From the NCBI RefSeq assembly GCF_000159315.1, contig NZ_GG669992.1, positions 385,528-449,527 of the forward strand: a DNA stretch of 64,000 bases, read 5' to 3'. Shown one piece after another: positions 1-64,000 of the stretch. The DNA comes from Lentilactobacillus hilgardii DSM 20176 = ATCC 8290. Its GTDB lineage: Bacteria > Bacillota > Bacilli > Lactobacillales > Lactobacillaceae. Every line of letters starts with the position of its first letter. Within the stretch, counting starts at the first letter, position 1. Both the position numbers and the translations under genes were made by a program. A model generated the notes under the pieces. The model was given only the letters and a program-made list of their open reading frames with translations, was not told the origin of the DNA and did no database searches.

Positions 1-1
1 A

Positions 2-1009
2 ATAACTAACGAATTTAGCTTAAAATATTTAAGCGGATTTGATGGTCTTGATGGTGATGGCTGTTTAGTGGTCACACCAAACCAAGTGACATTGATCACG
101 GATGCCAGATATCAAGAGGCTTTGGAGCAGTCATTGCCTAAAGATGTCGGTTTGGAAATTACCCGGGATTATTATCAAATTGCGAAAAGGGTTTTAGATG
201 ATGAAGCCTATCGAAAAGTTGGCTTTGAAACCTCGGTAAGTTATGAATTATATAGGACATTGTATCAGTTATTCGGTGATCAATTAGTTCCGGAAAATAA
301 TATTGTTGAGAAACAGCGGGAAGTTAAAGACGCAAATGAGGTTTCCGTTTTGAAAAAGTCTACATTGCTTGCAAGTGAGGGATTCTCGGCCCTTGTGAAT
401 TATGTCAGAGTTGGTTTGACAGAGCGTCAAATTTCTAATTGGTTGAATAATTGGATGTTGGAAAATGGCGCTGAAAAGCCAAGTTTTGACACAATTGTCG
501 CTAGTGGCTACCGATCAGCACTGCCACACGGTTCGGCTTCCAATAAAAAGCTGCAGTGTGGTGAAGTTGTGACTGTAGATTTTGGTTACTATGTTGATGG
601 ATACACGTCTGATATTACTAGGACAATTGAGCTGGGTGATCCAGGGGATGAACTAAAAAATGTTTATAACATTGTACATGAAGCTCAAGAAAGAATGTTT
701 AAGACTATCAAACCAGGGGCTGATGGACAAGAAGTCGATGCAGCCGGCCGCGATTACATTCAGCAACAAGGTTTTGGTAACTACTATAATCATGGAAGCG
801 GGCACGGTATTGGATTAGATATCCACGAGGGGCCCAATTTTGGTCCCCGTTGGAAATCAAATGTCGTCGAGGAAAATAATGTGATGACCGTTGAACCGGG
901 AATATATCTTCCCGGAAAAGGTGGTGTTCGGATTGAAGATGATTTGCTCATTACGAAAAATGGTTACGAGCAAATCACAACAGCTGATCGGGATTTGATT
1001 ATTCTGTAA
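2..1009 (+). CDS. M24 family metallopeptidase (Xaa-Pro aminopeptidase/dipeptidase type), 5' end outside the window
   Basis: Cytosolic metal-dependent peptidase of the pita-bread fold that removes or splits N-terminal X-Pro units; PepP and PepQ are the usual lactobacillar members. The frame is open from base 2, and the first codons read like the family's N-terminal region (YLSGFDG, then LITDARY), so the GTG at 68 is not the true start and the gene begins upstream. The C-terminal catalytic domain is complete. All five metal ligands are visible: the two Asp in VDFGYYVDGYTSD, the His in GSGHGIG, the Glu in VEPGIY and the Glu in RIEDD. The next gene cluster starts after its own promoter and leader, so this gene probably ends its transcription unit. 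Whether it is PepP or PepQ cannot be told from the fragment. Confidence 0.9.
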   Translation: MTNEFSLKYLSGFDGLDGDGCLVVTPNQVTLITDARYQEALEQSLPKDVGLEITRDYYQIAKRVLDDEAYRKVGFETSVSYELYRTLYQLFGDQLVPENNIVEKQREVKDANEVSVLKKSTLLASEGFSALVNYVRVGLTERQISNWLNNWMLENGAEKPSFDTIVASGYRSALPHGSASNKKLQCGEVVTVDFGYYVDGYTSDITRTIELGDPGDELKNVYNIVHEAQERMFKTIKPGADGQEVDAAGRDYIQQQGFGNYYNHGSGHGIGLDIHEGPNFGPRWKSNVVEENNVMTVEPGIYLPGKGGVRIEDDLLITKNGYEQITTADRDLIIL

Positions 1010-1031
1010 TTAAGATTCAAGTTAAAATAAG

Positions 1032-1059
1032 TTGACGCAATGAGAATTGGCGGTACAAT
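1032..1059 (+). promoter_or_regulatory. Promoter of the T-box/ECF transporter operon
   Basis: TTGACG at 1032-1037 and TACAAT at 1054-1059 are separated by 16 bases, a good SigA-type match. It lies just upstream of the T-box leader, so transcription would start near 1066. Confidence 0.65.
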
Positions 1060-1074
1060 ATAAACAATCTATTT

Positions 1075-1362
1075 ATCCGACTGTGATTGAATGAGTAGTT
1101 GGTCTTCTTTTGTATAGAGAGCTGTCTAATTGGTGAAAGGGCGGTCAAAAGAGCTAATGAATATGGTTCAGGAGTCGATTGATGCCGAACTTTTTATGAG
1201 GCCGTCGTGGTTGGCTCATTATCGCCTATAGTTATGAAAGTAACTAAGTGAGGGAACTTTCGTGAGGAAGTTCTAAATGAGGGTGGTACCGCGACTTGAT
1301 CGGCCCTAATATAAAGCTAATTGTAGACAAAACCAGCTTGTGGAGACAGGCTGGCTTTTTTA
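1075..1362 (+). promoter_or_regulatory. T-box leader, probably methionine-specific
   Basis: The T-box sequence GGGTGGTACCGCG is at 1281-1293 and is followed by a terminator hairpin (CCAGC plus TGT at 1333-1340 pairing with ACA plus GCTGG up to 1354, then a T run). The base of stem I pairs CGACT (about 1079) with AGTCG (about 1172). The 5' strand has the AGTA motif, and opposite it lies GAATATGG, which places ATG (1163-1165) as the specifier. The TGGT of the T-box fits tRNA with A73, as in tRNA-Met. Uncharged tRNA-Met would therefore switch on the ECF transporter genes downstream. The specifier assignment is an inference from the folding pattern. Confidence 0.85.
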
Positions 1363-1449
1363 TTTGATTAGTTCATTTGGTGACAGTCCGGATGTATTTT
1401 ATATTTTATGATTTGTTGGTAGTTTGCTATTTTTGAAAGGAAGTTTTTT

Positions 1450-2013
1450 ATGAAGTCAAGTAAACGTACAAAAGGATTATCGGTTGAGGCGGTCGTCGCA
1501 ACCGGGGTCGGAATTGCCATTGTGTTTTTGTTAAAGAGGTTTTTGCCAATTCCAACAGGGGTTCCTAATACAACTATTGATTTGGGTGAGGCGTTCATTG
1601 GATTTCTGGGAGCTGTATTTGGTCCGGCAGTCGGTGCATTGGTTGCATTTTTCGCGCATTTATTTAATGATCTTTCATGGGGCGATCCTTGGTGGACATG
1701 GATTGTTGCTGATGCAATCTTTGGCTTTTTGATTGGATTTAGTCGTAACTTTTTGAAATTAAGGACTGAACCGCTTACCAAGAAAAAATTGATTCAATTT
1801 AACCTGTTACAGATTGTTGCAAATATTATTTCCTGGGGAATTATTGCCCCACTTGGTGATATTTTGGTATACTCACAACCAGCTGGGAAAGTATTTTTAC
1901 AGGGATTGATGGCAACAATCACAGATATTCTGTCGATTGGAATTGTCGGTACACTGCTTATCTCTGCCTATGCTAGAACACAAATTCAGAAAAAAAGACT
2001 TACGAAGGATTAA
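1450..2013 (+). CDS. ECF transporter S component, UPF0397/riboflavin-type family
   Basis: Substrate-binding membrane subunit of an energy-coupling-factor importer, 187 residues, with about five or six hydrophobic segments and the family pattern of GEAFIGFLGAVFGP near residues 48-61 followed by HLFNDL. It starts at ATG 1450 behind AAAGGAAG. The stop codon is directly followed by the ATG of the ATPase gene, so this is an operon with a dedicated ATPase and EcfT. Related S components (PF07155 family) with their own ATPase and EcfT have been linked to methionine-related compounds (MtsTUV) when found under methionine control. The apparent Met specifier of the leader supports that assignment over riboflavin. 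The substrate itself cannot be read from the sequence. Confidence 0.85.
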   Translation: MKSSKRTKGLSVEAVVATGVGIAIVFLLKRFLPIPTGVPNTTIDLGEAFIGFLGAVFGPAVGALVAFFAHLFNDLSWGDPWWTWIVADAIFGFLIGFSRNFLKLRTEPLTKKKLIQFNLLQIVANIISWGIIAPLGDILVYSQPAGKVFLQGLMATITDILSIGIVGTLLISAYARTQIQKKRLTKD

Positions 2014-3750
2014 ATGATGCGTGAACAACAGATTATTCAATTTTCGGATGTTTCCTTTCAGTATCAAAATCAAGAGGACGCAACATTACACAATATTAAT
2101 TTATCTGTTCATAAGGGGGAAAAGGTTTTTATTACTGGGCCTTCTGGATCCGGGAAATCGACACTTGGAAACATCATTAACGGTGTTATCCCTGAAGAAT
2201 TCTCCGGTAAACTAACAGGAAAAATAACGATTAATGGTCAGTCTCAAAATGACCTTGATTTAACCGACCTATCTTTTATTGTGGGTACGGTTCTTCAAGA
2301 TCCGGATTCACAGTTCGTTGGTTTAACAGTTGCAGAGGATATTGCCTTTGCCTTAGAGAACGATGCCAGGCCTATTGATGAATTACATCGAAAGGTAGCT
2401 GAGTGGGCGCAAAGATTAAATCTGGGACCTTTATTGGGGAAACATCCACAAGATCTGTCAGGCGGACAAAAGCAACGGGTCTCCCTGACCGGCGTTTTAA
2501 TCGACAACGAGCCGATTCTATTGCTCGATGAACCGCTTGCAAATTTAGATCCGGCGGCTGGACGCGACTCGATGAAACTATTGAATTGGCTTGTGGCACA
2601 GCAGAATCTAACGGTGATTATTATTGATCATCGAATTGAAGAAGTCTTGCAAATTCCTATTGATAGGATGATTGTATTGGCAGAAGGCCGTGTGATCGCA
2701 GATGACACACCAGATCGGATCCTTCAACAGAATTTATTACTGAAAAACGGGTTGAGGGAACCTCTTTATGTCACTGCTTTAAAGGATTCGGGAATTGATG
2801 TTAATCAAGTGACCCATTTAAGTGATCTTACCAATCTTAAGCTGAGTCAGGATGATTATCATAAGTTGGTGACATGGGTCCAACAACAAAAGCTTCCTGA
2901 TAAACCTGTTTCTTTGTTACCGATAATCTCGCTTAAAAATATGACGTTTGCTTATCCAAAAGAAGCGGCTATTTTTAAAGCGTTTAATTTAACGATTAAT
3001 CAAGGCGAAATGGTAGCGCTAGTAGGTAAAAACGGTACCGGGAAAACAACGTTAGTTAACTTAATTACCGGGTTTTTAAAGCCTCAAAGTGGTGATTTGT
3101 TTTTTGGTAAAGAAAATATTAGTCACGATTCCGTTAAGCAGCGTGCTGACCGAATTGGCTATGTTTTGCAAGATCCTAATCAAATGATTTCCAAGACAAT
3201 GATCTATGACGAAGTTGCACTTGGACTTCAACTTCGAGGGATTAATTCGGAAACTATAAAAAAACGGGTTTTTGATACGTTAAAAATTACTGGGCTTTAT
3301 CCGTATCGAAACTGGCCGATTTCGGCATTGAGCTTTGGACAGAAAAAACGGGTTACCATCGCGTCTGTTCTAGTATTACAGCCCGAGGTCCTAATATTGG
3401 ATGAGCCGACAGCCGGTCAAGACTTGGCTCACTATTCACAAATGATGACCTTCCTGGAAGAACTTAATCATAGTCAGGGCACAACGGTTATCATGGTGAC
3501 TCATGATATGAATCTGATGATGGCTTATGCAAATCGGACCATTGTTTTGGATAAGGGCGGTGTTTTGGCAGATGCGTCACCGGCGAAAGTGTTAACAGAC
3601 AAGGATATCATTGAAAAAGCCCATTTGGCGCAATTAAGTTTACAAGTATTGGCAGAAAAGGCACAAGTTTCTGATCCAATTGAATTTGCTGAAAAATTCA
3701 TTTCATATGAAAGGAGACAAGCCAGTGGTAAATCAACGGTTATCTTATGA
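2014..3750 (+). CDS. ECF transporter double ATPase (two fused ABC domains)
   Basis: Cytosolic motor of the importer, 578 residues with two complete ABC ATPase domains in one chain. Domain 1 has Walker A GPSGSGKST (about 42-50), signature LSGGQKQR (about 148) and Walker B ILLLDEP. Domain 2 has GKNGTGKTT (about 338-346), signature LSFGQKKR (about 438) and LILDEP. The second signature differs from the usual LSGGQ. The fusion replaces the separate EcfA1/EcfA2 pair and indicates a system dedicated to the neighbouring S component, like YkoD. Its 3' end overlaps the likely start of the EcfT gene by 26 bases, indicating translational coupling. Confidence 0.93.
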   Translation: MMREQQIIQFSDVSFQYQNQEDATLHNINLSVHKGEKVFITGPSGSGKSTLGNIINGVIPEEFSGKLTGKITINGQSQNDLDLTDLSFIVGTVLQDPDSQFVGLTVAEDIAFALENDARPIDELHRKVAEWAQRLNLGPLLGKHPQDLSGGQKQRVSLTGVLIDNEPILLLDEPLANLDPAAGRDSMKLLNWLVAQQNLTVIIIDHRIEEVLQIPIDRMIVLAEGRVIADDTPDRILQQNLLLKNGLREPLYVTALKDSGIDVNQVTHLSDLTNLKLSQDDYHKLVTWVQQQKLPDKPVSLLPIISLKNMTFAYPKEAAIFKAFNLTINQGEMVALVGKNGTGKTTLVNLITGFLKPQSGDLFFGKENISHDSVKQRADRIGYVLQDPNQMISKTMIYDEVALGLQLRGINSETIKKRVFDTLKITGLYPYRNWPISALSFGQKKRVTIASVLVLQPEVLILDEPTAGQDLAHYSQMMTFLEELNHSQGTTVIMVTHDMNLMMAYANRTIVLDKGGVLADASPAKVLTDKDIIEKAHLAQLSLQVLAEKAQVSDPIEFAEKFISYERRQASGKSTVIL

Positions 3751-4564
3751 TGTCAGTGGGGCACAAAAGAGTCATTGGGTGACTCGTTTAACCGGAATGA
3801 CAAAGATATTGGTATTACTCAGTTTGTCTATCATTGGAATGGTTAGCTATGATACATGGTACCTGGTAGCACTAACTATTTTTGCCATTATTTTTTATCA
3901 ATCGGCACATTTTAGGTGGCATCAGGTACGGGGGTTGTTATATGCTATTGCGGCATTCACCGCGCTTAATTTGGCGCTGGTTTATGTTTTTAATCCTGCA
4001 TATGGTTCTCAAATATACGGCACCAGTCATGTGCTGTTAGGCCATGGCTTTTTCGTATTAACGTGGGAAGAGCTATTTTATCTGTTGAATATGCTGTTAA
4101 AATACGTATTTATTGTGCCGCTAATCCTAGCCTTTTTATTTACGACAAATCCGTCTGAATTGGCTTCCGGAATGAATCGCATTGGATTTTCATATAAGAT
4201 CAGTTATGCAGTTGAATTATCGTTAAGATATATTCCCGATGTGATTAGGGACTTTAAACAAATCAGTTTGGCCCAGCAGGCGCGTGGCTTGGAAATGTCT
4301 AAGAAAGCTGGTATATGGAAACGCTTAAAACGTAGTACGCAAATTTTAATTCCATTGGCATTTTCATCAATGAACAAAATTGAAGTCACAACCAGGGCGA
4401 TGAAATTACGGCGGTTTGGAACAAACAAGCACCGAACATGGTATATGGCACAAAAGCTGGCCAAAATAGATTATTTTGTTTTGATTGTAACAGTGCTTCT
4501 AATTATGATTGGAATTGGTTTGTTTTGGGTAGATGGTGGCAGGTTCTATAATCCATTCAGGTAA
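3725..4564 (+). CDS. ECF transporter transmembrane component (EcfT family)
   Basis: Membrane scaffold that couples the S component to the ATPase. The chosen start is GTG 3725, which has AAAGGAG eight bases upstream; the in-frame ATG at 3680 would lie far inside the ATPase gene and lacks such a site. The protein is about 279 residues, with four to six membrane segments. The cytoplasmic coupling helices carry the family's Ala-Arg-Gly motif (QQARGLEM) and a weaker second copy (TRAMKLRRFG), which contact the ATPase grooves. It is the last gene of the three-gene ECF operon behind the T-box leader. Confidence 0.9.
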   Translation: MVNQRLSYDVSGAQKSHWVTRLTGMTKILVLLSLSIIGMVSYDTWYLVALTIFAIIFYQSAHFRWHQVRGLLYAIAAFTALNLALVYVFNPAYGSQIYGTSHVLLGHGFFVLTWEELFYLLNMLLKYVFIVPLILAFLFTTNPSELASGMNRIGFSYKISYAVELSLRYIPDVIRDFKQISLAQQARGLEMSKKAGIWKRLKRSTQILIPLAFSSMNKIEVTTRAMKLRRFGTNKHRTWYMAQKLAKIDYFVLIVTVLLIMIGIGLFWVDGGRFYNPFR

Positions 4565-4635
4565 AACGTATGCGAATCCAGAATATGATAGTAACTGAAA
4601 CCTTGATTTCAATTTAAATAAGGAAGTGACCGCGC

Positions 4636-5362
4636 ATGACCGTTACAATTGGTATCGCAAGCAACCATCTGATTCACTCTACAAAGCGTTGGGGAACCAA
4701 TTATGTTGATTATGTGCGGCGTGATTTTGTTGATGGCATTCGATGGACAAATGCAGTACCGTTGATTATTCCATTAACGGAACCCAAGGATGCTAAAGCT
4801 TATGTTGAAAAAGTAGATGGTATTTTATTAACTGGCGGTCAGGATGTGACCCCTTCTTCTGTATGGTGAAGCACCACTGATACAATCTGGTGAAACGGAT
4901 CGTTACCGTGATGAATTTGAAATTGCTTTGGTTAAGGAGACGGAGCGGGTTCACAAACCTATTTTAGGCATTTGTCGCGGCCAACAAGTTATAAATGTTG
5001 CGTTTGGTGGTTCACTCTACCAAGATATCCAATCACAGTTGGGTAACTCTACAAAACATGAGCAGTACCCAACTTCATGGGAAATTCCGACCCATTATAT
5101 TAATACAGTTGCCCATTCTTGGCTAAATGATCTGTTAGGCGATCGATTTGCTGTGAACAGTTTTCACCATCAGGCTGTTCACAAATTAGCAACCGGATTA
5201 ACAGTTATTGCAACAAGTGACGATGGGATTATTGAAGGTATTCAGTCAAATGACGGTCAGGTAATTGGTGTTCAGTTTCATCCAGAAATGATGATTCACT
5301 CGTATCCAACGTTTAGGAAGATCTTTGCGTATTTTGCAAAATTGGTTGAAACAGTTGAGTAA
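4636..5362 (+). pseudogene. Gamma-glutamyl-gamma-aminobutyrate hydrolase family amidotransferase, frameshifted
   Basis: Class I glutamine-amidotransferase fold (PuuD-like), which hydrolyses gamma-glutamyl amides. The first 74 or so codons run from ATG 4636 to LLTGGQDVTP and then end at a TGA at 4867. Reading shifts by one base near 4855-4861, after which the family continuation (LYGEAP, then YRDEFEIAL) is restored and runs to 5362. The second part has the nucleophile in GICRG and the His-Glu pair in QFHPE. One extra base in a T/C-rich stretch explains the break. The intact paralogue at 11039-11779 confirms the expected sequence across the break. It is either a recent pseudogene or a sequencing error, as all catalytic residues are preserved. 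Confidence 0.85.
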
Positions 5363-5363
5363 C

Positions 5364-5417
5364 AATAATGAATCTATGGTTGGCCCTTCGCTTAACTGTA
5401 AGTTCATTATTTTTTTG
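5364..5417 (+). terminator. Probable terminator
   Basis: AATAATGAA (5364-5372) can pair with TTCATTATT (5403-5411) and is followed by a run of T. The stem is AT-rich and the loop is long, so this is a weak call. Confidence 0.45.
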
Positions 5418-5472
5418 TTGCCAAATTGTTATATAATTATCTAGATCAGATCAACAAAGGAGCTCGTATTTA

Positions 5473-5823
5473 ATGCCAAGTAGACCAAAAGTCAGTACAT
5501 CGGATGAGTATATTAAAATGGCGGCACCGGATATCCAGCCGATTTTACAAAAATTACGCACCTTGATTCACCAAGAACTGCCGAATGCAGAAGAAAAGAT
5601 TCTATATAACATGCCCTTCTTCATTTTTAACAATAAAAAAATTGGAATTGCGGCTTATAAAGCACATGTTAGTTTACAAATTTCGGATGATTTAAGTTCG
5701 GAAGTGGTAAAGCTTGCTAGAAAGTTAGGCTTTGAAACCGGTCAGAAGCGTTTGAATATCGATTTGGATCAACAAGTTCCGGAAGAACTGGTATTAAAGA
5801 TTTTACAAATGATTGAAGCCTGA
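5473..5823 (+). CDS. DUF1801 domain protein (YdhG-like)
   Basis: A 116-residue single-domain protein of the DUF1801 family, recognisable by the spacing of an N-terminal helix (IQPILQKLRTLI), the PNAEEKILYNMPFF stretch and the following strand pair IGIAAYKAHVSLQI. In Bacillus a relative, Fra/YdhG, was described as an iron chaperone, but most members have no known role and I would not transfer that function. It starts at ATG 5473 behind AAAGGAG. It is followed after 22 bases by a DMT permease gene, so the two may be cotranscribed. Confidence 0.8.
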   Translation: MPSRPKVSTSDEYIKMAAPDIQPILQKLRTLIHQELPNAEEKILYNMPFFIFNNKKIGIAAYKAHVSLQISDDLSSEVVKLARKLGFETGQKRLNIDLDQQVPEELVLKILQMIEA

Positions 5824-5845
5824 TGAATGAAAGGGATGGCGAGTT

Positions 5846-6763
5846 TTGCGAAATTTAAAAGTCAGGGGCATTGTACTTGCGGTGGCTGGTCCTTTGCTTT
5901 GGGGGGTATCCGGAACGACAGCCCAAGCATTATTCACTCATGCTGACGTTAGTTCAAATTGGCTGGTATCGGTTCGAATGTTGATTTCCGGAATATTATT
6001 GGTACTATATGGCTTGTTGACAGACCGCAAACAGAATTTAATGATTTGGCATCATTGGCGGGACGCTTTATACTTACTATTTTTTAGTTTTGTTGGCATG
6101 GCAGCTTCACAGTATACATACTTTAAAGCGATTGATTACGGAAATGCCGCAACGGCTACGATTCTTCAGTTTCTATCTCCTGCCTTTATCATTATCTATT
6201 TGGCATTGAGTACCCGGAGATGGCCCAGAAGAATCGATATTTTATCATTGGTAATGGCACTAACGGGAACTATTTTATTAGTGACGCATGGGCAACTAAC
6301 GACATTGGCAATTCCTGTGAGAGGCTTTTCATGGGGGTTACTGACGGCAATGAGTGCAACTTTATATACACTATTGCCTCGTAAATTATTGGGGAAGTAT
6401 GGCTCTATACCGGTTGTTGGTTGGTCGATGTTGATTGGTGGGATTGCCTTTAGTATCTACTATCGGGTTTGGACGCACATGCCCGACTTTAATTTAGCTA
6501 CCTATGGCAGAATCGGGTTTGTGGTTATTTTTGGAACAATGTTTGCCTATTTGTTTTTTCTGGGAAGTTTGCAGTTTATTACCGCAACAACTGCCAGTGT
6601 GCTCGGTTGCTTTGAGCCGTTATCGGCAACTTTTTTATCGATTGTTTTTCTGGGCGTTCAGTTTGGTGTTCCAGAAACGATTGGCGCAATTTTAATTATC
6701 GGAACCGTTTTTGTGCAATCTTGGGCAACGATGAAGGGAACATTACACGCACGGGAAACCTGA
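5846..6763 (+). CDS. EamA/DMT family transporter (RhaT-like permease)
   Basis: A 305-residue integral membrane protein with ten predicted membrane segments in two EamA repeats, typical for the drug/metabolite transporter superfamily that exports amino acids or metabolites. Visible family features are GPLLWGVSGTTAQ at the N-terminus and the second-repeat segment ending in GCFEPLSATFLS. Translation appears to begin at TTG 5846, with AAGGGA about nine bases upstream; no in-frame ATG is suitably placed. A strong bidirectional terminator follows. The substrate is not predictable. Confidence 0.87.
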   Translation: MRNLKVRGIVLAVAGPLLWGVSGTTAQALFTHADVSSNWLVSVRMLISGILLVLYGLLTDRKQNLMIWHHWRDALYLLFFSFVGMAASQYTYFKAIDYGNAATATILQFLSPAFIIIYLALSTRRWPRRIDILSLVMALTGTILLVTHGQLTTLAIPVRGFSWGLLTAMSATLYTLLPRKLLGKYGSIPVVGWSMLIGGIAFSIYYRVWTHMPDFNLATYGRIGFVVIFGTMFAYLFFLGSLQFITATTASVLGCFEPLSATFLSIVFLGVQFGVPETIGAILIIGTVFVQSWATMKGTLHARET

Positions 6764-6833
6764 AAGTTGGGATAATTGCATGTAAATGGGACTAGACGAT
6801 TATGCCATTCGACAATAGTTATGACGCAAAAAG

Positions 6834-6870
6834 GAGACAGCATCAGAACTCATTTGATGCTGTCTCTTTT
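6834..6870 (+). terminator. Bidirectional terminator between convergent genes
   Basis: GAGACAGCATCA (6834-6845) pairs perfectly with TGATGCTGTCTC (6855-6866), flanked by A on the left and T on the right, so it serves both the DMT gene and the kinase gene on the opposite strand. Confidence 0.85.
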
Positions 6871-6889
6871 TCTATCAATTATTGAAAAG

Positions 6890-7747
6890 CTATTTTTCGG
6901 CACATAAGGCCAACATTTGAAGAACACTACCCTGATAGCCGGCACCAAATTGTGATAAATGAAACATTAAATAATAGAGTTGATAGAAAGGAATACGGTT
7001 ATCTGATCCCTTCTCTAACGGATATTCATCATTATATCCTTTATAAAAATCGGCATTAAAGCCGCCAAAAACATGGGTGATACCCAGATCAAATTCTCGA
7101 TCACCATAGAATACAGCCGGATCAATAAAAACGGGATGACCATCCGGATTGAACATAAAGTTTCCCGACCAAAGATCACCGTGAAGTAATGACGGTATTG
7201 GATGATAGGCATTCATAAGTCTTTTAAAGACTTTGATTGCCCGTGCATATAATACTTCCATTTCAGGTGTCCACAAACCACGATCTCGAATTAACCGTTT
7301 CAAATCTTCCAATCGTTGATCAACAAAAAAAGATTCCCAATCAGGTCGCCACGAATTATTCGCCGTGTACGTCCCCATTGTAAAGTCCTCATTAAAACCA
7401 TATTGTTTATTCGGACTTCTACGTTTGTGAAGCGTTGCAAGTTGCTTTCCCATTTCGTATTGGTCGCCGGCTGGCTGGTGGTTGATGTAATTTAGTAGAA
7501 GATAAGCATCGGATCCAAAGGTACCCCAGTCGAGAACTTTTGGAGTTAAAACGGTTTGCGATATCAACTGCAAACCGGTAACCTCATGCTGAAAGAAATC
7601 TTTAGAATGGTTTGGCTGAATAAGCAGGAAGTAACGGGCACCATCTTGATCATCCAGCTCATAAGCTTCGTTGATATCGCCACCGCCTACCGCTCGATAA
7701 TTGGAAACATGATTGATCGGTAATTGTTTAAATAGTTCAGGATTCAA
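6890..7747 (-). CDS. Fructosamine kinase family protein
   Basis: Cytosolic small-molecule kinase of the aminoglycoside-phosphotransferase fold. Fructosamine/ketosamine-3-kinases phosphorylate sugars attached to amines so that the glycation adduct falls off. The catalytic loop HGDLWSGNFMF and the metal site FIDPAVFYGDRE are intact, as is the C-terminal region typical of the family. I place the start at TTG 7747, since an excellent AAGGAGGG sits six to seven bases upstream of it, inside the longer frame that begins at 7774. This gives about 286 residues. The gene stands alone between a bidirectional terminator and the divergent glutamate-cysteine-ligase gene. Confidence 0.88.
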   Translation of the reverse strand: MNPELFKQLPINHVSNYRAVGGGDINEAYELDDQDGARYFLLIQPNHSKDFFQHEVTGLQLISQTVLTPKVLDWGTFGSDAYLLLNYINHQPAGDQYEMGKQLATLHKRRSPNKQYGFNEDFTMGTYTANNSWRPDWESFFVDQRLEDLKRLIRDRGLWTPEMEVLYARAIKVFKRLMNAYHPIPSLLHGDLWSGNFMFNPDGHPVFIDPAVFYGDREFDLGITHVFGGFNADFYKGYNDEYPLEKGSDNRIPFYQLYYLMFHLSQFGAGYQGSVLQMLALCAEK

Positions 7748-7902
7748 CTTAATCCCTCCTTGTCTAGCTATCATGACTTTATGTTACCACGGGCCAAAGT
7801 CTCATGCTGAGTTAACCATATTAAAGTTTTCTTTGAATTGTTGGATGAAGTGCGTTAGAGTATTTGTAACAATTAAATGGTGTGAAAGGGGGATGCATTA
7901 AT

Positions 7903-9276
7903 ATGTTTGATGAAATTGGGCAGATTATATTTAATAATGAAATAGTTGCAAAGGCCAGCGATTTCAATATGGGGATTGAAGTTGAGGCTATTCGGATTGA
8001 TTCATCCGGTAGATTAACTAAGGAAGAGTACCCAAAAGCGTTGGGAAATCAACGTAAGAATCATTTTATTAAGACAGATGTTTATCAGATTCAAAGTGAA
8101 GTGATCACACCAGCCGCAAGAAAGTCTTTGGATGCGATGCATTATTTAATGGCACTTAACGATACGCTGCGTAATGCGTTGGAGCCTAATGAGTTATTGT
8201 GGCCGCTAAGCATGCCGCCGATTCTTCCTCGGGATAAAAAAACAATTCCGATTGCGAACGTTGATCCTGATCAACGGGCATATTATGAACGTTGGATTAA
8301 TACTCGAAGCGATACACAGGGCATCCCAGTTGGTGTTCATTTAAATGTTAGTGTCAATGAAACAGTTTTAAAAACAGTTTGGGAAGCCGAAAAAGATAAG
8401 TTTGATTCCTATCCAGAATTTGTTAACTATATGTATATTAAAATTGCACAGGGGTTCGTTTACTACCGTTGGTTGATTACATATTTGTTTGGGAATAGTC
8501 CGATTGCGGAAAAGAATTTCTTTAAAGCTGAAGATGATCAACCAGCACATGCTGTTCGGAGCATTCGTTCTTCAAATTATGGTTTAACCTCTGATATTAA
8601 AAAAGATTATAAATCTGTGGCAGATTATGTGCATAATATCGAGTCTCACATTGAAGATGGGACTTTGTTTAGTGAAGCCGAATATCATGCAAGTGTGAGG
8701 TTGAAAACGGTTCATGGAGATTTGACGAAGATGGTTAAGAAGGGTGTTGACTACATCGAGTTGAGAATGCTGGATCTGGATCCGACAACTGCGCTAAGCA
8801 TCCGAACAACAACTATCAGGTTCTTTCGAATTATGCTGAGCTATTTCATGATGACACCGCCAATGGAGGAATCGGATAAGGTTAATTTGAAGCTTGCCCA
8901 GGGGATCTCAATGAACGAGGTAGTGGCACTTGAGAGCCCGTACCAACAAACGATTTATCATCATGAAGCACAGAACTTTCTGGATAAACTGCAAATGTTT
9001 GGCGCTACAATCCAATGGGGACCTGAGTATCAGGAGGTGCTTGACACCATGCAGGATCGGTTGGATAATCCTAATTTAACGCCAGCCGCAACGCTTTGCG
9101 ATCATGAAGTTGATGGATCATTAATGTCATATGGGTTGGCAATGGCAAACCGGTATCAAAATCGGGCACATGAAAACCCGCATCCATTTACCGGTTTTGA
9201 GGAGCAGCCTGATATGACTGCCAATGAATTAAGGCAACGTTTATTTGGCGTGATGGGTAAACCGGAAAATTTGTAA
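7903..9276 (+). CDS. gshA: Glutamate-cysteine ligase family protein, paralogue 1
   Basis: Cytosolic ATP-dependent ligase of the GshA family, which joins the gamma-carboxyl of glutamate to an amine, normally cysteine. It has 457 residues and matches only the N-terminal, GshA-like half of bifunctional GshAB; the ATP-grasp glutathione synthetase domain is absent. Visible family features are MGIEVEAIRI near the N-terminus, SEVITPA, the long LLWPLSMPP motif and GVHLNVSV. The start ATG 7903 has AAAGGGGG at 7885-7892; the upstream GTG 7882 would overlap that site. Two paralogues follow within 6 kb. Whether all three use cysteine is open, since GCL-like ligases can use other amines. Confidence 0.85.
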   Translation: MFDEIGQIIFNNEIVAKASDFNMGIEVEAIRIDSSGRLTKEEYPKALGNQRKNHFIKTDVYQIQSEVITPAARKSLDAMHYLMALNDTLRNALEPNELLWPLSMPPILPRDKKTIPIANVDPDQRAYYERWINTRSDTQGIPVGVHLNVSVNETVLKTVWEAEKDKFDSYPEFVNYMYIKIAQGFVYYRWLITYLFGNSPIAEKNFFKAEDDQPAHAVRSIRSSNYGLTSDIKKDYKSVADYVHNIESHIEDGTLFSEAEYHASVRLKTVHGDLTKMVKKGVDYIELRMLDLDPTTALSIRTTTIRFFRIMLSYFMMTPPMEESDKVNLKLAQGISMNEVVALESPYQQTIYHHEAQNFLDKLQMFGATIQWGPEYQEVLDTMQDRLDNPNLTPAATLCDHEVDGSLMSYGLAMANRYQNRAHENPHPFTGFEEQPDMTANELRQRLFGVMGKPENL

Positions 9277-9286
9277 AACTAAATGA

Positions 9287-9315
9287 TTGACAAGCATATT
9301 TATTCTGACTAAACT
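9287..9315 (+). promoter_or_regulatory. Promoter of the second ligase gene
   Basis: TTGACA (9287-9292) and TAAACT (9310-9315) with 17 bases between them, just ahead of the T-box leader. Confidence 0.7.
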
Positions 9316-9321
9316 TTTTGA

Positions 9322-9577
9322 TAATTATAAGTAATAAATATAATGGTGTGATGCTTATCTGACGACCGACTATAAAGCGATTTCCAATAGGTGGGAGTGG
9401 AAAGAGTCGAGTCAGAAAGGGTCATCTCTTTAAGTGGTTAACAATTGATGGTTAGCGCCCGTTATCGTGTATCGTGCAATTGAGCACGTATTGAGGCAGA
9501 TTGAGTGATTAACCTGTGAACCCGGGTGGTAACACGTGGAAACGTCCCGCAAAGTAATTTTTTGCGGGATTTTTTGT
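9322..9577 (+). promoter_or_regulatory. T-box leader upstream of ligase paralogue 2, specifier unresolved
   Basis: The T-box variant GGGTGGTAACACG is at about 9525-9537 and is followed by a terminator whose arms TCCCGCAAA (9545-9553) and TTTGCGGGA (9561-9569) precede a T run. Stem I is visible from paired blocks TCTGAC/GTCAGA and CGACT/AGTCG, with an apical TATAAAGCGA segment shared with the Cys T-box at 28.9 kb. Aligning the two puts the specifier at 9420-9424, where GTC (Val) or GGT (Gly) could be read but not TGC. TGGT favours an A73 tRNA, which argues against both Cys and Gly. I regard Val as possible but unproven. Confidence 0.75.
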
Positions 9578-9595
9578 AGCAAAGGGGTGGGTCGT

Positions 9596-10933
9596 ATGAT
9601 CAAAATTAAAAACGCAACCTATATTGCCAGTTTAGCTAATTCATTTGTTGGATTGGAAGTGGAAACACATCGAATAAATACAGACGGTGGGTTGAGTACC
9701 CACCCATATCCAAGCGGATTGTTGGACGAAAAGAAGCATCATTTTATAAAAAATGATTTTTTGGAAACGCAATCTGAGCTCATTACACCACCGGAAGAAA
9801 ATACACATCGTGGATTGACATATCTGGGGGCTTATCATCAAGCACTAAGAAGCGAGTTAACAAGTAGTGAATATTTGTGGCCATATAGTATGCCTCCTAA
9901 GCTGCGATTGGATCATGCCGATATTGAGATTGCCCAAACTGATCATGATAATTACGTCTATCGACAAAAGGTTGCCCAAATCAGAAGGATTGAACGGACA
10001 GCTGAAACCGGTGTGCATGTAAACATTGGATTAACACCAGCAGCGATTCATCAGATAGAAGTTCCCCCCACCCAAGACGAGATAGACAGCCTGTATTTAC
10101 AAGCGGCCATCGGGTTTATGAACTATCGTTGGCTTTTAACTTACTTGTTTGGTGCGACACCGTTTGCGTTTGATAACTATTTTTCAAAAACCGCTAATAT
10201 GCCTGCACAAGCTGTTCGTTCTTTGCGAAATTCTCACTTCGGGTTTGGAAATGGGTTTCTAGCAAGTTACCGAAGTGTTTCTGAATATGTAACCGACATT
10301 GAAGACGCGGTTCGTGACCACGAAATTATAGCTGAAAGAGAATATTATGGGACAGTGCGGCTAAAGAGAACGCCTCACTTAAAGGACTTACTGGCAGACG
10401 GGATTCTTTACATTGAATTACGAATTTATGATTTGGATCCCTTTGAACCAATGGGAATTTCTGAAGATGCAGTTAATATTATTCGACTAATGTTTGCGTA
10501 CTTTGCCGGTAATCAGCCGTTTAATCTGGATGAATCTGATCATGAAATTAGCGTAGCTGTTAAGAAAAACGATACGGTTGCCTTGGAGAATCCGTTCACG
10601 GTTACTCAATTCCATGATCAAGCGGTTTCTTTCATTGAAAAACTGAGCGCGTTTAGCCAAATGATTAGCTTACCATTTAATGCTGAGGAGTTATGTTTAA
10701 GAATGCTTGAAAGAATTGATAATCCTTTGTTAACACCGAGTGCAAGGTTACTAACTTGGTCAAATAACGATGCCCAGCAATTATTTGACAAATTACTGTT
10801 AATGGCTAAGGGTTATCAGAATGATTTCTTGGATCACCCACTCTATGGGTATGAGGATCGATCACTTAAAGAACAAAAACGAATGATTCAGCAATTGAAA
10901 ATGGGTAAACAATTAGTGTTAAAAAATAACTAA
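9596..10933 (+). CDS. Glutamate-cysteine ligase family protein, paralogue 2 (T-box controlled)
   Basis: Second GshA-like ligase, 445 residues and clearly the most divergent of the three. Family features remain: VGLEVETHRI, SELITPP, LWPYSMPP (where the others have LWPLSMPP), GVHVNIGL and RWLLTYLFGATPF. It starts at ATG 9596 behind AAAGGGG; the in-frame ATG at 9536 lies inside the terminator of the leader and is excluded. The gene is controlled by its own T-box, unlike the other two paralogues. That separate control and the sequence divergence suggest a different amine substrate or a distinct need for the product, but this is inference. Confidence 0.85.
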   Translation: MIKIKNATYIASLANSFVGLEVETHRINTDGGLSTHPYPSGLLDEKKHHFIKNDFLETQSELITPPEENTHRGLTYLGAYHQALRSELTSSEYLWPYSMPPKLRLDHADIEIAQTDHDNYVYRQKVAQIRRIERTAETGVHVNIGLTPAAIHQIEVPPTQDEIDSLYLQAAIGFMNYRWLLTYLFGATPFAFDNYFSKTANMPAQAVRSLRNSHFGFGNGFLASYRSVSEYVTDIEDAVRDHEIIAEREYYGTVRLKRTPHLKDLLADGILYIELRIYDLDPFEPMGISEDAVNIIRLMFAYFAGNQPFNLDESDHEISVAVKKNDTVALENPFTVTQFHDQAVSFIEKLSAFSQMISLPFNAEELCLRMLERIDNPLLTPSARLLTWSNNDAQQLFDKLLLMAKGYQNDFLDHPLYGYEDRSLKEQKRMIQQLKMGKQLVLKNN

Positions 10934-10990
10934 AAACGTGCACTTCTATCAATGGTCAAAAGCCGGTATGATAGAGGTTCACGTTTTTAG
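10933..10990 (+). terminator. Bidirectional terminator
   Basis: An imperfect long hairpin, AAAACGTG plus TCTATCA pairing with TGATAGA plus CACGTTTT, lies between converging genes and has A and T runs on its two sides. Confidence 0.8.
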
Positions 10991-11038
10991 TTATCACTAA
11001 GTGAAAATCATTTTAAAAGTTGTTCAGAGCGTGCAGCC

Positions 11039-11779
11039 TTACGTACGACTCTTCTCAGCAACCTTTTTACTTCGTTCAACAAAATCTTTAAACAATTTTT
11101 TTGAATCTTCATAGTGTTTGAAGATATTTTCCGGATGCCATTGCACGGCAAGAATTTGATCACTCTTAATTGATTCGACACTTTCAATGACTTGGTCGTC
11201 GGCACGTGCCGTCACCTTTAGATAAGGTGCGACATCTTTGATTGCCTGGTGATGACGAGAGTTAACATATGGCCGGGCACCAATCAACTTATAAAGCTTG
11301 CTGGTAGGATCAACGGTAATATGGTGTGAAGGCATGTTACCGGGTGCTTCTTGAGAATGCTTTAAAGTTGCATGAAGGTCTTGGGAAAGGTCTTGATAGA
11401 GTGTGCCACCCAAACCAACATTGATCAACTGCAAGCCACGACAGATACCCATAATGGCTTTGCCAGCGGTAACGGATTGTTTTAACAACTCAATTTCAAA
11501 AAGGTCTCGTTTTAAATAGGTTGCTCCCAACTTTTGAAAAGGTTCTTCACCGTAGAAAGTTGGGTCAACGTCCGCGCCCCCTAGGAAACAGACACCGTCA
11601 AACAGCGTCATGTAGTCGCGGACGTCTTCAGGATTCACACTTGGGAAAATGACAGGCACACCACCTGATTTAACAATGGCTTCAATCGCTGGCCTTGGTG
11701 CGAAAGCCGCATTTCGTTCGTTAATAATATTGGTTGCTTCAGCGAGTGTATCAGCTGGTAATGCGATTCTTGGGCGCAA
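11039..11779 (-). CDS. Gamma-glutamyl-gamma-aminobutyrate hydrolase family (class I amidotransferase-like)
   Basis: A 246-residue PuuD-like hydrolase that cleaves gamma-glutamyl amides in the cytosol. The nucleophile motif GICRGLQLI, the oxyanion-region motif LGGADVDPTFYGEEP and the His-Glu pair in QWHPENIF are all present. It begins at TTG 11779, preceded by AAGGAGGG at good spacing. It lies between ligase paralogues 2 and 3, downstream of paralogue 3 on the same strand. That placement next to gamma-glutamyl ligases suggests a make-and-cleave cycle of gamma-glutamyl compounds. It is the intact relative of the frameshifted gene at 4636-5362. The exact substrate is unknown. Confidence 0.88.
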   Translation of the reverse strand: MRPRIALPADTLAEATNIINERNAAFAPRPAIEAIVKSGGVPVIFPSVNPEDVRDYMTLFDGVCFLGGADVDPTFYGEEPFQKLGATYLKRDLFEIELLKQSVTAGKAIMGICRGLQLINVGLGGTLYQDLSQDLHATLKHSQEAPGNMPSHHITVDPTSKLYKLIGARPYVNSRHHQAIKDVAPYLKVTARADDQVIESVESIKSDQILAVQWHPENIFKHYEDSKKLFKDFVERSKKVAEKSRT

Positions 11780-11911
11780 AATAATCCCTCCTTGGGTTGT
11801 GATAATAGTTGTTTTAATAATAGTAGTTTTGTATTTTTATAGACGACCATTATTGTACTTTAAAAAGAAAAGATTTAGTTATAATTTGACTTTATAGGAA
11901 CTTTTTGGAAG

Positions 11912-13288
11912 TTACTGTTGATCCTTATCTTTATCCGGTTCCCAGCTACCTTGAAAAAGTTCATGCTTCAAATCATTCGCTGAGATTTTTCTATTAGTTT
12001 CAAATCCCTTGAATGGTCTAATTGATTGTAAAGCCGATGCTTGATAATGTTTTGCACGGCGCAACGCGTAGTCGGTCAGAGAATTATTTTTGATATGTGT
12101 AATCATCTTTGCACTAGGCGTTGATAATGGATTTTCCACCCGATCCTGTAAATCTTCAATTTCTTCCTGATACTCAGGGCCAAGTTGAATTTTATCGGCA
12201 TACATCTCTAAGCGTTGTAAAAAGGCCCTTGCACTTGCCTGATACTTGGAAATATCGTTTGGATGTTCTTCGGAAACTTCCTCGTTCATTTTATCGGCTC
12301 GTTCAACAACTGCATTGACCTGATCCGGTTTGAGAGCGGGTGACATAATGAAGTAACTGGCCATTAAACGGAAGAACCGTAATGTGTTCGTACGAATGCC
12401 AACAGAACTGCTTGGATCCAGATCAAGCATGCGTAATTCCAAATATTGAACACCGGTTTTCGGTAATTCTTTGAGGTTTGTATTTCCCTTAAACCGGACA
12501 GCTCCGTGAAACTCATAATCAGAAATTAGTTTCCCATCAGAGACGCCCTGTTCAATTCTATTAACATATTGCTGGATATTTGTGTAATCACCCGTAAATT
12601 TGTTGCCAAATCCATGAGAACTTTGGCGGATACTTCTGATAGGTGCTTTTGGACCCTGTCCTTTATCAAAGTAATTGGCTTCAGCAATTGGACTGGCGCC
12701 AAATAAGTATGTGATCACCCAGCGATATCTAAGAAATCCTTGCGCAATTTTTGCGTATAAGTAATTTTGTAGGTCCAATTCGGAATCAAATTGGTCGTGC
12801 ATTCGATCGTAAACGAGATTAAAGACGTGGGGATCGATACTAAGGTTAATGTGTGCGCCACAAGGGGTTCCTTCAGAGAAGCCGTGGCGTTTCAACCATT
12901 CCTTAAGGTAGGCTTCTTTTTTTGGCCCCATCTTGGCTAGTGGAATCCGGCTCTTGTCTTTTGGTAACCGTGGTGGCATAGATAGTGGCCATAATAATTC
13001 ACCAGGAGAAAGAGCTGTTCGTAAGGCATTGTTGATGCCGTATAAATAATGCATTGCATCAAGCGCGTGAGCGGCAGGTGGTGTGACAACCTCGGACATT
13101 GTTTCCAAGAAATCATTTGTAATCCATGGGTTGATTTGTTCATCTCCCGCTCCGGCAGGATAGGGTTCTTGGCTAAGTTCTCCTGTTTCATCCACTCGTT
13201 GCATTTCGATTTCCAAACCCATTGTAAAGTCGGAGGTTTTTGCGACGGCTTCATTATCGAAAATAAGTTGTCCAATTTCACTGAACAT
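11912..13288 (-). CDS. gshA: Glutamate-cysteine ligase family protein, paralogue 3
   Basis: Third GshA-like ligase, 458 residues, closer to paralogue 1 than to paralogue 2: both start MF-EIGQ-IF and share LDAMHYL and LLWPLSMPP. Further motifs are MGLEIEMQR, SEVVTPP and GAHINLSI. The start is ATG 13288, seven bases from a GGAGGT site; the longer frame from 13303 begins within that site. It has no glutathione synthetase domain, so glutathione itself would need another enzyme. The amidohydrolase gene follows on the same strand about 130 bases further on. Confidence 0.85.
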   Translation of the reverse strand: MFSEIGQLIFDNEAVAKTSDFTMGLEIEMQRVDETGELSQEPYPAGAGDEQINPWITNDFLETMSEVVTPPAAHALDAMHYLYGINNALRTALSPGELLWPLSMPPRLPKDKSRIPLAKMGPKKEAYLKEWLKRHGFSEGTPCGAHINLSIDPHVFNLVYDRMHDQFDSELDLQNYLYAKIAQGFLRYRWVITYLFGASPIAEANYFDKGQGPKAPIRSIRQSSHGFGNKFTGDYTNIQQYVNRIEQGVSDGKLISDYEFHGAVRFKGNTNLKELPKTGVQYLELRMLDLDPSSSVGIRTNTLRFFRLMASYFIMSPALKPDQVNAVVERADKMNEEVSEEHPNDISKYQASARAFLQRLEMYADKIQLGPEYQEEIEDLQDRVENPLSTPSAKMITHIKNNSLTDYALRRAKHYQASALQSIRPFKGFETNRKISANDLKHELFQGSWEPDKDKDQQ

Positions 13289-13460
13289 AATTGCCACCTC
13301 CAAAAAAATTATAATAATTAGAAAATAATGATAATTGATGACAAAATACTAACACTATCATAATGAAACTTCAACGGTAGTGCCTTGTCATTGAGATTGT
13401 CGTCGGGCTAATTCAATAAAGAAATACCTGTCATCTGATTTTGGAATTAACAATTAAGTT

Positions 13461-13518
13461 AAAAAGAAGGCATGAAGCCGGGGCTCAAATTATTTTGTCC
13501 CGCTTTCGTGTCCTTCTG
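13461..13518 (-). terminator. Terminator of the DUF536 gene
   Basis: On the minus strand AGAAGG and GCGGGACAAA pair with the later CCCCGGC and CCTTC arms, followed by TTTTT. The loop region ACAAAATAATTTG resembles that of two other terminators in the window. Confidence 0.6.
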
Positions 13519-13552
13519 AAAAGTATATATGTGTCGTAAAGTTGGTATTATC

Positions 13553-14173
13553 TTATAGCATTGGCTTTTGCCAAAAGTGTTTAAAGAAGTTGCCGTCCTC
13601 TTTTTCAGGTTTTTGAATAATCTTTACCTTGGATGACTGACCCTGATTGTCTACTTGTTGTTTTTCTGCCTGATCCTTGTCGAAATAGTCAGGATCTAAT
13701 TGGCCGCGTTCATTACTTTGAGGTGCCCTTGTAAGTGTTGCGACAGCGGATGGTGTGCTGATCTGCTGCTGCAATTCGGTTACTTGTTTTTCAACCCTTT
13801 GAGTCCGCTGTTCGGCAACTAATTGCAAACGCTGAGATTGATCAAGGAGACGTGTTAACGTTTCGATTTGCGTTTGTTGAGCCTTTACCCGATCATTCAA
13901 TGATTCGAGTAAGTCGTTTTCTGTAGCACTGCGATTAGTCTGTCGCGGTTGCGATGCTGTTTGGGCATTTGCCGGTTCGGTTTGTCGAATCGCGCTTTCA
14001 ACGGCATTTTTCGCTTCTTGATCGAAGTAAAGCGTTTGGCCCTTTTTAAACGCCTCTGTTAAGCCAAGCCTTGAAATCGTTCGGTAGACCCGCATTTTAT
14101 TAACGCTGAGTTCATCAGCGATCTGCTTCATTGTCCAACCCTGTTTTTCCTGTTCACTCAATTGAATCACCAC
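13553..14173 (-). CDS. DUF536-type protein with N-terminal HTH and coiled coil
   Basis: A 206-residue protein. Residues 15-60 form a helix-turn-helix (MKQIADELSVNKMRVYRTISRLGL), residues 90-145 are a Gln/Leu-rich coiled coil, and the segment LTRLLDQSQRLQLVAEQ is characteristic of DUF536 proteins, which are often encoded next to replication genes on lactobacillar plasmids. No replication gene is nearby. The start is GTG 14173 (GTG-GTG), with only a weak ribosome site, so the start is less certain than the frame. The role is unknown; plasmid-derived or chromosomal segregation-type DNA binding is possible. Confidence 0.72.
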   Translation of the reverse strand: MVIQLSEQEKQGWTMKQIADELSVNKMRVYRTISRLGLTEAFKKGQTLYFDQEAKNAVESAIRQTEPANAQTASQPRQTNRSATENDLLESLNDRVKAQQTQIETLTRLLDQSQRLQLVAEQRTQRVEKQVTELQQQISTPSAVATLTRAPQSNERGQLDPDYFDKDQAEKQQVDNQGQSSKVKIIQKPEKEDGNFFKHFWQKPML

Positions 14174-14438
14174 CGTTATGTTATGTATCGTTACGTTATT
14201 GCTTTCAACCCCTTATTATACATTAAAATCAAAGTAAACAACAATTAATTATAACGGGACGGTTACGGTCTCGTGAGCAACATCAGTAAGTGGAAATATT
14301 GTTGTTAACTGTTGTGAAAGATAAGCCATAAGTATTAGTCATCGTTGTTGCGGGAGATGGCCTTTTGCCCAACAATATCAGGGATTTGTGCTATCATTGT
14401 TTCTGTCTAATTAATTTCTAATGTAAGAGGTGAATCCG

Positions 14439-16196
14439 ATGAGCATCTTTGTTAAATTGAGTTGGTATTTTAAGCAGGAATGGAAAACCTATATGGTTGG
14501 GGTGTGCGGTTTGATATTGACTGCGTTATTAGCAATTATTCCACCAAGAATTATTGGTGTTTTAGTAGATGCTATTCACAGCGGCAAACTCGCTGCCAAC
14601 AATCTGGTGATTTTGTTAATTGTACTGGCCGTTGTGGCAATTGCACAATATGGAAGCCGTTATATGTGGCGGACCGCTATTTGGGGTGAAGCTGCCAAAC
14701 TTGAGAAGGTTCTCAGAAACCGTTTGTTTTGGCATTATACTCAAATGGATCAGGCCTTTTTTCAAAAATATCGAACTGGGGATTTAATGGCTCATGCGAC
14801 CAACGATTTATCAGCGATTCAACGAGTTGCTGGCGGTGGCATTCTTCAATTTGCTGATTCTATGATTACTGGTGGAACAACGTTGATCGCCATGGTTAGT
14901 TTGATTGATTGGCGACTCACAATTATTGCGATTGTGCCATTTCCGTTGTTGGCTGTTATGGCGCGATATATGGGATCAAAAATTCATATAGCTTTTCGTG
15001 ATTCGCAAGCAGCATTTTCACGGTTGAATAACAAGGCAGAAGAAAGTATTACAGGAATCAAAGTGATCAAAGGGCTGGGTCAGCAGAAAGAAGATATGGC
15101 GGATTTTGATAACCAAGTTGCCCAAACAATCAATATTAATCGGCGGGTTAACCGACTTGATTCATTGTTTGATCCGATGACAACAATGATCATTTCTTTA
15201 TCATATGTCATTACGATTGTGTACGGCGGCTATTTGGTGACAACCGGTCAGATCACGATTGGATCATTAGTGTCGTTTGTTTCTTATTTGGCCATGATGA
15301 TCTGGCCGATGTTTGCCGTTGGTATGCTATTTAACACACTTGAACGTGGGAATGCCAGTTATGATCGGGTCATGGATTTATTGAAGCAACAAAGTAAGGT
15401 TATTGATGACCCTGATGGCGCAAATCAGTCTCCGAAAGGTGAAATTAAGTATGATGTGCAACAGTTTGCTTATCCAGGAGATGATCGACTTGCCTTACAA
15501 CAGATTAATTTTGAAGTGCCGGCTGGAAAAACAGTTGGGTTGGTAGGGAAAGTCGGTTCCGGAAAGAGTACGATTCTTCGTTTGATTTTGCGGCAGTTCG
15601 ATAATTATAAAGGATCAATTAAATTTGGCGGCATTGATATCCGACACTACAAAATGGACGCGTTAATTCCGGCAATCGGGTATGTACCGCAGGATACATT
15701 TTTATTTTCAGATTCAATTCGCGAAAATATCCGCTTTGCAAGGCCTCAAGCCAGTCAAAAACAAGTCGAGTTGGCAGCCCAAAAGAGCGATTTATTTGAT
15801 CAAATTAAAGGAATGCCGGATGGCTACGATACAGCGGTCGGCGAAGAGGGCATTTCTCTTTCCGGTGGTCAGAGACAGCGACTTGCAATTGCCAGGGCCT
15901 TACTAATTAACCCTGAACTTTTGATTTTGGATGACGCATTGTCAGCTGTTGATGCCGAAACGGAAACTCAAATTCTTGATAATTTACGTTCTGAAAGAAA
16001 AGAAAAGACGACCATTATTTCTGCTCATAGACTGAGTTCTGTTATGAATGCTGATGAGATCCTGGTTATTAATGATGGCCGAATTGCGGAGCGGGGAACT
16101 CACGATGAACTAATGACGCTCGGGGGTTGGTATCACGATATGTTTGAACGTCAAGAATTGGAAACCAAGGTGAAAGGAGGGCAAAATAATGGCTAG
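14439..16196 (+). CDS. Heterodimeric ABC exporter subunit A (degenerate catalytic site)
   Basis: Membrane ABC exporter half of 585 residues: six membrane helices in the first 310 residues, then an ATPase domain with Walker A GKVGSGKST, signature LSGGQRQR and Walker B LLILDDALSAVD. The catalytic Glu after Walker B is replaced by Asp, the usual sign of the non-canonical site in heterodimers such as LmrCD or BmrCD. Start ATG 14439 is preceded by AGAGGTG; GTG 14430 falls in that site. Its last eight bases overlap the partner gene. Likely cargo is drugs or lipophilic compounds, but the substrate is not determined. Confidence 0.92.
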   Translation: MSIFVKLSWYFKQEWKTYMVGVCGLILTALLAIIPPRIIGVLVDAIHSGKLAANNLVILLIVLAVVAIAQYGSRYMWRTAIWGEAAKLEKVLRNRLFWHYTQMDQAFFQKYRTGDLMAHATNDLSAIQRVAGGGILQFADSMITGGTTLIAMVSLIDWRLTIIAIVPFPLLAVMARYMGSKIHIAFRDSQAAFSRLNNKAEESITGIKVIKGLGQQKEDMADFDNQVAQTININRRVNRLDSLFDPMTTMIISLSYVITIVYGGYLVTTGQITIGSLVSFVSYLAMMIWPMFAVGMLFNTLERGNASYDRVMDLLKQQSKVIDDPDGANQSPKGEIKYDVQQFAYPGDDRLALQQINFEVPAGKTVGLVGKVGSGKSTILRLILRQFDNYKGSIKFGGIDIRHYKMDALIPAIGYVPQDTFLFSDSIRENIRFARPQASQKQVELAAQKSDLFDQIKGMPDGYDTAVGEEGISLSGGQRQRLAIARALLINPELLILDDALSAVDAETETQILDNLRSERKEKTTIISAHRLSSVMNADEILVINDGRIAERGTHDELMTLGGWYHDMFERQELETKVKGGQNNG

Positions 16197-17982
16197 TTCG
16201 AAGCGTCAGTCAGCATGGTCGGAAAGCATCCCTGTTAAAGAACAGATTCATATTATTGGTCGTTTGTTTCACTATGCTGCACCATATAAATGGTACTTTT
16301 ATTTTTCCGTTTTCTTTGCGATTGCGGTTTCTGTTGTTAATATTTTGTTGCCGAGAATCATTCAGACTTTTATGGATTCACATTTAGTGGTTGGTCATCC
16401 GGATTTTAAAGTCATGTGGTTTTTTGCCGGCCTTTACTTCTTTGGGATGATCATGAAAGCAATCATGCAGTTTGCACAAACCTATCTGTACGAAATGGGT
16501 GCCGAATATATGCTTGAAAATACTAGGCGACAGTTGTTTTCAAAGCTGCATCGATTAGGAATGCGCTATTTTGATCAAACCCCAAGCGGCTCGATTCTTT
16601 CACGATTAACAAATGATACAATGGCCTTTTCAAACTTCTGGGCATTGTTCAGTAGTTTGGTGGTCACAATTTCAGCGATGATTTCTTCATTCATTGCAAT
16701 GCTGCTTGCTGACACGACGATTGCACTTTGGCTGCTTATATTTATGCCGTTTTTAGCAGTTACCGTTTGGTACTATCAGCGGTATAGCACACGTGTATAC
16801 CGACGAATGCGTGAGCGGCTTAGTCTGTTAAATGCTAAATTAGCTGAAGGTATTACCGGGATCAGTGTGATTCAGCAGTTTCGACAGGAAAAACGGGTGA
16901 ACCATGAGTTCAACGATACAAATGATCAGTATTTTAATACGCGACGTGCAATGATTCGAATTAACTCGTTATTGTTAAACCCGATTATTAATTTATTTTA
17001 TGCTTTGGGAAGTGTTCTGGTCTTAGGTATGTTTGGTGTTCGCGGTTTACATGGTTATGTGGCCGCCGGTGTCATTTATGCATTTGTCACTTATCTTGAT
17101 AATTTTTATAACCCGATGTCTAATATGATGGATCGTTTGTCAGACTTTCAGGATGGTGTAGTTGCCGGTTCGCGAGTACTTCGAATTATGGACGATCAAA
17201 CGATGGAGCCTCAACAGCATTCGGTTGAAGGGGCAACGATCGCTCAGGGGAAGATTGAATTTCGTCATGTGACGTTTGCCTACGATGGTCAAAACCCAGT
17301 ACTCCATGATATCTCTTTTGTTGCCGAACCGGGGCAAACCATAGCGCTGGTTGGTGAAACCGGAAGTGGGAAAACTTCTATTATTAACATTTTGATGCGT
17401 TTTTACGAGTTTGGCAGTGGTGAGATCTTGATTGATGATCGCGATATTCGGGATTATACGATTAAAGAACTTCGAGAGAAAATGGGGTTAGTCCTCCAAG
17501 AGCCCTTTATGTTTTATGGGACGGTTTCGTCCAATATTCGAATGTTTAATGAGCATATTACGGATGAAGAAGTTCGCAGAGCCGCTCACTTTGTTCAAGC
17601 AGATCAGTTTATTGAAGCACTTCCCGATCAGTATGAGGCGCGAGTGATTGAACGTGGGGCCAGTTATTCAAGTGGTCAGCGACAGTTGATTTCTTTTGCG
17701 AGAACGCTGGTAACGGATCCTAAAATTTTAATCCTGGATGAGGCAACTGCCAATATCGACACTGAAACTGAGCAGGTTATTCAAAAGGGATTGGCAAAAC
17801 TTCAGGAAGGCCGAACAACGATCGCAATTGCCCATCGGCTATCAACTATTCAGAACGCAGATCTCATACTGGTTCTGGAAAAGGGTCGAATTGTAGAACG
17901 AGGAACAAATGATGAGTTGCTGAAAAAACGTGGGTATTACTATGATATGATCAAACTGCAAAATTCAGCGCATCTGGATTAA
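16189..17982 (+). CDS. Heterodimeric ABC exporter subunit B (catalytic Glu intact)
   Basis: Partner exporter half of 597 residues with six membrane helices and an ATPase domain: Walker A GETGSGKTS, Walker B ILILDEATANID with the catalytic Glu, and a degraded signature YSSGQRQL. Together with subunit A, one composite site would have a good signature plus the catalytic Glu, and the other would be poor on both counts, as in known asymmetric exporters. Start ATG 16189 follows AAAGGAGG. The two genes overlap and end at a common terminator. Confidence 0.92.
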   Translation: MASSKRQSAWSESIPVKEQIHIIGRLFHYAAPYKWYFYFSVFFAIAVSVVNILLPRIIQTFMDSHLVVGHPDFKVMWFFAGLYFFGMIMKAIMQFAQTYLYEMGAEYMLENTRRQLFSKLHRLGMRYFDQTPSGSILSRLTNDTMAFSNFWALFSSLVVTISAMISSFIAMLLADTTIALWLLIFMPFLAVTVWYYQRYSTRVYRRMRERLSLLNAKLAEGITGISVIQQFRQEKRVNHEFNDTNDQYFNTRRAMIRINSLLLNPIINLFYALGSVLVLGMFGVRGLHGYVAAGVIYAFVTYLDNFYNPMSNMMDRLSDFQDGVVAGSRVLRIMDDQTMEPQQHSVEGATIAQGKIEFRHVTFAYDGQNPVLHDISFVAEPGQTIALVGETGSGKTSIINILMRFYEFGSGEILIDDRDIRDYTIKELREKMGLVLQEPFMFYGTVSSNIRMFNEHITDEEVRRAAHFVQADQFIEALPDQYEARVIERGASYSSGQRQLISFARTLVTDPKILILDEATANIDTETEQVIQKGLAKLQEGRTTIAIAHRLSTIQNADLILVLEKGRIVERGTNDELLKKRGYYYDMIKLQNSAHLD

Positions 17983-18000
17983 GAAAAGATCAGTAAATAA

Positions 18001-18037
18001 AAAAAGCGGAAACCACCAAATGCGGTTTCCGCTTTTT
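18001..18037 (+). terminator. Bidirectional terminator
   Basis: AAAAAGCGGAAACC (18001-18014) pairs perfectly with GGTTTCCGCTTTTT (18024-18037), between the ABC exporter and the converging Hsp20 gene. Confidence 0.9.
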
Positions 18038-18051
18038 GTGATGATAAACAA

Positions 18052-18486
18052 TCATTGGATTTCAATTTGACTGTTCTTGTCGTTACTTTTAGCAGCTTTT
18101 GGCAAAACAATGTTTAAAACACCATTTTCAACCTGAGCTGAAATATGATCACGATCGACACTAGGAAGTTCGTAAGTCCTCGACATAACACCGTGACTAC
18201 GTTCACTGGCAATAACCCGACCTTGTTCGTCCTTCTTTTCGGAAGCATGACTTTGGTCAATATTTAATGCTAAATCGCCATCATTGTAAGCCAAGTGAAT
18301 GTTCTTCTTATCAATTCCAGGAACGTCAACCTTAACCATGTAATCCTGATCAGTTTCTTTAATATCAGTCTTAAGGGCACCCATATTTACTGAGTCTTTT
18401 TCCCATTCAGTTGGACTGAAGAAGCGACGTGCTAAACGATCAAAGAATGGATCCACTGCAAAACGGTTCATCATTTCATTTGCCAT
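18052..18486 (-). CDS. Small heat-shock protein Hsp20, copy 1
   Basis: ATP-independent chaperone that holds unfolding proteins. It has 144 residues with a short N-terminal arm (MNRFAVDPFFDRLARRFF), an alpha-crystallin domain (about 35-135) containing MVKVDVPGIDKKNI and the conserved end of the domain GVLNIVLPKA. Start ATG 18486 follows AAGGGAGA. It lies 120 bases downstream of a close paralogue in the same direction, and no strong terminator was seen between them, so both may be under the upstream CIRCE element. A tandem duplication is the simplest origin. Confidence 0.93.
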   Translation of the reverse strand: MANEMMNRFAVDPFFDRLARRFFSPTEWEKDSVNMGALKTDIKETDQDYMVKVDVPGIDKKNIHLAYNDGDLALNIDQSHASEKKDEQGRVIASERSHGVMSRTYELPSVDRDHISAQVENGVLNIVLPKAAKSNDKNSQIEIQ

Positions 18487-18606
18487 AATACCAATCTCCC
18501 TTTTAAAAGCTATTGGATTATGAAGCGTTTCAATCGGTGAAATGAAACTTCTCTCATTCCCCCAATTAATGTTAATTGAGTTAGCGTTTTTAATTTTTAA
18601 ATAGAA

Positions 18607-19041
18607 TTAGTTGATTTCGATATGACCATCCTGGTCATGACTTTCAGTAACTTTTGGCAATGTCACATTTAAAACACCATCGTCTACCGATGCAGCAATG
18701 TGGTCGCGGTCAACACCGGGCAATGTGTAGCTGCGTGACATGACACCATGACTACGTTCACTGGCAATAACTCGACCGTTCTCATCTTTTTGTTCAGATG
18801 AATGATCCTGGTTAATGTTTAGTGACAATGTATCGTTTTGATAGGCCAGATGGATATCTTGCTTATCAACGCCTGGTACATCGATCTTTAAAGTATAATC
18901 CTTATCGGTTTCTTTAATGTCAGTCTTTAAATTGCCAAAGTTTGCATAATCATTATCATAATTACTTGGGCTAAAGAAGTGATGTGCCATACGATCAAAG
19001 AATGGGTCAACATCGAAACGATTCATTAAGTCATTTGCCAT
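18607..19041 (-). CDS. Small heat-shock protein Hsp20, copy 2
   Basis: Alpha-crystallin-type chaperone of 144 residues, closely similar along its length to the downstream copy (shared MNRF-VDPFFDR arm, IKETD-DY, SERSHGVMSR and GVLN-LPK). The chosen start is ATG 19041, behind AAGGAGA; the frame extends upstream to 19065 but without such a site. A perfect CIRCE repeat lies 130 bases upstream, which predicts HrcA repression and induction by heat. Confidence 0.93.
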   Translation of the reverse strand: MANDLMNRFDVDPFFDRMAHHFFSPSNYDNDYANFGNLKTDIKETDKDYTLKIDVPGVDKQDIHLAYQNDTLSLNINQDHSSEQKDENGRVIASERSHGVMSRSYTLPGVDRDHIAASVDDGVLNVTLPKVTESHDQDGHIEIN

Positions 19042-19170
19042 AACTACCAATCTCCTTATATACAAAATTTTATGATCGGTAAAAGTTGACGGAACACTAT
19101 TTGTTTCTTTTTTGGCTCCCCTTTACCTTTCATCTTCTATAATAATCAGTTTGAACAAGAATGCTAGTAA

Positions 19171-19197
19171 TTAGCACTCTCATGTTTAGAGTGCTAA
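19171..19197 (-). promoter_or_regulatory. CIRCE element (HrcA operator)
   Basis: TTAGCACTC (19171-19179), nine bases, then GAGTGCTAA (19189-19197): an exact match to the HrcA-binding inverted repeat. Its placement upstream of the two Hsp20 genes makes them HrcA targets. Confidence 0.95.
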
Positions 19198-19316
19198 TTA
19201 TCATAAAATCTTTTATCTTATTTGTAAGACAATAGCGAACCGTTGCTGGAACGGTATACTATAAATGAAGACTTTTTAAGATCACTATTTGAATTGCAAT
19301 TTGAGGTGTTGTCTAC

Positions 19317-19892
19317 GTGAAAAGATCAGATACTAAAATTAAGCTCGGCGGAACACTTAAGTCACTTATGATGACGACGCCGGTTGATAAAATAACGATA
19401 GATATGCTGACACAGAAAGCAGATTTAACCCGCAATACTTTTTACTATCACTTTGAAGATATTTATTCGCTTTTGGAATGGGTCTATAAACAAGATTTGC
19501 TATCAAATATTAATGCCTATACTAAGATTGAAGATTGGAAGGTGGCTTATCGGTTGATTCTCAATTATATTGAGGATAATAAAACGTTTTGTATGAATAC
19601 GTTTCATTCTGTTGCGCGTGATTTGTTAGAAAATTTTCTTTATTCGGTTGCAAGTGATTTGGTTGGTAAGGTTATTATTCATTCGGATCGAAATGTTTCT
19701 AAAAAATTAACCGAGTCAATCCAGGACTTCTATGGATGGGCATTGGTGATGCAAGTTGTTCAATGGCTTTCCAATGATTTGAAAGAATCAAAAGTAGATG
19801 TGATTCAACGAGCATCAATTATGCTAACTGGGGGTATCGATAATGCAATTCGAAACGGTCAGCGAGTGAAAGGATTTGGGCAAATGAGTTGA
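19317..19892 (+). CDS. TetR family regulator
   Basis: DNA-binding repressor of 191 residues. The N-terminal helix-turn-helix reads KITIDMLTQKADLTRNTFYYHF, the standard TetR recognition helix. The C-terminal ligand-binding part has the pattern of the TetR_C_8-like group with a conserved Trp-rich end. It starts at GTG 19317 with GAGGTG about ten bases upstream. It is followed in the same direction by a small membrane peptide and oleate hydratase, so it is a likely regulator of fatty-acid detoxification; that link rests on position only. Confidence 0.85.
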   Translation: MKRSDTKIKLGGTLKSLMMTTPVDKITIDMLTQKADLTRNTFYYHFEDIYSLLEWVYKQDLLSNINAYTKIEDWKVAYRLILNYIEDNKTFCMNTFHSVARDLLENFLYSVASDLVGKVIIHSDRNVSKKLTESIQDFYGWALVMQVVQWLSNDLKESKVDVIQRASIMLTGGIDNAIRNGQRVKGFGQMS

Positions 19893-19996
19893 ATTGACCA
19901 TTTTAATTTTAGAGAAACAACTTTAGAATGAGAGTATGACATAACAGCTTACAAGATTACCAGATAATCTATAAATTATTGATTGGAAGTGTCACA

Positions 19997-20119
19997 ATGA
20001 AACATAAAAAATTATTGATTTTTGGGCTTGGACTAACCGTGGCCAGTTTATATTTTTTGAAATCAATTGGTTGGTTTGAGGATGATTCCCACTTATATGA
20101 TGAGTATGAAGCCAAATAG
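19997..20119 (+). CDS. Small single-pass membrane peptide, 40 residues
   Basis: ATG 19997 to TAG 20119 encodes a basic N-terminus (MKHKK), a hydrophobic segment of about 18 residues (LLIFGLGLTVASLYFL) and an acidic Asp/Glu/Tyr-rich tail. GGAAG lies about eight bases before the ATG. It sits between the TetR gene and oleate hydratase in the same direction, and a coding frame with this topology is unlikely to arise by chance in intergenic DNA. Its function is unknown. Confidence 0.6.
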   Translation: MKHKKLLIFGLGLTVASLYFLKSIGWFEDDSHLYDEYEAK

Positions 20120-20168
20120 TATATGTATAAAATGAGTTGAAATTGATCGGATTTATCAGGGAGGTTTT

Positions 20169-21866
20169 ATGATGACAAAGAATAAAGCAATTATGATTGG
20201 TGCCGGTCTTGCAAATATGGCTGCAGCAGTGTACTTGATCCAAGAAGGTCGTTGGAATGGTAATCAAATTACCTTCTATTCGTTAGATGATCACGGATCA
20301 AATGATGGTTCTGCTGCTAATGATGCTGCTGATGAATATTGGAATAAAAATCATCCGTTGGAAAACACCAAGGGGTTTGTCGCTCGAGGCGGACGGATGC
20401 TTAATTATCGAACATATGTTGATTTAATGGACTTGTTAAGCAGAGTCCCGTCAGCTACTGAGCCCGGGATGACTGCAGCTGAAGATACCAGAGATTTTGA
20501 TGCTCATCATCGGACCTTTGACAAGGCCCGTTTGATGGAGGGTGGTAAAGGTATTCTAAATGCTGGAAAACTTGGATTAAATAACAAAGACCGTCTTAAA
20601 CTGACAGAATTAATCTTGATGCCGGATTCTAAAGAGGAAAAACTCGACAATGTAACCATTGCCGACTATTTTCAAGATGATCCGCATATATTTGAAACGC
20701 ATTTTTGGTATATGTGGGAAACAACGTTTGCTTTTCGAACTCAAAGTTCGGCTCAAGAGTTGCGCCGTTATATGCACATGATGATTTATGAGTTCACACA
20801 GATTGAACATTTAGTAGGTGTTAATCGAACGCGTTATAATCAATTTGAAAGTATGATGCTGCCCTTAATCAATTATTTGAAAGATCAGGGCGTCAATATA
20901 ATTTTAAATCGACGAGTGACGGATTTTGATTTTAAGGATACACCGATGCAGGATGAAATTACGGTCACAGGGTTAACCATGACCAATACTGAAACCAACG
21001 AAAAGGAACATGTTGACGTTGATGATGATACAGCCGTTATCTTTACAAATGGCTCAATCACTGACTCTGCGACTCTTGGAGATTACAATACACCAGCTGC
21101 GGAGAATATGGATTACGGGGCTGCAGCGAGTCTTTGGAAAAAGGCAACTGCCCGTTTCTATAATTTGGGAAATCCAGACAAATTCTTTAACGATCGAAAT
21201 GCCAGTGAATGGTCCAGTTTTACTTTAACAACAAGTAATCATGTTTTGTTAAATGAAATCACCCGAATCACTACTCAAGTACCAGGTAATGCACTCAATT
21301 CGTTCTTATCTACCTCGCCGATTACGCCACTGGGGCATAAGGACGTTAATATGTCAATTGTTGTCCATCACCAACCGCATTTTACAACGCAAAAACCAAA
21401 TGAATCCGTTATTTGGGGATATTTCCTTTATCCTCGGCGCCGCGGTGAATTTGTCCAAAAAGAATATATTAAAATGACGGGTAAAGAAATGGCTGAGGAA
21501 TTGATTGGTCAATTATCAAAAGTTGATCCCGGCCCCGGTAATATTATGGATAAGAAACAGGAGATTCTTGACAGTATTATCAATTGCATTCCGGTTTATA
21601 TGCCCTATGCATCTGCGTTGTTTAATAATCGAGCCAAGTCGGATCGACCAAAAGTGATTCCACAGCATTCAACTAATTTAGCGTTTACCGGTGAGTTTGT
21701 TGAACAGCCATATCAAATGGTTTTCACGGAACAAAGTGCGGTTCGTTCCGGTGAAATTGCTGCCTATCACTTTGCCGGTGTTCCAATGGCAAAATTAGTT
21801 AAAAACAAGCGTTATGATCGAGATCCAAAGACGTTGGCAAAAGCAACAAAGAAAATGTTTGAATAA
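20169..21866 (+). CDS. ohyA: Oleate hydratase (myosin-cross-reactive antigen family)
   Basis: FAD-dependent hydratase that adds water across the cis-9 double bond of oleic or linoleic acid to give 10-hydroxy fatty acids; it is used by lactobacilli to detoxify unsaturated fatty acids at the membrane. The 565-residue length is typical. The N-terminal Rossmann motif is IMIGAGLANMAAAVYL, followed by the family blocks FVARGGRMLNYR and MWETTFAFRTQSSA, and near the C-terminus LAFTGEFVEQP. ATG 20169 (ATG-ATG) follows GGGAGG. A terminator lies downstream. It may be controlled by the upstream TetR protein. Confidence 0.95.
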   Translation: MMTKNKAIMIGAGLANMAAAVYLIQEGRWNGNQITFYSLDDHGSNDGSAANDAADEYWNKNHPLENTKGFVARGGRMLNYRTYVDLMDLLSRVPSATEPGMTAAEDTRDFDAHHRTFDKARLMEGGKGILNAGKLGLNNKDRLKLTELILMPDSKEEKLDNVTIADYFQDDPHIFETHFWYMWETTFAFRTQSSAQELRRYMHMMIYEFTQIEHLVGVNRTRYNQFESMMLPLINYLKDQGVNIILNRRVTDFDFKDTPMQDEITVTGLTMTNTETNEKEHVDVDDDTAVIFTNGSITDSATLGDYNTPAAENMDYGAAASLWKKATARFYNLGNPDKFFNDRNASEWSSFTLTTSNHVLLNEITRITTQVPGNALNSFLSTSPITPLGHKDVNMSIVVHHQPHFTTQKPNESVIWGYFLYPRRRGEFVQKEYIKMTGKEMAEELIGQLSKVDPGPGNIMDKKQEILDSIINCIPVYMPYASALFNNRAKSDRPKVIPQHSTNLAFTGEFVEQPYQMVFTEQSAVRSGEIAAYHFAGVPMAKLVKNKRYDRDPKTLAKATKKMFE

Positions 21867-21901
21867 TGTTTGAGGAGCACAATAAGCAATAACAGTTGGA
21901 G

Positions 21902-21940
21902 AAAGCATTCAAATTCAGTGAATAAATTTGAATGCTTTTT
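21902..21940 (+). terminator. Terminator after oleate hydratase
   Basis: AAAGCATTCAAATT (21902-21915) pairs with AATTTGAATGCTTT (21925-21938), followed by T. Confidence 0.85.
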
Positions 21941-22111
21941 GTATTAATAAAAATTAACAGAGGGGATGACAATGTGACAACTAACGGATTGTGATGAAAT
22001 CATCTCTAGGCATAGAAAAATAAAGCCAAAAATGGTATTCTATAAATTAGTTGTAGTTTGCGTTACACTTAAAACACACTTTATGTCTCCGTATTAAAGA
22101 AGGGAATTCTT

Positions 22112-23485
22112 ATGACGCATTTTGACAAACAATTCAAACGACTTTTTTTGGCAATAGCCGCTTTAATCTTATTCATACCACTATTTGGCAGTTCGGTTGC
22201 AAATAGTCTTTTTAGTGATGGTCAGGGAATGGCTAGTGCTGCGAAGAAATCGGATAAATTTGATGTGAACAAGGTTGTTAAGGCGACGGTTGTTTATTCC
22301 AAGCATGTACCAATTTTAAAGGTAACCGTTAAGCCGACTATTACAAATGCGTTTGCAAAAAAAGATCAATTGAAGTTTGAATTTGACAAGAAAAATGTTG
22401 ATTTGAAGAATATGCAGGCAAGTGTTGAAAAAAACCTGCCTTTTAAACATACAACCAAAAAAGATACTGCCCTTCTATTAACGTTTGAAAAGGATGTTAA
22501 GTCTGGTACATATAAGCAAGCGTATGCTATTCCAACCAAGAAGCTTTCTAAAATCACTAAGATTAAAGCCACTTATAATGGACAAAAGATTAAAATAACC
22601 AATAATAAGATCAAGTCTGGTAAATATGCTCAAAAACAAGCTGATACGGCGTCCAAGAAAGATCAAAGCGATTTTAAAAATAAATCAACAAGTACGGCCA
22701 ATAAGTCCAGAGATAGTCGGTCAGCAGATAACAATTCCAGTAATCACACAACAGGTGCTCGGGAAAATAGTTATCTAGTTAAAGCTGGCGCTGTAAGTGA
22801 TACTCAAAGTGCCGTTGCTCCACAGGTAAGTGGACAGTACAGTAACGATCGGTCGGCAACTTCGACGTCTCAAGAAGCGTATGGTCATACCACAACGATT
22901 AGTCATTATGGGGATGCAACTGTCAATACAAGTAATAATTACGCCTCAAATGGTTCTCAAAAGACAAATTGGACCGCTACAACTTCTCAAACCAATAATA
23001 AAGACTATGGTCGGGGAACAGGATCATCTTCTGCTAACGTTACCTATCGTCCAGTTTCATATAATAGTGGCGTAAATATGTCAGGTAACGGTGTATCGAA
23101 CAAAAATACAAGCCGCCATAACGATAAAAAAGCAGCAAGATCTAATAGTCAAAAGTCCTCGAAGTCAACTGTGAAGACAAAGAAAACTGAAACCGGTAAA
23201 AAGACGGCGAGTGACAAGACTAAGGCTTCTGACAGTAAGAAAACAACTAATAAAGATAGTAATGATAATCAGAAAACCTCAAACAAAAACAACAAGAGCG
23301 ATTCAGCTGTAGATAAAGCAGGTGATTCTTCCCAAAAGAATGATGATGGCACATCAAATAATAATGCTTCCCAATCATCTAATACTAACTCAAATGCAGA
23401 CAGTAACGATCAAACAACGCCAACCTCGCCAACAACTGATAATAACCAAACGCCTGCTGTAGGTGAGGACAATACGAATTCTTAG
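22112..23485 (+). CDS. Secreted Ser/Thr/Asn/Lys-rich low-complexity protein, cut short by TAG
   Basis: A 457-residue exported protein. Residues 1-45 look like a signal peptide: basic start, hydrophobic LFLAIAALILFIPLFG, then a cleavage-like MASAA/KKS. Residues 46-170 form a folded-looking domain rich in Lys with beta-strand character, resembling NEAT-like cell-surface domains, though I cannot place it. From about residue 175 on, the chain is a disordered Ser/Thr/Asn/Gln/Lys stretch typical of O-glycosylated cell-surface linkers. No LPXTG sorting motif or lipobox was seen. The frame stops at TAG 23483 but continues as the same type of sequence for 88 more codons, so the gene probably carries a nonsense mutation. 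Start ATG 22112 follows AAGGGAA. Confidence 0.7.
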   Translation: MTHFDKQFKRLFLAIAALILFIPLFGSSVANSLFSDGQGMASAAKKSDKFDVNKVVKATVVYSKHVPILKVTVKPTITNAFAKKDQLKFEFDKKNVDLKNMQASVEKNLPFKHTTKKDTALLLTFEKDVKSGTYKQAYAIPTKKLSKITKIKATYNGQKIKITNNKIKSGKYAQKQADTASKKDQSDFKNKSTSTANKSRDSRSADNNSSNHTTGARENSYLVKAGAVSDTQSAVAPQVSGQYSNDRSATSTSQEAYGHTTTISHYGDATVNTSNNYASNGSQKTNWTATTSQTNNKDYGRGTGSSSANVTYRPVSYNSGVNMSGNGVSNKNTSRHNDKKAARSNSQKSSKSTVKTKKTETGKKTASDKTKASDSKKTTNKDSNDNQKTSNKNNKSDSAVDKAGDSSQKNDDGTSNNNASQSSNTNSNADSNDQTTPTSPTTDNNQTPAVGEDNTNS

Positions 23486-23752
23486 GAATCTTCAACGGTA
23501 GATAGCAGTGGAAATACTGATAATACTCAAAATGGATCTCAGACAACAAGCGATAGTCATTCGGCAACGACGACTAATACTAATGCAACTTCAACAAGTT
23601 CTGATGATGGTAGTAGTAACCAAACACAAGCATCATCGACAACCAATGATCAGCAGAGTACACAGGATCAAAGCGCAACTCAAACAATGACAGCTTCAAC
23701 AACAGGAACGACTGCAGGTAGCAATAGTGTTAGTACAGCAGTGGCAGCATAA
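23486..23752 (+). pseudogene. In-frame continuation of the secreted protein beyond the TAG stop
   Basis: Directly after the TAG, 88 codons stay open in the same frame and encode the same Ser/Thr/Asn/Gln/Asp composition, ending STAVAA before TAA at 23750-23752. No other frame here gives such a product and there is no ribosome site. The simplest reading is one longer ancestral gene of about 546 codons split by a point mutation. Confidence 0.75.
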
Positions 23753-24555
23753 ATTAAAATAAAATTTTTGAGCCCTAAGGCTTCCTTTCTATCAAGCAGA
23801 TATAACTAGGGGGTACTGTGACACAGTAAGCTAGATTGCATTGAAATGACAAGATAAGCACTGGTATTCAGGTTTATTAAAGTCATCAAAAATTGACGCA
23901 TTAAAATTCTGCCAAAACAGCAGGCTTATTAAATTTACCCTTTTTGCTTTATGGATTAATATGATAGTTATCCATAGCCATAGTAGTTTTGATAACGGTT
24001 CTATTTAAAGATGGTTTACGACTTTGCGCTCATAGTTGATCATAAGCGTATTAATTAATTGTTAATATGGGATGGGGCTTAAAAATCGCAATTTTAATGA
24101 TGCGTAAGTAAGCTTAAAGTTCATCATTATTTAGAACAAAGCTATAAAATAATTGAGGCGGTTTTTAAACAGCTTGACTTATAATATGAACATGAACAGA
24201 TTACAACAGTATGAGTTCCCTTTTGCATAGAGAAGTCATTAAAAAGGAAGGCATTGTGTGGCCTTCAAAGTGTGGACTAAGATAGATTTAAAACTAAAAT
24301 ATGGATGTGTTTGGGAAAGCTTAAAGCTGCCACCGGCTTGTTCACTATATTAAACGTAAAACTGTGGGAAGTACTCTCGATAATTTTTAAATCGGAAACC
24401 TATCGTGAACTAGTTTGCGAACTTGTGAAATTAAAATGAAAATAATTTTCATAAAGTTTCTTAAGTATAGTGCACTCAATAAATGAGTGTAAAAAAAGAA
24501 TCCACAATTTTTTGTGAACTCTTAGGGATTACCCGATAATGTTTAAGTTGAGAAT
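23753..24555. other. Gene-free, AT-rich, apparently decayed stretch
   Basis: About 800 bases with stop codons in all frames and no convincing gene, RNA family or intact inverted repeats. A short stretch near 24030-24090 vaguely recalls the HKR...LMK..GLK segment of IS3-type transposases after frameshifts, but is too weak to call. Its flanks are the broken secreted-protein gene and the 3' end of a reductase gene. Confidence 0.5.
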
Positions 24556-25587
24556 TTAACGGTATGTTTTTTCAGGAATGTTTTTAACTAACTTATTGAA
24601 TATCAATAAATCAGCAGCATCAGTTATCGTTTTCTGAACGGGTCGCTGCTTCCAACCTAATAATTTTTGCGTGGACTGAGTTGTATGGCTATACTTTCGT
24701 TTTAGCATCGGCACCAGCGGACGTAATGAAGGTGAAAACTTTGAAGCAAGGACAGTAACCCAATTTGGCAGATAGGTGAATTTAAGTTGTAGCCTTGGAT
24801 ACTGTTTTTGATAGATTTGCGCGATTTCTGCCATTGTTAGTTTTTGGTCAGCTGCCAGAAATCGATGGCCGATTGCGACATCTTTTTCTAATGCAAGACG
24901 GTGTAAGGTTGCCAAATCGCGAACATCACTGATTTCCATCGGCACTTTTGGAATCATTCGTTCACCGTTTAGCAATTTTAATAAGATCTCATCAGAACTT
25001 AAGTGATCTGGTGAAAGAATGGGGCCAAAAACTGCACCGGGTAAAATTGTTGTTAATTGTAGTTGATTGTCCTTTGCATATTGCCAAGCAGCTCTTTCGG
25101 CCTCAATTTTGGAGATTCTATACGCATCCAATTCTGGATTTTTAATGTCTGACCAAAAGCTTTCGTCAATTGTCTTTTCACCAACGCTTATAGATGGTGT
25201 TGAGGCGGCCTCTGAACTTGTCATGATAATTCGTTTGATATGATTATCTTTTGCGGCTTTTAAAACGGTAAGCGTACCGCCCTTTGCTACCTTGACCATC
25301 TCTTCCACTGATTCAGTACCGTGACCAAGAGGTGAAGCAACGTGAATCACGCCATCTGCCCCTTTCATTCCCTCATCCCAACCATTATCATTTGTCAGAT
25401 CAGCTTTAAAGAACGATAAATTCTTTGAAAGTGTTGTTGGTTGAAGTAGCATGATTCCCTGACCAATTTCTTCTGCCTTAGAAGTGTCTCGTAATGATGC
25501 ACGAACTTTGTAATCATGTGTGAGTAGTTCTCTGATGATCCAGCCAGCAACAAAGCCGGAACCACCGGTAACAACGATTGTCTTCAT
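24556..25587 (-). CDS. NAD(P)-dependent epimerase/reductase (dihydroflavonol-4-reductase-like extended SDR)
   Basis: Cytosolic oxidoreductase of about 343 residues in the extended short-chain dehydrogenase family. The cofactor motif is VTGGSGFVAGWI at residues 6-17, the active-site pair is in YRISK, and the substrate-binding end follows the pattern of ketone/aldehyde-reducing family members. Start ATG 25587 is preceded by AAAGGGG; the frame from 25650 runs through the divergent operator and is rejected. It is transcribed away from a TetR gene across a shared palindrome, so it is a likely target of that regulator. The substrate is unknown. Confidence 0.87.
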   Translation of the reverse strand: MKTIVVTGGSGFVAGWIIRELLTHDYKVRASLRDTSKAEEIGQGIMLLQPTTLSKNLSFFKADLTNDNGWDEGMKGADGVIHVASPLGHGTESVEEMVKVAKGGTLTVLKAAKDNHIKRIIMTSSEAASTPSISVGEKTIDESFWSDIKNPELDAYRISKIEAERAAWQYAKDNQLQLTTILPGAVFGPILSPDHLSSDEILLKLLNGERMIPKVPMEISDVRDLATLHRLALEKDVAIGHRFLAADQKLTMAEIAQIYQKQYPRLQLKFTYLPNWVTVLASKFSPSLRPLVPMLKRKYSHTTQSTQKLLGWKQRPVQKTITDAADLLIFNKLVKNIPEKTYR

Positions 25588-25616
25588 CTTCAGATTCCCC
25601 TTTAGTCCTGATATTA

Positions 25617-25648
25617 GACAAAATATACTTCTTTTTGTATAATTTGTC
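25617..25648. promoter_or_regulatory. Palindromic operator between the reductase and TetR genes
   Basis: GACAAAATATAC (25617-25628) and GTATAATTTGTC (25637-25648) form an inverted repeat with one mismatch around an eight-base centre, in the 92-base divergent promoter region. It is a probable binding site for the adjacent TetR protein and overlaps promoter-like elements. Confidence 0.65.
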
Positions 25649-25679
25649 AATAAAGATGGTAGATGAGAGGAATTGAAAA

Positions 25680-26336
25680 ATGGTGGATAGGAAAATAGAG
25701 CTTGTCGACAAATTAAACCACATTATGACAGCAAATGGATTTAATACTTTGTCAATGAATGAATTGGCAAAGCGTGCAAATGTTAGCCGGGCAAAGCTAT
25801 ATATCTATTTTAAAAATAAACAGGAAATTGTCACTGCTGTTGTTGATCGCCATTTAAAATTTATTAATCAGCAACTTCACGAAGATTTTAAATCGACAGT
25901 TACTGATTATGTGCGGATTAAACTGAATCAATTATTACTTATTGGTGCGCAGTCACCGATTTTTAGAACTGAACTAAAACAATATTTTCCTGAGCTATCT
26001 ATTAGGCTGGAACAGGCATATCATACCTTTAAATCATCTTTTTTATCAGTTATGGTTAAGCTTCAAAATGAAAATGTTATCATCCAGCAAATCGATTTTG
26101 AAAACTTGTTTATTCAGGACGAGTTGATGATTCACGCTGCGTTAAGCCACGCTATAGACAATAAATTTAATTTAGAAAAAGCTCAAAAACTACTTGGGAA
26201 TTATTTAGAAATTGAAATCCGTGGCACGGTTAACGATCAATCATTGGTCGCAAATGCCTTTTTAAGCAATCAAGAACTTTTGAAAATAATTTGGCAGGAA
26301 TTAAACGATACTTATTTTAGCGTAATTTCCTATTAA
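25680..26336 (+). CDS. TetR family regulator
   Basis: A 218-residue repressor. The N-terminal DNA-binding domain contains LSMNELAKRANVSRAKLYIYFKNK, an exact TetR-type helix-turn-helix, and the rest is an all-helical ligand domain without recognisable ligand motifs. ATG 25680 follows GAGAGGAA. It is divergent from the reductase gene with a palindrome between them, so it likely represses both that gene and itself. The 3' end converges with the VIT gene pair. Confidence 0.87.
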   Translation: MVDRKIELVDKLNHIMTANGFNTLSMNELAKRANVSRAKLYIYFKNKQEIVTAVVDRHLKFINQQLHEDFKSTVTDYVRIKLNQLLLIGAQSPIFRTELKQYFPELSIRLEQAYHTFKSSFLSVMVKLQNENVIIQQIDFENLFIQDELMIHAALSHAIDNKFNLEKAQKLLGNYLEIEIRGTVNDQSLVANAFLSNQELLKIIWQELNDTYFSVISY

Positions 26337-26367
26337 AAAAGTCAATCGCTAAAGTTTAACGATTGAC
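26335..26367 (-). terminator. Terminator of the VIT gene pair
   Basis: GTCAATCG (26341-26348) pairs with CGATTGAC (26360-26367). On the minus strand the stem is followed by TTTTTT, so it mainly serves the two VIT genes. Confidence 0.75.
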
Positions 26368-26394
26368 GAAAAGGTAACGATTATAATTAATTAA

Positions 26395-27102
26395 CTAGGC
26401 TTGTAACAACATTCCCAAGGAATAGTGAATAATCATGGTAATAATACCAACAAGCACATTTCGAATCATAGCGGTTTTTACAAGACCGTTTCCCAAACGA
26501 GCGCTCATAAACCCAGTTAATGCAACTGAAAAACAAACGGCAAGGATGGTGGCCTGCCACTGATAGGCAACGGGTGTGACCGTCATTGCTACTAATGGAA
26601 AGATGCCTCCTGCAGCTGCAGAGAATAAGGAAGAAAATGCTGCGTCCCATGGATTCATATAATGGCCTAGTTGAAGATCATACTTAATATTAACGATAGT
26701 TTCCAAGGGTTTCTTCTTCATAAGATCATCCGCAATCTTGTCAGCCGTTTGCTTTGTGACGCCTTGATCGACGTAATAATCGGAAACGGTTTGCAGTTGT
26801 TGCTTATAGTTGGTTTTTAAAAGTTCTTTCTCTTTTCTGACAACGGATTGTTCGGTATCTTTTTGGGTACTTACAGAGGCATATTCACCGGAAGCCATTG
26901 AAAACGCACAGGCTAGAAGATCGGAAAGTCCTGCAATGAAAATAGTGAATTGATTTGTAGTAGCAACAGCAACACTAAACAGGACGCCGACAACCGTCAG
27001 GATACCATCATTGGATCCTAAGACACCGGCTCTTAAGGAGTTTAGTTTTTCATCCATCGTTTGAGATGGCTTTTCTTTCTTTTTTGAACGAATACTCATC
27101 AT
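26395..27102 (-). CDS. VIT1/CCC1 family transporter, copy 2
   Basis: Integral membrane protein of about 235 residues in the vacuolar iron transporter family, which moves Fe2+ or Mn2+ out of the cytosol. The N-terminal membrane segment has GSNDGILTVVGVLF and the next has FSMASGEYASVSTQ, both hallmarks, and three further hydrophobic segments lie near the C-terminus. Start ATG 27102 is chosen for the GGGGGAAGAG upstream. The upstream neighbour is a paralogue 32 bases away on the same strand, so the two probably form a heteromeric or redundant pair. A PerR/Fur-like box precedes the pair. Confidence 0.87.
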   Translation of the reverse strand: MMSIRSKKKEKPSQTMDEKLNSLRAGVLGSNDGILTVVGVLFSVAVATTNQFTIFIAGLSDLLACAFSMASGEYASVSTQKDTEQSVVRKEKELLKTNYKQQLQTVSDYYVDQGVTKQTADKIADDLMKKKPLETIVNIKYDLQLGHYMNPWDAAFSSLFSAAAGGIFPLVAMTVTPVAYQWQATILAVCFSVALTGFMSARLGNGLVKTAMIRNVLVGIITMIIHYSLGMLLQA

Positions 27103-27134
27103 TTTTCTCTTCCCCCGATAAAATGGTATCAAGA

Positions 27135-27824
27135 TTACGAACCGATTAAGGTTCCGATAATATAAGTGACTGTCATAGTCAAAATCCCCGAAACAACGTT
27201 TCTAAACATACCTCGATTTGTGTTAGAGTTTCCAAGCTTTGCAGCGGTAAACCCTGTGATTGCTAAGGCAATGATAACCGCAATGGCAGTTGCAATAATT
27301 CTGATTGACTTAGGAAACATTGTGATTGCCACAAGTGGTAAAATAGATCCTGTCGGAAAGGAAATCATTGAGGCAATTGCAGCTGAGAGTGGGTTCGTAA
27401 ACTCACCAACGTTAAAGCCGTATTTTTGTCGAACCGATGTTTTTAATGGATCGCGTGTCATCATTTCTTTAGTTGCTTGTTCTGCAAGATCGGTAGAAAT
27501 ACCGTCTGACACGAGCTTCTGACGGACAGCGCCATATTCATGATCATATGATTTTGCGAGTGCATTTTTTTGCTGATTAATGGCATTTCTTTGTGAATCT
27601 TTCTGGGTGTTTACAGAAACAAATTCCCCCATAGCCATTGAAACGGTTCCGGCTAACATTCCAGAAATTCCGGAAATAAAAATTGCAAAGTTATTTGACG
27701 TAGCACCTGCAACACCGATAACAATTCCGGCAACTGACACGATGCCATCATTGGCTCCCATTACAGCGGCTCGCATGACGTTTATTTTCTGTGCTAAAGT
27801 TTTTTTCTTGGCGTTTTGTGCCAT
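27135..27824 (-). CDS. VIT1/CCC1 family transporter, copy 1
   Basis: Integral membrane transporter of 229 residues with the same family hallmarks: GANDGIVSVAGIV in the first membrane segment, FVSVNTQKDSQ after the second, a soluble middle section (about 90-140) and three C-terminal membrane segments. It is expected to export or sequester Fe2+/Mn2+. It is the first gene of a two-gene operon with a paralogue. A PerR/Fur-like box 20 bases upstream of the start fits metal or peroxide control. Confidence 0.88.
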   Translation of the reverse strand: MAQNAKKKTLAQKINVMRAAVMGANDGIVSVAGIVIGVAGATSNNFAIFISGISGMLAGTVSMAMGEFVSVNTQKDSQRNAINQQKNALAKSYDHEYGAVRQKLVSDGISTDLAEQATKEMMTRDPLKTSVRQKYGFNVGEFTNPLSAAIASMISFPTGSILPLVAITMFPKSIRIIATAIAVIIALAITGFTAAKLGNSNTNRGMFRNVVSGILTMTVTYIIGTLIGS

Positions 27825-27844
27825 GGTTACACCGGCTTTCTAAT

Positions 27845-27876
27845 TTATAATGATTATTATCTGATATCGATTATTA
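27845..27876 (-). promoter_or_regulatory. PerR/Fur-like box
   Basis: TTATAATGATTATTA (27845-27859) matches the PerR consensus TTATAATNATTATAA at all but one position. GATTATTAT is repeated at 27852-27860 and 27868-27876. The site lies directly upstream of the VIT pair. PerR and Fur boxes cannot be told apart by sequence alone. Confidence 0.65.
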
Positions 27877-28055
27877 TTGTATCTCAATTCATTACAAATG
27901 TAAATTAAATTACTGGATTAATATAGATAAAATTATTTCGGCACACCTTAATTTTAACTTAGATTTCCGTAAATACATAGTCTATCTATAAAAACTTTAC
28001 CAAATTAGTTATTTTTGAGTTTCAAACGGTATCTATATTTAAGGAGGCAACGTCT

Positions 28056-28823
28056 ATGTCATCAGCAACCAACCCAATAATTGAGCAATTGTTAGCTCAC
28101 CGAAGTATCCGACAATTTAAGGATAAAACCTTAACAAATCACCAGATTCATGAGCTGATTGAGGCTGCCCAGCATGCTTCTACGAGCACTTTTTCTCAAC
28201 AGTATTCGATTATCAGCGTAACGGATCAGCGGATACTGAGTGAATTTGCAGAGATCACTGGGCATCCATGGTTACTTAAAAGCGGTCATTATTTTGTGAT
28301 GATTGCAGACCAATATCGTAATCTCCAAATTGCCAGGAAAGCAAATGCTGATCCGTTTGTTCTGCACACAACTGATAAATTTTTAGCGGCAGTTTTTGAT
28401 GCATCCATTGCAACCGAAAATGTGATGGTTGCAGCAGAAAGTATGGGGCTTGGTGCGACCATTATGGGTAGTATTTTAAATGATTCAAAAAGAGTGATTG
28501 ACCTTTTAGGGCTTCCGGAATTAACGTTTCCATTATTGGGAATTGCGATTGGATACCCTGCAGATCAGCCGGAATTAAAGCCCAGATTGCCTCAAGAAGA
28601 AGTTCATTTTGTTAATCAATATCAGTTACCAAGTGATAAAACACAGTTAACGCAATACGATCAAGTACTTTCGGATTATTATCGAAGTAGAGGGTCTAAC
28701 AACAGGGTGGAAACTTTCAGCCATCATATTGTTTCCGAATTGGGAATCGGGCATCACGTTAGAGCTGATTTGTTGAGTAATATTAAGTCTCAAGGCTTTT
28801 TGATTAGCCAAGCGGAAGATTAA
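28056..28823 (+). CDS. NADPH-dependent nitroreductase/flavin reductase (NfsA/FRP type)
   Basis: FMN-binding cytosolic oxidoreductase of 255 residues that reduces nitroaromatics, quinones or flavins with NADPH. The N-terminal FMN motif AHRSIRQFKDK is typical, as are QHASTSTFSQQYSII, the AAESMGLGATIMGSI dimer-core block and LLGIAIGYP. The length and C-terminal extension place it with the NfsA/FRP group, not the shorter NfsB group. ATG 28056 follows AAGGAGG. It is a single gene with its own upstream region. Confidence 0.88.
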   Translation: MSSATNPIIEQLLAHRSIRQFKDKTLTNHQIHELIEAAQHASTSTFSQQYSIISVTDQRILSEFAEITGHPWLLKSGHYFVMIADQYRNLQIARKANADPFVLHTTDKFLAAVFDASIATENVMVAAESMGLGATIMGSILNDSKRVIDLLGLPELTFPLLGIAIGYPADQPELKPRLPQEEVHFVNQYQLPSDKTQLTQYDQVLSDYYRSRGSNNRVETFSHHIVSELGIGHHVRADLLSNIKSQGFLISQAED

Positions 28824-28865
28824 AATCTGCGCAGAAGCTATATGATAAAATAATGAGAATAACAG

Positions 28866-28894
28866 TTGACTTTTTTTGCAATTAACTTTACATT
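28866..28894 (+). promoter_or_regulatory. Probable promoter of the cystine transporter operon
   Basis: TTGACT (28866-28871) and TACATT (28889-28894) with 17 bases between them. A second TTGACA at 28908 lacks a good -10 partner. Confidence 0.5.
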
Positions 28895-28929
28895 TATTAG
28901 TAATTGGTTGACAGTTTTTTACTTTAACA

Positions 28930-29160
28930 TTGACGAGAAGAGTAAATCGAAAACCTGATATAAAGCGACCATTAATAGTGAAAGAATGGGTTAGGTTGAT
29001 TGAAAGTGCACTCTGAGTTGGAGATAGGGATTAACCCTAAAATTTTATAAATTCTAATGAAGGTGTGTGGGGACGATACAGTCCTTAAACACAAAGTAGG
29101 GTGGAACCACGTTGAAAACGTCCCTGTTATTTTGGCTAATCCAAGATAGCAGGGATTTTT
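28930..29160 (+). promoter_or_regulatory. T-box leader, cysteine-specific
   Basis: T-box GGGTGGAACCACG at 29101-29113, with terminator arms TCCCTG (29123-29128) and CAGGGA (29152-29157). Stem I is clear: ATC..AACCT pairs with AGGTTGAT. Below it GAGTA on the 5' strand faces GAAAGTGCA on the 3' strand, which places TGC (29007-29009), a Cys codon, as the specifier followed by A. The discriminator position reads TGGA, which matches U73 of tRNA-Cys. Both tests agree. It controls the downstream amino-acid ABC transporter. Confidence 0.92.
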
Positions 29161-29234
29161 ACATTTAATTTTTAAAATGCTGTTGATTAATATGGTAACT
29201 TTTTTGATTGAATTAAGACGGGAGATGATTTTTA

Positions 29235-29894
29235 ATGAGTTGGGCTATTATCCAGCAAAGTTTGCCAATGTTTGGTAAGGGCTTTGTTTTGACGTTATGG
29301 CTATCTTTTGTTGGCATTATCGGTTCAATTATTGTTGGCTTGATTTGTAGTTTGTTTCAATACTTTAAGGTGCCTATTCTTCACCAAATTGCCTCAGTGT
29401 ATGTTGAAATATCTCGTAATACACCACTCTTGATTCAGTTATTCTTTTTATATTACGCTTTTCCGGTTATTGGAATTAAATTTGGTGCCGAATTATGCGG
29501 TATTATTGGTTTGATCTTTTTAGGTGGTAGTTATATGGCTGAGGGATTCACGGGTGGTTTCAATGGCGTTTCCAAGGGCCAAGTGGAATCGGGAAAAGCA
29601 ATCGGACTGAGTCGTTGGCAATTGGCAAAATACGTTGTCTTTCCCCAGGGATTTTCATTAAGCGTACCGGCAATGGCTGCAAATATTATCTTTTTAATCA
29701 AAGAGACCTCAATTTTTACAGTGATTGCAATCCCTGAATTGACTAATACGGCTTTGGATTTAATCGGGATGTATTATCGATCAAATGAGTATTTATTGGT
29801 CTTGGTGATTGGGTATGCCATCATTTTGGTGCCGTTGTCAATTGTGTTAACGTTACTGGAAAGGAGGGTTCGTTATGGCGCATTCGGGAATTAG
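29235..29894 (+). CDS. Amino-acid ABC transporter permease 1 (probable cystine/cysteine)
   Basis: A 219-residue inner-membrane permease of the polar amino-acid (HisMQ) family with about five membrane segments. The coupling motif SGKAIGLSRWQLAKYVVFPQ (EAA loop, about 125-140) contacts the ATPase. ATG 29235 follows GGGAGATG. It overlaps the second permease gene by 20 bases. The Cys T-box upstream makes cystine or cysteine the likely substrate, as for TcyBC-type systems. Confidence 0.92.
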   Translation: MSWAIIQQSLPMFGKGFVLTLWLSFVGIIGSIIVGLICSLFQYFKVPILHQIASVYVEISRNTPLLIQLFFLYYAFPVIGIKFGAELCGIIGLIFLGGSYMAEGFTGGFNGVSKGQVESGKAIGLSRWQLAKYVVFPQGFSLSVPAMAANIIFLIKETSIFTVIAIPELTNTALDLIGMYYRSNEYLLVLVIGYAIILVPLSIVLTLLERRVRYGAFGN

Positions 29895-30564
29895 TGTATT
29901 GCTCGAGGGAACAAACTTTATGCGGCTGCTTGGCGGACTTTGGGTAACCGTTAAGATTGCAGCGGTTGCATTAATTGCGGGTATTATTCTAGGTATCGCC
30001 TTAGGTGTTTTGAGAACGTTTAAGAATCGTCCGTTAAGGATTGTGTTAAGACTTTACCTAGAGTTTTTCCGAGTTGTTCCAACCGTTGTTTTGCTGTTTT
30101 TATTCTATTATATTTTGCCAAAGCAGATGAACTTTAATTTGCCGGCTGATCAGCTTGCAACTTTGGTATTTGCACTTTGGGTTGGAGCAGAGATGAGTGA
30201 TATTGTACGTGGCGCTCTGATTTCAGTTCCCAAGCATCAGATTGAATCCGGCAAAGCGATAGGTTTAAGTCGATTTCAGCTATATTGGTACGTTTTGATT
30301 CCGCAATCGATTAATTTGGAAATTCCGGCAACAATTAATTTAGCTACTCGGGTTATAAAAACGACTTCAATCCTGCTATTAATTTCGGTTATGGATGTCA
30401 TTAATATTGGTCAGCAGATTATTGAGGCCAATAATCATACTTATCCGACCGGTGTCTTTTGGGTTTATGGATTAATATTCCTGTTCTACTTCCTGATTGA
30501 TTATCCGTTGTCGTGGTGGGCAAAGCGATTAGAGAAGAAGAGATTGGAGCGGGAAAATGGCTGA
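29875..30564 (+). CDS. Amino-acid ABC transporter permease 2 (probable cystine/cysteine)
   Basis: Second HisMQ-type permease, 229 residues, with the EAA coupling loop ESGKAIGLSRFQLYWYVLIPQ and about five membrane segments. It would form the heterodimeric channel with permease 1. Start ATG 29875 lies inside the preceding gene with GGAGG just upstream, which indicates translational coupling; its own end overlaps the ATPase gene by eight bases. Confidence 0.92.
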   Translation: MAHSGISVLLEGTNFMRLLGGLWVTVKIAAVALIAGIILGIALGVLRTFKNRPLRIVLRLYLEFFRVVPTVVLLFLFYYILPKQMNFNLPADQLATLVFALWVGAEMSDIVRGALISVPKHQIESGKAIGLSRFQLYWYVLIPQSINLEIPATINLATRVIKTTSILLLISVMDVINIGQQIIEANNHTYPTGVFWVYGLIFLFYFLIDYPLSWWAKRLEKKRLERENG

Positions 30565-31297
30565 AAAAGTGTTGCAGGTTGAGCATTTGGAAAAGTCTTA
30601 CCAAAAGAAACATGTGTTACATGATATTAACTTTTCTGTGGCGCAGGGAGAGGTTGTTACGCTGCTTGGCCCGTCCGGTTCGGGTAAAAGTACCCTGATT
30701 CGGTGTCTGAACGGTCTGGAGGTATATCAAAAAGGAACGATTACATTTGAAGGGCAAAAAATCATTCCAACTGAGAAAAACTGGCAACAAATTCGTCAAA
30801 AAATCGGAATGGTTTTTCAAAGCTATGACTTATTTCCAAATTTAACGGTCATGGATAATATTTTGCTTGGCCCTACAAAGGTTCAAAAAAAGGATAAAGC
30901 AACAGCTCGCTCTGAAGCCTTAGCGCTTTTAAAGAGTGTGGAGCTGGATGATTATGCCAATGCCTACCCCAGAGAATTATCTGGTGGGCAAAAGCAGCGG
31001 GTAGCGATTGTCAGAGCATTGGCACTTCACCCGGATTTTATGTTGTTTGATGAAGTAACTGCGTCACTCGATCCCGAGATGGTTCGTGGTGTATTGACAA
31101 TTATTGAAAATTTAGCAAATCGAGATAATATGACGATGATTGTGGTCACCCATGAAATGAATTTTGCCAAACAAATTGCTGATAGGGTGCTCTTCTTGCA
31201 AGATGGCAGGATTTTGGAGCAAACGCCATCCGAGCAATTTTTTACAGCACCTCAAACGGATCGGGCAAAAGTATTTTTAGATAGTATGGATTTTTAA
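30557..31297 (+). CDS. Amino-acid ABC transporter ATP-binding protein (probable cystine/cysteine)
   Basis: Cytosolic ATPase of 246 residues, typical of the GlnQ/HisP group. Walker A is GPSGSGKST, the Q-loop is VFQSYDLFP, the signature is LSGGQKQR, Walker B is FMLFDEVTASLDP and the switch His is in VVTHEMNF. All residues are intact. It starts within the end of permease 2 and is followed by the lipoprotein gene after about 30 bases. Confidence 0.94.
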   Translation: MAEKVLQVEHLEKSYQKKHVLHDINFSVAQGEVVTLLGPSGSGKSTLIRCLNGLEVYQKGTITFEGQKIIPTEKNWQQIRQKIGMVFQSYDLFPNLTVMDNILLGPTKVQKKDKATARSEALALLKSVELDDYANAYPRELSGGQKQRVAIVRALALHPDFMLFDEVTASLDPEMVRGVLTIIENLANRDNMTMIVVTHEMNFAKQIADRVLFLQDGRILEQTPSEQFFTAPQTDRAKVFLDSMDF

Positions 31298-31327
31298 CTG
31301 AGTGATATCTTGAGGAGGAAACTTATA

Positions 31328-32176
31328 ATGAAAAAGCATTGGTTAACGAAGTTGATTGCGGTTGTCAGTGTGTTGGCAACTTTGCTTCTGGTTTTGTCTG
31401 GTTGTGGCAATAGTAAAAAGAGTTCCAGTAACAATCCGAGTTCAGTTTCGCAAATTAAGAAAAAGGGAACAATTCGGGTGGCCGTATTTGGCGATTTACC
31501 ACCATATGGTTGGGTCAATAAAGATGGTAAACGGGTTGGATACGATGTTAAATTAGCTCACCAGGTTGCTAAGGACTTGGGCGTAAAAGTAAAATTTGTT
31601 CAGGTTAATGCCAACAACCGAGTTGACGCATTGAATTCAAACAAAGTCGATCTTGTTTTAGCTAATTTTACGGTAACGCCTGAGCGTAAACAGGTTGTGA
31701 GTTTTGCAAAACCCTACATGAAAGTTTCTGTTGGCGTTGTTTCACCTAAGAATAAGCCGATCACTAAAGTTAGTCAGTTGCAAAATAAGAATGTCATTGT
31801 GACTAAAGGAACAACGGCTGAAAATTATTTCACTTCAAAACAGCCAAATGTCAAGTTGCTAAAGTTTGATTCCAAGACACAACAATTTAACGCATTGAAG
31901 AATGGTCGTGGTGTTGCACTTGCAGATGATAATTCATATCTTTATGCATGGTCCAAGAGTAACTCTAAGTATACCGTTGGCATTAAGAGTATTGGACCTA
32001 AATCGTATATTGCACCAGCTGTAAAGAAGGGAAACGAGTCACTTCTTAATTGGACAAATAAAGAAATTACCAAACTGACTAAGAAACGTTTCTTTGTTAG
32101 TGACTATAATACTGATTTAAAACCTTATTTTGGTAAAGAAGTTAAACCATCGGATATTGTATTGCCGACAAAATAA
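31328..32176 (+). CDS. Amino-acid ABC transporter substrate-binding lipoprotein (probable cystine/cysteine)
   Basis: Extracellular solute-binding protein of family 3, 282 residues. The signal peptide ends in the lipobox LSGC with Cys26 as the lipid anchor, and the binding lobe pattern includes YGWVNKDGKRVGYDVKL and VDLVLANFTVTPERK. ATG 31328 follows GAGGAGG; the frame upstream to 31310 is part of that site. It is the last gene of the Cys T-box operon, before a strong terminator. Cystine binding is inferred from the leader, not from binding-site residues. Confidence 0.92.
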   Translation: MKKHWLTKLIAVVSVLATLLLVLSGCGNSKKSSSNNPSSVSQIKKKGTIRVAVFGDLPPYGWVNKDGKRVGYDVKLAHQVAKDLGVKVKFVQVNANNRVDALNSNKVDLVLANFTVTPERKQVVSFAKPYMKVSVGVVSPKNKPITKVSQLQNKNVIVTKGTTAENYFTSKQPNVKLLKFDSKTQQFNALKNGRGVALADDNSYLYAWSKSNSKYTVGIKSIGPKSYIAPAVKKGNESLLNWTNKEITKLTKKRFFVSDYNTDLKPYFGKEVKPSDIVLPTK

Positions 32177-32199
32177 ATGAGACGGCTAATAAATGAATA

Positions 32200-32246
32200 A
32201 AGTGAGAACCTGATCGCCTAAGTTTCCGATTGGGTTCTCACTTTTT
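32200..32246 (+). terminator. Terminator of the cystine transporter operon
   Basis: AAGTGAGAACC (32200-32210) pairs with GGTTCTCACTT (32233-32243), followed by a T run. Confidence 0.88.
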
Positions 32247-32305
32247 GTGGAAACACAAGTTATTTTGAGCTACTAAGAATTTGGAATATTAAAATAATTT
32301 TAATG

Positions 32306-32334
32306 TTGACGGATAATTTCTAATATGTTTTAAT
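32306..32334 (+). promoter_or_regulatory. Promoter of leader/MFS unit
   Basis: TTGACG (32306-32311), 17 bases, TTTAAT (32329-32334). The same hexamers at the same spacing precede the aro leader at 38856, so the two leaders share promoter design. Confidence 0.65.
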
Positions 32335-32368
32335 AGATTCAACATCAAACAGGAAAGGAATTTTTACT

Positions 32369-32428
32369 ATGACGAAACTTGTTCAACAACTTAATGCCTA
32401 TTATTACGGCTATGCTTGGTTTAGATAG
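32369..32428 (+). CDS. Aromatic leader peptide 1 (MTKLVQQLNAYYYGYAWFR), 19 residues
   Basis: ATG 32369 to TAG 32426-32428, with AAAGGAA upstream. Codons 11-18 encode Tyr-Tyr-Tyr-Gly-Tyr-Ala-Trp-Phe, that is six aromatic residues of eight. A GC hairpin begins at the last base of the stop codon and a terminator follows about 120 bases later, before the MFS gene. This is the layout of a ribosome-stalling attenuator peptide sensing charged tRNA-Tyr, Trp or Phe. The peptide matches the second leader at 38916 (shared MTK, N, GYA-F and length), so the frame is under selection. It has no other likely role. Confidence 0.8.
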   Translation: MTKLVQQLNAYYYGYAWFR

Positions 32429-32584
32429 CGCCCGTGTAGATGCGGGCGCCTGTGCGTTCGCGTCTAACAGCAAAGCCGTTATTGGTTGTTGCCAGCTAGA
32501 CGCCAGAGTCTAGCTGGATAGGATAATTCTTTTACGCGAGTAGAAAATTAGCCAGCTGGATTCTCAAATCCAACTGGCTTTTTT
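32428..32584 (+). promoter_or_regulatory. Attenuator after leader peptide 1
   Basis: Elements in order: GCGCCCG/CGGGCGC hairpin (32428-32449); GCGTTCGCGTCT (32454-32465); CCAGCTAGAC (32492-32501) pairing perfectly with GTCTAGCTGG (32508-32517); terminator AGCCAGCTGGATT (32550-32562) with AATCCAACTGGCT (32567-32579) and T run. Alternative pairs exist: GCGTCTA with TAGACGC (32497-32503), and AGCTGG (32512-32517) with CCAGCT of the terminator's left arm. So pairing of the first two segments would free the third to block the terminator. Confidence 0.75.
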
Positions 32585-32610
32585 AATACTTTGGAATGGA
32601 GAGTGACATT

Positions 32611-33879
32611 ATGATGAATACAATGACAAAATCGAACAAACGGAGGCTTTCAATCAGCCTTTACTTAAACTACCTTGTTCATGGAATTGGGTTGATTATT
32701 TTAACTCAGAATATGCAGGCTCTTGGAAATTTCTGGAAAGTACCAATTGCAACTGTCTCCTACGTTATTTCAGGAATTGGAATCGGTAAATTAATCGCGT
32801 ATTTTTTATTTGGTTACCTATCGGATCGATTTGGCCGCCGTCAATTGGTTTTAACCGGAACCTTAAGCTATATGGTTTTCTTTATCGGGATCCCATTTAC
32901 TCATAACATTGCGATTGCATATGTATTTGCTATTATTGCCGGAGTTGCTAATTCGGCACTTGATTCGGGCACATACCCGACCTTTGTTGAAATGGGCGGT
33001 AATTCCAGCGCTTCAAACGTATTTATTAAAGCTTTTATGTCACTCGGTGAGTTTATCCTGCCATTGGCAATTGCGATGCTTGAAGCTAAGAGCTTATGGT
33101 TTGGCTGGTCATTTATCGGGACGTTGCTTGTGCTTGTTGCCAACCTGTTTATTCTTCGAGGTGCAAAGTTCCCCGAGATGAATCATGCTGATGAAGCTTT
33201 TATCGAAAATCACGAAAATACATCGAAATTAAGAAATACTATTGCAACAGTTTCACTCGCAATTTATGGCTATACGACAATGGCTATTATGATTTTATTT
33301 ACTCAGTGGATTAGTATGTTTGCGACAAACAATCTTGGTTATAGTTCATTAGTTTCTCACGGATTGTTATCTCTTTATAGTATTGGTTCAATTAGTGGTG
33401 TGATTTTCAACTTTATTCTTCTGAAAATGAAAGTGTCGGAAACTAAATTACTGGTTGCGATGAACGCGCTCTCACTACTTGCAATTTTTGTTGTCAGTCA
33501 TTCGGCCACTGTCCTGGTCACCTTTATCGCTGCGTTTGCATTTGGTTTTACTGCAGCAGGTGGGGTTATGCAGGTTGCCTTGAACGTTTTGCTGAAGATG
33601 TTTCCAAAACATAAGGGTATTATTACGGGTACCTACTTCACTTTTGGAAGTATTGCGACTTTTACAATTCCAATTGTGACTGGCTGGTTGTCAAAAACAA
33701 ATATTCAGTTAGTGATGAACTTTGATGTGATGATTGAGTTAGTCGGTACTATATTAGTTGTTCTTGCTGCAGTTTCGTTGAGTTCTGGCAGTGTATTTTC
33801 AAGCATTCGCCATATGGTAACAGGGTTACTGCACGTGCGAACATCAACGATTTCCAGTGATCAAACAAAAGATAACTAA
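32611..33879 (+). CDS. MFS transporter under aromatic attenuation (candidate shikimate/aromatic-compound permease)
   Basis: Twelve-helix major facilitator of 422 residues. The loop 2-3 motif reads GYLSDRFGRRQLVL, and the protein keeps MFS spacing throughout. ATG 32611 has GGAGAG seven bases upstream; the earlier ATG 32596 overlaps that site. The leader senses aromatic amino acids and aroD follows on the other strand, so the cargo is likely an aromatic amino acid, shikimate/quinate or a related precursor. No substrate-specific motif is visible, and the substrate remains inference. Confidence 0.8.
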   Translation: MMNTMTKSNKRRLSISLYLNYLVHGIGLIILTQNMQALGNFWKVPIATVSYVISGIGIGKLIAYFLFGYLSDRFGRRQLVLTGTLSYMVFFIGIPFTHNIAIAYVFAIIAGVANSALDSGTYPTFVEMGGNSSASNVFIKAFMSLGEFILPLAIAMLEAKSLWFGWSFIGTLLVLVANLFILRGAKFPEMNHADEAFIENHENTSKLRNTIATVSLAIYGYTTMAIMILFTQWISMFATNNLGYSSLVSHGLLSLYSIGSISGVIFNFILLKMKVSETKLLVAMNALSLLAIFVVSHSATVLVTFIAAFAFGFTAAGGVMQVALNVLLKMFPKHKGIITGTYFTFGSIATFTIPIVTGWLSKTNIQLVMNFDVMIELVGTILVVLAAVSLSSGSVFSSIRHMVTGLLHVRTSTISSDQTKDN

Positions 33880-33900
33880 AAATGACGTATAAAATAATGG

Positions 33901-33935
33901 AGGCTGCGACAAAAATAATTTGTCCAGCCTTTTTT
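33901..33935 (+). terminator. Terminator of the MFS gene
   Basis: AGGCTGCGACAAA (33901-33913) pairs with TTTGTCCAGCCT (33919-33930) with one mismatch, then T. The GCGACAAA/TTTGTCC core recurs at 56870. Confidence 0.8.
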
Positions 33936-34091
33936 AATATCATCACGACTATTATTGAAAAAAATGTGAAAAAGAAAGCAACATTCTGCCATGAAATCGA
34001 ATTACCCCACTATCTCTACTCAAAATATATTTGGATAAACCAATTCACTCTGAAAGTTAATTGCCTCTTGTTCCACTCTTATTTTTTACAA

Positions 34092-34847
34092 TCAGTTCAA
34101 AGTGGCCATGCCTTTTCTGACAGTTTCCACCGTTAATTGACCAGGTGCAGATGCCTCTGCAACGGTTGCAAATGAAAGTGTTGATCCAAAGAGCGGACCG
34201 GTTACCCTGCTAACCTTACCCAAATCTCCCATAGACATTGTAATAATGGGAATTTCAAGTTCGCGGTTTGCTTTTTCGGTAGCGTTTAATAAAGTCAAAA
34301 CATCCTTGGAAGTATGTGGCATAACAGCAATCTTACCGATATCGGCATTTCTTTCCTGCATTCGTTTTAACTTTGAAATGATCTCAGTTTCATCAGGCGT
34401 TGATTGAAAATCGTGATTACTTAAGATTACTGGGATATTTTGATGGTGAGCTAAATTAATCAAAAAATCAACCGTGGCTTTATTGCGATTTAATTCAATA
34501 TCGAGCATATCAGTTAGCCGATTTTCTAAAAGCCATCGATAGATAGAGAAGTACTCTGCATCTTCAAGGCTTGAGACACCGCCTTCATGAGCGGTCCTAA
34601 AGGTCGTTAAAAGCGGTGTATTCCCAATAAGTGACTGAATATGGTCGACGGTGTCTAGATAGTTCTCATGATCAAGTACATCGCGATCATAGTCAATACG
34701 CCATTCTATGACGTCTGGATGGTGATTAAGTGCTTGTTTTACTTGACTAATAATGTCAGTACTAATTTTACCGGTAATCGGGACAGCAATATTCGTTTTA
34801 CCGGATTCAAATGTTGTATCTTTTACTTGAACAATTTTCCCAGCCAT
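34092..34847 (-). CDS. aroD: 3-dehydroquinate dehydratase, type I
   Basis: Third step of the shikimate pathway: converts 3-dehydroquinate to 3-dehydroshikimate through a Schiff base. The 251-residue length is right for type I. The N-terminal EWRIDYDRD block, the catalytic His in LSNHDFQSTP and the Schiff-base Lys in IGKIAVMPH are all present. The C-terminal block SMGDLGKVSRVTG closes the barrel. Start ATG 34847 follows AAGGAGA. It lies apart from the aro operon at 39 kb, on the opposite strand. Its upstream region is only 169 bases and shows no leader of the aro type. Confidence 0.94.
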   Translation of the reverse strand: MAGKIVQVKDTTFESGKTNIAVPITGKISTDIISQVKQALNHHPDVIEWRIDYDRDVLDHENYLDTVDHIQSLIGNTPLLTTFRTAHEGGVSSLEDAEYFSIYRWLLENRLTDMLDIELNRNKATVDFLINLAHHQNIPVILSNHDFQSTPDETEIISKLKRMQERNADIGKIAVMPHTSKDVLTLLNATEKANRELEIPIITMSMGDLGKVSRVTGPLFGSTLSFATVAEASAPGQLTVETVRKGMATLN

Positions 34848-35016
34848 TATAGAAATCTCCTTACAGTTTTATTGAATTAAGTTTAGCAAGACAATGAGAT
34901 AAACACAATTTAAAATAATGGTTAATTCTATTAAACCGGGTAATTTAGTAGTATTCTTAAGGCGAATATGATAGATGAACAGGGTTATCATTAAACTGTT
35001 TGGAGGCGATTCTGAT

Positions 35017-35829
35017 ATGGGGAAATTAGCAACTAGTGTTAGTATTTCCGGTGGTATGATCGGCTTTATGCTACTCACCGGTATTGTCATGTTTTTAATT
35101 CCGATTGGAACTTATTGGGGATTGAAAAGGCATTATAAACTGGTTTCAACACCAGTATGGGTTGGGATTGCAGTTTTTATTGTTGCAGTACTGATTTTGG
35201 AACGAATCCTTCACATGATTATTCTGCAACCATCTGCGGACGGTTCTATCGCTTTGGCAACTCATCATCCATACATGTACGTTGCCTATGGCGCCTTGGT
35301 GGCTGGTATTTTTGAAGAAACAGGACGTTTTTTCGGCTTTCGTTATCTCAAAAAACGGGTTTCCGGCTTTGGAACAGCGATTGCGTACGGGATTGGTCAT
35401 GGTGGCATTGAAATGATTTTAATTGGGACGATGGGAATGGTTAACCTTGTTGTTATGAGTGTGGCAATTAATTCGCGAAACGCTGCAGTTTTATCTAAAT
35501 TACCAAGTGGGACGATTCATTCTCTGATTAGTCATGCAGGTGCTGCGACTACTAGTTCCTTTTTTGAACGAATTGCCGCCTTTATTATTCAAATCTTATT
35601 ATCCATTATTGTATGGGCCTCGGTTAATTATGTGGGAAAGATTTGGTTATATCCTTTGGCCATTGGCCTACATGCGTTAATTGATATGCCGGCAGCAATG
35701 TTTCAGGCTGGCATAATATCTAACGAATTAACTGTTGAGATTGTTTTATGGATTTCTGTCTTGGCAATGGGCGTATTTGTGTATCTATATATTGGTAAGT
35801 TGCGGAAAAGTCTTGTCACTACTAGTTAA
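35017..35829 (+). CDS. YhfC-family intramembrane metalloprotease-like protein
   Basis: Integral membrane protein of 270 residues with about seven hydrophobic segments. The segment GIFEETGRFFGF carries the adjacent Glu pair and Arg expected of CPBP-like intramembrane proteases, followed by GIGHGGIEM, with further His residues at the end (GLHALID). This pattern matches YhfC/DUF2324. I choose ATG 35017, which has TGGAGGCG upstream, over 34975. Proteolytic activity of this family is not well proven. The gene is monocistronic. Confidence 0.8.
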   Translation: MGKLATSVSISGGMIGFMLLTGIVMFLIPIGTYWGLKRHYKLVSTPVWVGIAVFIVAVLILERILHMIILQPSADGSIALATHHPYMYVAYGALVAGIFEETGRFFGFRYLKKRVSGFGTAIAYGIGHGGIEMILIGTMGMVNLVVMSVAINSRNAAVLSKLPSGTIHSLISHAGAATTSSFFERIAAFIIQILLSIIVWASVNYVGKIWLYPLAIGLHALIDMPAAMFQAGIISNELTVEIVLWISVLAMGVFVYLYIGKLRKSLVTTS

Positions 35830-35854
35830 TTAAGCTAATAAATTAAAGTAAATA

Positions 35855-35930
35855 AAAGACTGTCATTTATATTTCAAAATTGTTTAAGAAGATAAGCAAT
35901 TTTGAATCGTTAATCAATGACGGTCTTTTT
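35855..35930 (+). terminator. Two-part bidirectional terminator
   Basis: Outer arms AAAAGACTGTCATT (35855-35868) and AATGACGGTCTTTT (35916-35929) enclose an inner hairpin CAAAATTG/CAATTTTG (35875-35904). It separates converging genes. Confidence 0.78.
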
Positions 35931-35937
35931 ATCTGAA

Positions 35938-36990
35938 TTAGAAGCCGCGGAAATCGTTTCTGCCAAAGTATTGTAAATTGGCTAATAGCGGTTTTTCATT
36001 TAATTGCTCCAAAGTAACAAACGTGTAACCGCGCTTTTTTAAAGAACGGATAATTTGAGGAACGGCGGCTACCGAAGTTGCGTGAATATCATGCATCAAA
36101 ATGATAGAGCCGTTGGTTGTTGTGGAAAGTACATGGTTAACTGTTTTAGCGGTATTGAGGTAAGACCAATCTCTGGAATCAACGGACCAACGAACGATTG
36201 GACGATCGTACAAATTACCAATCCGTGAATTAACAGCGCCATATGGTGGTCGGATATAATATGGAATAGTGCCAGTTGCTTTATAAATAGCCGCATCGGT
36301 TAGTGAAATCTGTCGAAGTGCTTTGGCATTGGTCAGATCGGTTAACTGTGGATGGCTCCAAGAATGATTTCCGATTTGATCACCATATTTCAGGACAAGT
36401 CGGCTAATATTTGGATATTTAATAACGCTGCTGCCAACTTCAAAGAAAGTTGCCGGTACCTTGTATTTTTTTAAGGTTTTTAGCAACCTTGGCGTTAAAG
36501 TTGGATCCGGGCCATCATCGAATGTGAGTGCAACAACCTTTTTGGCGGTTTTCGGTTTAACAAAGTCGTATTTAGCTGGCATATAACGGTTTAAAATGAT
36601 GCCGGTGAGTTTGCTGAGTGGAATAGCAACATTCTTTACGCCATAGTTATTTTTGGTCAAATGGATTGTTAAGTGTTCATTGTCGAGTGTAAAATTTTTC
36701 GCGGTTAATCGTTTTGGCAGTGGTAAATAAACCAGTTGCTGAACTTGCTTACCTGTTAGTTTATGAGTTTCAGCCAATGTTGTTCGGGTCAATTGTCGGA
36801 TAGTGCCTAAACGTTTCGTACTATTGTTCGTTATGTCACCGTACGTTAGTCGTTTCGTTGTGCTGGTAGTCTTTGTTGCTTTAGTCGGCGTTGATGCTGC
36901 AAAGACAGGTTGATTAGCAATAGCTGCTAATGTGAAGCCAAATAATGCAGCAACACTCAGCCGCCGAACTAATGAATATTTTCGAATCAT
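35938..36990 (-). CDS. Secreted polysaccharide deacetylase (NodB domain)
   Basis: Extracellular hydrolase of 350 residues that removes acetyl groups from cell-wall sugars such as N-acetylglucosamine. Residues 1-31 form a signal peptide with an AXA-type end (PVFA), then a linker rich in Thr/Lys, a beta-type region at 60-150 and the NodB domain. Catalytic motifs are TFDDGPDP, IGNHSWSHP, RPPYGA, WSVDSRDW and ILMHDI. All expected metal ligands (Asp, His, His) are there. Start ATG 36990 follows GGGGGG. It could give lysozyme resistance by peptidoglycan deacetylation, though the substrate is not shown. Confidence 0.9.
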   Translation of the reverse strand: MIRKYSLVRRLSVAALFGFTLAAIANQPVFAASTPTKATKTTSTTKRLTYGDITNNSTKRLGTIRQLTRTTLAETHKLTGKQVQQLVYLPLPKRLTAKNFTLDNEHLTIHLTKNNYGVKNVAIPLSKLTGIILNRYMPAKYDFVKPKTAKKVVALTFDDGPDPTLTPRLLKTLKKYKVPATFFEVGSSVIKYPNISRLVLKYGDQIGNHSWSHPQLTDLTNAKALRQISLTDAAIYKATGTIPYYIRPPYGAVNSRIGNLYDRPIVRWSVDSRDWSYLNTAKTVNHVLSTTTNGSIILMHDIHATSVAAVPQIIRSLKKRGYTFVTLEQLNEKPLLANLQYFGRNDFRGF

Positions 36991-37133
36991 AAAAAATCCC
37001 CCCAATATGGATAACTGATGTTTCTAAATCCAGTTTCATTTTTACATTTCGGTTATGAGATGTCAACGAGAACGGAAGCTGAGTCGAAAATCGGGATGGA
37101 AAAATGGATAAATAATAAATTGATAGTTAATGG

Positions 37134-37162
37134 TTGACAAAATGATATTTTCGGAATAAAGT
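37134..37162 (+). promoter_or_regulatory. Promoter of the T-box/amidohydrolase unit
   Basis: TTGACA (37134-37139) and TAAAGT (37157-37162) with 17 bases between them, just upstream of the leader. Confidence 0.72.
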
Positions 37163-37167
37163 ACCGT

Positions 37168-37447
37168 TAACATTAAAAACAAGTAAAAAATACTTAGAAA
37201 AGTTGAGGAGTCGATTTTAAGAAATCCTAAGAGAGTGTCACTATCTGGGAAGACATGATTTCTTAATGATTCAAAGTCAACTTCGAGTATTGTAATTCGT
37301 AAGAGTTATGCGGGTGCGCCCATTACAGCGTCAACGTTATACCGTTAATCCGGTCGTACGTGAGAGACGAAATTTATTTCGTAAGTAAGGTGGTACCGCG
37401 TAGAAGCGTCCTTTCAGAAGACTATTTCTGATTGGGCGCTTTTTTTA
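37168..37447 (+). promoter_or_regulatory. T-box leader, probably phenylalanine-specific
   Basis: T-box GGTGGTACCGCG at 37389-37400, then terminator arms AGCGTCC and GGGCGCT (37405-37440) with T run. Stem I is visible as AAGAAATC/GATTTCTT with a basal AGTTGA/TCAACT helix. The internal loop on the 3' strand is TGATTCAAAG, with TTC (Phe) at 37270-37272 followed by A, and TGGT suits A73 of tRNA-Phe. Alternative triplets (ATG, GAT) cannot be wholly excluded. It would couple the amidohydrolase to Phe shortage. Confidence 0.85.
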
Positions 37448-37548
37448 TTGGATTTAAGTATCACGTAGGCAATGATTTTACTACTAAAAAGAAAACACTA
37501 AGGGCAATTAATTGATAAGCGATTTTGGAACTGAAAGGAAGATTTATT

Positions 37549-38814
37549 ATGACAACGACTAACTATGTGAATGCAGCAATTTATAATCATGATCAACAGA
37601 AATTCATTTTCAACCAACACATGATTGTGGATGAAAATACTGGAAAAATTATTGAAGTGGGTAACGGGCGTACAACCCGACAAGTTTGTGATGACGTTGT
37701 CGATCTTAATGGCAGATTTGTGATGCCGGGTATTATGAACGCACACACCCATATAACCGATATGCCAACCTATTGGTGGCATAACGGTGAGGAGAAACGT
37801 CATCCGGACTCCCGCGAGGTTTGCACAATGTTTGCGATTCGAAATATGCAGGATGCCCTTTCACATGGCATTACATATATTCGTAACGTAGGTGCAGAAT
37901 TTGATATAGATGTTGAAATCAAGAAAATGCAGGAAAAAGGTTGGATTAAAGGACCAAAAATCATGACCTCTGGTCGAGCATTTTCAATTACAGGTGGGCA
38001 TGATTCTGAAAGTACTTATGAGGTTGACGGTATTGATGAGGTTAGAAAAGGCGTTCGTCAGGCTTTGAAGAACGGTGTTGATAACATTAAAATGATGGTT
38101 ACCGGTGGTGTTCTAAAGAATGGTGAGACACCGGATGATATTCAGTTTACTTTGGAAGAGGCACGGACTGCTGTATCTGAGGCACATCATAAAGGCAAAA
38201 CAGCTGCTGCACATGCGCAGGGAAATGCCGGAATTAAAGAGGCGGTGGCTGCCGGTTTTGATACGATTGAGCACGCTTTTGATATTGACGATGAGGCCAT
38301 CACAATGATGAAAGAACACGGGACTATCATTGTTCCAACGATGAACGCCATGTTTGCAATCTATAAATATGGTCGGGGTGTCGTTCCGGACTGGGCACGT
38401 GAAAAGGTCATTTTGAATATCAAAAAACATTTTATGAGTATTGCTAAAGCTGCAAAAGCCGGCATCCCTATTGCAATGGGGACGGATGCCGGTACACCGT
38501 TTAATGGTTTTCAAAACGAGAGTGCCTATGAAATGCAGCTTTATGTCGAAAAAGCTGCAATGACACCAGCGCAAGCCATTGATGCCGCGACTATTAATTG
38601 TGCAAAGGCAATGCATATTGATCAGGAATATGGGCAGATTGCTGCTGGAAACTATGCAGACTTTCTTGTCATGAATGAAAATCCGATAGATGATATCAGT
38701 GTGGTTGGCCATGATAAAGACGTTTATCAAAATGGAAAGAGAGTTCATGCTCAAGAAGTGGTTAATGAGCTAAAAGCCACCCAGAAAATTAAAAAAATAT
38801 CCGCAGCAATTTAG
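37549..38814 (+). CDS. Amidohydrolase family protein (Xaa-Pro dipeptidase/imidazolonepropionase-like)
   Basis: Cytosolic metal-dependent hydrolase of 421 residues in the TIM-barrel amidohydrolase superfamily. Metal ligands are visible in NAHTHITDMP, AAAHAQG, TIEHAFDID and MGTDAGTP, and the small beta-sandwich is split between the N- and C-terminal ends as usual. Start ATG 37549 follows AAAGGAAG. Related enzymes hydrolyse N-acyl amino acids or X-Pro dipeptides. Control by a probable Phe T-box, and its place next to the aro operon, suggest it releases an aromatic amino acid from a conjugate. That is inference. Confidence 0.82.
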   Translation: MTTTNYVNAAIYNHDQQKFIFNQHMIVDENTGKIIEVGNGRTTRQVCDDVVDLNGRFVMPGIMNAHTHITDMPTYWWHNGEEKRHPDSREVCTMFAIRNMQDALSHGITYIRNVGAEFDIDVEIKKMQEKGWIKGPKIMTSGRAFSITGGHDSESTYEVDGIDEVRKGVRQALKNGVDNIKMMVTGGVLKNGETPDDIQFTLEEARTAVSEAHHKGKTAAAHAQGNAGIKEAVAAGFDTIEHAFDIDDEAITMMKEHGTIIVPTMNAMFAIYKYGRGVVPDWAREKVILNIKKHFMSIAKAAKAGIPIAMGTDAGTPFNGFQNESAYEMQLYVEKAAMTPAQAIDAATINCAKAMHIDQEYGQIAAGNYADFLVMNENPIDDISVVGHDKDVYQNGKRVHAQEVVNELKATQKIKKISAAI

Positions 38815-38855
38815 CGACAAGTCGCGATTAAAAAAAGATGAGAGAATTATTAGGG

Positions 38856-38884
38856 TTGACGGAACTTCCCTAATGTGGTTTAAT
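38856..38884 (+). promoter_or_regulatory. Promoter of the aro leader
   Basis: TTGACG (38856-38861), 17 bases, TTTAAT (38879-38884), the same hexamers and spacing as at 32306. Confidence 0.65.
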
Positions 38885-38915
38885 AATGACAATCTAATGA
38901 GAGGAATTGATATTA

Positions 38916-38975
38916 ATGACAAAGCATATATCTCATGTAAATACTTTTTATTTTGGCTATGCCTACTTTATGTAG
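38916..38975 (+). CDS. Aromatic leader peptide 2 (MTKHISHVNTFYFGYAYFM), 19 residues
   Basis: ATG 38916 to TAG 38973-38975 behind GAGGAA. Codons 11-18 encode Phe-Tyr-Phe-Gly-Tyr-Ala-Tyr-Phe, a dense Phe/Tyr block. The chain has the same length, MTK start, Asn9 and GYA-F core as leader peptide 1, but carries Phe where the first has Tyr and lacks Trp. A hairpin and attenuator follow before the aro genes. The aro operon here contains tyrA and chorismate mutase, products of which lead to Tyr and Phe, so the codon content matches the end products. Confidence 0.82.
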   Translation: MTKHISHVNTFYFGYAYFM

Positions 38976-38976
38976 T

Positions 38977-39134
38977 GTCCGCAGCGATGCGGACGCAATT
39001 CACGCGTTCGCGTCTGAGTGGTGCAGAGTCAATGCTTTGTTGTTGACCGCTAGACGCAAAAGTCTGGCTGGGTCAACTACCAATTCTTTACGAGTTTAGT
39101 AAACCGGCTGGATATCATTCTAGCCGGTTTTTTT
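38977..39134 (+). promoter_or_regulatory. Attenuator of the aro operon
   Basis: GTCCGC/GCGGAC hairpin (38977-38994) starts two bases after the stop codon; GCGTTCGCGTCT (39004-39015) is identical to that of the first leader; GTTGACC plus CTAGAC (39042-39055) pair with GTCTGG plus GGTCAAC (39062-39077); terminator ACCGGCT (39103-39109) with AGCCGGT (39122-39128) and a T run. GCGTCT can alternatively pair with AGACGC (39052-39057), and GGCTGG with CCGGCT of the terminator through wobble pairs. Confidence 0.78.
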
Positions 39135-39160
39135 CTTAAAAAAAATACGAGGTGGGATAA

Positions 39161-39475
39161 ATGTTGACGAAAACAGATCCAGCGTGGAACAGTTCAAAGG
39201 AATTGACCAAAGCCAGAAAACAGATCAATCAACTTGATGAATCAATTGTGGCGTTATTGGCGAAACGGTTTGAAACAGCTGCCAGAATTGGCAGTATCAA
39301 AGAGAAGCAAGGGCTACCGGTTTTTGATCCGACTCGTGAAGATGCCGTACTTGAAAGGGTCACATCATTTGATCCTAATAGAGATACCAGACAATATCTC
39401 TGGAACATTTATCGATCGATTATGGAAAATACCAGGCAATTTGAACACGATTCAAAAGAAAAGCCTAAAAAATAG
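39161..39475 (+). CDS. Chorismate mutase (AroQ type)
   Basis: Converts chorismate to prephenate, the branch point to Phe and Tyr. A 104-residue, all-helical single-domain protein of the AroQ class: the N-terminal helix has KARKQINQLDESIVALLAKR with the active-site Arg and the conserved LD, then AARIGSIKEKQGLPVFDPTRE, both canonical. The ATG 39161 lies just after the attenuator with GAGGTGGG upstream. It opens the aro operon and is followed by aroC after 12 bases. Confidence 0.92.
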   Translation: MLTKTDPAWNSSKELTKARKQINQLDESIVALLAKRFETAARIGSIKEKQGLPVFDPTREDAVLERVTSFDPNRDTRQYLWNIYRSIMENTRQFEHDSKEKPKK

Positions 39476-39487
39476 GGGGAAAATACA

Positions 39488-40657
39488 TTGCTTAACTACT
39501 TAACCGCAGGAGAATCTCACGGGCCACAATTAACAGGAATAATTGAAGGCGTTCCTTCCGGCCTACGTTTGGATATTGATGAAATTAATGAACAGTTAAA
39601 GAAACGTCAAGGCGGATATGGGCGAGGCAATCGCCAAAAGATCGAGCATGATCAGGTCACGGTTGTTGGCGGCGTTCGGCACGGGATCACCTTGGGATCG
39701 CCAATTGCCCTGGTCGTTAATAACCGTGACCACGCTCATTGGAATGAGATCATGAATCCAACAAGTCCAGAAACACCGGAAAATACATTACGAAAAGTGG
39801 AACGACCACGCCCCGGTCACGCGGATTTAGTCGGTGGGATGAAATATCGTCACCATGATCTAAGAAATGTGCTTGAACGTTCGTCAGCTCGTGAAACGGC
39901 CATTCGAGTAGCTGTAGGATCTGTTTGCAAACAACTATTAAAGCAAGTCGGTATTCAGCTTACTGGTTATGTTGAACAAATTGGGCCGATTTCCACGGAT
40001 GATAAACCGGAATTAAATGTTTCTAAAATTGAATCAGAGATTAATCATAATGATTTGCGAATTATCGATCAGTCCAAAGTAGAGCAGATTCATGAATTGA
40101 TTGATAAGACCAGAAAAGACGGTGATACGCTTGGCGGCATCATTCGAGTAGTCGCTACAAATGTTCCGGCCGGACTTGGCAGCTATATTAGTTGGGATAC
40201 CAAACTAGACGGTAAATTGGCTGCTGCTGTTATGGGAGTTAACGCGATGAAGGGCGTTGAAATTGGTGATGGTTTTAAAGCAGCTACCAGTTATGGCAGT
40301 CAGGTAATGGATGAGATTGACTGGAGTAAAGAAGACGGGTTTTCCAGGGAAACGGATCATCTTGGCGGCTTTGAGGGTGGTATGACTAACGGGATGCCTA
40401 TTATTGTAAAAGCAGCGATGAAGCCGATTCCAACCCTGTATAAACCACTACAGAGTGTCGATATTAATACCAAAGAAATTAAAAAAGCCAATGTTGAACG
40501 TTCGGATACAACAGCAATTGTTCCAGCATCAATTGTGATTGAAAGTGTTGTTGCAATTGAGCTGGCAAAGGCATTGACGGACAAATTTGATGGTGATAAT
40601 GTTCAGCGAATGCAGGAACAAGTTGCTGCGTACAGAAATGAATTGAAAAATTTCTAG
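39488..40657 (+). CDS. aroC: Chorismate synthase
   Basis: Final step of the shikimate pathway: forms chorismate from EPSP using reduced FMN. It has 389 residues with the three family signatures: AGESHGPQLTGI at the N-terminus, the RPGHADLVGGMKY and RSSARETAIRVAVG blocks, and GGFEGGMTNGMPI. The start is TTG 39488 with GGGGG upstream. It is followed 11 bases later by aroA in the same operon. Confidence 0.95.
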   Translation: MLNYLTAGESHGPQLTGIIEGVPSGLRLDIDEINEQLKKRQGGYGRGNRQKIEHDQVTVVGGVRHGITLGSPIALVVNNRDHAHWNEIMNPTSPETPENTLRKVERPRPGHADLVGGMKYRHHDLRNVLERSSARETAIRVAVGSVCKQLLKQVGIQLTGYVEQIGPISTDDKPELNVSKIESEINHNDLRIIDQSKVEQIHELIDKTRKDGDTLGGIIRVVATNVPAGLGSYISWDTKLDGKLAAAVMGVNAMKGVEIGDGFKAATSYGSQVMDEIDWSKEDGFSRETDHLGGFEGGMTNGMPIIVKAAMKPIPTLYKPLQSVDINTKEIKKANVERSDTTAIVPASIVIESVVAIELAKALTDKFDGDNVQRMQEQVAAYRNELKNF

Positions 40658-40668
40658 GAGGGAAGCTA

Positions 40669-41973
40669 ATGAAAAAGTTATCAGATAAACTCAAAACCGG
40701 GCTGCATGGTGAATTATCGGTTCCCGGCGATAAGAGTATTTCTCATCGGGGAATTATGTTTGGCGCTGTCAGTGAAGGCCGGACGACCTTACATCATTTC
40801 TTAACTGCCGAGGATTGCTTATCTACTTTAAAAGCTTTCCAACAGCTTGGTGTACCAATTAAACGCGATGGTGAAACGGTTGAAATTGAGGGTGTCGGCC
40901 TTCATGGATTAAAACAATCGGGTAACCCTTTGGATATGGGAAATTCCGGTACAACAACCCGGTTAATTATGGGATTATTGGCTGGACAAAATTTTGATTC
41001 GACTTTATTTGGAGATGATTCATTATCAAAGCGTCCTATGAAGCGGGTAAGCGAACCGCTAGCCGAAATGGGTGCTGACATTTGTGTGACGGATGGGCAT
41101 TTGCCGGCAAGAATTCATGGGCAGAAGTTGCATGCAATTGATTATCAGTTGAAGGTTGCCAGTGCTCAGGTGAAGAGTGCGTTGATTCTGGCGGCTATTC
41201 AGGCTGATCAACCTTCTACATTAATTGAAAAATTGCCTACTCGAAATCATACGGAAAAAATGTTAAATGCGTTTGGCGCCAATATTCAAACAATGGCCGA
41301 TAACGTCACTATTAAGGTCAATCCACAACCGAAACTAACAGGAATCGATTTAACGGTTCCCGGAGATATGTCTTCGGCAGCTTTCTTCCTGGTTGCAGCT
41401 ACTTTAGTTCCTAATTCAAAATTGACATTGAAGAATGTTGGGGTTAATGAAACGCGAACCGGTTTGCTGTCAATCTTAAAACGAATGGGTGGCAAGGTGA
41501 TCGAACGCCATCGTAATGATTCCGGTGAACCAACTGCAGATTTGGTTGTTTCCAGCGCTGAATTAAAACCAATTGAAATTGGTGCGGAAGAAATTCCGGC
41601 CGTTATTGATGAATTACCGTTGGTCGCTTTGTTGGCTGCAAAAGCAAATGGCATCAGTAAGATTACCGGTGCCGGCGAACTACGTGTTAAAGAAACAGAT
41701 CGGATTGCGGCTGTTGTTCAGGAGTTTTCTAAGCTGGGAATTGCCATCCGTGAATTACCAGACGGTTTTGTGATTGACGGTGCCAAGCCTTGGCACGTTG
41801 AAAAGACCAAATTGGATAGTCACGGAGATCATCGAATCGGGATGACACTTGCCATCGCATCATTATTGTTGGATGAGCAGCTTCAGCTTAATGGTGCAGA
41901 GAGTGTTAATATTTCATATCCTGAGTTTTTTGATGATTTGGCAAGCGTTACAAATATTGAAAGTTATTCATAA
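40669..41973 (+). CDS. aroA: 5-enolpyruvylshikimate-3-phosphate synthase
   Basis: Transfers enolpyruvate from PEP to shikimate-3-phosphate. The 434-residue protein has the two-domain family pattern with PGDKSISHRGIMFG (Lys and Arg of the active site), LDMGNSGTTTRL, SKRPMKRVSEPL and GELRVKETDRI, as well as DSHGDHRIGM near the end. Start ATG 40669 follows GGAGGG. Gene order aroC-aroA-tyrA-aroK-aroE is tight, with 11 to 30 bases between genes. Confidence 0.95.
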   Translation: MKKLSDKLKTGLHGELSVPGDKSISHRGIMFGAVSEGRTTLHHFLTAEDCLSTLKAFQQLGVPIKRDGETVEIEGVGLHGLKQSGNPLDMGNSGTTTRLIMGLLAGQNFDSTLFGDDSLSKRPMKRVSEPLAEMGADICVTDGHLPARIHGQKLHAIDYQLKVASAQVKSALILAAIQADQPSTLIEKLPTRNHTEKMLNAFGANIQTMADNVTIKVNPQPKLTGIDLTVPGDMSSAAFFLVAATLVPNSKLTLKNVGVNETRTGLLSILKRMGGKVIERHRNDSGEPTADLVVSSAELKPIEIGAEEIPAVIDELPLVALLAAKANGISKITGAGELRVKETDRIAAVVQEFSKLGIAIRELPDGFVIDGAKPWHVEKTKLDSHGDHRIGMTLAIASLLLDEQLQLNGAESVNISYPEFFDDLASVTNIESYS

Positions 41974-41990
41974 ATTGAGGTGGAAAAGTC

Positions 41991-42848
41991 ATGACAACAG
42001 TGCTGATTAGTGGATTGGGGTTAATTGGCAGCTCAATTGCAAGGGTGATTAAACAAGAAAATTCGGAAATTGAAATCATCGGTAGTGATCCTGATGATGA
42101 ATCCGCCCAGTTTTTACTTGAGCATCACTTGATTGATGACCGACAAGTATTTACAAATGCGGTTCCCTTAGCAGACTTTATCATTTTAGCCGGACCGGTT
42201 TCCGTGGTTATTAGACAGATCAATGAATTGATAACCTTACCGCTGAAACCGGATGTATTTGTAACGGATGTTGGTAGTACCAAAGAAGCAATTATGGATG
42301 CCGCCAAACCTTTAATAAGTGAAGGTGTTAATTTTGTCGGGGGGCATCCAATGGCTGGATCGGACAAATCGGGAAGTCGATCCGGAAAGCTGGATTTGTT
42401 TGATCATGCAGTTTATTTTGTTGTTGGTGGGACAACAGCCAATCCCAAATTGGTGCAGTTTCAGAATCTTTTAAGTGCTGCTCATCTTCGTTGGCAAGTG
42501 ATTTCCGCATCGTTACATGATCAGTTAGTCAGTGAGATAAGCCACGTTCCCCATGTCATCGCGGTGACACTGGTTAACACGATTGCCGACGACCTTAGTC
42601 GTAATCCGGATGCACTTAAAGCTGCGGCAGGGGGCTTTCGAGATACCACTCGAATTGCTGCTTCAGATCCAACTATGTGGACAGCCATTATGATGAGCAA
42701 TGCGGAATTGATCAATCACGAGCTATCCAAATTTCAACAACATCTGTCTCATTTTCAAACAGCACTTGAAGCACGTGATGAAGAAGAGATTAAAAATATT
42801 TTCAAGAATGCACAAGCTGTCAGAAAATCATTAGATGAAAGGAAATGA
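41991..42848 (+). CDS. tyrA: Prephenate dehydrogenase
   Basis: Oxidises prephenate to 4-hydroxyphenylpyruvate for tyrosine, with NAD+. It has 285 residues: N-terminal Rossmann motif GLGLIGSSIA, catalytic block GGHPMAGSDKSG with the His, and the helical C-terminal dimer domain. The ACT regulatory domain found in some homologues is absent, so feedback inhibition through that domain is not expected; control at the leader may compensate. ATG 41991 follows GAGGTGG. Confidence 0.94.
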   Translation: MTTVLISGLGLIGSSIARVIKQENSEIEIIGSDPDDESAQFLLEHHLIDDRQVFTNAVPLADFIILAGPVSVVIRQINELITLPLKPDVFVTDVGSTKEAIMDAAKPLISEGVNFVGGHPMAGSDKSGSRSGKLDLFDHAVYFVVGGTTANPKLVQFQNLLSAAHLRWQVISASLHDQLVSEISHVPHVIAVTLVNTIADDLSRNPDALKAAAGGFRDTTRIAASDPTMWTAIMMSNAELINHELSKFQQHLSHFQTALEARDEEEIKNIFKNAQAVRKSLDERK

Positions 42849-42854
42849 CAATTA

Positions 42855-43361
42855 ATGAAAGCAATTTTAGTTGGATTTATGGGAAGTGGTAAAACCACCG
42901 TTGGTCGATTGCTCGCAAACCAAATTCAGGTACCTTATCATGACTTGGACGATGTGATCGTTCATAATGCCGGCAAGTCGATTCAGCAAATATTTGACGA
43001 TCAGGGCGAGAATACATTTAGAATGTTGGAGCATGATGCCTTGATGAACTCGCTTGGAGATGAAGGAATATTGGGAACAGGTGGCGGGACACCTATTCAA
43101 CCCGCTAATTTTGAACTGTTGCTTCAGACGACCGTCCCCGTTGTATTATTGGATGTTCTTCCCGAAACGATTTTGGCCCGTCTAAGAGGTGATAGTGGTC
43201 GTCCACTAGCTAAAAAGTTAGGGTTGGCTGGTTTGATTGATTTAAAGCATGAACGGGATGACAAATATAATCAGGTGAGTGACATCCGTATTGCGACGGA
43301 TAGCTTAACGCCTGAACAAGTCGTTGAGAAAATTATGCAGGAACTTTCAGTATTGAAATAG
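42855..43361 (+). CDS. aroK: Shikimate kinase
   Basis: Phosphorylates shikimate at the 3-OH with ATP. A 168-residue P-loop kinase: Walker A GFMGSGKTTVGRLL at residues 7-20, shikimate-binding DLDDVI and GTGGGTP, and the lid RGDSGRPLAK. Start ATG 42855 is behind GAAAGGA, and the gene follows tyrA after six bases. Confidence 0.94.
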   Translation: MKAILVGFMGSGKTTVGRLLANQIQVPYHDLDDVIVHNAGKSIQQIFDDQGENTFRMLEHDALMNSLGDEGILGTGGGTPIQPANFELLLQTTVPVVLLDVLPETILARLRGDSGRPLAKKLGLAGLIDLKHERDDKYNQVSDIRIATDSLTPEQVVEKIMQELSVLK

Positions 43362-43390
43362 TAAGTTATTAACGAGAGAGTGGTGTCATT

Positions 43391-44263
43391 ATGATTGACG
43401 GTCATACAAAACTTTATGGATTATTGGCGCACCCGGCTGCTCATAGTTTGTCGCCCTTAATACATAACACAAGCTTTAAAGTTACAGGAATTAATGGTGT
43501 TTATTTGGCTTTTGACGTCATGCCTAATGAGCTGCAAACATCTGTTGATGCAATTAGGACAATGGCAATTGGTGGTGTGAACCTATCAATGCCCTTAAAA
43601 ACAACTGTGATTCCGTTACTTGATGAGATTACATCAAGGGCCGAGCGGCTAAATGCGGTCAATACGGTTATTAATCGGGATGGTAAGCTGGTCGGTGATA
43701 CAACAGATGGACAAGGCTTTATTGATGCGCTGAAGTATCAGAATGTTAGTGTTGAGGATAAAACGCTGACTGTTTTGGGTGCAGGTGGTGCAGGCAGATC
43801 GATTATTGCCGCTGCTGTTGAAGCCGGTGCTGCCAAAATCAATGTGTTTAAAAGACAAAATCAGACTTTTAAGTCACGAAAAGAACAACTGGAAAGCTGG
43901 TCCAGCGTGATTTCAGTAATCCCTTACGAGGATGATGACGCAATGCAGGAGTCAGTTGCGTCAAGTCAGATTGTCAGTAATTCAACGAATATTGGCATGA
44001 GTCAAGATAATCATTTACCGATTAGCCAAGCGGTGTTGGCCAGATTAACACCGCATCATGTTGTAACGGATGCCATTTATTTTCCGCTTGAAACGCCCTT
44101 TGTAAAGGCTGCTAAAGATAGAGGATGCCAAACATTTAATGGCATTGGTATGTTGGTACACCAGGCAGCAGGATCCTTCTTTGAATGGACTGGACAAAAA
44201 ATGCCGGTTAACGACGTTATTAGTGCCGTAAATCAAGAAATTGTTAAAAGAGAGCACGATTAA
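43391..44263 (+). CDS. aroE: Shikimate dehydrogenase
   Basis: Reduces 3-dehydroshikimate to shikimate with NADPH. It has 290 residues. The substrate site is HSLSPLIHN; the catalytic Lys lies in NLSMPLKTTV; then NAVNTVI, the cofactor motif GAGGAGRS at about 128-135 and the final NGIGMLVHQAA helix. It is the last gene of the aro operon. The operon lacks DAHP synthase, aroB and prephenate dehydratase, and aroD lies at 34 kb, so the remaining steps must be encoded elsewhere. Confidence 0.94.
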   Translation: MIDGHTKLYGLLAHPAAHSLSPLIHNTSFKVTGINGVYLAFDVMPNELQTSVDAIRTMAIGGVNLSMPLKTTVIPLLDEITSRAERLNAVNTVINRDGKLVGDTTDGQGFIDALKYQNVSVEDKTLTVLGAGGAGRSIIAAAVEAGAAKINVFKRQNQTFKSRKEQLESWSSVISVIPYEDDDAMQESVASSQIVSNSTNIGMSQDNHLPISQAVLARLTPHHVVTDAIYFPLETPFVKAAKDRGCQTFNGIGMLVHQAAGSFFEWTGQKMPVNDVISAVNQEIVKREHD

Positions 44264-44357
44264 GTGTTTACTAAAAAATAATTAACAACTATTCTCCCCG
44301 CCACTAACTATTTGGTGGTATATTTAATCTATTCACTAGGTAAATAGAATTGATGAC

Positions 44358-44490
44358 ATTAGGGGAGCCCACCGGCTGAGACGTGATTAATATGCGAACC
44401 CTTTGAACCTGATCTGGTTAAATCCAGCGTAGGAAAACTGTCGGCTTGGGACCCTCCTTCTGTTGTCGTTATGCTCGAAACGGACGGAGG
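44358..44490 (+). promoter_or_regulatory. TPP riboswitch (THI element), apparently translational
   Basis: The conserved blocks GGGGAGCCC, GGCTGAGAC, ACCCTTTGAACCTGATCTGG and CCAGCGTAGGAAA lie at 44362-44435. Downstream, CCTCCTTCTGTT (44454-44465) can pair with AACGGACGGAGG (44480-44491) of the thiW ribosome site, with one mismatch and one wobble. No T-run terminator was seen, so blocking of translation is the likelier mechanism. Confidence 0.92.
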
Positions 44491-44499
44491 ATTTTTATT

Positions 44500-45012
44500 A
44501 TGAATCGATCGGCTACATATAAAATGATTTTAACAGCATTATTATCTGCCTTAGGAGTTGTTGGCGGTAGTATGTTTGAATTCACGATTGGGGTTGCTAA
44601 AGTTGCGCCGATGCAGCATCTTATTAATTTGATTTCCGGTGTGCTTGTCGGACCATGGTGGGCAATTACACAAGCTTTTATCACCTCATTGATTAGAAAC
44701 ATTTTGGGAACTGGTACGGTACTCGCATTTCCTGGCAGTATGATTGGTGCCTTTTGTGTTGGCTGGCTCTTTCAGAAAACCAGGAATCTGTTTGTGGCCG
44801 CCTGTGGGGAATTAGTTGGAACCGGCATTATTGGTGCTATTGTTGCCTATCCGGTTGCAAAATGGCTTATGGGCGTAAATGGCGCACTCTGGTTGTTTGT
44901 TCCGAGCTTTTTCCTAAGTGCTCTGGTGGGCGTTATGATCGGTTATGTGATCTTGCTAAGTATGTGGAAACAAATTATTTCTCCACAATTAAAGAAGCTC
45001 GATAAAAAGTAG
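44500..45012 (+). CDS. thiW: ECF transporter S component ThiW (thiazole/thiamine precursor)
   Basis: Substrate-binding membrane subunit of 170 residues with about five hydrophobic segments. The pattern VVGGSMFEFTIGVAKVAP and HLINLISGVLVGPWW at residues 20-55 is the ThiW signature, including IRNILGTGTVLAFPG. It would share the general EcfAAT module encoded elsewhere, as no ATPase lies beside it. Start ATG 44500 behind CGGAGG is preferred over 44446, which lies inside the riboswitch expression platform. The upstream TPP riboswitch supports thiamine-thiazole uptake. Confidence 0.92.
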   Translation: MNRSATYKMILTALLSALGVVGGSMFEFTIGVAKVAPMQHLINLISGVLVGPWWAITQAFITSLIRNILGTGTVLAFPGSMIGAFCVGWLFQKTRNLFVAACGELVGTGIIGAIVAYPVAKWLMGVNGALWLFVPSFFLSALVGVMIGYVILLSMWKQIISPQLKKLDKK

Positions 45013-45057
45013 TTAGGCTTTGAAGATGGCAGGGATTAAAGCGATCATTATGAGATA

Positions 45058-45099
45058 GAAAAACGTACTCGTCGAAATTTAATCGGCGAGTACGTTTTT
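45058..45099 (+). terminator. Bidirectional terminator
   Basis: AAAACGTACTCG pairs with CGAGTACGTTTT (45087-45098) between thiW and the converging fucP gene. Confidence 0.88.
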
Positions 45100-45116
45100 G
45101 GGCTTCGGATTTATTT

Positions 45117-46481
45117 TTAATGCTCAGCAACTTCGTCTGGATGTTTCTTTTCAAAACGATATTCAAAGTAGAAGTAGCTTGTAATTAATAAGTAGCAGAT
45201 AGCTGGTACGATGAATGATAATTGCATTGAACCGCTGAAATCGGAAACCAATCCTTGAATGGCAGGGATGATTGCACCACCAATTAAGGACATTACAATG
45301 ATTGCCCCAGCCGTTTCAGTATATTTCTTTTCTGTTACGGCATCGAGTGTATGAGTGTAGATGGTTGGCCATTCTGGGCCAAAGAAGAAACTGGTCATAA
45401 TGGCAGCATAAACAGCAGTCATATTTGGAACGGTAAATGTAATGATTAATGATAGCGTTCCGAGAAGGGAGTAAGTAGTTAAAACGCCTGTGATCGAAAA
45501 CTTGCTCATGAATATGTTTGCGATTAGTTTTCCAACAAACCAAGCGATATAACTATAAATCATAAATGTTGAAGCGGCACTATCGGTGATTTTATCATTT
45601 AGATTCAATGCCAAACGGATCGTGAATGACCACACAGTTGTTTGAAGCCCTGCGTAAATAAATTGAGTTAGAACGCCCTTCTTGAAGCGGGCATTTCCCC
45701 AAAGGTATTTAATTGTTTCTGCCAGGCTTGGTTTTTCTTCCTGAGCTTCCATTCCTTCTTCAGTTGGTTCTGCAGTAGCCTTTGCGCGTGGCATGGGTGA
45801 TAATGCAAAGATAATAAGCATAATGATCAAAACGGCTAAAATGTATTTATAGGGACGCAGAGTTAGCTGCAGCATTTGTTCACCGTAGGCAATTCTTGCT
45901 GCACCATGCATAGTGCTCATCTTTTCGGAAAGATTGCCAACACTGCCGAAAATGAGGTACTTGCCGAGAAGAATTCCGGCAATATCTCCCAGTGGAACCA
46001 AAGTTTGTGAGAAGTTCAAGCGCATTGTGGCGTATTTTTTTGGTCCAAGCATTGAACTATAAGTATCACAAGAAGTTTCCAAGAAACTCAAACCAATTGC
46101 GATTGCAAAAATCGCAACCAAGAACATGGAGTATGTAGCGACTCTTGATGCAGGGAAAAAGAGGGCACACCCGAGAATGTAAAAGATAAGGCCGGTCATA
46201 ATGGCAAACTTGTAACTTTGTTTCTTAATGATTAATGATGCCGGAATCGCAATTAGGAAATAGCCACCATAAAATGCACTTTGTACGAATGCGGTTGCGG
46301 CATCGTTTAACATAAAAACAGTTTTGAACTGTGTGATTAAGATGTCGTTTAGGCTGGCTGCCGCACCCCAAAGCGGAAAGATCATTGAAACCAGTAGAAA
46401 TTGAAAAATGGGTGTTTTACTGAGATAACCGTCTGATAGTTGAGTCCAACTATGGGTCTTTTTAGCTGACATAAGTTCCAT
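45117..46481 (-). CDS. fucP: L-fucose:H+ symporter FucP-type MFS transporter
   Basis: Twelve-helix sugar permease of 454 residues. The family blocks are LWGAAASLNDILI in helix 1, FYGGYFLIAIPASLI, and FFFGPEWPTIYTHTLD near helix 11. FucP members import L-fucose, though close relatives take other sugars such as galactose or glucose/galactose. ATG 46481 is chosen since AGGAGG lies upstream; the longer frame begins at 46532. It sits four bases beyond an RbsD/FucU-type gene, consistent with uptake followed by pyranose ring conversion. The linked lacI gene is frameshifted. Confidence 0.87.
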   Translation of the reverse strand: MELMSAKKTHSWTQLSDGYLSKTPIFQFLLVSMIFPLWGAAASLNDILITQFKTVFMLNDAATAFVQSAFYGGYFLIAIPASLIIKKQSYKFAIMTGLIFYILGCALFFPASRVATYSMFLVAIFAIAIGLSFLETSCDTYSSMLGPKKYATMRLNFSQTLVPLGDIAGILLGKYLIFGSVGNLSEKMSTMHGAARIAYGEQMLQLTLRPYKYILAVLIIMLIIFALSPMPRAKATAEPTEEGMEAQEEKPSLAETIKYLWGNARFKKGVLTQFIYAGLQTTVWSFTIRLALNLNDKITDSAASTFMIYSYIAWFVGKLIANIFMSKFSITGVLTTYSLLGTLSLIITFTVPNMTAVYAAIMTSFFFGPEWPTIYTHTLDAVTEKKYTETAGAIIVMSLIGGAIIPAIQGLVSDFSGSMQLSFIVPAICYLLITSYFYFEYRFEKKHPDEVAEH

Positions 46482-46535
46482 GTTAATTAAATCCTCCTGA
46501 ATAAATTGTTTGATAAAACGCTTTACTTTCAAAAA

Positions 46536-46931
46536 CTAGAATGTAACGCCCGACTCCAGAATAATATTCGAAAAGGGGGTCATTTCACCTGTACGGACAA
46601 AAGCGTGGGTTTTTGCCAAGTCTTTTTTTAATTGAGTGTGGGGCACATATTCGATCGCAACATTTGGCAAAGTTTTTTTAATCTCAGAAAGCTGCTCGGG
46701 GTTTTGAGTTTTAATTTCTTCCGCCAAATAAATCTTTTGTACTTCAAGTTCAGTTAAAATGTTTTTTAAAACTTGTTGAAAGCTTGGCAAGCCTTTAGAT
46801 AATGCCAAGTCGATTTTTTTAGTTCCCATCGGAACCGGCATTCCGGCATCGCCAATACTTAGCCAATCCATATGGCCCATGTTGGCAATTACTGTTGATA
46901 GTTCTGAATTAATGACATCTGTTTTCTTCAT
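46536..46931 (-). CDS. rbsD: D-ribose pyranase/fucose mutarotase family protein
   Basis: Small cytosolic enzyme of 131 residues that interconverts pyranose and furanose (or anomeric) forms of a sugar. The motifs [15 protein letters not shown] (with the catalytic His) and [15 protein letters not shown] are canonical for RbsD, and the IYLAEEIK block also fits. Start ATG 46931 follows AAAGGAG. It is the first gene of a two-gene unit with the FucP-type permease, so its sugar is the one that permease imports. RbsD and FucU are close, and the sequence fits RbsD better. Confidence 0.88.
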
Positions 46932-47045
46932 GATCAAATTCTCCTTTAAAGCTTTAACGATTTAATAAAAGGTTTTACTTAAAATTTCATAATTGAATAT
47001 TAACATGTTCTGCAAGGGCTTTCAAGAGATTTTTTTAAAAGGGAT

Positions 47046-47098
47046 AAAAAAAAGACGCAAACTTTGCTTAAATTCCCAAGCAATCAACGTTGCGTTAA
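47046..47098 (-). terminator. Terminator of the lacI gene
   Basis: On the minus strand ACGCAA pairs with TTTGCGT with an inner AAGCA/TGCTT-type stem, followed by eight T. Confidence 0.65.
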
Positions 47099-47109
47099 TT
47101 AGTAAAAAT

Positions 47110-48128
47110 TTATTTATATGGATTAAAAGTTTCACGATATTTAATTTTTCCTGGAATAATGTTTCTAACAGTCCAGTTTCGTTTAAGGCTGGTTAAAGAC
47201 TTGGCATGTAAAATGGCTTGAAAACCGAGTTCGGTTTTTGGAATCCAGATACTGGAAAGAGATGGTGTCAGAAAGGAGGAAAATTCTAAATCGTCAAAGC
47301 TCATTACAGCTAAGTCTTTTCCGGGCAGCAGATGATATTTTGAAAGGGCACGCATAACACCAATAGCAAAAGGGTCGGACCAAACTAAAATTGCAGAGAG
47401 CCGCTGGCCATACTCTGAAATTAAACCTTCAGCAACAGCCATTGCAGATCCTGTATCAGGTTGGATTTCTTTATAAATTTCCGGCTTTTGATGGAGTGAT
47501 GTCCATTTCTTATAGGCTTTTGTGCGGGCATCAGGAACTTTCCCGACGATCCTGCCATCAAGAGCAACTTGATTTCGGGCACAACCAATGAACGCGATAT
47601 CTCCTTTGGTATGCGTGTTAAGTTGGTCCAACGCATCTGTGGTTAGTTCAGAAAGGTTGGTGTCGACGATATCTACCAAGCCGTGATAATAACTGCCGCC
47701 ATCAACAATAACCAAATTGGAATTATAGTGTTTGATTTTTTTACGGCGTCTTCTGTCACTGTTCCTATAATGATAACAGCATCTGATTTGATCAGCTCTT
47801 GAGGATCAAAACCATCTTGAATACGAATGACATTATTAAGATCAATATTTTCCCTTTCTGCGGCTTCATACATACCGCGGCGAGCGAAACGCCAATACTC
47901 ATCGTGGGTTTCTTCCTCAAGGCTCATAGTTGTTAGTAAAGTAAATTCTAGTTTTTTTTTTGAATCTTTAGAATCACTATCATACTCGTATCCCAAACTG
48001 TCCGCAATGGCCTTTATTTTTTGCTTGGTTGATTTAGCAACAAATTTACTTTTATCAGAGCTTAAAGCACGGGAAACGGTGCCGGCAGAGACACCTGCTG
48101 CTTTAGAAATATCTTTAATAGTTGCCAT
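47110..48128 (-). pseudogene. LacI family regulator, split by a one-base shift in an A7 tract
   Basis: Sugar-responsive repressor. The first 130 or so codons (from ATG 48128) encode the HTH, MATIKDISKAAGVSAGTVSRAL, a hinge and the start of the ligand domain, then run into a stop near 47676. The rest of the ligand domain (VIVDGGSYYHG up to the C-terminal RETFNPYK) lies in the neighbouring frame down to 47110. The join falls at T7 on the plus strand (47736-47742), i.e. A7 on the coding strand: eight A would restore the single frame. Both halves are otherwise intact. It lies between rbsD-fucP and lacS, and is their obvious candidate regulator. Confidence 0.87.
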
Positions 48129-48410
48129 TCTATTACCTCCGTCAGAAACAGAATTTATGTATATTGTTCAAAGAATAAACTGAAATTTTAGTAAAAGATA
48201 GTTGGAATTAAATTGGCAAATTTTGGTCCGATCAATTATTTATTATTTTGAATAACCTGAAGTCTAATTATGCAAAAAAGATGAAAAAAAGGGCGTAGAA
48301 CAAAGGGACTTGTCTTTGGGGACTGTATAATACATGATGCAACAAAGTTAAACATAATGCAATTATATTAAATAATTAAGAAGGGAGACTAAACACTTTA
48401 ATAAAAGCGT

Positions 48411-48439
48411 TTGACATTTACACTGTAAACGTTTACATT
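48411..48439 (+). promoter_or_regulatory. lacS promoter with cre/LacI-type operator
   Basis: TTGACA (48411-48416) and TACATT (48434-48439) are 17 bases apart. The perfect palindrome TGTAAACGTTTACA (48424-48437) matches the cre consensus TGWAANCGNTNWCA fully and covers the spacer and part of the -10. It fits repression by CcpA or the adjacent LacI protein. Confidence 0.82.
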
Positions 48440-48488
48440 CAAATTAGCAATTATTGTATCTAATCCTATCTTTATGGAGGCATCCTTT

Positions 48489-50447
48489 ATGGTAAGTAAT
48501 ACTGGAGAAACTACTGGTCGCAAAATTACATCACGGTTGTCGTACTCATTTGGTGCGTTTGGCCATGATATGTTCTATGCGACCCTGTCTACTTATTTTA
48601 TGATTTTTATTACTTCTCATCTATTTGATAAAAATAGTAGTGCAAGTAATGACAAGATGATCTTCTTCATCACATTTATTATTGGATCTCTGCGATTTGT
48701 TGAATTGTTAATTGATCCTTTCATTGGGAATGCAATTGATAATACCAATACTAAATGGGGGCACTTTAAGCCCTGGATTTTGGCTGGTGGGACTATTGGT
48801 TCGGTAGCCTTGGCAATTTTATTCAGTAACATGTTTGGATTGAATGTTTCAAACCCGGTTTTATACTTGGTGATTTTTGCATTTCTGTACATTACAATGG
48901 ATATTTTCTATTCATTTAAAGATGTTGGCTTTTGGTCAATGATTCCTGCGATTTCATTTGATTCTGCCGAGCGTGAGAGAACGGCAACGTTTGCTCGTGT
49001 TGGCTCAAACATTGGGGCAAATATCGTTGGTGTTATTGTCATGCCTCTAGTTGTCTTTTTCTCAATTAACAAGAATCATGGTCAAGGTGATTTAAGAGGC
49101 TGGTTTATGTTTGCCGCTACCATCGCTTTGATTTCTTGGATATCGGCCGTTGTTGTTGCATTGGGTACTAAAGAAAATGATTCATTACTCCGAAAGAATA
49201 CTGAAAAAACTCGTTTAAGAGATGTCTTTAAAGTATTGGCACGTAATGATCAATTGATGTGGCTTTCCTTGACTTACGGGCTTTATACAGCAGGTATTCA
49301 AATTACGAACGCTTGTCAGCTTTATTATTTCACGTATATCATGGGAAAGCCTGGTCAGTATTCGTGGCTAATGGGATTAAATATGGTTGTCGGAATTATA
49401 GCTGTTTTACTTTTCCCACCATTAGCTCAAAAGTTTAGTCGTCGAAATGTATTCTTTTACTGCATTGGCTTAATGCTACTTGCAATGTTGATCTTTGCTT
49501 TTGCAGGTTCTTCATTAATCCTGGTTTTGATTGCCGCAGTGATGTTCTATATTCCACAACCATTGATTTTTTTGGTTGTCTTAATGATTATCAGTGATTC
49601 AGTTGAATATGGACAATTAAAATTCGGACACCGCGATGAATCTCTTACATTGGCTGTTCGTCCATTACTTGATAAATTAGGCGGGGCCGTTTCAAACTGG
49701 GTTGTTGGAGCTGCTGCTGTTCTTGCCGGAATGACTGCCGGTGCCACGGCTGGTAGTATCACTAACCAGGGTCACCTTGTTTTCAAACTGTTCATGTTTG
49801 GTGTTCCAGCATTACTAATGTTGACCGGAACATTTATCTTCTTCAAAAAGATTACTTTGGATGAAAAAGAGCATGCCAAGATTGTTGATGAGCTTGAGAA
49901 AACTTGGCACGAGCATTTAGAAACAAACGGTGAAGAGTCGATGCAGGATATCGAAAAGAAAGTTGATGCAACTACGATTTCATATCAGTCACCTATTACT
50001 GGAACACTGGTCTCTCTTTCAGATGTTTCTGATGAGAACTTCGCTTCAGGTAATATGGGTAAAGGATTTGCTGTTAAACCAACGGATGGTAAAGTCTTTG
50101 CACCATTTGACGGTGTTGTTGAAGCAACGTTCCCAACTCGTCATGCGATTGGTTTGCGTTCGGATGATGGTATTCTGACGCTGATTCACATCGGAATCGG
50201 CACTGTTAAAATGGAAGGTACTGGATTTGTTCAGTATGTAGATAGGGGACAACGTGTCAAACAGGGGCAAGAGTTAATTGAATTCTGGCAACCTGCTATT
50301 AAGAAGGCCGGTTACGATGACACTGTCATGGTTGTGATCACTAATTACAAAGACATTAAGGCGTTCAATTACATCAAAGATACTGGCGATGTTACTCATG
50401 GTGAGGAGATTTTAAACTTATCGAATCCAAATGAGAAAAGAGATTAA
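48489..50447 (+). CDS. lacS: LacS-type sugar permease (GPH family) with C-terminal EIIA domain
   Basis: Galactoside-pentose-hexuronide cation symporter of 652 residues. Residues 1-460 hold twelve membrane helices, with FGHDMFYATLSTYF at helix 1 and the family's DPFIGNAID motif. Residues 500-645 form an EIIA-glucose-like domain: ITGTLVSLSDV and the phosphorylated His (about 567) in LIHIGIGTVKM, then GQELIEFW. HPr phosphorylation of this His adjusts transport. ATG 48489 follows GGAGG. Lactose or another alpha/beta-galactoside is the likely cargo; no glycosidase lies in the window, so the exact sugar is open. Confidence 0.92.
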   Translation: MVSNTGETTGRKITSRLSYSFGAFGHDMFYATLSTYFMIFITSHLFDKNSSASNDKMIFFITFIIGSLRFVELLIDPFIGNAIDNTNTKWGHFKPWILAGGTIGSVALAILFSNMFGLNVSNPVLYLVIFAFLYITMDIFYSFKDVGFWSMIPAISFDSAERERTATFARVGSNIGANIVGVIVMPLVVFFSINKNHGQGDLRGWFMFAATIALISWISAVVVALGTKENDSLLRKNTEKTRLRDVFKVLARNDQLMWLSLTYGLYTAGIQITNACQLYYFTYIMGKPGQYSWLMGLNMVVGIIAVLLFPPLAQKFSRRNVFFYCIGLMLLAMLIFAFAGSSLILVLIAAVMFYIPQPLIFLVVLMIISDSVEYGQLKFGHRDESLTLAVRPLLDKLGGAVSNWVVGAAAVLAGMTAGATAGSITNQGHLVFKLFMFGVPALLMLTGTFIFFKKITLDEKEHAKIVDELEKTWHEHLETNGEESMQDIEKKVDATTISYQSPITGTLVSLSDVSDENFASGNMGKGFAVKPTDGKVFAPFDGVVEATFPTRHAIGLRSDDGILTLIHIGIGTVKMEGTGFVQYVDRGQRVKQGQELIEFWQPAIKKAGYDDTVMVVITNYKDIKAFNYIKDTGDVTHGEEILNLSNPNEKRD

Positions 50448-50482
50448 ATGTCCTAATTAAATAATCGTTCATAACGTGACAG

Positions 50483-50530
50483 CAATCCCCTGAACCTGTT
50501 TGTTAATAACAGGTTCAGGGGATTGTTTTT
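50483..50530 (+). terminator. Terminator of lacS
   Basis: An 18-base perfect stem, CAATCCCCTGAACCTGTT (50483-50500) with its complement at 50508-50525, then TTTTT. Confidence 0.92.
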
Positions 50531-50727
50531 GTTATTTTAAATAAAATCAGTGATACAATGACTCTAATATGGTGGTATCTTATCTATCTTTTATGCAAAT
50601 TGTAGCTTAACCATTTTAGGATTAAAATGAAATTGGATTGAAGCAGGTTCGACATTTGGATGCGACTGAAGAATAAGGAGACGATTATGATCGTTTCTTA
50701 TGATGAGATTATGAGAAGGTGTTAGTG

Positions 50728-50913
50728 ATGACCAAATTTTTTCTAAAGTTGGTGATTGGCATACTTCTGTTTTTTATGACCACTCAGCTAACTTTTTCAA
50801 GTCGTTTAGCTATGTTTTTAACAGTAGCAATAATTAATATTGTTGCGTTGATTTTATTAAGTTCTGCCATTGCTGATGCCATTAAGAGCTGTATTAAGAA
50901 AAAGAAACTATGA
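50728..50913 (+). CDS. Small two-helix membrane protein, function unknown
   Basis: A 61-residue protein with two hydrophobic segments (about 5-22 and 30-50) and a lysine-rich C-terminus (CIKKKKL). ATG 50728 has AAGGTG upstream; the frame is open a few codons further up. I do not recognise a family. It stands alone between lacS and a drug exporter, and its coding status rests on topology and the ribosome site. Confidence 0.5.
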   Translation: MTKFFLKLVIGILLFFMTTQLTFSSRLAMFLTVAIINIVALILLSSAIADAIKSCIKKKKL

Positions 50914-51102
50914 AAAATGGCCAAGAGAAACCTGATGGTCGGTTTAGCAAAGAAAAACCAGTCAAGGATGATCTGAAATGAAACGTTGTTGCCATGTGAC
51001 AGTGACGTTTTTATTTTGTTTAAAATACAGTCATCCATTTTGTAATCTTGATAAAAGTTGTACTATGGAAAGGTAGCTTAAAAATGAAAAGAGGGGAATG
51101 CT

Positions 51103-52608
51103 GTGTCAAAACGCGATGTTTTGATCGTAACGTGCGCGTTACTGTTATCAAATGCAATGGGTGGACTTGATAATACGATCATCAATACTGCATTGCCTGC
51201 AATTATTTCCGATCTTCATGGAATTGAATTGATCGGCTGGATTGTGGCCGTGTTTCTCTTGGGAACAGCTGTTAGCACACCGCTGTGGAGTAAACTCGGT
51301 GAACATATTGGCAACAAGAAGAGTTATCAGTTGGCGGCATCCTTCTTTGTGATTGGATCATTCTTACAAGGGATGTCACCAAATATTATTTTCTTAATAT
51401 GTGCACGAACTTTGATGGGGATTGGAAACGGTGGTATGATTTCGCTGCCGTATATTATTTATGCTCGAATGTATTCCAATCCTCGCAAACGTATGCAAGT
51501 TCTTGGATTTGTTTCCGCTAGTTATAGCATGGCCACTATCATTGGGCCGTTAGTTGGTGGATATATTGTTGATACCTTTAGCTGGCATTGGGTTTTTTAT
51601 TTAAATGTTCCGATTGGGCTTATTTCGATTTTCTTTGTTCAAATGTATTATCGAATGGAGGAGCAAAAGCATCAAACCAGCCCTGTTGATTATGCCGGGG
51701 CTGCGTTAATGACAGTTGGGCTGGTCGCACTGTTAACCGGGATCGAATTTATCGGTACTGTTAACTGGTTGATTGTTGCGGGTTTAACTGGGTTTGCGGT
51801 TATCGTTTTGATCATCATGTTTCGGAATGAAGATCGAGTTACAGATCCGATTATTCCAAGTAGGCTGTTTAGGAATCGGCCATTAATGATTGATTTTGCC
51901 TTGTTTACACTTATTTGGGGTGCTTTTATCGGTTTCTTGATTTATAGTCCGATGTGGGCGCAAGGACTGCTTGGAACAAGTGCGCTTATAGGTGGTGCTA
52001 CTCAAATCCCCGGATCAGTCACTGACTTTTTAGGATCAGGGACAGTGGCACCGATGAGGCGGTTTTTAACTCCTCAAAGGGTAGTTGCAGTTGGTATTCT
52101 GACGTTAATTATATCGTTTGCACTATTAGTTTTTGCCGGTGTTAAAACGCCTTATTGGATTTTACTGATTGCTGGTGCCTTTGAAGGCTTCGGTAATGGG
52201 GCCTGCTTTAATGAATTGCAAATCAAAGTTCAACAGGATGCGGACATGCAGGATGTTCCAATCGCAACTTCTTTTAGTTTCTTAATTAGAATGTTGAGTC
52301 AAACCTTTACGGCTTCTATTTTTGGCATTATTCTTAACCATGCTTTGAAGAATGGTGTCATTCAGTCCGGTGGCCGAATTACGATGCAAATGATGAATAA
52401 ATTGAGCGATGCGACAAACATTGGCGGTTTGCCTCAAAATCTCATTCCACAAATGAGGGCTATTTTGTTTAACGGCCTACATAACATTATGGTTTTATCA
52501 CTTGGCTTAATGTTGATTTCACTCGCTATTAACGTTTGGGCACAAAAGCTTGAACATGAAAAATATCAGTTGAAAAATTCTGAAGCTGCTCAAACAACCG
52601 AAAACTAA
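51103..52608 (+). CDS. DHA2-family MFS multidrug exporter (14 helices)
   Basis: Membrane drug:H+ antiporter of 501 residues with about 14 hydrophobic segments. The helix-1 motif LDNTIINTALPAI is the DHA2/EmrB hallmark, followed by the loop WSKLGEHIGNKKSYQLA and the antiporter motif C-like GPLVGGYIVDTFSWHWVFYLNVPIG. The start is GTG 51103 behind AGAGGGGA. It has no adjacent membrane-fusion partner, as usual for Gram-positive members. The substrate is not determined. Confidence 0.9.
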   Translation: MSKRDVLIVTCALLLSNAMGGLDNTIINTALPAIISDLHGIELIGWIVAVFLLGTAVSTPLWSKLGEHIGNKKSYQLAASFFVIGSFLQGMSPNIIFLICARTLMGIGNGGMISLPYIIYARMYSNPRKRMQVLGFVSASYSMATIIGPLVGGYIVDTFSWHWVFYLNVPIGLISIFFVQMYYRMEEQKHQTSPVDYAGAALMTVGLVALLTGIEFIGTVNWLIVAGLTGFAVIVLIIMFRNEDRVTDPIIPSRLFRNRPLMIDFALFTLIWGAFIGFLIYSPMWAQGLLGTSALIGGATQIPGSVTDFLGSGTVAPMRRFLTPQRVVAVGILTLIISFALLVFAGVKTPYWILLIAGAFEGFGNGACFNELQIKVQQDADMQDVPIATSFSFLIRMLSQTFTASIFGIILNHALKNGVIQSGGRITMQMMNKLSDATNIGGLPQNLIPQMRAILFNGLHNIMVLSLGLMLISLAINVWAQKLEHEKYQLKNSEAAQTTEN

Positions 52609-52621
52609 CTAAAGTATAAGA

Positions 52622-52672
52622 AAAGCAGGATTCACAAACCCAACAAATCGGGTTTGCAAATCCTACTTTTTT
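52622..52672 (+). terminator. Bidirectional terminator
   Basis: AGCAGGATT plus CAAACCC pair with GGGTTTG plus AATCCT across 52624-52667, then T; it lies between converging genes. Confidence 0.88.
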
Positions 52673-52689
52673 AATGTTATTTGTTTTGA

Positions 52690-54540
52690 TTATTTTTTAG
52701 TTGTGTCTAAAGATTGATCCTTAAAGGTTGATAGGGAAACATTTGCGGTTGATAAGCCGTCATTGCTGCCCAATTCGGCTTTGAAACTAACCTTATCACC
52801 CTCTGAAATAAACTCATATATTGGTTTGAATCCTTTGGCAGAGGTATCCAATTGATAAACCTGGTTATTGTCCTTCAAAATAAACATCAATTTATTATCG
52901 GTTGTTCTGACAATTCTGTTGATGGTTCCTGAAATCGTTTTGCCACTTGGCTGTGCAACTGTCACTCCGGTTTTAGCCTCAAGACGTTGGTTAAATAATG
53001 CGAGTGTACTTTGTGCATCATCACCAATTGCATAAGTACCGCTTTGGTTATTACCATCAGCAAGCAGGTAAACAAACTTCATAAAGGAATTATTATCTCG
53101 ATCAAGCATTGAAACAACCCAGGTTGGATCACCATTAATCCGATAAAGTAATGGCAATGTACCACGATAATTCTGTGGGTTAATGTCCTGTTGTGCATAT
53201 GAGATAGCTCGTTCAGGTGTCATAACGTTTCCATGCTCTCTGTAATAGTGAAGTGTATTGGTTCGGGCATCTACGAACACGTAACCCAAGATTGAACTTT
53301 GATGGGCATTAACACTGGTCATACCAGTAAAGTAGTATACACGACCCTTATAGGCATAAGGCGTTAGGTGATCGCCACCCTCGGTACCAGCCCTGGTTGG
53401 CTGCATAACACCACTATGACCACCAAAACTTGTCGCATTCCAAAAGCCTCGGCGATAGCGGCCAAATAAGTTTACTTCTTGAGACACCAATTCAGGTGAC
53501 ACTGCAATATCGACAAACTTTGGCACATTATTTGGAGAATATACGTTGACTTTACCTGTAATTGTATTTAATACAGCAACTTTATAGTGCTTGTAATCAT
53601 AATTTCTGTTTAAATATGAAATTGGTTTTGCGAGCGTTCGAACGTAGTATGGCGTCCCTTTGTCATCAATTTCCAATTGAGAAGTTGAACCAACCATTGA
53701 ATATCCCAAACTATGGGCACTGATTCGGCGATCAGCATCACTATTGAAGTAGGCACTTGGCGTATATTTCATTGGCCGGCTGACAAACTTTGGATCGGCG
53801 TTCTTATCTGTTGCATTGGTTCTAAAGTATCCCGGGACCTTTAGATAATGTATATAGCGCCAGAAGCCACCGGAGAATTCAACCGGGGCAACATAAACCA
53901 TCTTTTTACGGTACATCTGGACACGCATATGGTTCAAATCATAGACGTTTGAATTTTTAAAACTGTTCAAGGAGTTGTTCATATCGGTGGAAACGGTTTG
54001 TGGTGCATTAACAACCGGGGTTTCCGAACTGTTTTTAATAACCGGCATTGGCGCATTCTTTGTATCGTTATTAATGTCGGTTCTAATTGATTCTACAGCT
54101 GGTCGAGGATTCATTTTAGTGACCAATTGTGTCACGCTTCCCAGGACTATAAAGACAATAACAGCAAGTACAATTCCGACGGCTAGCTTTCCCAACCAGC
54201 CAAACGCTCCCGTGAATCTGGAAATAGTTTGACCGATAATACCATCACTACTCTGTCCGGAACGAGCTGGTGTGGTGTCACCACTAAAAACGAAGCGTTT
54301 CAAAACAGCGACAACAATCAGTCCACCGATCAGCCACATTAACCAGCCGTCAATTAGCGATGGGTAGACAAGATCAGGCAAACTGAAGTAGATATTGATG
54401 TAGCTTACAACAAAAAGTATGATGACCGCGATCGTTGACCAAATCCGCCCTCGACGGTTTGCAATAATCATCAGCCAGATATATGGAATGATTAGCCCTG
54501 ATATTTCGACCAGGGTAATGAGTGCAAAATAACTCAGCAT
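52690..54540 (-). CDS. Large membrane protein with extracytoplasmic domain, function unknown
   Basis: A 616-residue protein. Residues 1-90 hold three hydrophobic segments (the first is LITLVEISGLIIPYIWLMII), and a fourth at about 118-138 (GKLAVGIVLAVIVFIVLG) is followed by a long polar domain likely outside the cell. That domain is rich in Tyr, Asn and Arg, contains many short beta-like segments, and has a conserved-looking WNATSFGGHSG region. I recognise no family. The ATG 54540 has AGGGAGTT upstream. It may be a cell-envelope protein; the gene is monocistronic between a terminator and a long gap. Confidence 0.7.
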   Translation of the reverse strand: MLSYFALITLVEISGLIIPYIWLMIIANRRGRIWSTIAVIILFVVSYINIYFSLPDLVYPSLIDGWLMWLIGGLIVVAVLKRFVFSGDTTPARSGQSSDGIIGQTISRFTGAFGWLGKLAVGIVLAVIVFIVLGSVTQLVTKMNPRPAVESIRTDINNDTKNAPMPVIKNSSETPVVNAPQTVSTDMNNSLNSFKNSNVYDLNHMRVQMYRKKMVYVAPVEFSGGFWRYIHYLKVPGYFRTNATDKNADPKFVSRPMKYTPSAYFNSDADRRISAHSLGYSMVGSTSQLEIDDKGTPYYVRTLAKPISYLNRNYDYKHYKVAVLNTITGKVNVYSPNNVPKFVDIAVSPELVSQEVNLFGRYRRGFWNATSFGGHSGVMQPTRAGTEGGDHLTPYAYKGRVYYFTGMTSVNAHQSSILGYVFVDARTNTLHYYREHGNVMTPERAISYAQQDINPQNYRGTLPLLYRINGDPTWVVSMLDRDNNSFMKFVYLLADGNNQSGTYAIGDDAQSTLALFNQRLEAKTGVTVAQPSGKTISGTINRIVRTTDNKLMFILKDNNQVYQLDTSAKGFKPIYEFISEGDKVSFKAELGSNDGLSTANVSLSTFKDQSLDTTKK

Positions 54541-55400
54541 TAAGTTTAACTCCCTTCAAAAGTAAACGATTTCTTTCTTCCATTATACATGGAAGTTCTA
54601 AGACAATCCGGTATTCATCAAAATAGTTAGTCGCTGAGTTCCTTAATTTGATGCCATCAAAGAATAACAAGTGCCTTTGAGTCCAGGTGAAGTCTCGACA
54701 ACCGGTCTGATTCACCCGGTCAGGAAACTAACATTCGAAAAATGTGCTGCGACCAAAGTTAAGGTATCGATAATTTCAATAATTGAAAGGCCATGGTGGA
54801 TTGATTTTGAAATGCATTTCACAAAATTGTCACGAGGGTCAATTGGCATATAAAAATCGTTAGTAAAAGCGTAAAATTTTGTGTACTGACGAACAAGATT
54901 ATGCGGATTGTCAACGAATTCGATCATAATACCAGAAGCCAAGTGAGTATTGGAGATTTGATCGTAACTCTATGATATCAGTGACAATTGCATTTTTTAT
55001 GAGGGGATTCTTTCTTGATTGTGATTTACGAAAATAATAACGCAGAAGCATCATGACATTTTTTGTAAAGGATATGTCTTATTGAATTTGAATTATGAGA
55101 ATAAGAATGAGAAAAATTGTATTTCGGCTTTTAAAAAAAGACATTCGAAAAAACATTGAGCTTACTTTTGGGTATTTTGAGAACGACGCATGTCAATATA
55201 ATCGAAGATAAATAAGGAACGAAATGTTTAACAATAAACCGATATGACTGATACATAGCCAATTAAGAGGTCGCTAATTCATAATGGTATCTAAAAGACA
55301 TGTTGACATTATCGCGTTACCGTGTTTATATTAGAACAATTTCATTTTTATCATTTTATTCTCATCTAATTGCAAAAAATAAGGAATCGAGGTTTTGTTT
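54541..55400. other. Gap of about 860 bases without a clear gene
   Basis: Only short frames are found. A minus-strand frame at 54712-54942 (77 codons, open upstream to about 54976) has a natural-looking composition but no start signal or recognisable family. A likely transcription start for the downstream PTS gene lies near the end of the gap. No T-box or riboswitch core was seen. Confidence 0.5.
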
Positions 55401-56018
55401 ATGGATTCATCTGTTGATAAGCCAGCAAATAAGCTGACCGTCAAAGATTATGTATATTTGGTTTCTGCCGGTGTTTCTAACGCCGTTTTGGTTATGCTGG
55501 GAATTGGATTATTAACGCAATCAATTGCCAATTTTGTTCACTGGCCACAACTACATCAAGTCGGTGCCATTGCACAATGGTTACTGGCACCGGCCTTCGG
55601 TGCCGCCGTTGCCTCACAGTTAAAGACTAACACATTGGTATTATTCAGTTCTATGATTTCTGCAACTGTTGGGGCAAATGCCGTTTATTTCATTGCAAAT
55701 GGTGTTCACGCTGCTACTGCAACGGGTAACCAGATGTTTCAAGCAGCTCAAACCGGTATTTTTACTACTGGACAGCCAATTAGTGCGGTTGCTGCAGGGG
55801 TGGTTGCTGCTTTAGTAGGAAAATACTTAACTGGTAAAACACCTTTGGATATGATGCTTGTGCCCTTAGCGGCAACACTTGTGGGCTCAATTGTCGGCCT
55901 TGGCCTTGCTAGTGTCACAACGCCTGCCTTAAATTGGCTGAGTGCTTTTATTGCCGAGTCTATGAAGGTGAACCCATTGCTTGGGTCAATGTGTGTTTCA
56001 CAACTGGTCGTAATATAA
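55401..56018 (+). CDS. PTS IIC-type membrane protein, C-terminally truncated
   Basis: Membrane subunit of the PTS_EIIC family with the blocks YVYLVSAGVSNAVLVMLGIG, LLAPAFGAAVA and FTTGQPISAVAAGVVAALVGKYLTG. Homologues are about 340-350 residues; this chain ends at residue 205, after NPLLGS, in an atypical tail (MCVSQLVVI). No continuation of the missing third is found in any frame before the next gene at 56072. ATG 55401 follows GAGG. The gene is therefore probably not functional as a transporter. The sugar it served is unknown. Confidence 0.75.
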   Translation: MDSSVDKPANKLTVKDYVYLVSAGVSNAVLVMLGIGLLTQSIANFVHWPQLHQVGAIAQWLLAPAFGAAVASQLKTNTLVLFSSMISATVGANAVYFIANGVHAATATGNQMFQAAQTGIFTTGQPISAVAAGVVAALVGKYLTGKTPLDMMLVPLAATLVGSIVGLGLASVTTPALNWLSAFIAESMKVNPLLGSMCVSQLVVI

Positions 56019-56071
56019 TTTTAAAGATGAATAAAAGTTAATGAATTCACAAAAATGATGGAGGCTACAAC

Positions 56072-56845
56072 ATGTCAAAAAAAGTTGCTTTGGTTACTGG
56101 TGCCGGTCAAGGAATCGGTGAGGGAATTGCACGTCAATTAGCTGACGATGGGTTTGCTGTCGCCCTTTCGGGTCGTCATTTGGATAAAGTTCAGCGAGTT
56201 GTTGATGATATCGAAAAAAATGGTGGACAAGCGTACGCAATTGAAGCAGATGTCCAATACCGCGATCAGGTTTTTGATTCGGTGAAAAAAACGGTTGAGC
56301 ATTTCGATCATTTGGATGTTTTTGTTAATAATGCCGGAATTGCTCATGTTGCCCAGATTTGCAATACTAAAGAAGAGGACCTTGATAGATTACTTGATAT
56401 CAATGTTAAGGGAACATTCTTCGGCATTCAGGCAGCTGCAGCCCAATTTCGTAAACAGGAAACCCCTGGTAAGATTATTAATGCTTCATCAATTGCCGGT
56501 CACGAAGGTTTTGAATTGTTGGGTGCATACTCAGCAACCAAATTTGCTATTCGTGGATTAACGCAGGCGGCAGCCAAAGAATTGGCACGATATAAAATTA
56601 CAGTTAATGCTTATTGTCCAGGGATTGTTTTAACACCAATGTGGGATCAAATTGATGAAGAAATGAGTCAGGTTAACCATGTAGCCAAGGGTGAGTCTTT
56701 GAAACAATATCTATCTGGTATTGCGCTAGGACGTGGTGAGGAACCTGAGGATGTTGCCAATCTTGTTTCGTTTTTAGCAAGCGATAAAGCCGATTACATT
56801 ACTGGTCAAGCAATTATGGTTGACGGTGGAATTAAATACGTATAA
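56072..56845 (+). CDS. butA: (S)-acetoin-forming diacetyl reductase (short-chain dehydrogenase)
   Basis: NADH-dependent SDR of 257 residues that reduces diacetyl to acetoin and acetoin to butanediol. The cofactor motif is [12 protein letters not shown], the structural motif is NNAGIA, and the catalytic Ser, Tyr and Lys are in [10 protein letters not shown] and GAYSATKFA. The close fit over the C-terminal region ([18 protein letters not shown]) is typical for acetoin reductases. ATG 56072 follows TGGAGG. A terminator follows. Confidence 0.9.
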
Positions 56846-56869
56846 TAAAGATCATTTCACGATTGGAAT

Positions 56870-56910
56870 GGGATTGCGACAAAAGTATTGTTTGTCCAAT
56901 CCCTTTTTTT
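56870..56910 (+). terminator. Terminator of butA
   Basis: GGGATTGCGACAAA (56870-56883) pairs with TTTGTCCAATCCC (56891-56903), followed by T; it shares the GCGACAAA/TTTGTCC core with the terminator at 33901. Confidence 0.88.
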
Positions 56911-56984
56911 ATGGTTACGTTAATGTTTGCCGTATAATAATCAGTGAGATATTAAAATTGACAATTGAAAGAGGTGGCTTATTA

Positions 56985-57578
56985 ATGGCAGAAGTTAATC
57001 CATTTATTAAAGATGCAGTTGTGCAGTTTCAAACCGGCGCACTCTCATTGAAACAGATTGAAGCAATCTTCAATGTGTTGCCGTTTGATATTGATTTTAT
57101 TGATGTAAATGATCGGTTTAAATGGTTTTCTAATAAACCCAACCGTGAGCATGCACGGTCTACCTCTCAGCTACAGGATACGCTTCAGCAACTTCATCCG
57201 GGGACGGCTGCAGCCCGTGCTCAAGCGGTTATTGATTCATTCAAAAAGGGAGAGAAGCAACATGTTGAGATTCCGTTGAATGTGGATGGAAAATTAATTG
57301 ATATTAATTATTATGCTGTGCGGGATAACAAGGGTCAGTATCTTGGCACGATTGAATATACAGGGACAATTAATCATCTCAAGGAGCTGATTGATCAAGG
57401 CGCCTGGAAGCAGGATGCCACGACAGGTGCGTCAAAGGATGGAGAAACTCACTCATCAGAAAAAGGTGATGCCGTTTCGGGAGCTTCTCGAAATGAAAAA
57501 GCTCATTCAGAGAAGAAAAGTGATGCAACAACTGGACCATCACGTTTAAGTATGAAGGATGATCGTTGGATTCCTTAA
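56985..57578 (+). CDS. PAS-domain protein of the DUF438 type
   Basis: A 197-residue protein. Residues 20-125 form a PAS-like domain starting at LKQIEAIFNVLPFDIDFIDVNDRFKWFSN, similar to the PAS section of DUF438 proteins, with the end VRDNKGQYLGTIEYTGTI. The rest is a disordered tail of imperfect repeats (DATTGASKDGE, DAVSGASRNEK, DATTGPSRLSM). The hemerythrin-like and DUF438 domains are missing, so this is a shortened relative. ATG 56985 follows AGAGGTGG. It may sense a small molecule or redox state, but the role is unproven. Confidence 0.75.
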   Translation: MAEVNPFIKDAVVQFQTGALSLKQIEAIFNVLPFDIDFIDVNDRFKWFSNKPNREHARSTSQLQDTLQQLHPGTAAARAQAVIDSFKKGEKQHVEIPLNVDGKLIDINYYAVRDNKGQYLGTIEYTGTINHLKELIDQGAWKQDATTGASKDGETHSSEKGDAVSGASRNEKAHSEKKSDATTGPSRLSMKDDRWIP

Positions 57579-57607
57579 TTTGGTATTGATAACCTAAATT
57601 TATAAAA

Positions 57608-57659
57608 AACAAGCGAACCAGACGAGGATAAGCTCTTTTGTCTGGTTCGCTTGTTTTTT
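57608..57659 (+). terminator. Bidirectional terminator
   Basis: AAGCGAACCAGAC (57611-57623) pairs with GTCTGGTTCGCTT (57640-57652), then T, between converging genes. Confidence 0.92.
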
Positions 57660-57680
57660 ATTTTATGACCTACCTCATAT

Positions 57681-60600
57681 CTATTTAATGAGCTGTGGTT
57701 GAAAGATGCCCATAACTGTATCCTGAGCCGTAAATACTGGAATTTCATGACTTAAAGCATTGGCAACCAATTGTTTTTCATCATCAGTTTCATCTTGGGA
57801 GCTTAATGCAAAGGCAAGCTTATCTGGCCATGGCATATCTTTTTCATAAACCTGAACATCGAAATCACTGTGGTCTAGTTTGTTTACAAGTTCCTGATCG
57901 TCAGCGTCGGCTTTTGAAATGAGGACGGTACCTTCAACCGTATCCGTATTAATATGGTAACTATCAAATAAGGCGTTGTGAAGTGCTTCCTGTAACGTTT
58001 CGCCGCTACCGATGTCTTCACCGGTTGACTTCATTTCTGGACTAAGCGCCGTTGGAGCACCGGGTAACTTGGCGAAAGAGAACACCGGTGCTTTAACGTA
58101 AACTTTCGTAGGCTCCGGATATAATCCGGGTGTCAGTCCAATTTCGGCAAGTGATTTACCAAGAATTAATTGTGTTGCTAATTGTGCCAAGTGCATTTTG
58201 GTAATCTTGCTCATGAACGGTACGGTTCGAGAAGCCCGAGGGTTGACTTCAATGACATAAACATCGTTAGCACAAATAAATTGGATATTCATCATACCAA
58301 CCGCATGGACCTTCTTGCCGATCTTGGTTGCGATCGAGACAATCTTTTCCTTTTGTTCGTCGGTTAAGTGCTGTGGTGGATACATGGCAATTGAGTCGCC
58401 TGAATGAATACCGGAACCTTCGAGATGTTCCATAATCCCCGGAACGAAGACGTCTTTACCGTCACTTAAGATGTCGACTTCACATTCGGTTCCTGAAATG
58501 TATTGATCGATTAGGATTGGCTGACCGGCACTTGCTTTAAGGGCGGGAACCAAATATTCATCGAGTTCTTCACCATTATGAACAACGGCCATCCCTTTTC
58601 CGCCAAGAACGAAACTGGGACGAACGAGAACCGGATATCCAAGCTTGTTTGCAATTGCGTGAGCTTCATGCCCATTCATTGCGGTGTCTCCTTGGGGATG
58701 GGCAATATTTTGGTCAATGAGCAAATCTTCAAAATCATGACGATTTTCTGTTTCCTCAATACCGTGCATGGAGGTCCCAAGAATTTGAACCCCGTGTTTA
58801 GTCAATTCCTCAGTTAAATTAATAGCGGTTTGACCACCAAACTCAACAATAACTCCCATAGGTTTTTCCAAGTTGATAACGTTCATAACACTGTCGATGT
58901 CCAATGGTTCAAAATAGAGTTTGTCGGAAATTGAAAAGTCGGTTGAAACGGTTTCCGGGTTGTTGTTAATAATAATGGCATTTTTTCCGGCTGCCTGAAT
59001 AGCTTTAACACAGTGGACAGTGGCATAATCGAATTCAACCCCTTGGCCGATTCGAATCGGGCCGGCACCAATAACCAGTATGCTGTTTCCGATTGGCTGG
59101 CTTTCATTTTCAGTTCCAACAGTGCTGTAGAAATAAGGTGTTTCACTTTCGAACTCAGCTGCACAAGTATCAACCATCTTATAGACCAAATGTTGATCGG
59201 CCATTTTATCGAGTTTTTCAAGTTCGTGATCCGTTGCGTGATGAACGGCTTTGATCATGGTATTATTAAAGCCCATTTTACGAGCTTTCAGAACCATATC
59301 GGAGCTCAACAGGCCATCTGTAAGTTGTTGTTGCATTTTGATAATGTTTTCAAGCTTTGAAAGAAAATAAAGATCGATTTTAGTTGAACGATGAATCTGT
59401 TCGATTGTTGCACCCTTTCCAATGGCTGCAAACAATTCGAATAAACGATAATCAGTTGGCGTTTTAATTTTTTCGATCAAATCGCCAAGTGACATTTGAC
59501 GAGTGTAGTCAGGGATAAGATCACACTGAGCCTGCTTGTCCAACTCTAATGATTGAACGGCTTTGAGAAGTGACTCCTCAATGGTACCGCCGATTGCCAT
59601 CACCTCACCGGTTGCTTTCATTTGAGTTCCCAGTTTGCGATCGGCGTTTGTGAATTTATCAAACGCAAAGCGTGGAATTTTTGCGACAACGTAATCCAGT
59701 GCAGGTTCAAACATGGCATAGGTTGTTTGAGTAATCGGATTGATGATTTCATCAAGATTCAAACCAACCGCAATTTTGGCGGCGATTTTAGCAATCGGAT
59801 AACCGGTTGCTTTAGAAGCTAATGCAGAAGAACGACTCACACGCGGGTTCACTTCAATCACGTAGTAGTTTTCGCTGGTTGGATCCTGTGCCAGCTGAAC
59901 GTTACAGCCCCCTTCGATTTTTAAAGCGTTCACGATAGTCAATGAAGCGTCACGTAAGCGTTGATATTCCTTATCTGTGAGCGTCTGGGTTGGCGCGAAG
60001 ACAATTGAGTCGCCAGTATGAACACCGACTGGATCGAAGTTTTCCATACCAGTGACGATGATTGAGCTGCCATGGTGGTCACGCATAACTTCAAATTCAA
60101 TTTCTTTATAACCGGCGATGCTTTTTTCAATCAAGCATTCAGTTGATGGAGACATTGTTAAGCCACGGTTTAAAATGGTCTTCATTTCGTCATCGTTATG
60201 AGCAATACCGCCACCGGTACCGCCTAGTGTGTAAGCTGGTCGGATAATAACCGGGTAGTCAATTTCATGTGCAAAATCAAGACCGTCCTCTAAATTGTAG
60301 ACGGTTTTTGAATCTGGAATTGGTTGATGAAGTTCTTTCATCAAATCCTTGAATTGTTCACGGTCTTCGGCTTGGTTGATGGTGTGTAAGCTTGTACCCA
60401 ATAATTCGATTCCAAGTTTATCCAAGATACCGTCCTTAGCTAACTCAACAGCCAAGTTAAGGCCGGTTTGACCACCCAGGGTAGGCAGAATCGCATCAGG
60501 ATGTTTTTTTTCAAGAATCTTCTTCAAACTCGGAACCGTTAATGGGTCAAGGTAGACTTTATCTGCAATCTCATCATCAGTCATAATTGTTGCTGGATTT

Positions 60601-60746
60601 GAGTTAACCAAGATAACGGAATAACCTTCTTCGCGCAAACTCAAACATGCTTGGCTACCGGCATAATCGAATTCTGCGGCTTGACCGATCACGATTGGAC
60701 CGGAACCAATAATCAAAACTTTTTTAATATCTTCTCTCTTTGGCAT
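57681..60746 (-). CDS. carB: Carbamoyl-phosphate synthase large subunit
   Basis: Makes carbamoyl phosphate from bicarbonate, two ATP and ammonia from the small subunit. It has two ATP-grasp halves: [22 protein letters not shown] at the start of the first and [18 protein letters not shown] at about 556 for the second, each with an EVNPR(V/A)SRS/T block. The chain has 1021 residues, compared with about 1060-1070 usual; the shortfall is in the C-terminal regulatory domain, which ends QDTVMGIF. Its start overlaps the end of carA by one base. It is divergent from pyrBC. Confidence 0.94.
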
Positions 60747-61807
60747 TAATGAACCCCTCCATTGACATGCATTAAATTGATGAACTTATCAAATAATGGT
60801 TTTGCGTCGTGTGGTCCCGGTGCAGCTTCCGGATGGTATTGCACTGAGAAAATCGGTCTTCCGGGATAGCGCAGTCCTTCACACGTCTTATCGTTAACCT
60901 CAAGTGCGGTCACTTCAAGAGGCGTTGACTTAACTGAATCAATATCAACTGCATACCCGTGATTTTGAGAAGTCATATAAATGTCACCAGTGATTAAATC
61001 TTTAACAGGATGGTTACTGCCACGATGACCGAATGTCATCTTGTAAGTAGTAGCACCATTCGCAAGCGCGAGTAACTGATGTCCCAGACAAATACCGAAG
61101 ATTGGATATTGTTCCTGAAGTTTTTGAATAACTGGGAGAAAATCTGAATAATCTGTTGGATCGCCAGGACCGTTGGATAAGAGAATTCCTGTAGGATGAA
61201 GTTCTGAGATGTCTTCAAATGTTGATTCGGGTGTAACAACCGTAACATCAATTTCAGGACGTTGTAATGACCTTACGATGTTAGATTTAACACCGAAGTC
61301 AATAACGACAACGTGCTCATTCTCTTTACCGTCTGTAACAGAACGAGTTGCTGATTTAACAATGGCGGATTGATGAGCCATTTCAGCTTCCTTAGCATTA
61401 ACAGGTTGGTTTGTTAAACTAGCTTTCATTGTTCCATATTGACGAATAATCTTGGTTAGCTGCCGAGTGTCAATACCGCTGATTGCTGGAACTTTTTGTT
61501 GTTTCAGAAATGCGTCTAATGAGATAACGCTTTGATAGTGATAAACTTCATCAGTCATTTCGCGAACAACAACTGCTGAAGCTTGAACCCTGTCTGACTG
61601 ACTGGTACCAAGTGAGACACCGTAATTACCAATCAGTGGATACGTAAATGTAATGATTTGATTTTTATAAGACGGATCCGTCAAGTTTTCTTGATAACCT
61701 GTCATGTTGGTTGTGAAAACTAATTCGCCTTCAATTTCGGCGCCTAAGTCTCCGCAGGCTTCCCCAACAAAGACATCTCCATTCTCTAGAGTTAGATATT
61801 TTTTCAT
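60746..61807 (-). CDS. carA: Carbamoyl-phosphate synthase small subunit
   Basis: Glutaminase subunit of 353 residues that passes ammonia to CarB. The N-terminal domain has [20 protein letters not shown], and the glutaminase domain contains [12 protein letters not shown] with the Cys and [12 protein letters not shown] with His and Glu. Start ATG 61807 has AGGAGG seven bases upstream; the longer frame from 61837 runs through it. It is the first gene of carAB. Pyrimidine and arginine synthesis both use the product. Confidence 0.95.
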
Positions 61808-61880
61808 TTCCGAACCTCCTAGTTTTGTTCCTAACATGCAAGTGGTATGAGCAGCTAGCAGCTAACGCTTTTGATACATA

Positions 61881-61909
61881 AAGATAGAAGCTTTTAAAGG
61901 AATTGTCAA
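61881..61909 (-). promoter_or_regulatory. Probable carAB promoter
   Basis: On the minus strand TTGACA (61909-61904) and TATCTT (61886-61881) with 17 bases between. The leader to the ATG is only about 65 bases and shows no PyrR attenuator. Confidence 0.65.
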
Positions 61910-62149
61910 GTCATTTTATGCAAAAAAAAGCCATATATGGATTTTTATGAAGAAATATTTTTTTTTATGAATATATATTAAAATGAAAGAAAGCTTGTAA
62001 ATCGCGTTATATATACATAAGAAAATGACCGATATTCAAATTTTTGTCATTCTTGGATAAATAAACATTTTCAAAAACTTTTTTAAAAATAAGATTGTGT
62101 TTTCTTCAAAAATGTCATATGATTTTAACAACGAATTGAAAGACCTTTA

Positions 62150-62246
62150 ATATTAACCCCGTGAGGTTAAGAAGGAATCGGTGAACCTAAGTCTAACTTG
62201 GGAGAAACTACAACCTCTTTACCCAACGGCGGTAAAGAGGTTTTTT
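62150..62246 (+). promoter_or_regulatory. PyrR-dependent attenuator of the pyr operon
   Basis: AACCCCGTGAGGTT (62155-62168) sits in a hairpin flanked by TTAACC/GGTTAA and matches 13 of 14 positions of the PyrR-binding consensus ARUCCNGNGAGGYU. A CCTAAGT/ACTTGGG helix follows, and a terminator, CCTCTTTACC (62214-62223) with GGTAAAGAGG (62231-62240) and TTTTTT. PyrR with UMP would stop transcription here. Confidence 0.85.
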
Positions 62247-62380
62247 AATGCAAATATGTTGACTGTAACGACGATTTAATTGTTTCCGTGAGAGCAAAAC
62301 GTCTAAAATAGTGATTTCATTCCACTAAAGGGCGCTTTGCGAACACGGCAAGGCGCTTAACTTTTTAGGAGGAATTCACT

Positions 62381-63328
62381 ATGATGCAAATCACTAAACC
62401 CGTAAGTTTTGAAAATGTTGTTAGTATGGAAGACCTTTCAGCTGAAGACGTGATGTCATTTATTCATGAGGCCATTGAATTTAAGCAAGGCAAGCAAGTT
62501 GAATTGGCCCGGCCGGTATATGCCGCAAACCTGTTTTTTGAAAGCAGCACACGGACCCATACCAGCTTCGAAATGGCAGAACGCAAGCTTGGCCTTCAGG
62601 TTTTGAACTTCGACCCATCAAACAGTTCACTTAAGAAAGGTGAATCGATGGGCGACACAGTTAAGACTTTCCAAGCAATTGGTGCTGACGTTGTAGCTAT
62701 TCGTGACAAAAAGAATGAATATTACAAGGACTTGATTGAAGATCCCAACGTTCATTTGGGAATTGCCAATGGTGGCGATGGTTCGGGACAACATCCATCA
62801 CAATCATTACTTGATATGATGACAATTTATGAAGAGTTTGGTCATTTTGAAGGATTAAACGTTGCTATCGTTGGTGACTTGACTCATTCCCGCGTTGCTC
62901 GTTCAAATATGGAGGTTTTGACAAAATTAGGGGCCCACGTTTTCTTCGGCGGTCCTAAGGAATGGTATACAGAAGACTTCCAGAAGTATGGTGAATGGAT
63001 GCCTATCGATGACTTGGTATCACGAATGGATGTTATGATGTTTCTCCGAGTTCAACACGAACGAATTGCCGCGGACAAAAACGGCAGTTTCTCTGCAGAA
63101 CGTTATCATAAGGTTTATGGTTTAACTCATGCACGTGAACAAAGAATGCCGGAACATTCAATTATCATGCATCCGGCTCCTGTTAACCGAGGCGTAGAAA
63201 TTGCTGATGAGTTGGTTGAATGTGATAAATCCCGTATCTTCCGTCAGATGGAAAACGGTGTCTTCGTCCGAATGGCCATTATGACCAGCATGCTCCGTTA
63301 TCGCGGACTTGTAAAAAGCGAATACTAA
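62381..63328 (+). CDS. pyrB: Aspartate carbamoyltransferase catalytic chain
   Basis: First committed step of pyrimidine synthesis: aspartate plus carbamoyl phosphate to carbamoyl aspartate. It has 315 residues with the carbamoyl-phosphate site FESSTRTHTSFEMA, the GGDGSGQHPSQSLLD loop with His and Gln, and MHPAPVNRGVEI. ATG 62381 (ATG-ATG) follows AGGAGG. The gene lies behind a PyrR attenuator and is followed by pyrC 67 bases later. Confidence 0.95.
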   Translation: MMQITKPVSFENVVSMEDLSAEDVMSFIHEAIEFKQGKQVELARPVYAANLFFESSTRTHTSFEMAERKLGLQVLNFDPSNSSLKKGESMGDTVKTFQAIGADVVAIRDKKNEYYKDLIEDPNVHLGIANGGDGSGQHPSQSLLDMMTIYEEFGHFEGLNVAIVGDLTHSRVARSNMEVLTKLGAHVFFGGPKEWYTEDFQKYGEWMPIDDLVSRMDVMMFLRVQHERIAADKNGSFSAERYHKVYGLTHAREQRMPEHSIIMHPAPVNRGVEIADELVECDKSRIFRQMENGVFVRMAIMTSMLRYRGLVKSEY

Positions 63329-63395
63329 AAAACGACTTCCTATATTAATGAAGTAAATTAACATAACCTCATAAGCGAAGGGATTTTGACATAAA

Positions 63396-64000
63396 ATGAA
63401 ACGTGTAATTGCAAATGGCCGGGTTCTTGACGGCAGCAAACTTGTTCAGCGGGATATCCTAATTGAAGATGGATTAATTAAAGCAATTGAACCTGATATC
63501 AAGATTGATGATGTTAATGAAGTTATTGATGCTAAAAATCACTTTGTGAGCGCGGGCTTAGTTGATGTCCATGTTCATTATCGGCAACCAGGGCAGGAAG
63601 ACAAGGAAACTATCAAGACCGGAAGTCAAGCAGCGGCACATGGTGGTTTTACCACAGTTTGTGCAATGCCTAACCTGACACCGGCACCGGATAGTCCCAA
63701 ACATCTTGAAGATATCATGGCGTTAAATCGAAAAGACGGGGTCGTTCATATTAAACAATATGCGGCGATTACGACTAATCGTGAAGACGATGAATTGGTT
63801 GATTTCTCTGCTCTCAAGCAAGATGGCGCATTTGCATTTAGTAACGATGGAAATGGTATTCAAAAAAGCAGTACGATGTATGAAGCCATGCAACAGGCGG
63901 CTGAATTGGATATGGCCATTGTTGAACACGTTCAAGATGATAAGTTGAGTTATGGTGGCGTTTTGAACGATGGTGCTGCTAAACGATTGCATGTTAAAGC
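63396..64000 (+). CDS. pyrC: Dihydroorotase, 3' end outside the window
   Basis: Cyclises carbamoyl aspartate to dihydroorotate; zinc enzyme of the amidohydrolase superfamily. About 201 codons are visible, starting MKRVIANGRVLDG at ATG 63396 and still open at base 64000. The metal-binding DVHVHYRQPGQEDKETI and the downstream TTVCAMPNL, QYAAITT and FSNDGNGIQ blocks match PyrC type I. The ribosome site is modest: AAGGGA is about 12 bases upstream. It is cotranscribed with pyrB. Confidence 0.94.
   Translation, partial: MKRVIANGRVLDGSKLVQRDILIEDGLIKAIEPDIKIDDVNEVIDAKNHFVSAGLVDVHVHYRQPGQEDKETIKTGSQAAAHGGFTTVCAMPNLTPAPDSPKHLEDIMALNRKDGVVHIKQYAAITTNREDDELVDFSALKQDGAFAFSNDGNGIQKSSTMYEAMQQAAELDMAIVEHVQDDKLSYGGVLNDGAAKRLHVK

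Follow-up and report, generated by a model that had tools for sequence, protein, structure and literature searches.

Two aromatic leaders in the window

The stretch of Lentilactobacillus hilgardii DSM 20176 DNA analysed here (the window, 64,000 nucleotides) contains two short regions, each composed of a promoter, a 19-codon aromatic peptide and a terminator, and raises the question of whether these leaders control the genes behind them by attenuation. They lie at 32306-32584 (leader 1) and 38856-39134 (leader 2), and all features given below are on the forward strand. The promoters consist of TTGACG and TTTAAT separated by 17 nt, at 32306-32334 in leader 1 (TTGACG 32306-32311, TTTAAT 32329-32334) and 38856-38884 in leader 2 (38856-38861 and 38879-38884); that of leader 1 aligns with that of leader 2 and with those of relatives. 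Leader peptide 1, MTKLVQQLNAYYYGYAWFR, is encoded at 32369-32428 with a Shine-Dalgarno (SD) sequence upstream, and leader peptide 2, MTKHISHVNTFYFGYAYFM, at 38916-38975, stop codons included.

The RNA that follows can be divided into seven segments with alternative partners (1:2 denotes the pairing of segments 1 and 2). Segments 1 (32428-32435; leader 2, 38975-38982) and 2 (32439-32449; 38986-38996) form a GC-rich stop-codon hairpin (32428-32449; 38975-38996), in which the last base of the stop codon is part of the first pair in both leaders. Segment 3, GCGTTCGCGTCT, at 32454-32465 and 39004-39015, is identical in both leaders, has exactly two copies in the genome, and in leader 1 can pair with segment 2 (11 bp) or segment 4 (6 bp). 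Segments 4 (32495-32503; 39049-39057) and 5 (32508-32517; 39062-39071) form hairpin 4:5 (32495-32517; 39049-39071), segment 5 being also a strand of the anti-terminator 5:6. Finally, segments 6 (32550-32560; 39102-39112) and 7 (32569-32579; 39119-39129) with a T-run make up the intrinsic terminator 6:7 (32550-32584; 39102-39134). The two leaders have a mean column identity of 77%, and relatives of both exist within the genus.

A sequence-only reading of this DNA had reported the pair, and its promoters, 19-codon peptides, stop hairpins, GCGTTCGCGTCT, CTAGAC/GTCT hairpins and T-run terminators are all present in both leaders where it placed them; an ATTCTTT-ACG-AG segment that it also listed exists, with only loose conservation. 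A search of both strands for an ORF with an SD, 14-30 codons and at least six aromatic residues among the last nine was positive twice in the window. No such ORF arose when the 106-nt peptide region of each leader was dinucleotide-shuffled 5000 times. Such a short, translated-looking ORF with clustered aromatic codons is expected of an attenuator.

As had been noted earlier, the downstream genes differ. Leader 1 precedes an MFS transporter gene (32596-33879; Pfam PF07690), and leader 2 precedes an operon (39161-44263; Pfam and NCBIfam) of chorismate mutase (aroQ), aroC, aroA, tyrA, aroK and aroE. This aro operon makes the amino acids encoded in its leader peptide, the agreement between gene and codons expected of an attenuator. 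Regarding leader 1, such an agreement may be hinted at by relatives, in which a C-terminal chorismate mutase domain is frequently fused to the MFS transporter (five of the five longer relatives tested).

Proposed mechanism

We propose that each window leader is very probably a ribosome-mediated transcription attenuator. RNA polymerase would transcribe the 19-codon ORF, in which Tyr, Phe or Trp codons make up most of the last nine, and then segment 1, which starts on the last base of the stop codon. With charged aromatic tRNAs plentiful, a ribosome at the stop codon would cover segment 1; 2:3, 4:5 and 6:7 would therefore pair, and terminator 6:7 would end transcription. With aromatic tRNA short, the ribosome would stall at codons 11-15, upstream of segment 1, and 1:2, 3:4 and 5:6 would therefore pair, no terminator would form and the aro operon or the transporter gene would be read. 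We infer that this stalling and helix switch take place in cells, leader 2 responding to Tyr and Phe and leader 1 to Tyr with Phe and Trp.

Attenuation through a leader peptide is the mechanism of pheL, trpL and hisL in Escherichia coli, of which hisL is also multi-segment. The Lentilactobacillus leaders share with these systems a short leader peptide in which the regulated amino acid is abundant, alternative helices, an intrinsic terminator and biosynthesis genes downstream, but they have seven segments, six overlapping helices starting on the stop codon, and mixed Tyr/Phe/Trp codons. The core of the earlier proposal, a putative leader-peptide attenuator like pheL or trpL, is strongly supported by comparison with relatives (peptide frame, covariation of both states, codons matching the gene). 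The relay found here, with its seven segments, is longer than either model.

Conservation of the RNA plan

Among 30 aligned relatives, six overlapping helices form a chain that begins at the stop codon and ends with the terminator, and they are 94-99.6% paired. A stem scan of these leaders without prior structure returned 26 stems, including all six relay helices; the extra stems included 5 with 7 (9 bp) and two unexplained ones, at A2 columns 88-95:216-222 and 8-13:90-96. Alignment A2 omits leaders G006t, whose terminator half lies elsewhere, and G046x; in G023x the peptide frame is broken and the stop position was read from the alignment column. Across the 30 leaders, the terminator state has 24 double-change cells where shuffles give 7.6, and the anti-terminator state 16 where they give 4.1 (0/500 for each). 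Counted as pairs, the anti-terminator has four with a double change, a number that 45 of 500 shuffles attain, and helix 3:4 has zero in this set. A wider alignment, A4 (84 matches, 82 distinct, many genera, with one reverse-strand row, L192 2926-3063, retained), was guided by the terminator state only. The anti-terminator helices, which this alignment did not model, reach 93.3% pairing in it and show 123 double-change cells, where shuffles give 28.4 (0/500). Within A4, helices 3:4 and 4:5 were not recovered in L205, L213, L214, L216, L217, L229, L232 and L238, nor 5:6 and 6:7 in L128 and L225. Mutually exclusive helices that covary and include an intrinsic terminator are a further mark of an attenuator. 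The sequence-only reading had named missing covariation or a peptide frame lost in relatives as evidence against itself; in fact both states covary and the frame is kept.

Folding and co-transcriptional simulation

Equilibrium partition-function folding with ribosome masks favoured 2:3 and 4:5 at any ribosome position in most of the 30 leaders. Co-transcriptional folding was simulated with a crude, purpose-made scheme similar to Kinwalker, a weak method to judge by its E. coli controls, where pheL was reproduced, trpL was not, and hisL was wrong at the stop codon. Of three settings, two gave the predicted switch in leader 1; leader 2 switched at none, and at two of them it terminated when stalled and not at the stop. 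As for the other leaders, 35 of 106 behaved as predicted, 60 did not switch and 11 were reversed (sign test on 35 against 11, p 0.0005, the leaders not being independent). Helix 5:6 formed in 3-5 of 30 stalled Lentilactobacillus leaders versus 0 of 30 at the stop. The simulations, whose results mostly point the predicted way, weakly support the helix switch, and of the window leaders they do so for leader 1 and not for leader 2.

The terminator formed in 60 of the 106 simulations without a ribosome and in 64 of 106 with a ribosome at the stop. Read-through as the default without a ribosome was dropped and is not claimed because of the former count. The near equality of the two, together with the strength of the terminator, is what a plain terminator beside an unrelated small gene would give. 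Such an arrangement, however, has no need for 1:2, 2:3, 3:4, 5:6 or a fixed stop, all of which are conserved with covariation, and we regard it as extremely improbable.

Leader peptides and the genes they precede

In 80 named MFS loci the covariance model gave 76 matches, 72 of them with an ORF of at least four aromatic residues, and of the 75 matches having any ORF, 59 share one model position for its stop. A comparison of downstream genes, proposed with the original reading, showed that the codons track the gene served, whether Tyr/Phe, Phe, Trp or His. Tyr/Phe codons precede aro genes, ABC_sub_bind transporters follow Phe, Tyr/Phe or Trp leaders, a Trp leader stands ahead of a trpB-type gene and a His leader ahead of a HisRS-like gene. 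Eight Phe-type transporter leaders, a class in which Pfam was run on L098, L111 and L126 and the remainder assigned by likeness, hold 40 Phe, 3 Tyr and 0 Trp, against 193 Phe, 354 Tyr and 31 Trp in 89 other leaders.

The peptide might instead work by regulated nascent-chain arrest, of which TnaC is an example, with its C-terminal core holding the ribosome on free amino acid rather than on uncharged tRNA. Its end is indeed conserved beyond aromaticity (Phe at -2 in 66 of 72; Arg, Lys, Met or Ser at -1 in 66 of 72), FSYFR recurs in 47 of the 59 RF02863 loci described below, and arrest at the stop codon would likewise promote termination. On the other hand, Y, F and W interchange at several positions and the core itself varies (FAFSFFFR, YYYGFAYFR, WQNWRR, HHHH), both as codon sensing predicts, and the C-terminal conservation may partly reflect RNA pairing between GCUAU and AUAGC across the stop codon. 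We consider arrest unlikely and retain codon-sensing attenuation as the preferred reading.

Distribution and previous descriptions

The covariance model matches 188 of 397 Lactobacillaceae genomes, in 31 of 40 genera, and related leaders are common in the rest of the Lactobacillales. These figures contradict the initial view that such control is rare in the family. T-boxes, which the accompanying view took to be the family's usual means for this purpose, coexist with the leaders: the same genome has 46 matches at E<=0.001, 13 of them above the Rfam cut-off. A covariance scan gave no T-box (RF00230) match over either window leader, and the T-box at 37186-37416 precedes a different gene. If the attenuator reading is true, leader-peptide attenuation would be an ordinary, family-wide means by which lactic-acid bacteria control aromatic amino acids, alongside T-boxes.

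No description of the leader family was found in the open-licence literature. A 2003 comparative study reportedly dealt with aromatic regulation in low-GC Gram-positives. A putative attenuator ahead of the L. plantarum aro operon is given in Table 7 of one paper after the Merino database (PMC1173090); the gene order there fits the Lactiplantibacillus loci found here (ORF, aroC, ORF, aroA, ...), and the entry is a database prediction that names no leader peptide, family or mechanism. In Acholeplasma, uORFC-13-1 is a Phe uORF before the shikimate-pathway gene aroF, with a terminator, for which attenuation was suggested (PMC8632094); the likeness is drawn from uORF, gene and terminator, but that motif was reported from Acholeplasma and environmental sequences only, with another gene. 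His leader peptides before hisZ/hisS of bacilli show that ordinary leader peptides can take the place of T-boxes in Firmicutes (PMC2965389); they concern histidine, and the words 'aromatic', 'phenylalanine' and 'tryptophan' are absent from the main text of that paper. The Leu/phe leader RF01743 of Lactococcus lactis is a Lactobacillales leader motif named for Leu and Phe (PMC2864571), with no match in the window at gathering, nor in relaxed scans of the leaders.

Relation to RF04312 and RF02863

Comparison with Rfam, also suggested at the outset, had a divided outcome: neither window leader attains any cut-off, yet two families, RF04312 and RF02863, appear to be parts of the same attenuator device filed as something else. 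For both, the loci read were the top-scoring ones plus a hand-chosen, non-random spread. The trpB motif RF04312, an orphan with more than 900 reported examples, was rated a strong riboswitch candidate by authors who left a classic attenuator possible (PMC11109978). A Trp leader peptide is present in 70 of the 77 distinct RF04312 loci read, against 1.5 expected from shuffles, and the Rfam model begins 3' of the peptide in nearly all of them. The plan of a hairpin whose right arm is the anti-terminator, followed by a terminator, is common to RF04312 and the window leaders. Unlike the RF04312 loci, the window leaders fall short of its score: leader 2 gives a weak 24.9 bits (E 1.3), below the gathering threshold of 59 bits, and leader 1 is unlisted. 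The stop-codon helix 1:2 has at least 7 bp in 54 of 75 RF04312 loci and is unproven there, because just 26 of 75 beat shuffles at 5%. Three RF04312 matches outside the order (L136, L278 and L279; 38-41.5 bits) lack a leader and appear to be false positives.

The published rating of RF04312, together with the good conservation of the structured RNA, agrees with a metabolite riboswitch, in which the post-peptide RNA would bind an aromatic amino acid or shikimate intermediate and the ORF would be incidental. We find this very unlikely, since the ORF frame, SD and fixed stop position are kept across genera, the ORF codons differ according to the downstream gene on a constant RNA plan, and Trp ORFs are present in RF04312 loci in the excess given above.

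RF02863 (Enterococcus sRNA 2410) is filed as an sRNA. All 59 RF02863 loci read contain a Tyr/Phe leader peptide, and each locus begins inside it; the ten downstream genes tested were ABC_sub_bind (5) and aroE (5). Model R1 finds 22 of 26 RF02863 loci with E<0.01 and in the orientation of the leader; in at least three of the 22 the match is out of register. In the reverse comparison RF02863 lists neither window leader, with matches admitted up to E 5 (gathering 61 bits); seven other loci score 32-53 bits against it. The Enterococcus faecium RNA that shares the name of RF02863 is a 195-nt transcript detected by RNA-seq and Northern blots (PMC5593968), which also counts in favour of the attenuator reading. 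Its detection on Northern blots, the filing as an sRNA and the attenuator RNA rnTrpL, which acts in trans (cited in PMC8546594), would suit a terminated leader acting mainly in trans as a small RNA. The anti-terminator covariation and the location before aro and transport genes nevertheless call for a role in cis, to which a trans role could be additional; a mainly trans function is thus hardly probable.

Returning to attenuation, we lean slightly towards a single homologous superfamily of stop-codon-gated relay attenuators for aromatic and related amino-acid genes in the Lactobacillales and some neighbouring Bacilli, of which RF02863 and RF04312 would be branches. Its members would descend from one leader that spread from gene to gene by copying and changed its codons (Tyr/Phe, Phe, Trp, His) with the RNA plan kept. 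Both the orphan riboswitch candidate and the annotated sRNA family would thereby gain a mechanism. The codons would therefore label the substrates of unannotated ABC_sub_bind and MFS transporters, whose family names are uninformative.

Two leaders upstream of different genes

Leader 1 (32306-32584, + strand) and leader 2 (38856-39134, + strand) have in common a TTGACG-17-TTTAAT promoter, a 19-codon ORF and a terminator, as the sequence-only reading had described, and each also has a Shine-Dalgarno sequence (SD) and inverted repeats that overlap. The flanking genes differ, as it had also noted: an MFS transporter gene lies downstream of leader 1, and chorismate mutase, aroC, aroA, tyrA, aroK and aroE follow leader 2. 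These are the only two ORFs in the whole window that fit our aromatic-leader rule, with none in 5000 shuffles per peptide region, and R1, a covariance model of the termination state, has two matches in this genome. Ribosome-mediated attenuation is a classical mechanism, and that each leader is a transcription attenuator of this type is very probably the best explanation.

A chain of alternative helices

A stem scan without prior structure was applied to 30 aligned Lentilactobacillus leaders (alignment A2) and kept stems of five or more stacked columns with pairing in no fewer than 75% of rows. Among the 26 stems found, six make a chain in which each of seven segments pairs with the preceding or the next one: 1:2 (8 bp, with the final base of the stop codon in its first pair), 2:3 (11 bp), 3:4 (5 bp in the scan, 6 used), 4:5 (7 bp), 5:6 (10 bp) and 6:7 (11 bp, the terminator). 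Five of these helices are among the seven longest stems, the exception being the short 3:4. The stems outside the chain include segment 5 with 7 (9 bp), and two further ones that could not be placed in the plan (A2 columns 88-95:216-222 and 8-13:90-96). Because chain neighbours overlap, two complete states are possible, termination (2:3, 4:5 and 6:7) and anti-termination (1:2, 3:4 and 5:6). The covariation sought in relatives was found, as the double-change cells of each state exceed all 500 shuffles and the slid controls; the count of pairs with a double change in the anti-terminator state is ordinary, being reached in 45 of the 500 shuffles of these 30 leaders.

The peptide-coding GCUAU can also form a helix, spanning the stop codon, with AUAGC (A2 columns 11-15:30-34, paired in 97% of rows on average). 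Such pairing may explain at the RNA level why the Tyr codon and the Arg/Lys-stop ending are conserved.

Distribution of the leaders

Built from the termination state alone and searched against Lactobacillaceae genomes, as had been proposed, R1 matches 188 of 397 (E<=0.01), spread over 31 of the 40 genera; 40 of these matches, picked for genus spread, were retrieved. At named MFS-protein loci (E<=0.001), the leader is on the strand of the gene in 73 of 80, including Lactiplantibacillus plantarum, Liquorilactobacillus, Secundilactobacillus, Loigolactobacillus, Levilactobacillus, Bombilactobacillus, Apilactobacillus, Limosilactobacillus, Leuconostoc and Sporolactobacillus. An ORF with at least four aromatic residues is present in 72 of the 76 hits examined there, usually ending in YYYGYAWFR, YYYGFAYFR, YYFGLVYFR or FYYGYYFFR; the four exceptions have a broken frame (L184), no usable start (L205), a weak match (L218) or three aromatics (L230). 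The peptide frame is conserved in relatives, with the stop codon at model offset 29 in 59 of the 75 hits with any ORF and at offset 26 in nine.

A4, an alignment of 84 R1 matches (82 distinct) from many genera, was fitted to the termination state only, the anti-termination helices being absent from the model. These helices are nevertheless 93.3% paired, with 123 double-change cells (shuffles, 28.4); none of the 500 shuffles reaches any of the five measures for this state. For the termination state, to which the alignment itself was fitted, the values are 95.6% and 224 versus 54.6.

R1 still matches where the frame is broken or lacks a usable start, in Lentilactobacillus kosonis (L045/L184) and Liquorilactobacillus cacaonum (L205), which are candidate decaying leaders. 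In one relative's genome (G006), the MFS leader is in two pieces, with the break after the anti-terminator strand and before the terminator (L039/L058); a match to the terminator end lies about 1.5 kb away, presumably through an insertion.

Genes served and codon content

Comparison of downstream genes revealed MFS transporters, MFS-chorismate mutase fusions (all five longer MFS proteins tested), aro operons, aroA and aroE-first operons (these last two recognized by eye) and PF04392 ABC_sub_bind transporters, the latter behind all three Phe-type leaders tested. The eight Phe-type leaders end in FAFSFFFR or FNFSFFFR and contain 40 Phe, 3 Tyr and no Trp; Tyr predominates in the remaining 89 (193 Phe, 354 Tyr, 31 Trp). 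Phe codons appear to go with ABC_sub_bind genes, an association among related sequences rather than independent samples.

Fusions with a C-terminal chorismate mutase domain occur in several genera (L097, L118, L091, L119, L096) and would link the orphan MFS transporter to prephenate metabolism. The aro operons at L097 and L110 also contain a small protein, encoded by the third downstream ORF at L097 (175 aa) and the first at L110 (176 aa). Pfam gave no match for the L097 protein, whose N-terminal part looks, by eye, like that of prephenate dehydratase.

A second look at two Rfam families

Relaxed scans of Rfam linked leaders of this type, below threshold, to RF04312 (trpB motif, an orphan riboswitch candidate) and RF02863 (Enterococcus sRNA 2410). 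At the level of the order RF04312 matches 159 of 295 genomes (52 above cut-off), at that of the class 8 of 151 (5) and at that of the phylum 3 of 348 (1). A Trp leader ORF, defined as SD-led, of 11-36 codons, ending beside the motif and with Trp within the last 12 codons, was found at 70 of the 77 distinct loci among 78 read (1.5 expected), usually with WQNWRR or WQSR. The seven misses are one His leader (L134), L135 and L308 with Tyr or Tyr/Phe leaders, one WQSR without SD by the rule used (L307) and three weak matches from outside the order. L134, an RF04312-like leader from another order of the class, has four consecutive His codons (HHHH) upstream of a histidyl-tRNA synthetase-like (HisRS-like) gene. 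Eleven downstream genes tested comprise eight ABC_sub_bind (seven with Trp leaders, one with the Tyr/Phe leader L135), one HisRS-like, one reverse transcriptase and one PALP enzyme, PALP being the family to which tryptophan synthase beta belongs. The reverse-transcriptase gene lies 546 nt downstream of L252, the top score among the matches listed (86.6 bits). R1 also matches L308, L135 and L134.

RF02863 matches 107 of 198 genomes (48 above cut-off). A leader peptide with three or more aromatics among its last ten residues is present at all 59 loci read, with FSYFR in 47 and an SD by the rule used in 55, and R1 matches on the leader strand in 22 of 26 of these loci (E<0.01). Ten downstream genes tested are ABC_sub_bind (five) and aroE (five); RF02863-type leaders upstream of ABC_sub_bind mix Tyr and Phe. 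According to PMC5593968, E. faecium sRNA_2410, which corresponds to RF02863 by name and length alone, is 195 nt by RNA-seq, gives two transcripts in Northern blots and is classed as an sRNA by its authors; these transcripts would fit a terminated leader.

Earlier reports describe leader-peptide attenuation in Firmicutes for His (PMC2965389) and suggest a Phe case in Acholeplasma (PMC8632094); Table 7 of PMC1173090 already lists a putative attenuator upstream of the aro operon in L. plantarum. In the open-licence literature, we found no description of the aromatic leader family or its seven-segment relay, nor of leader peptides at RF04312 or RF02863. The reach of the relay leaders across the order and the re-reading of both families would be unexpected for a specialist.

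Mechanism and folding simulations

With the A site on codons 11-15, segment 1 would be exposed, and a ribosome at the stop codon would cover it, given the generally known ribosome footprint. This geometry suits attenuation; the ribosome-dependent switch itself we infer. Under equilibrium folding, most leaders do not switch with ribosome position. In co-transcriptional simulation, which among three E. coli attenuator controls reproduced pheL alone, leader 1 gave the predicted switch at two of three settings, helix 5:6 itself not forming, and leader 2 gave none, which slightly lowers confidence in the attenuator explanation. For the 106 further distinct leaders simulated, the number forming the terminator is 64 when the ribosome sits at the stop codon, 63 when it is one codon upstream, 45 at -4, 41 at -7, 40 at -8, 52 at -9 and 60 without ribosome. 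The switch goes in the predicted direction in 35 of them and in the opposite direction in 11. The simulated dip in termination over the aromatic codons is in the expected direction but modest.

Other regulatory RNAs in the window

A T-box match (37186-37416; 85.9 bits, just under Rfam's 93) lies between the two leaders, upstream of an amidohydrolase gene (37525-38814), and 46 T-box matches at E<=0.001 occur in the genome as a whole. A TPP riboswitch (44351-44453) and a PyrR binding site (62140-62249) are both above the Rfam cut-off.
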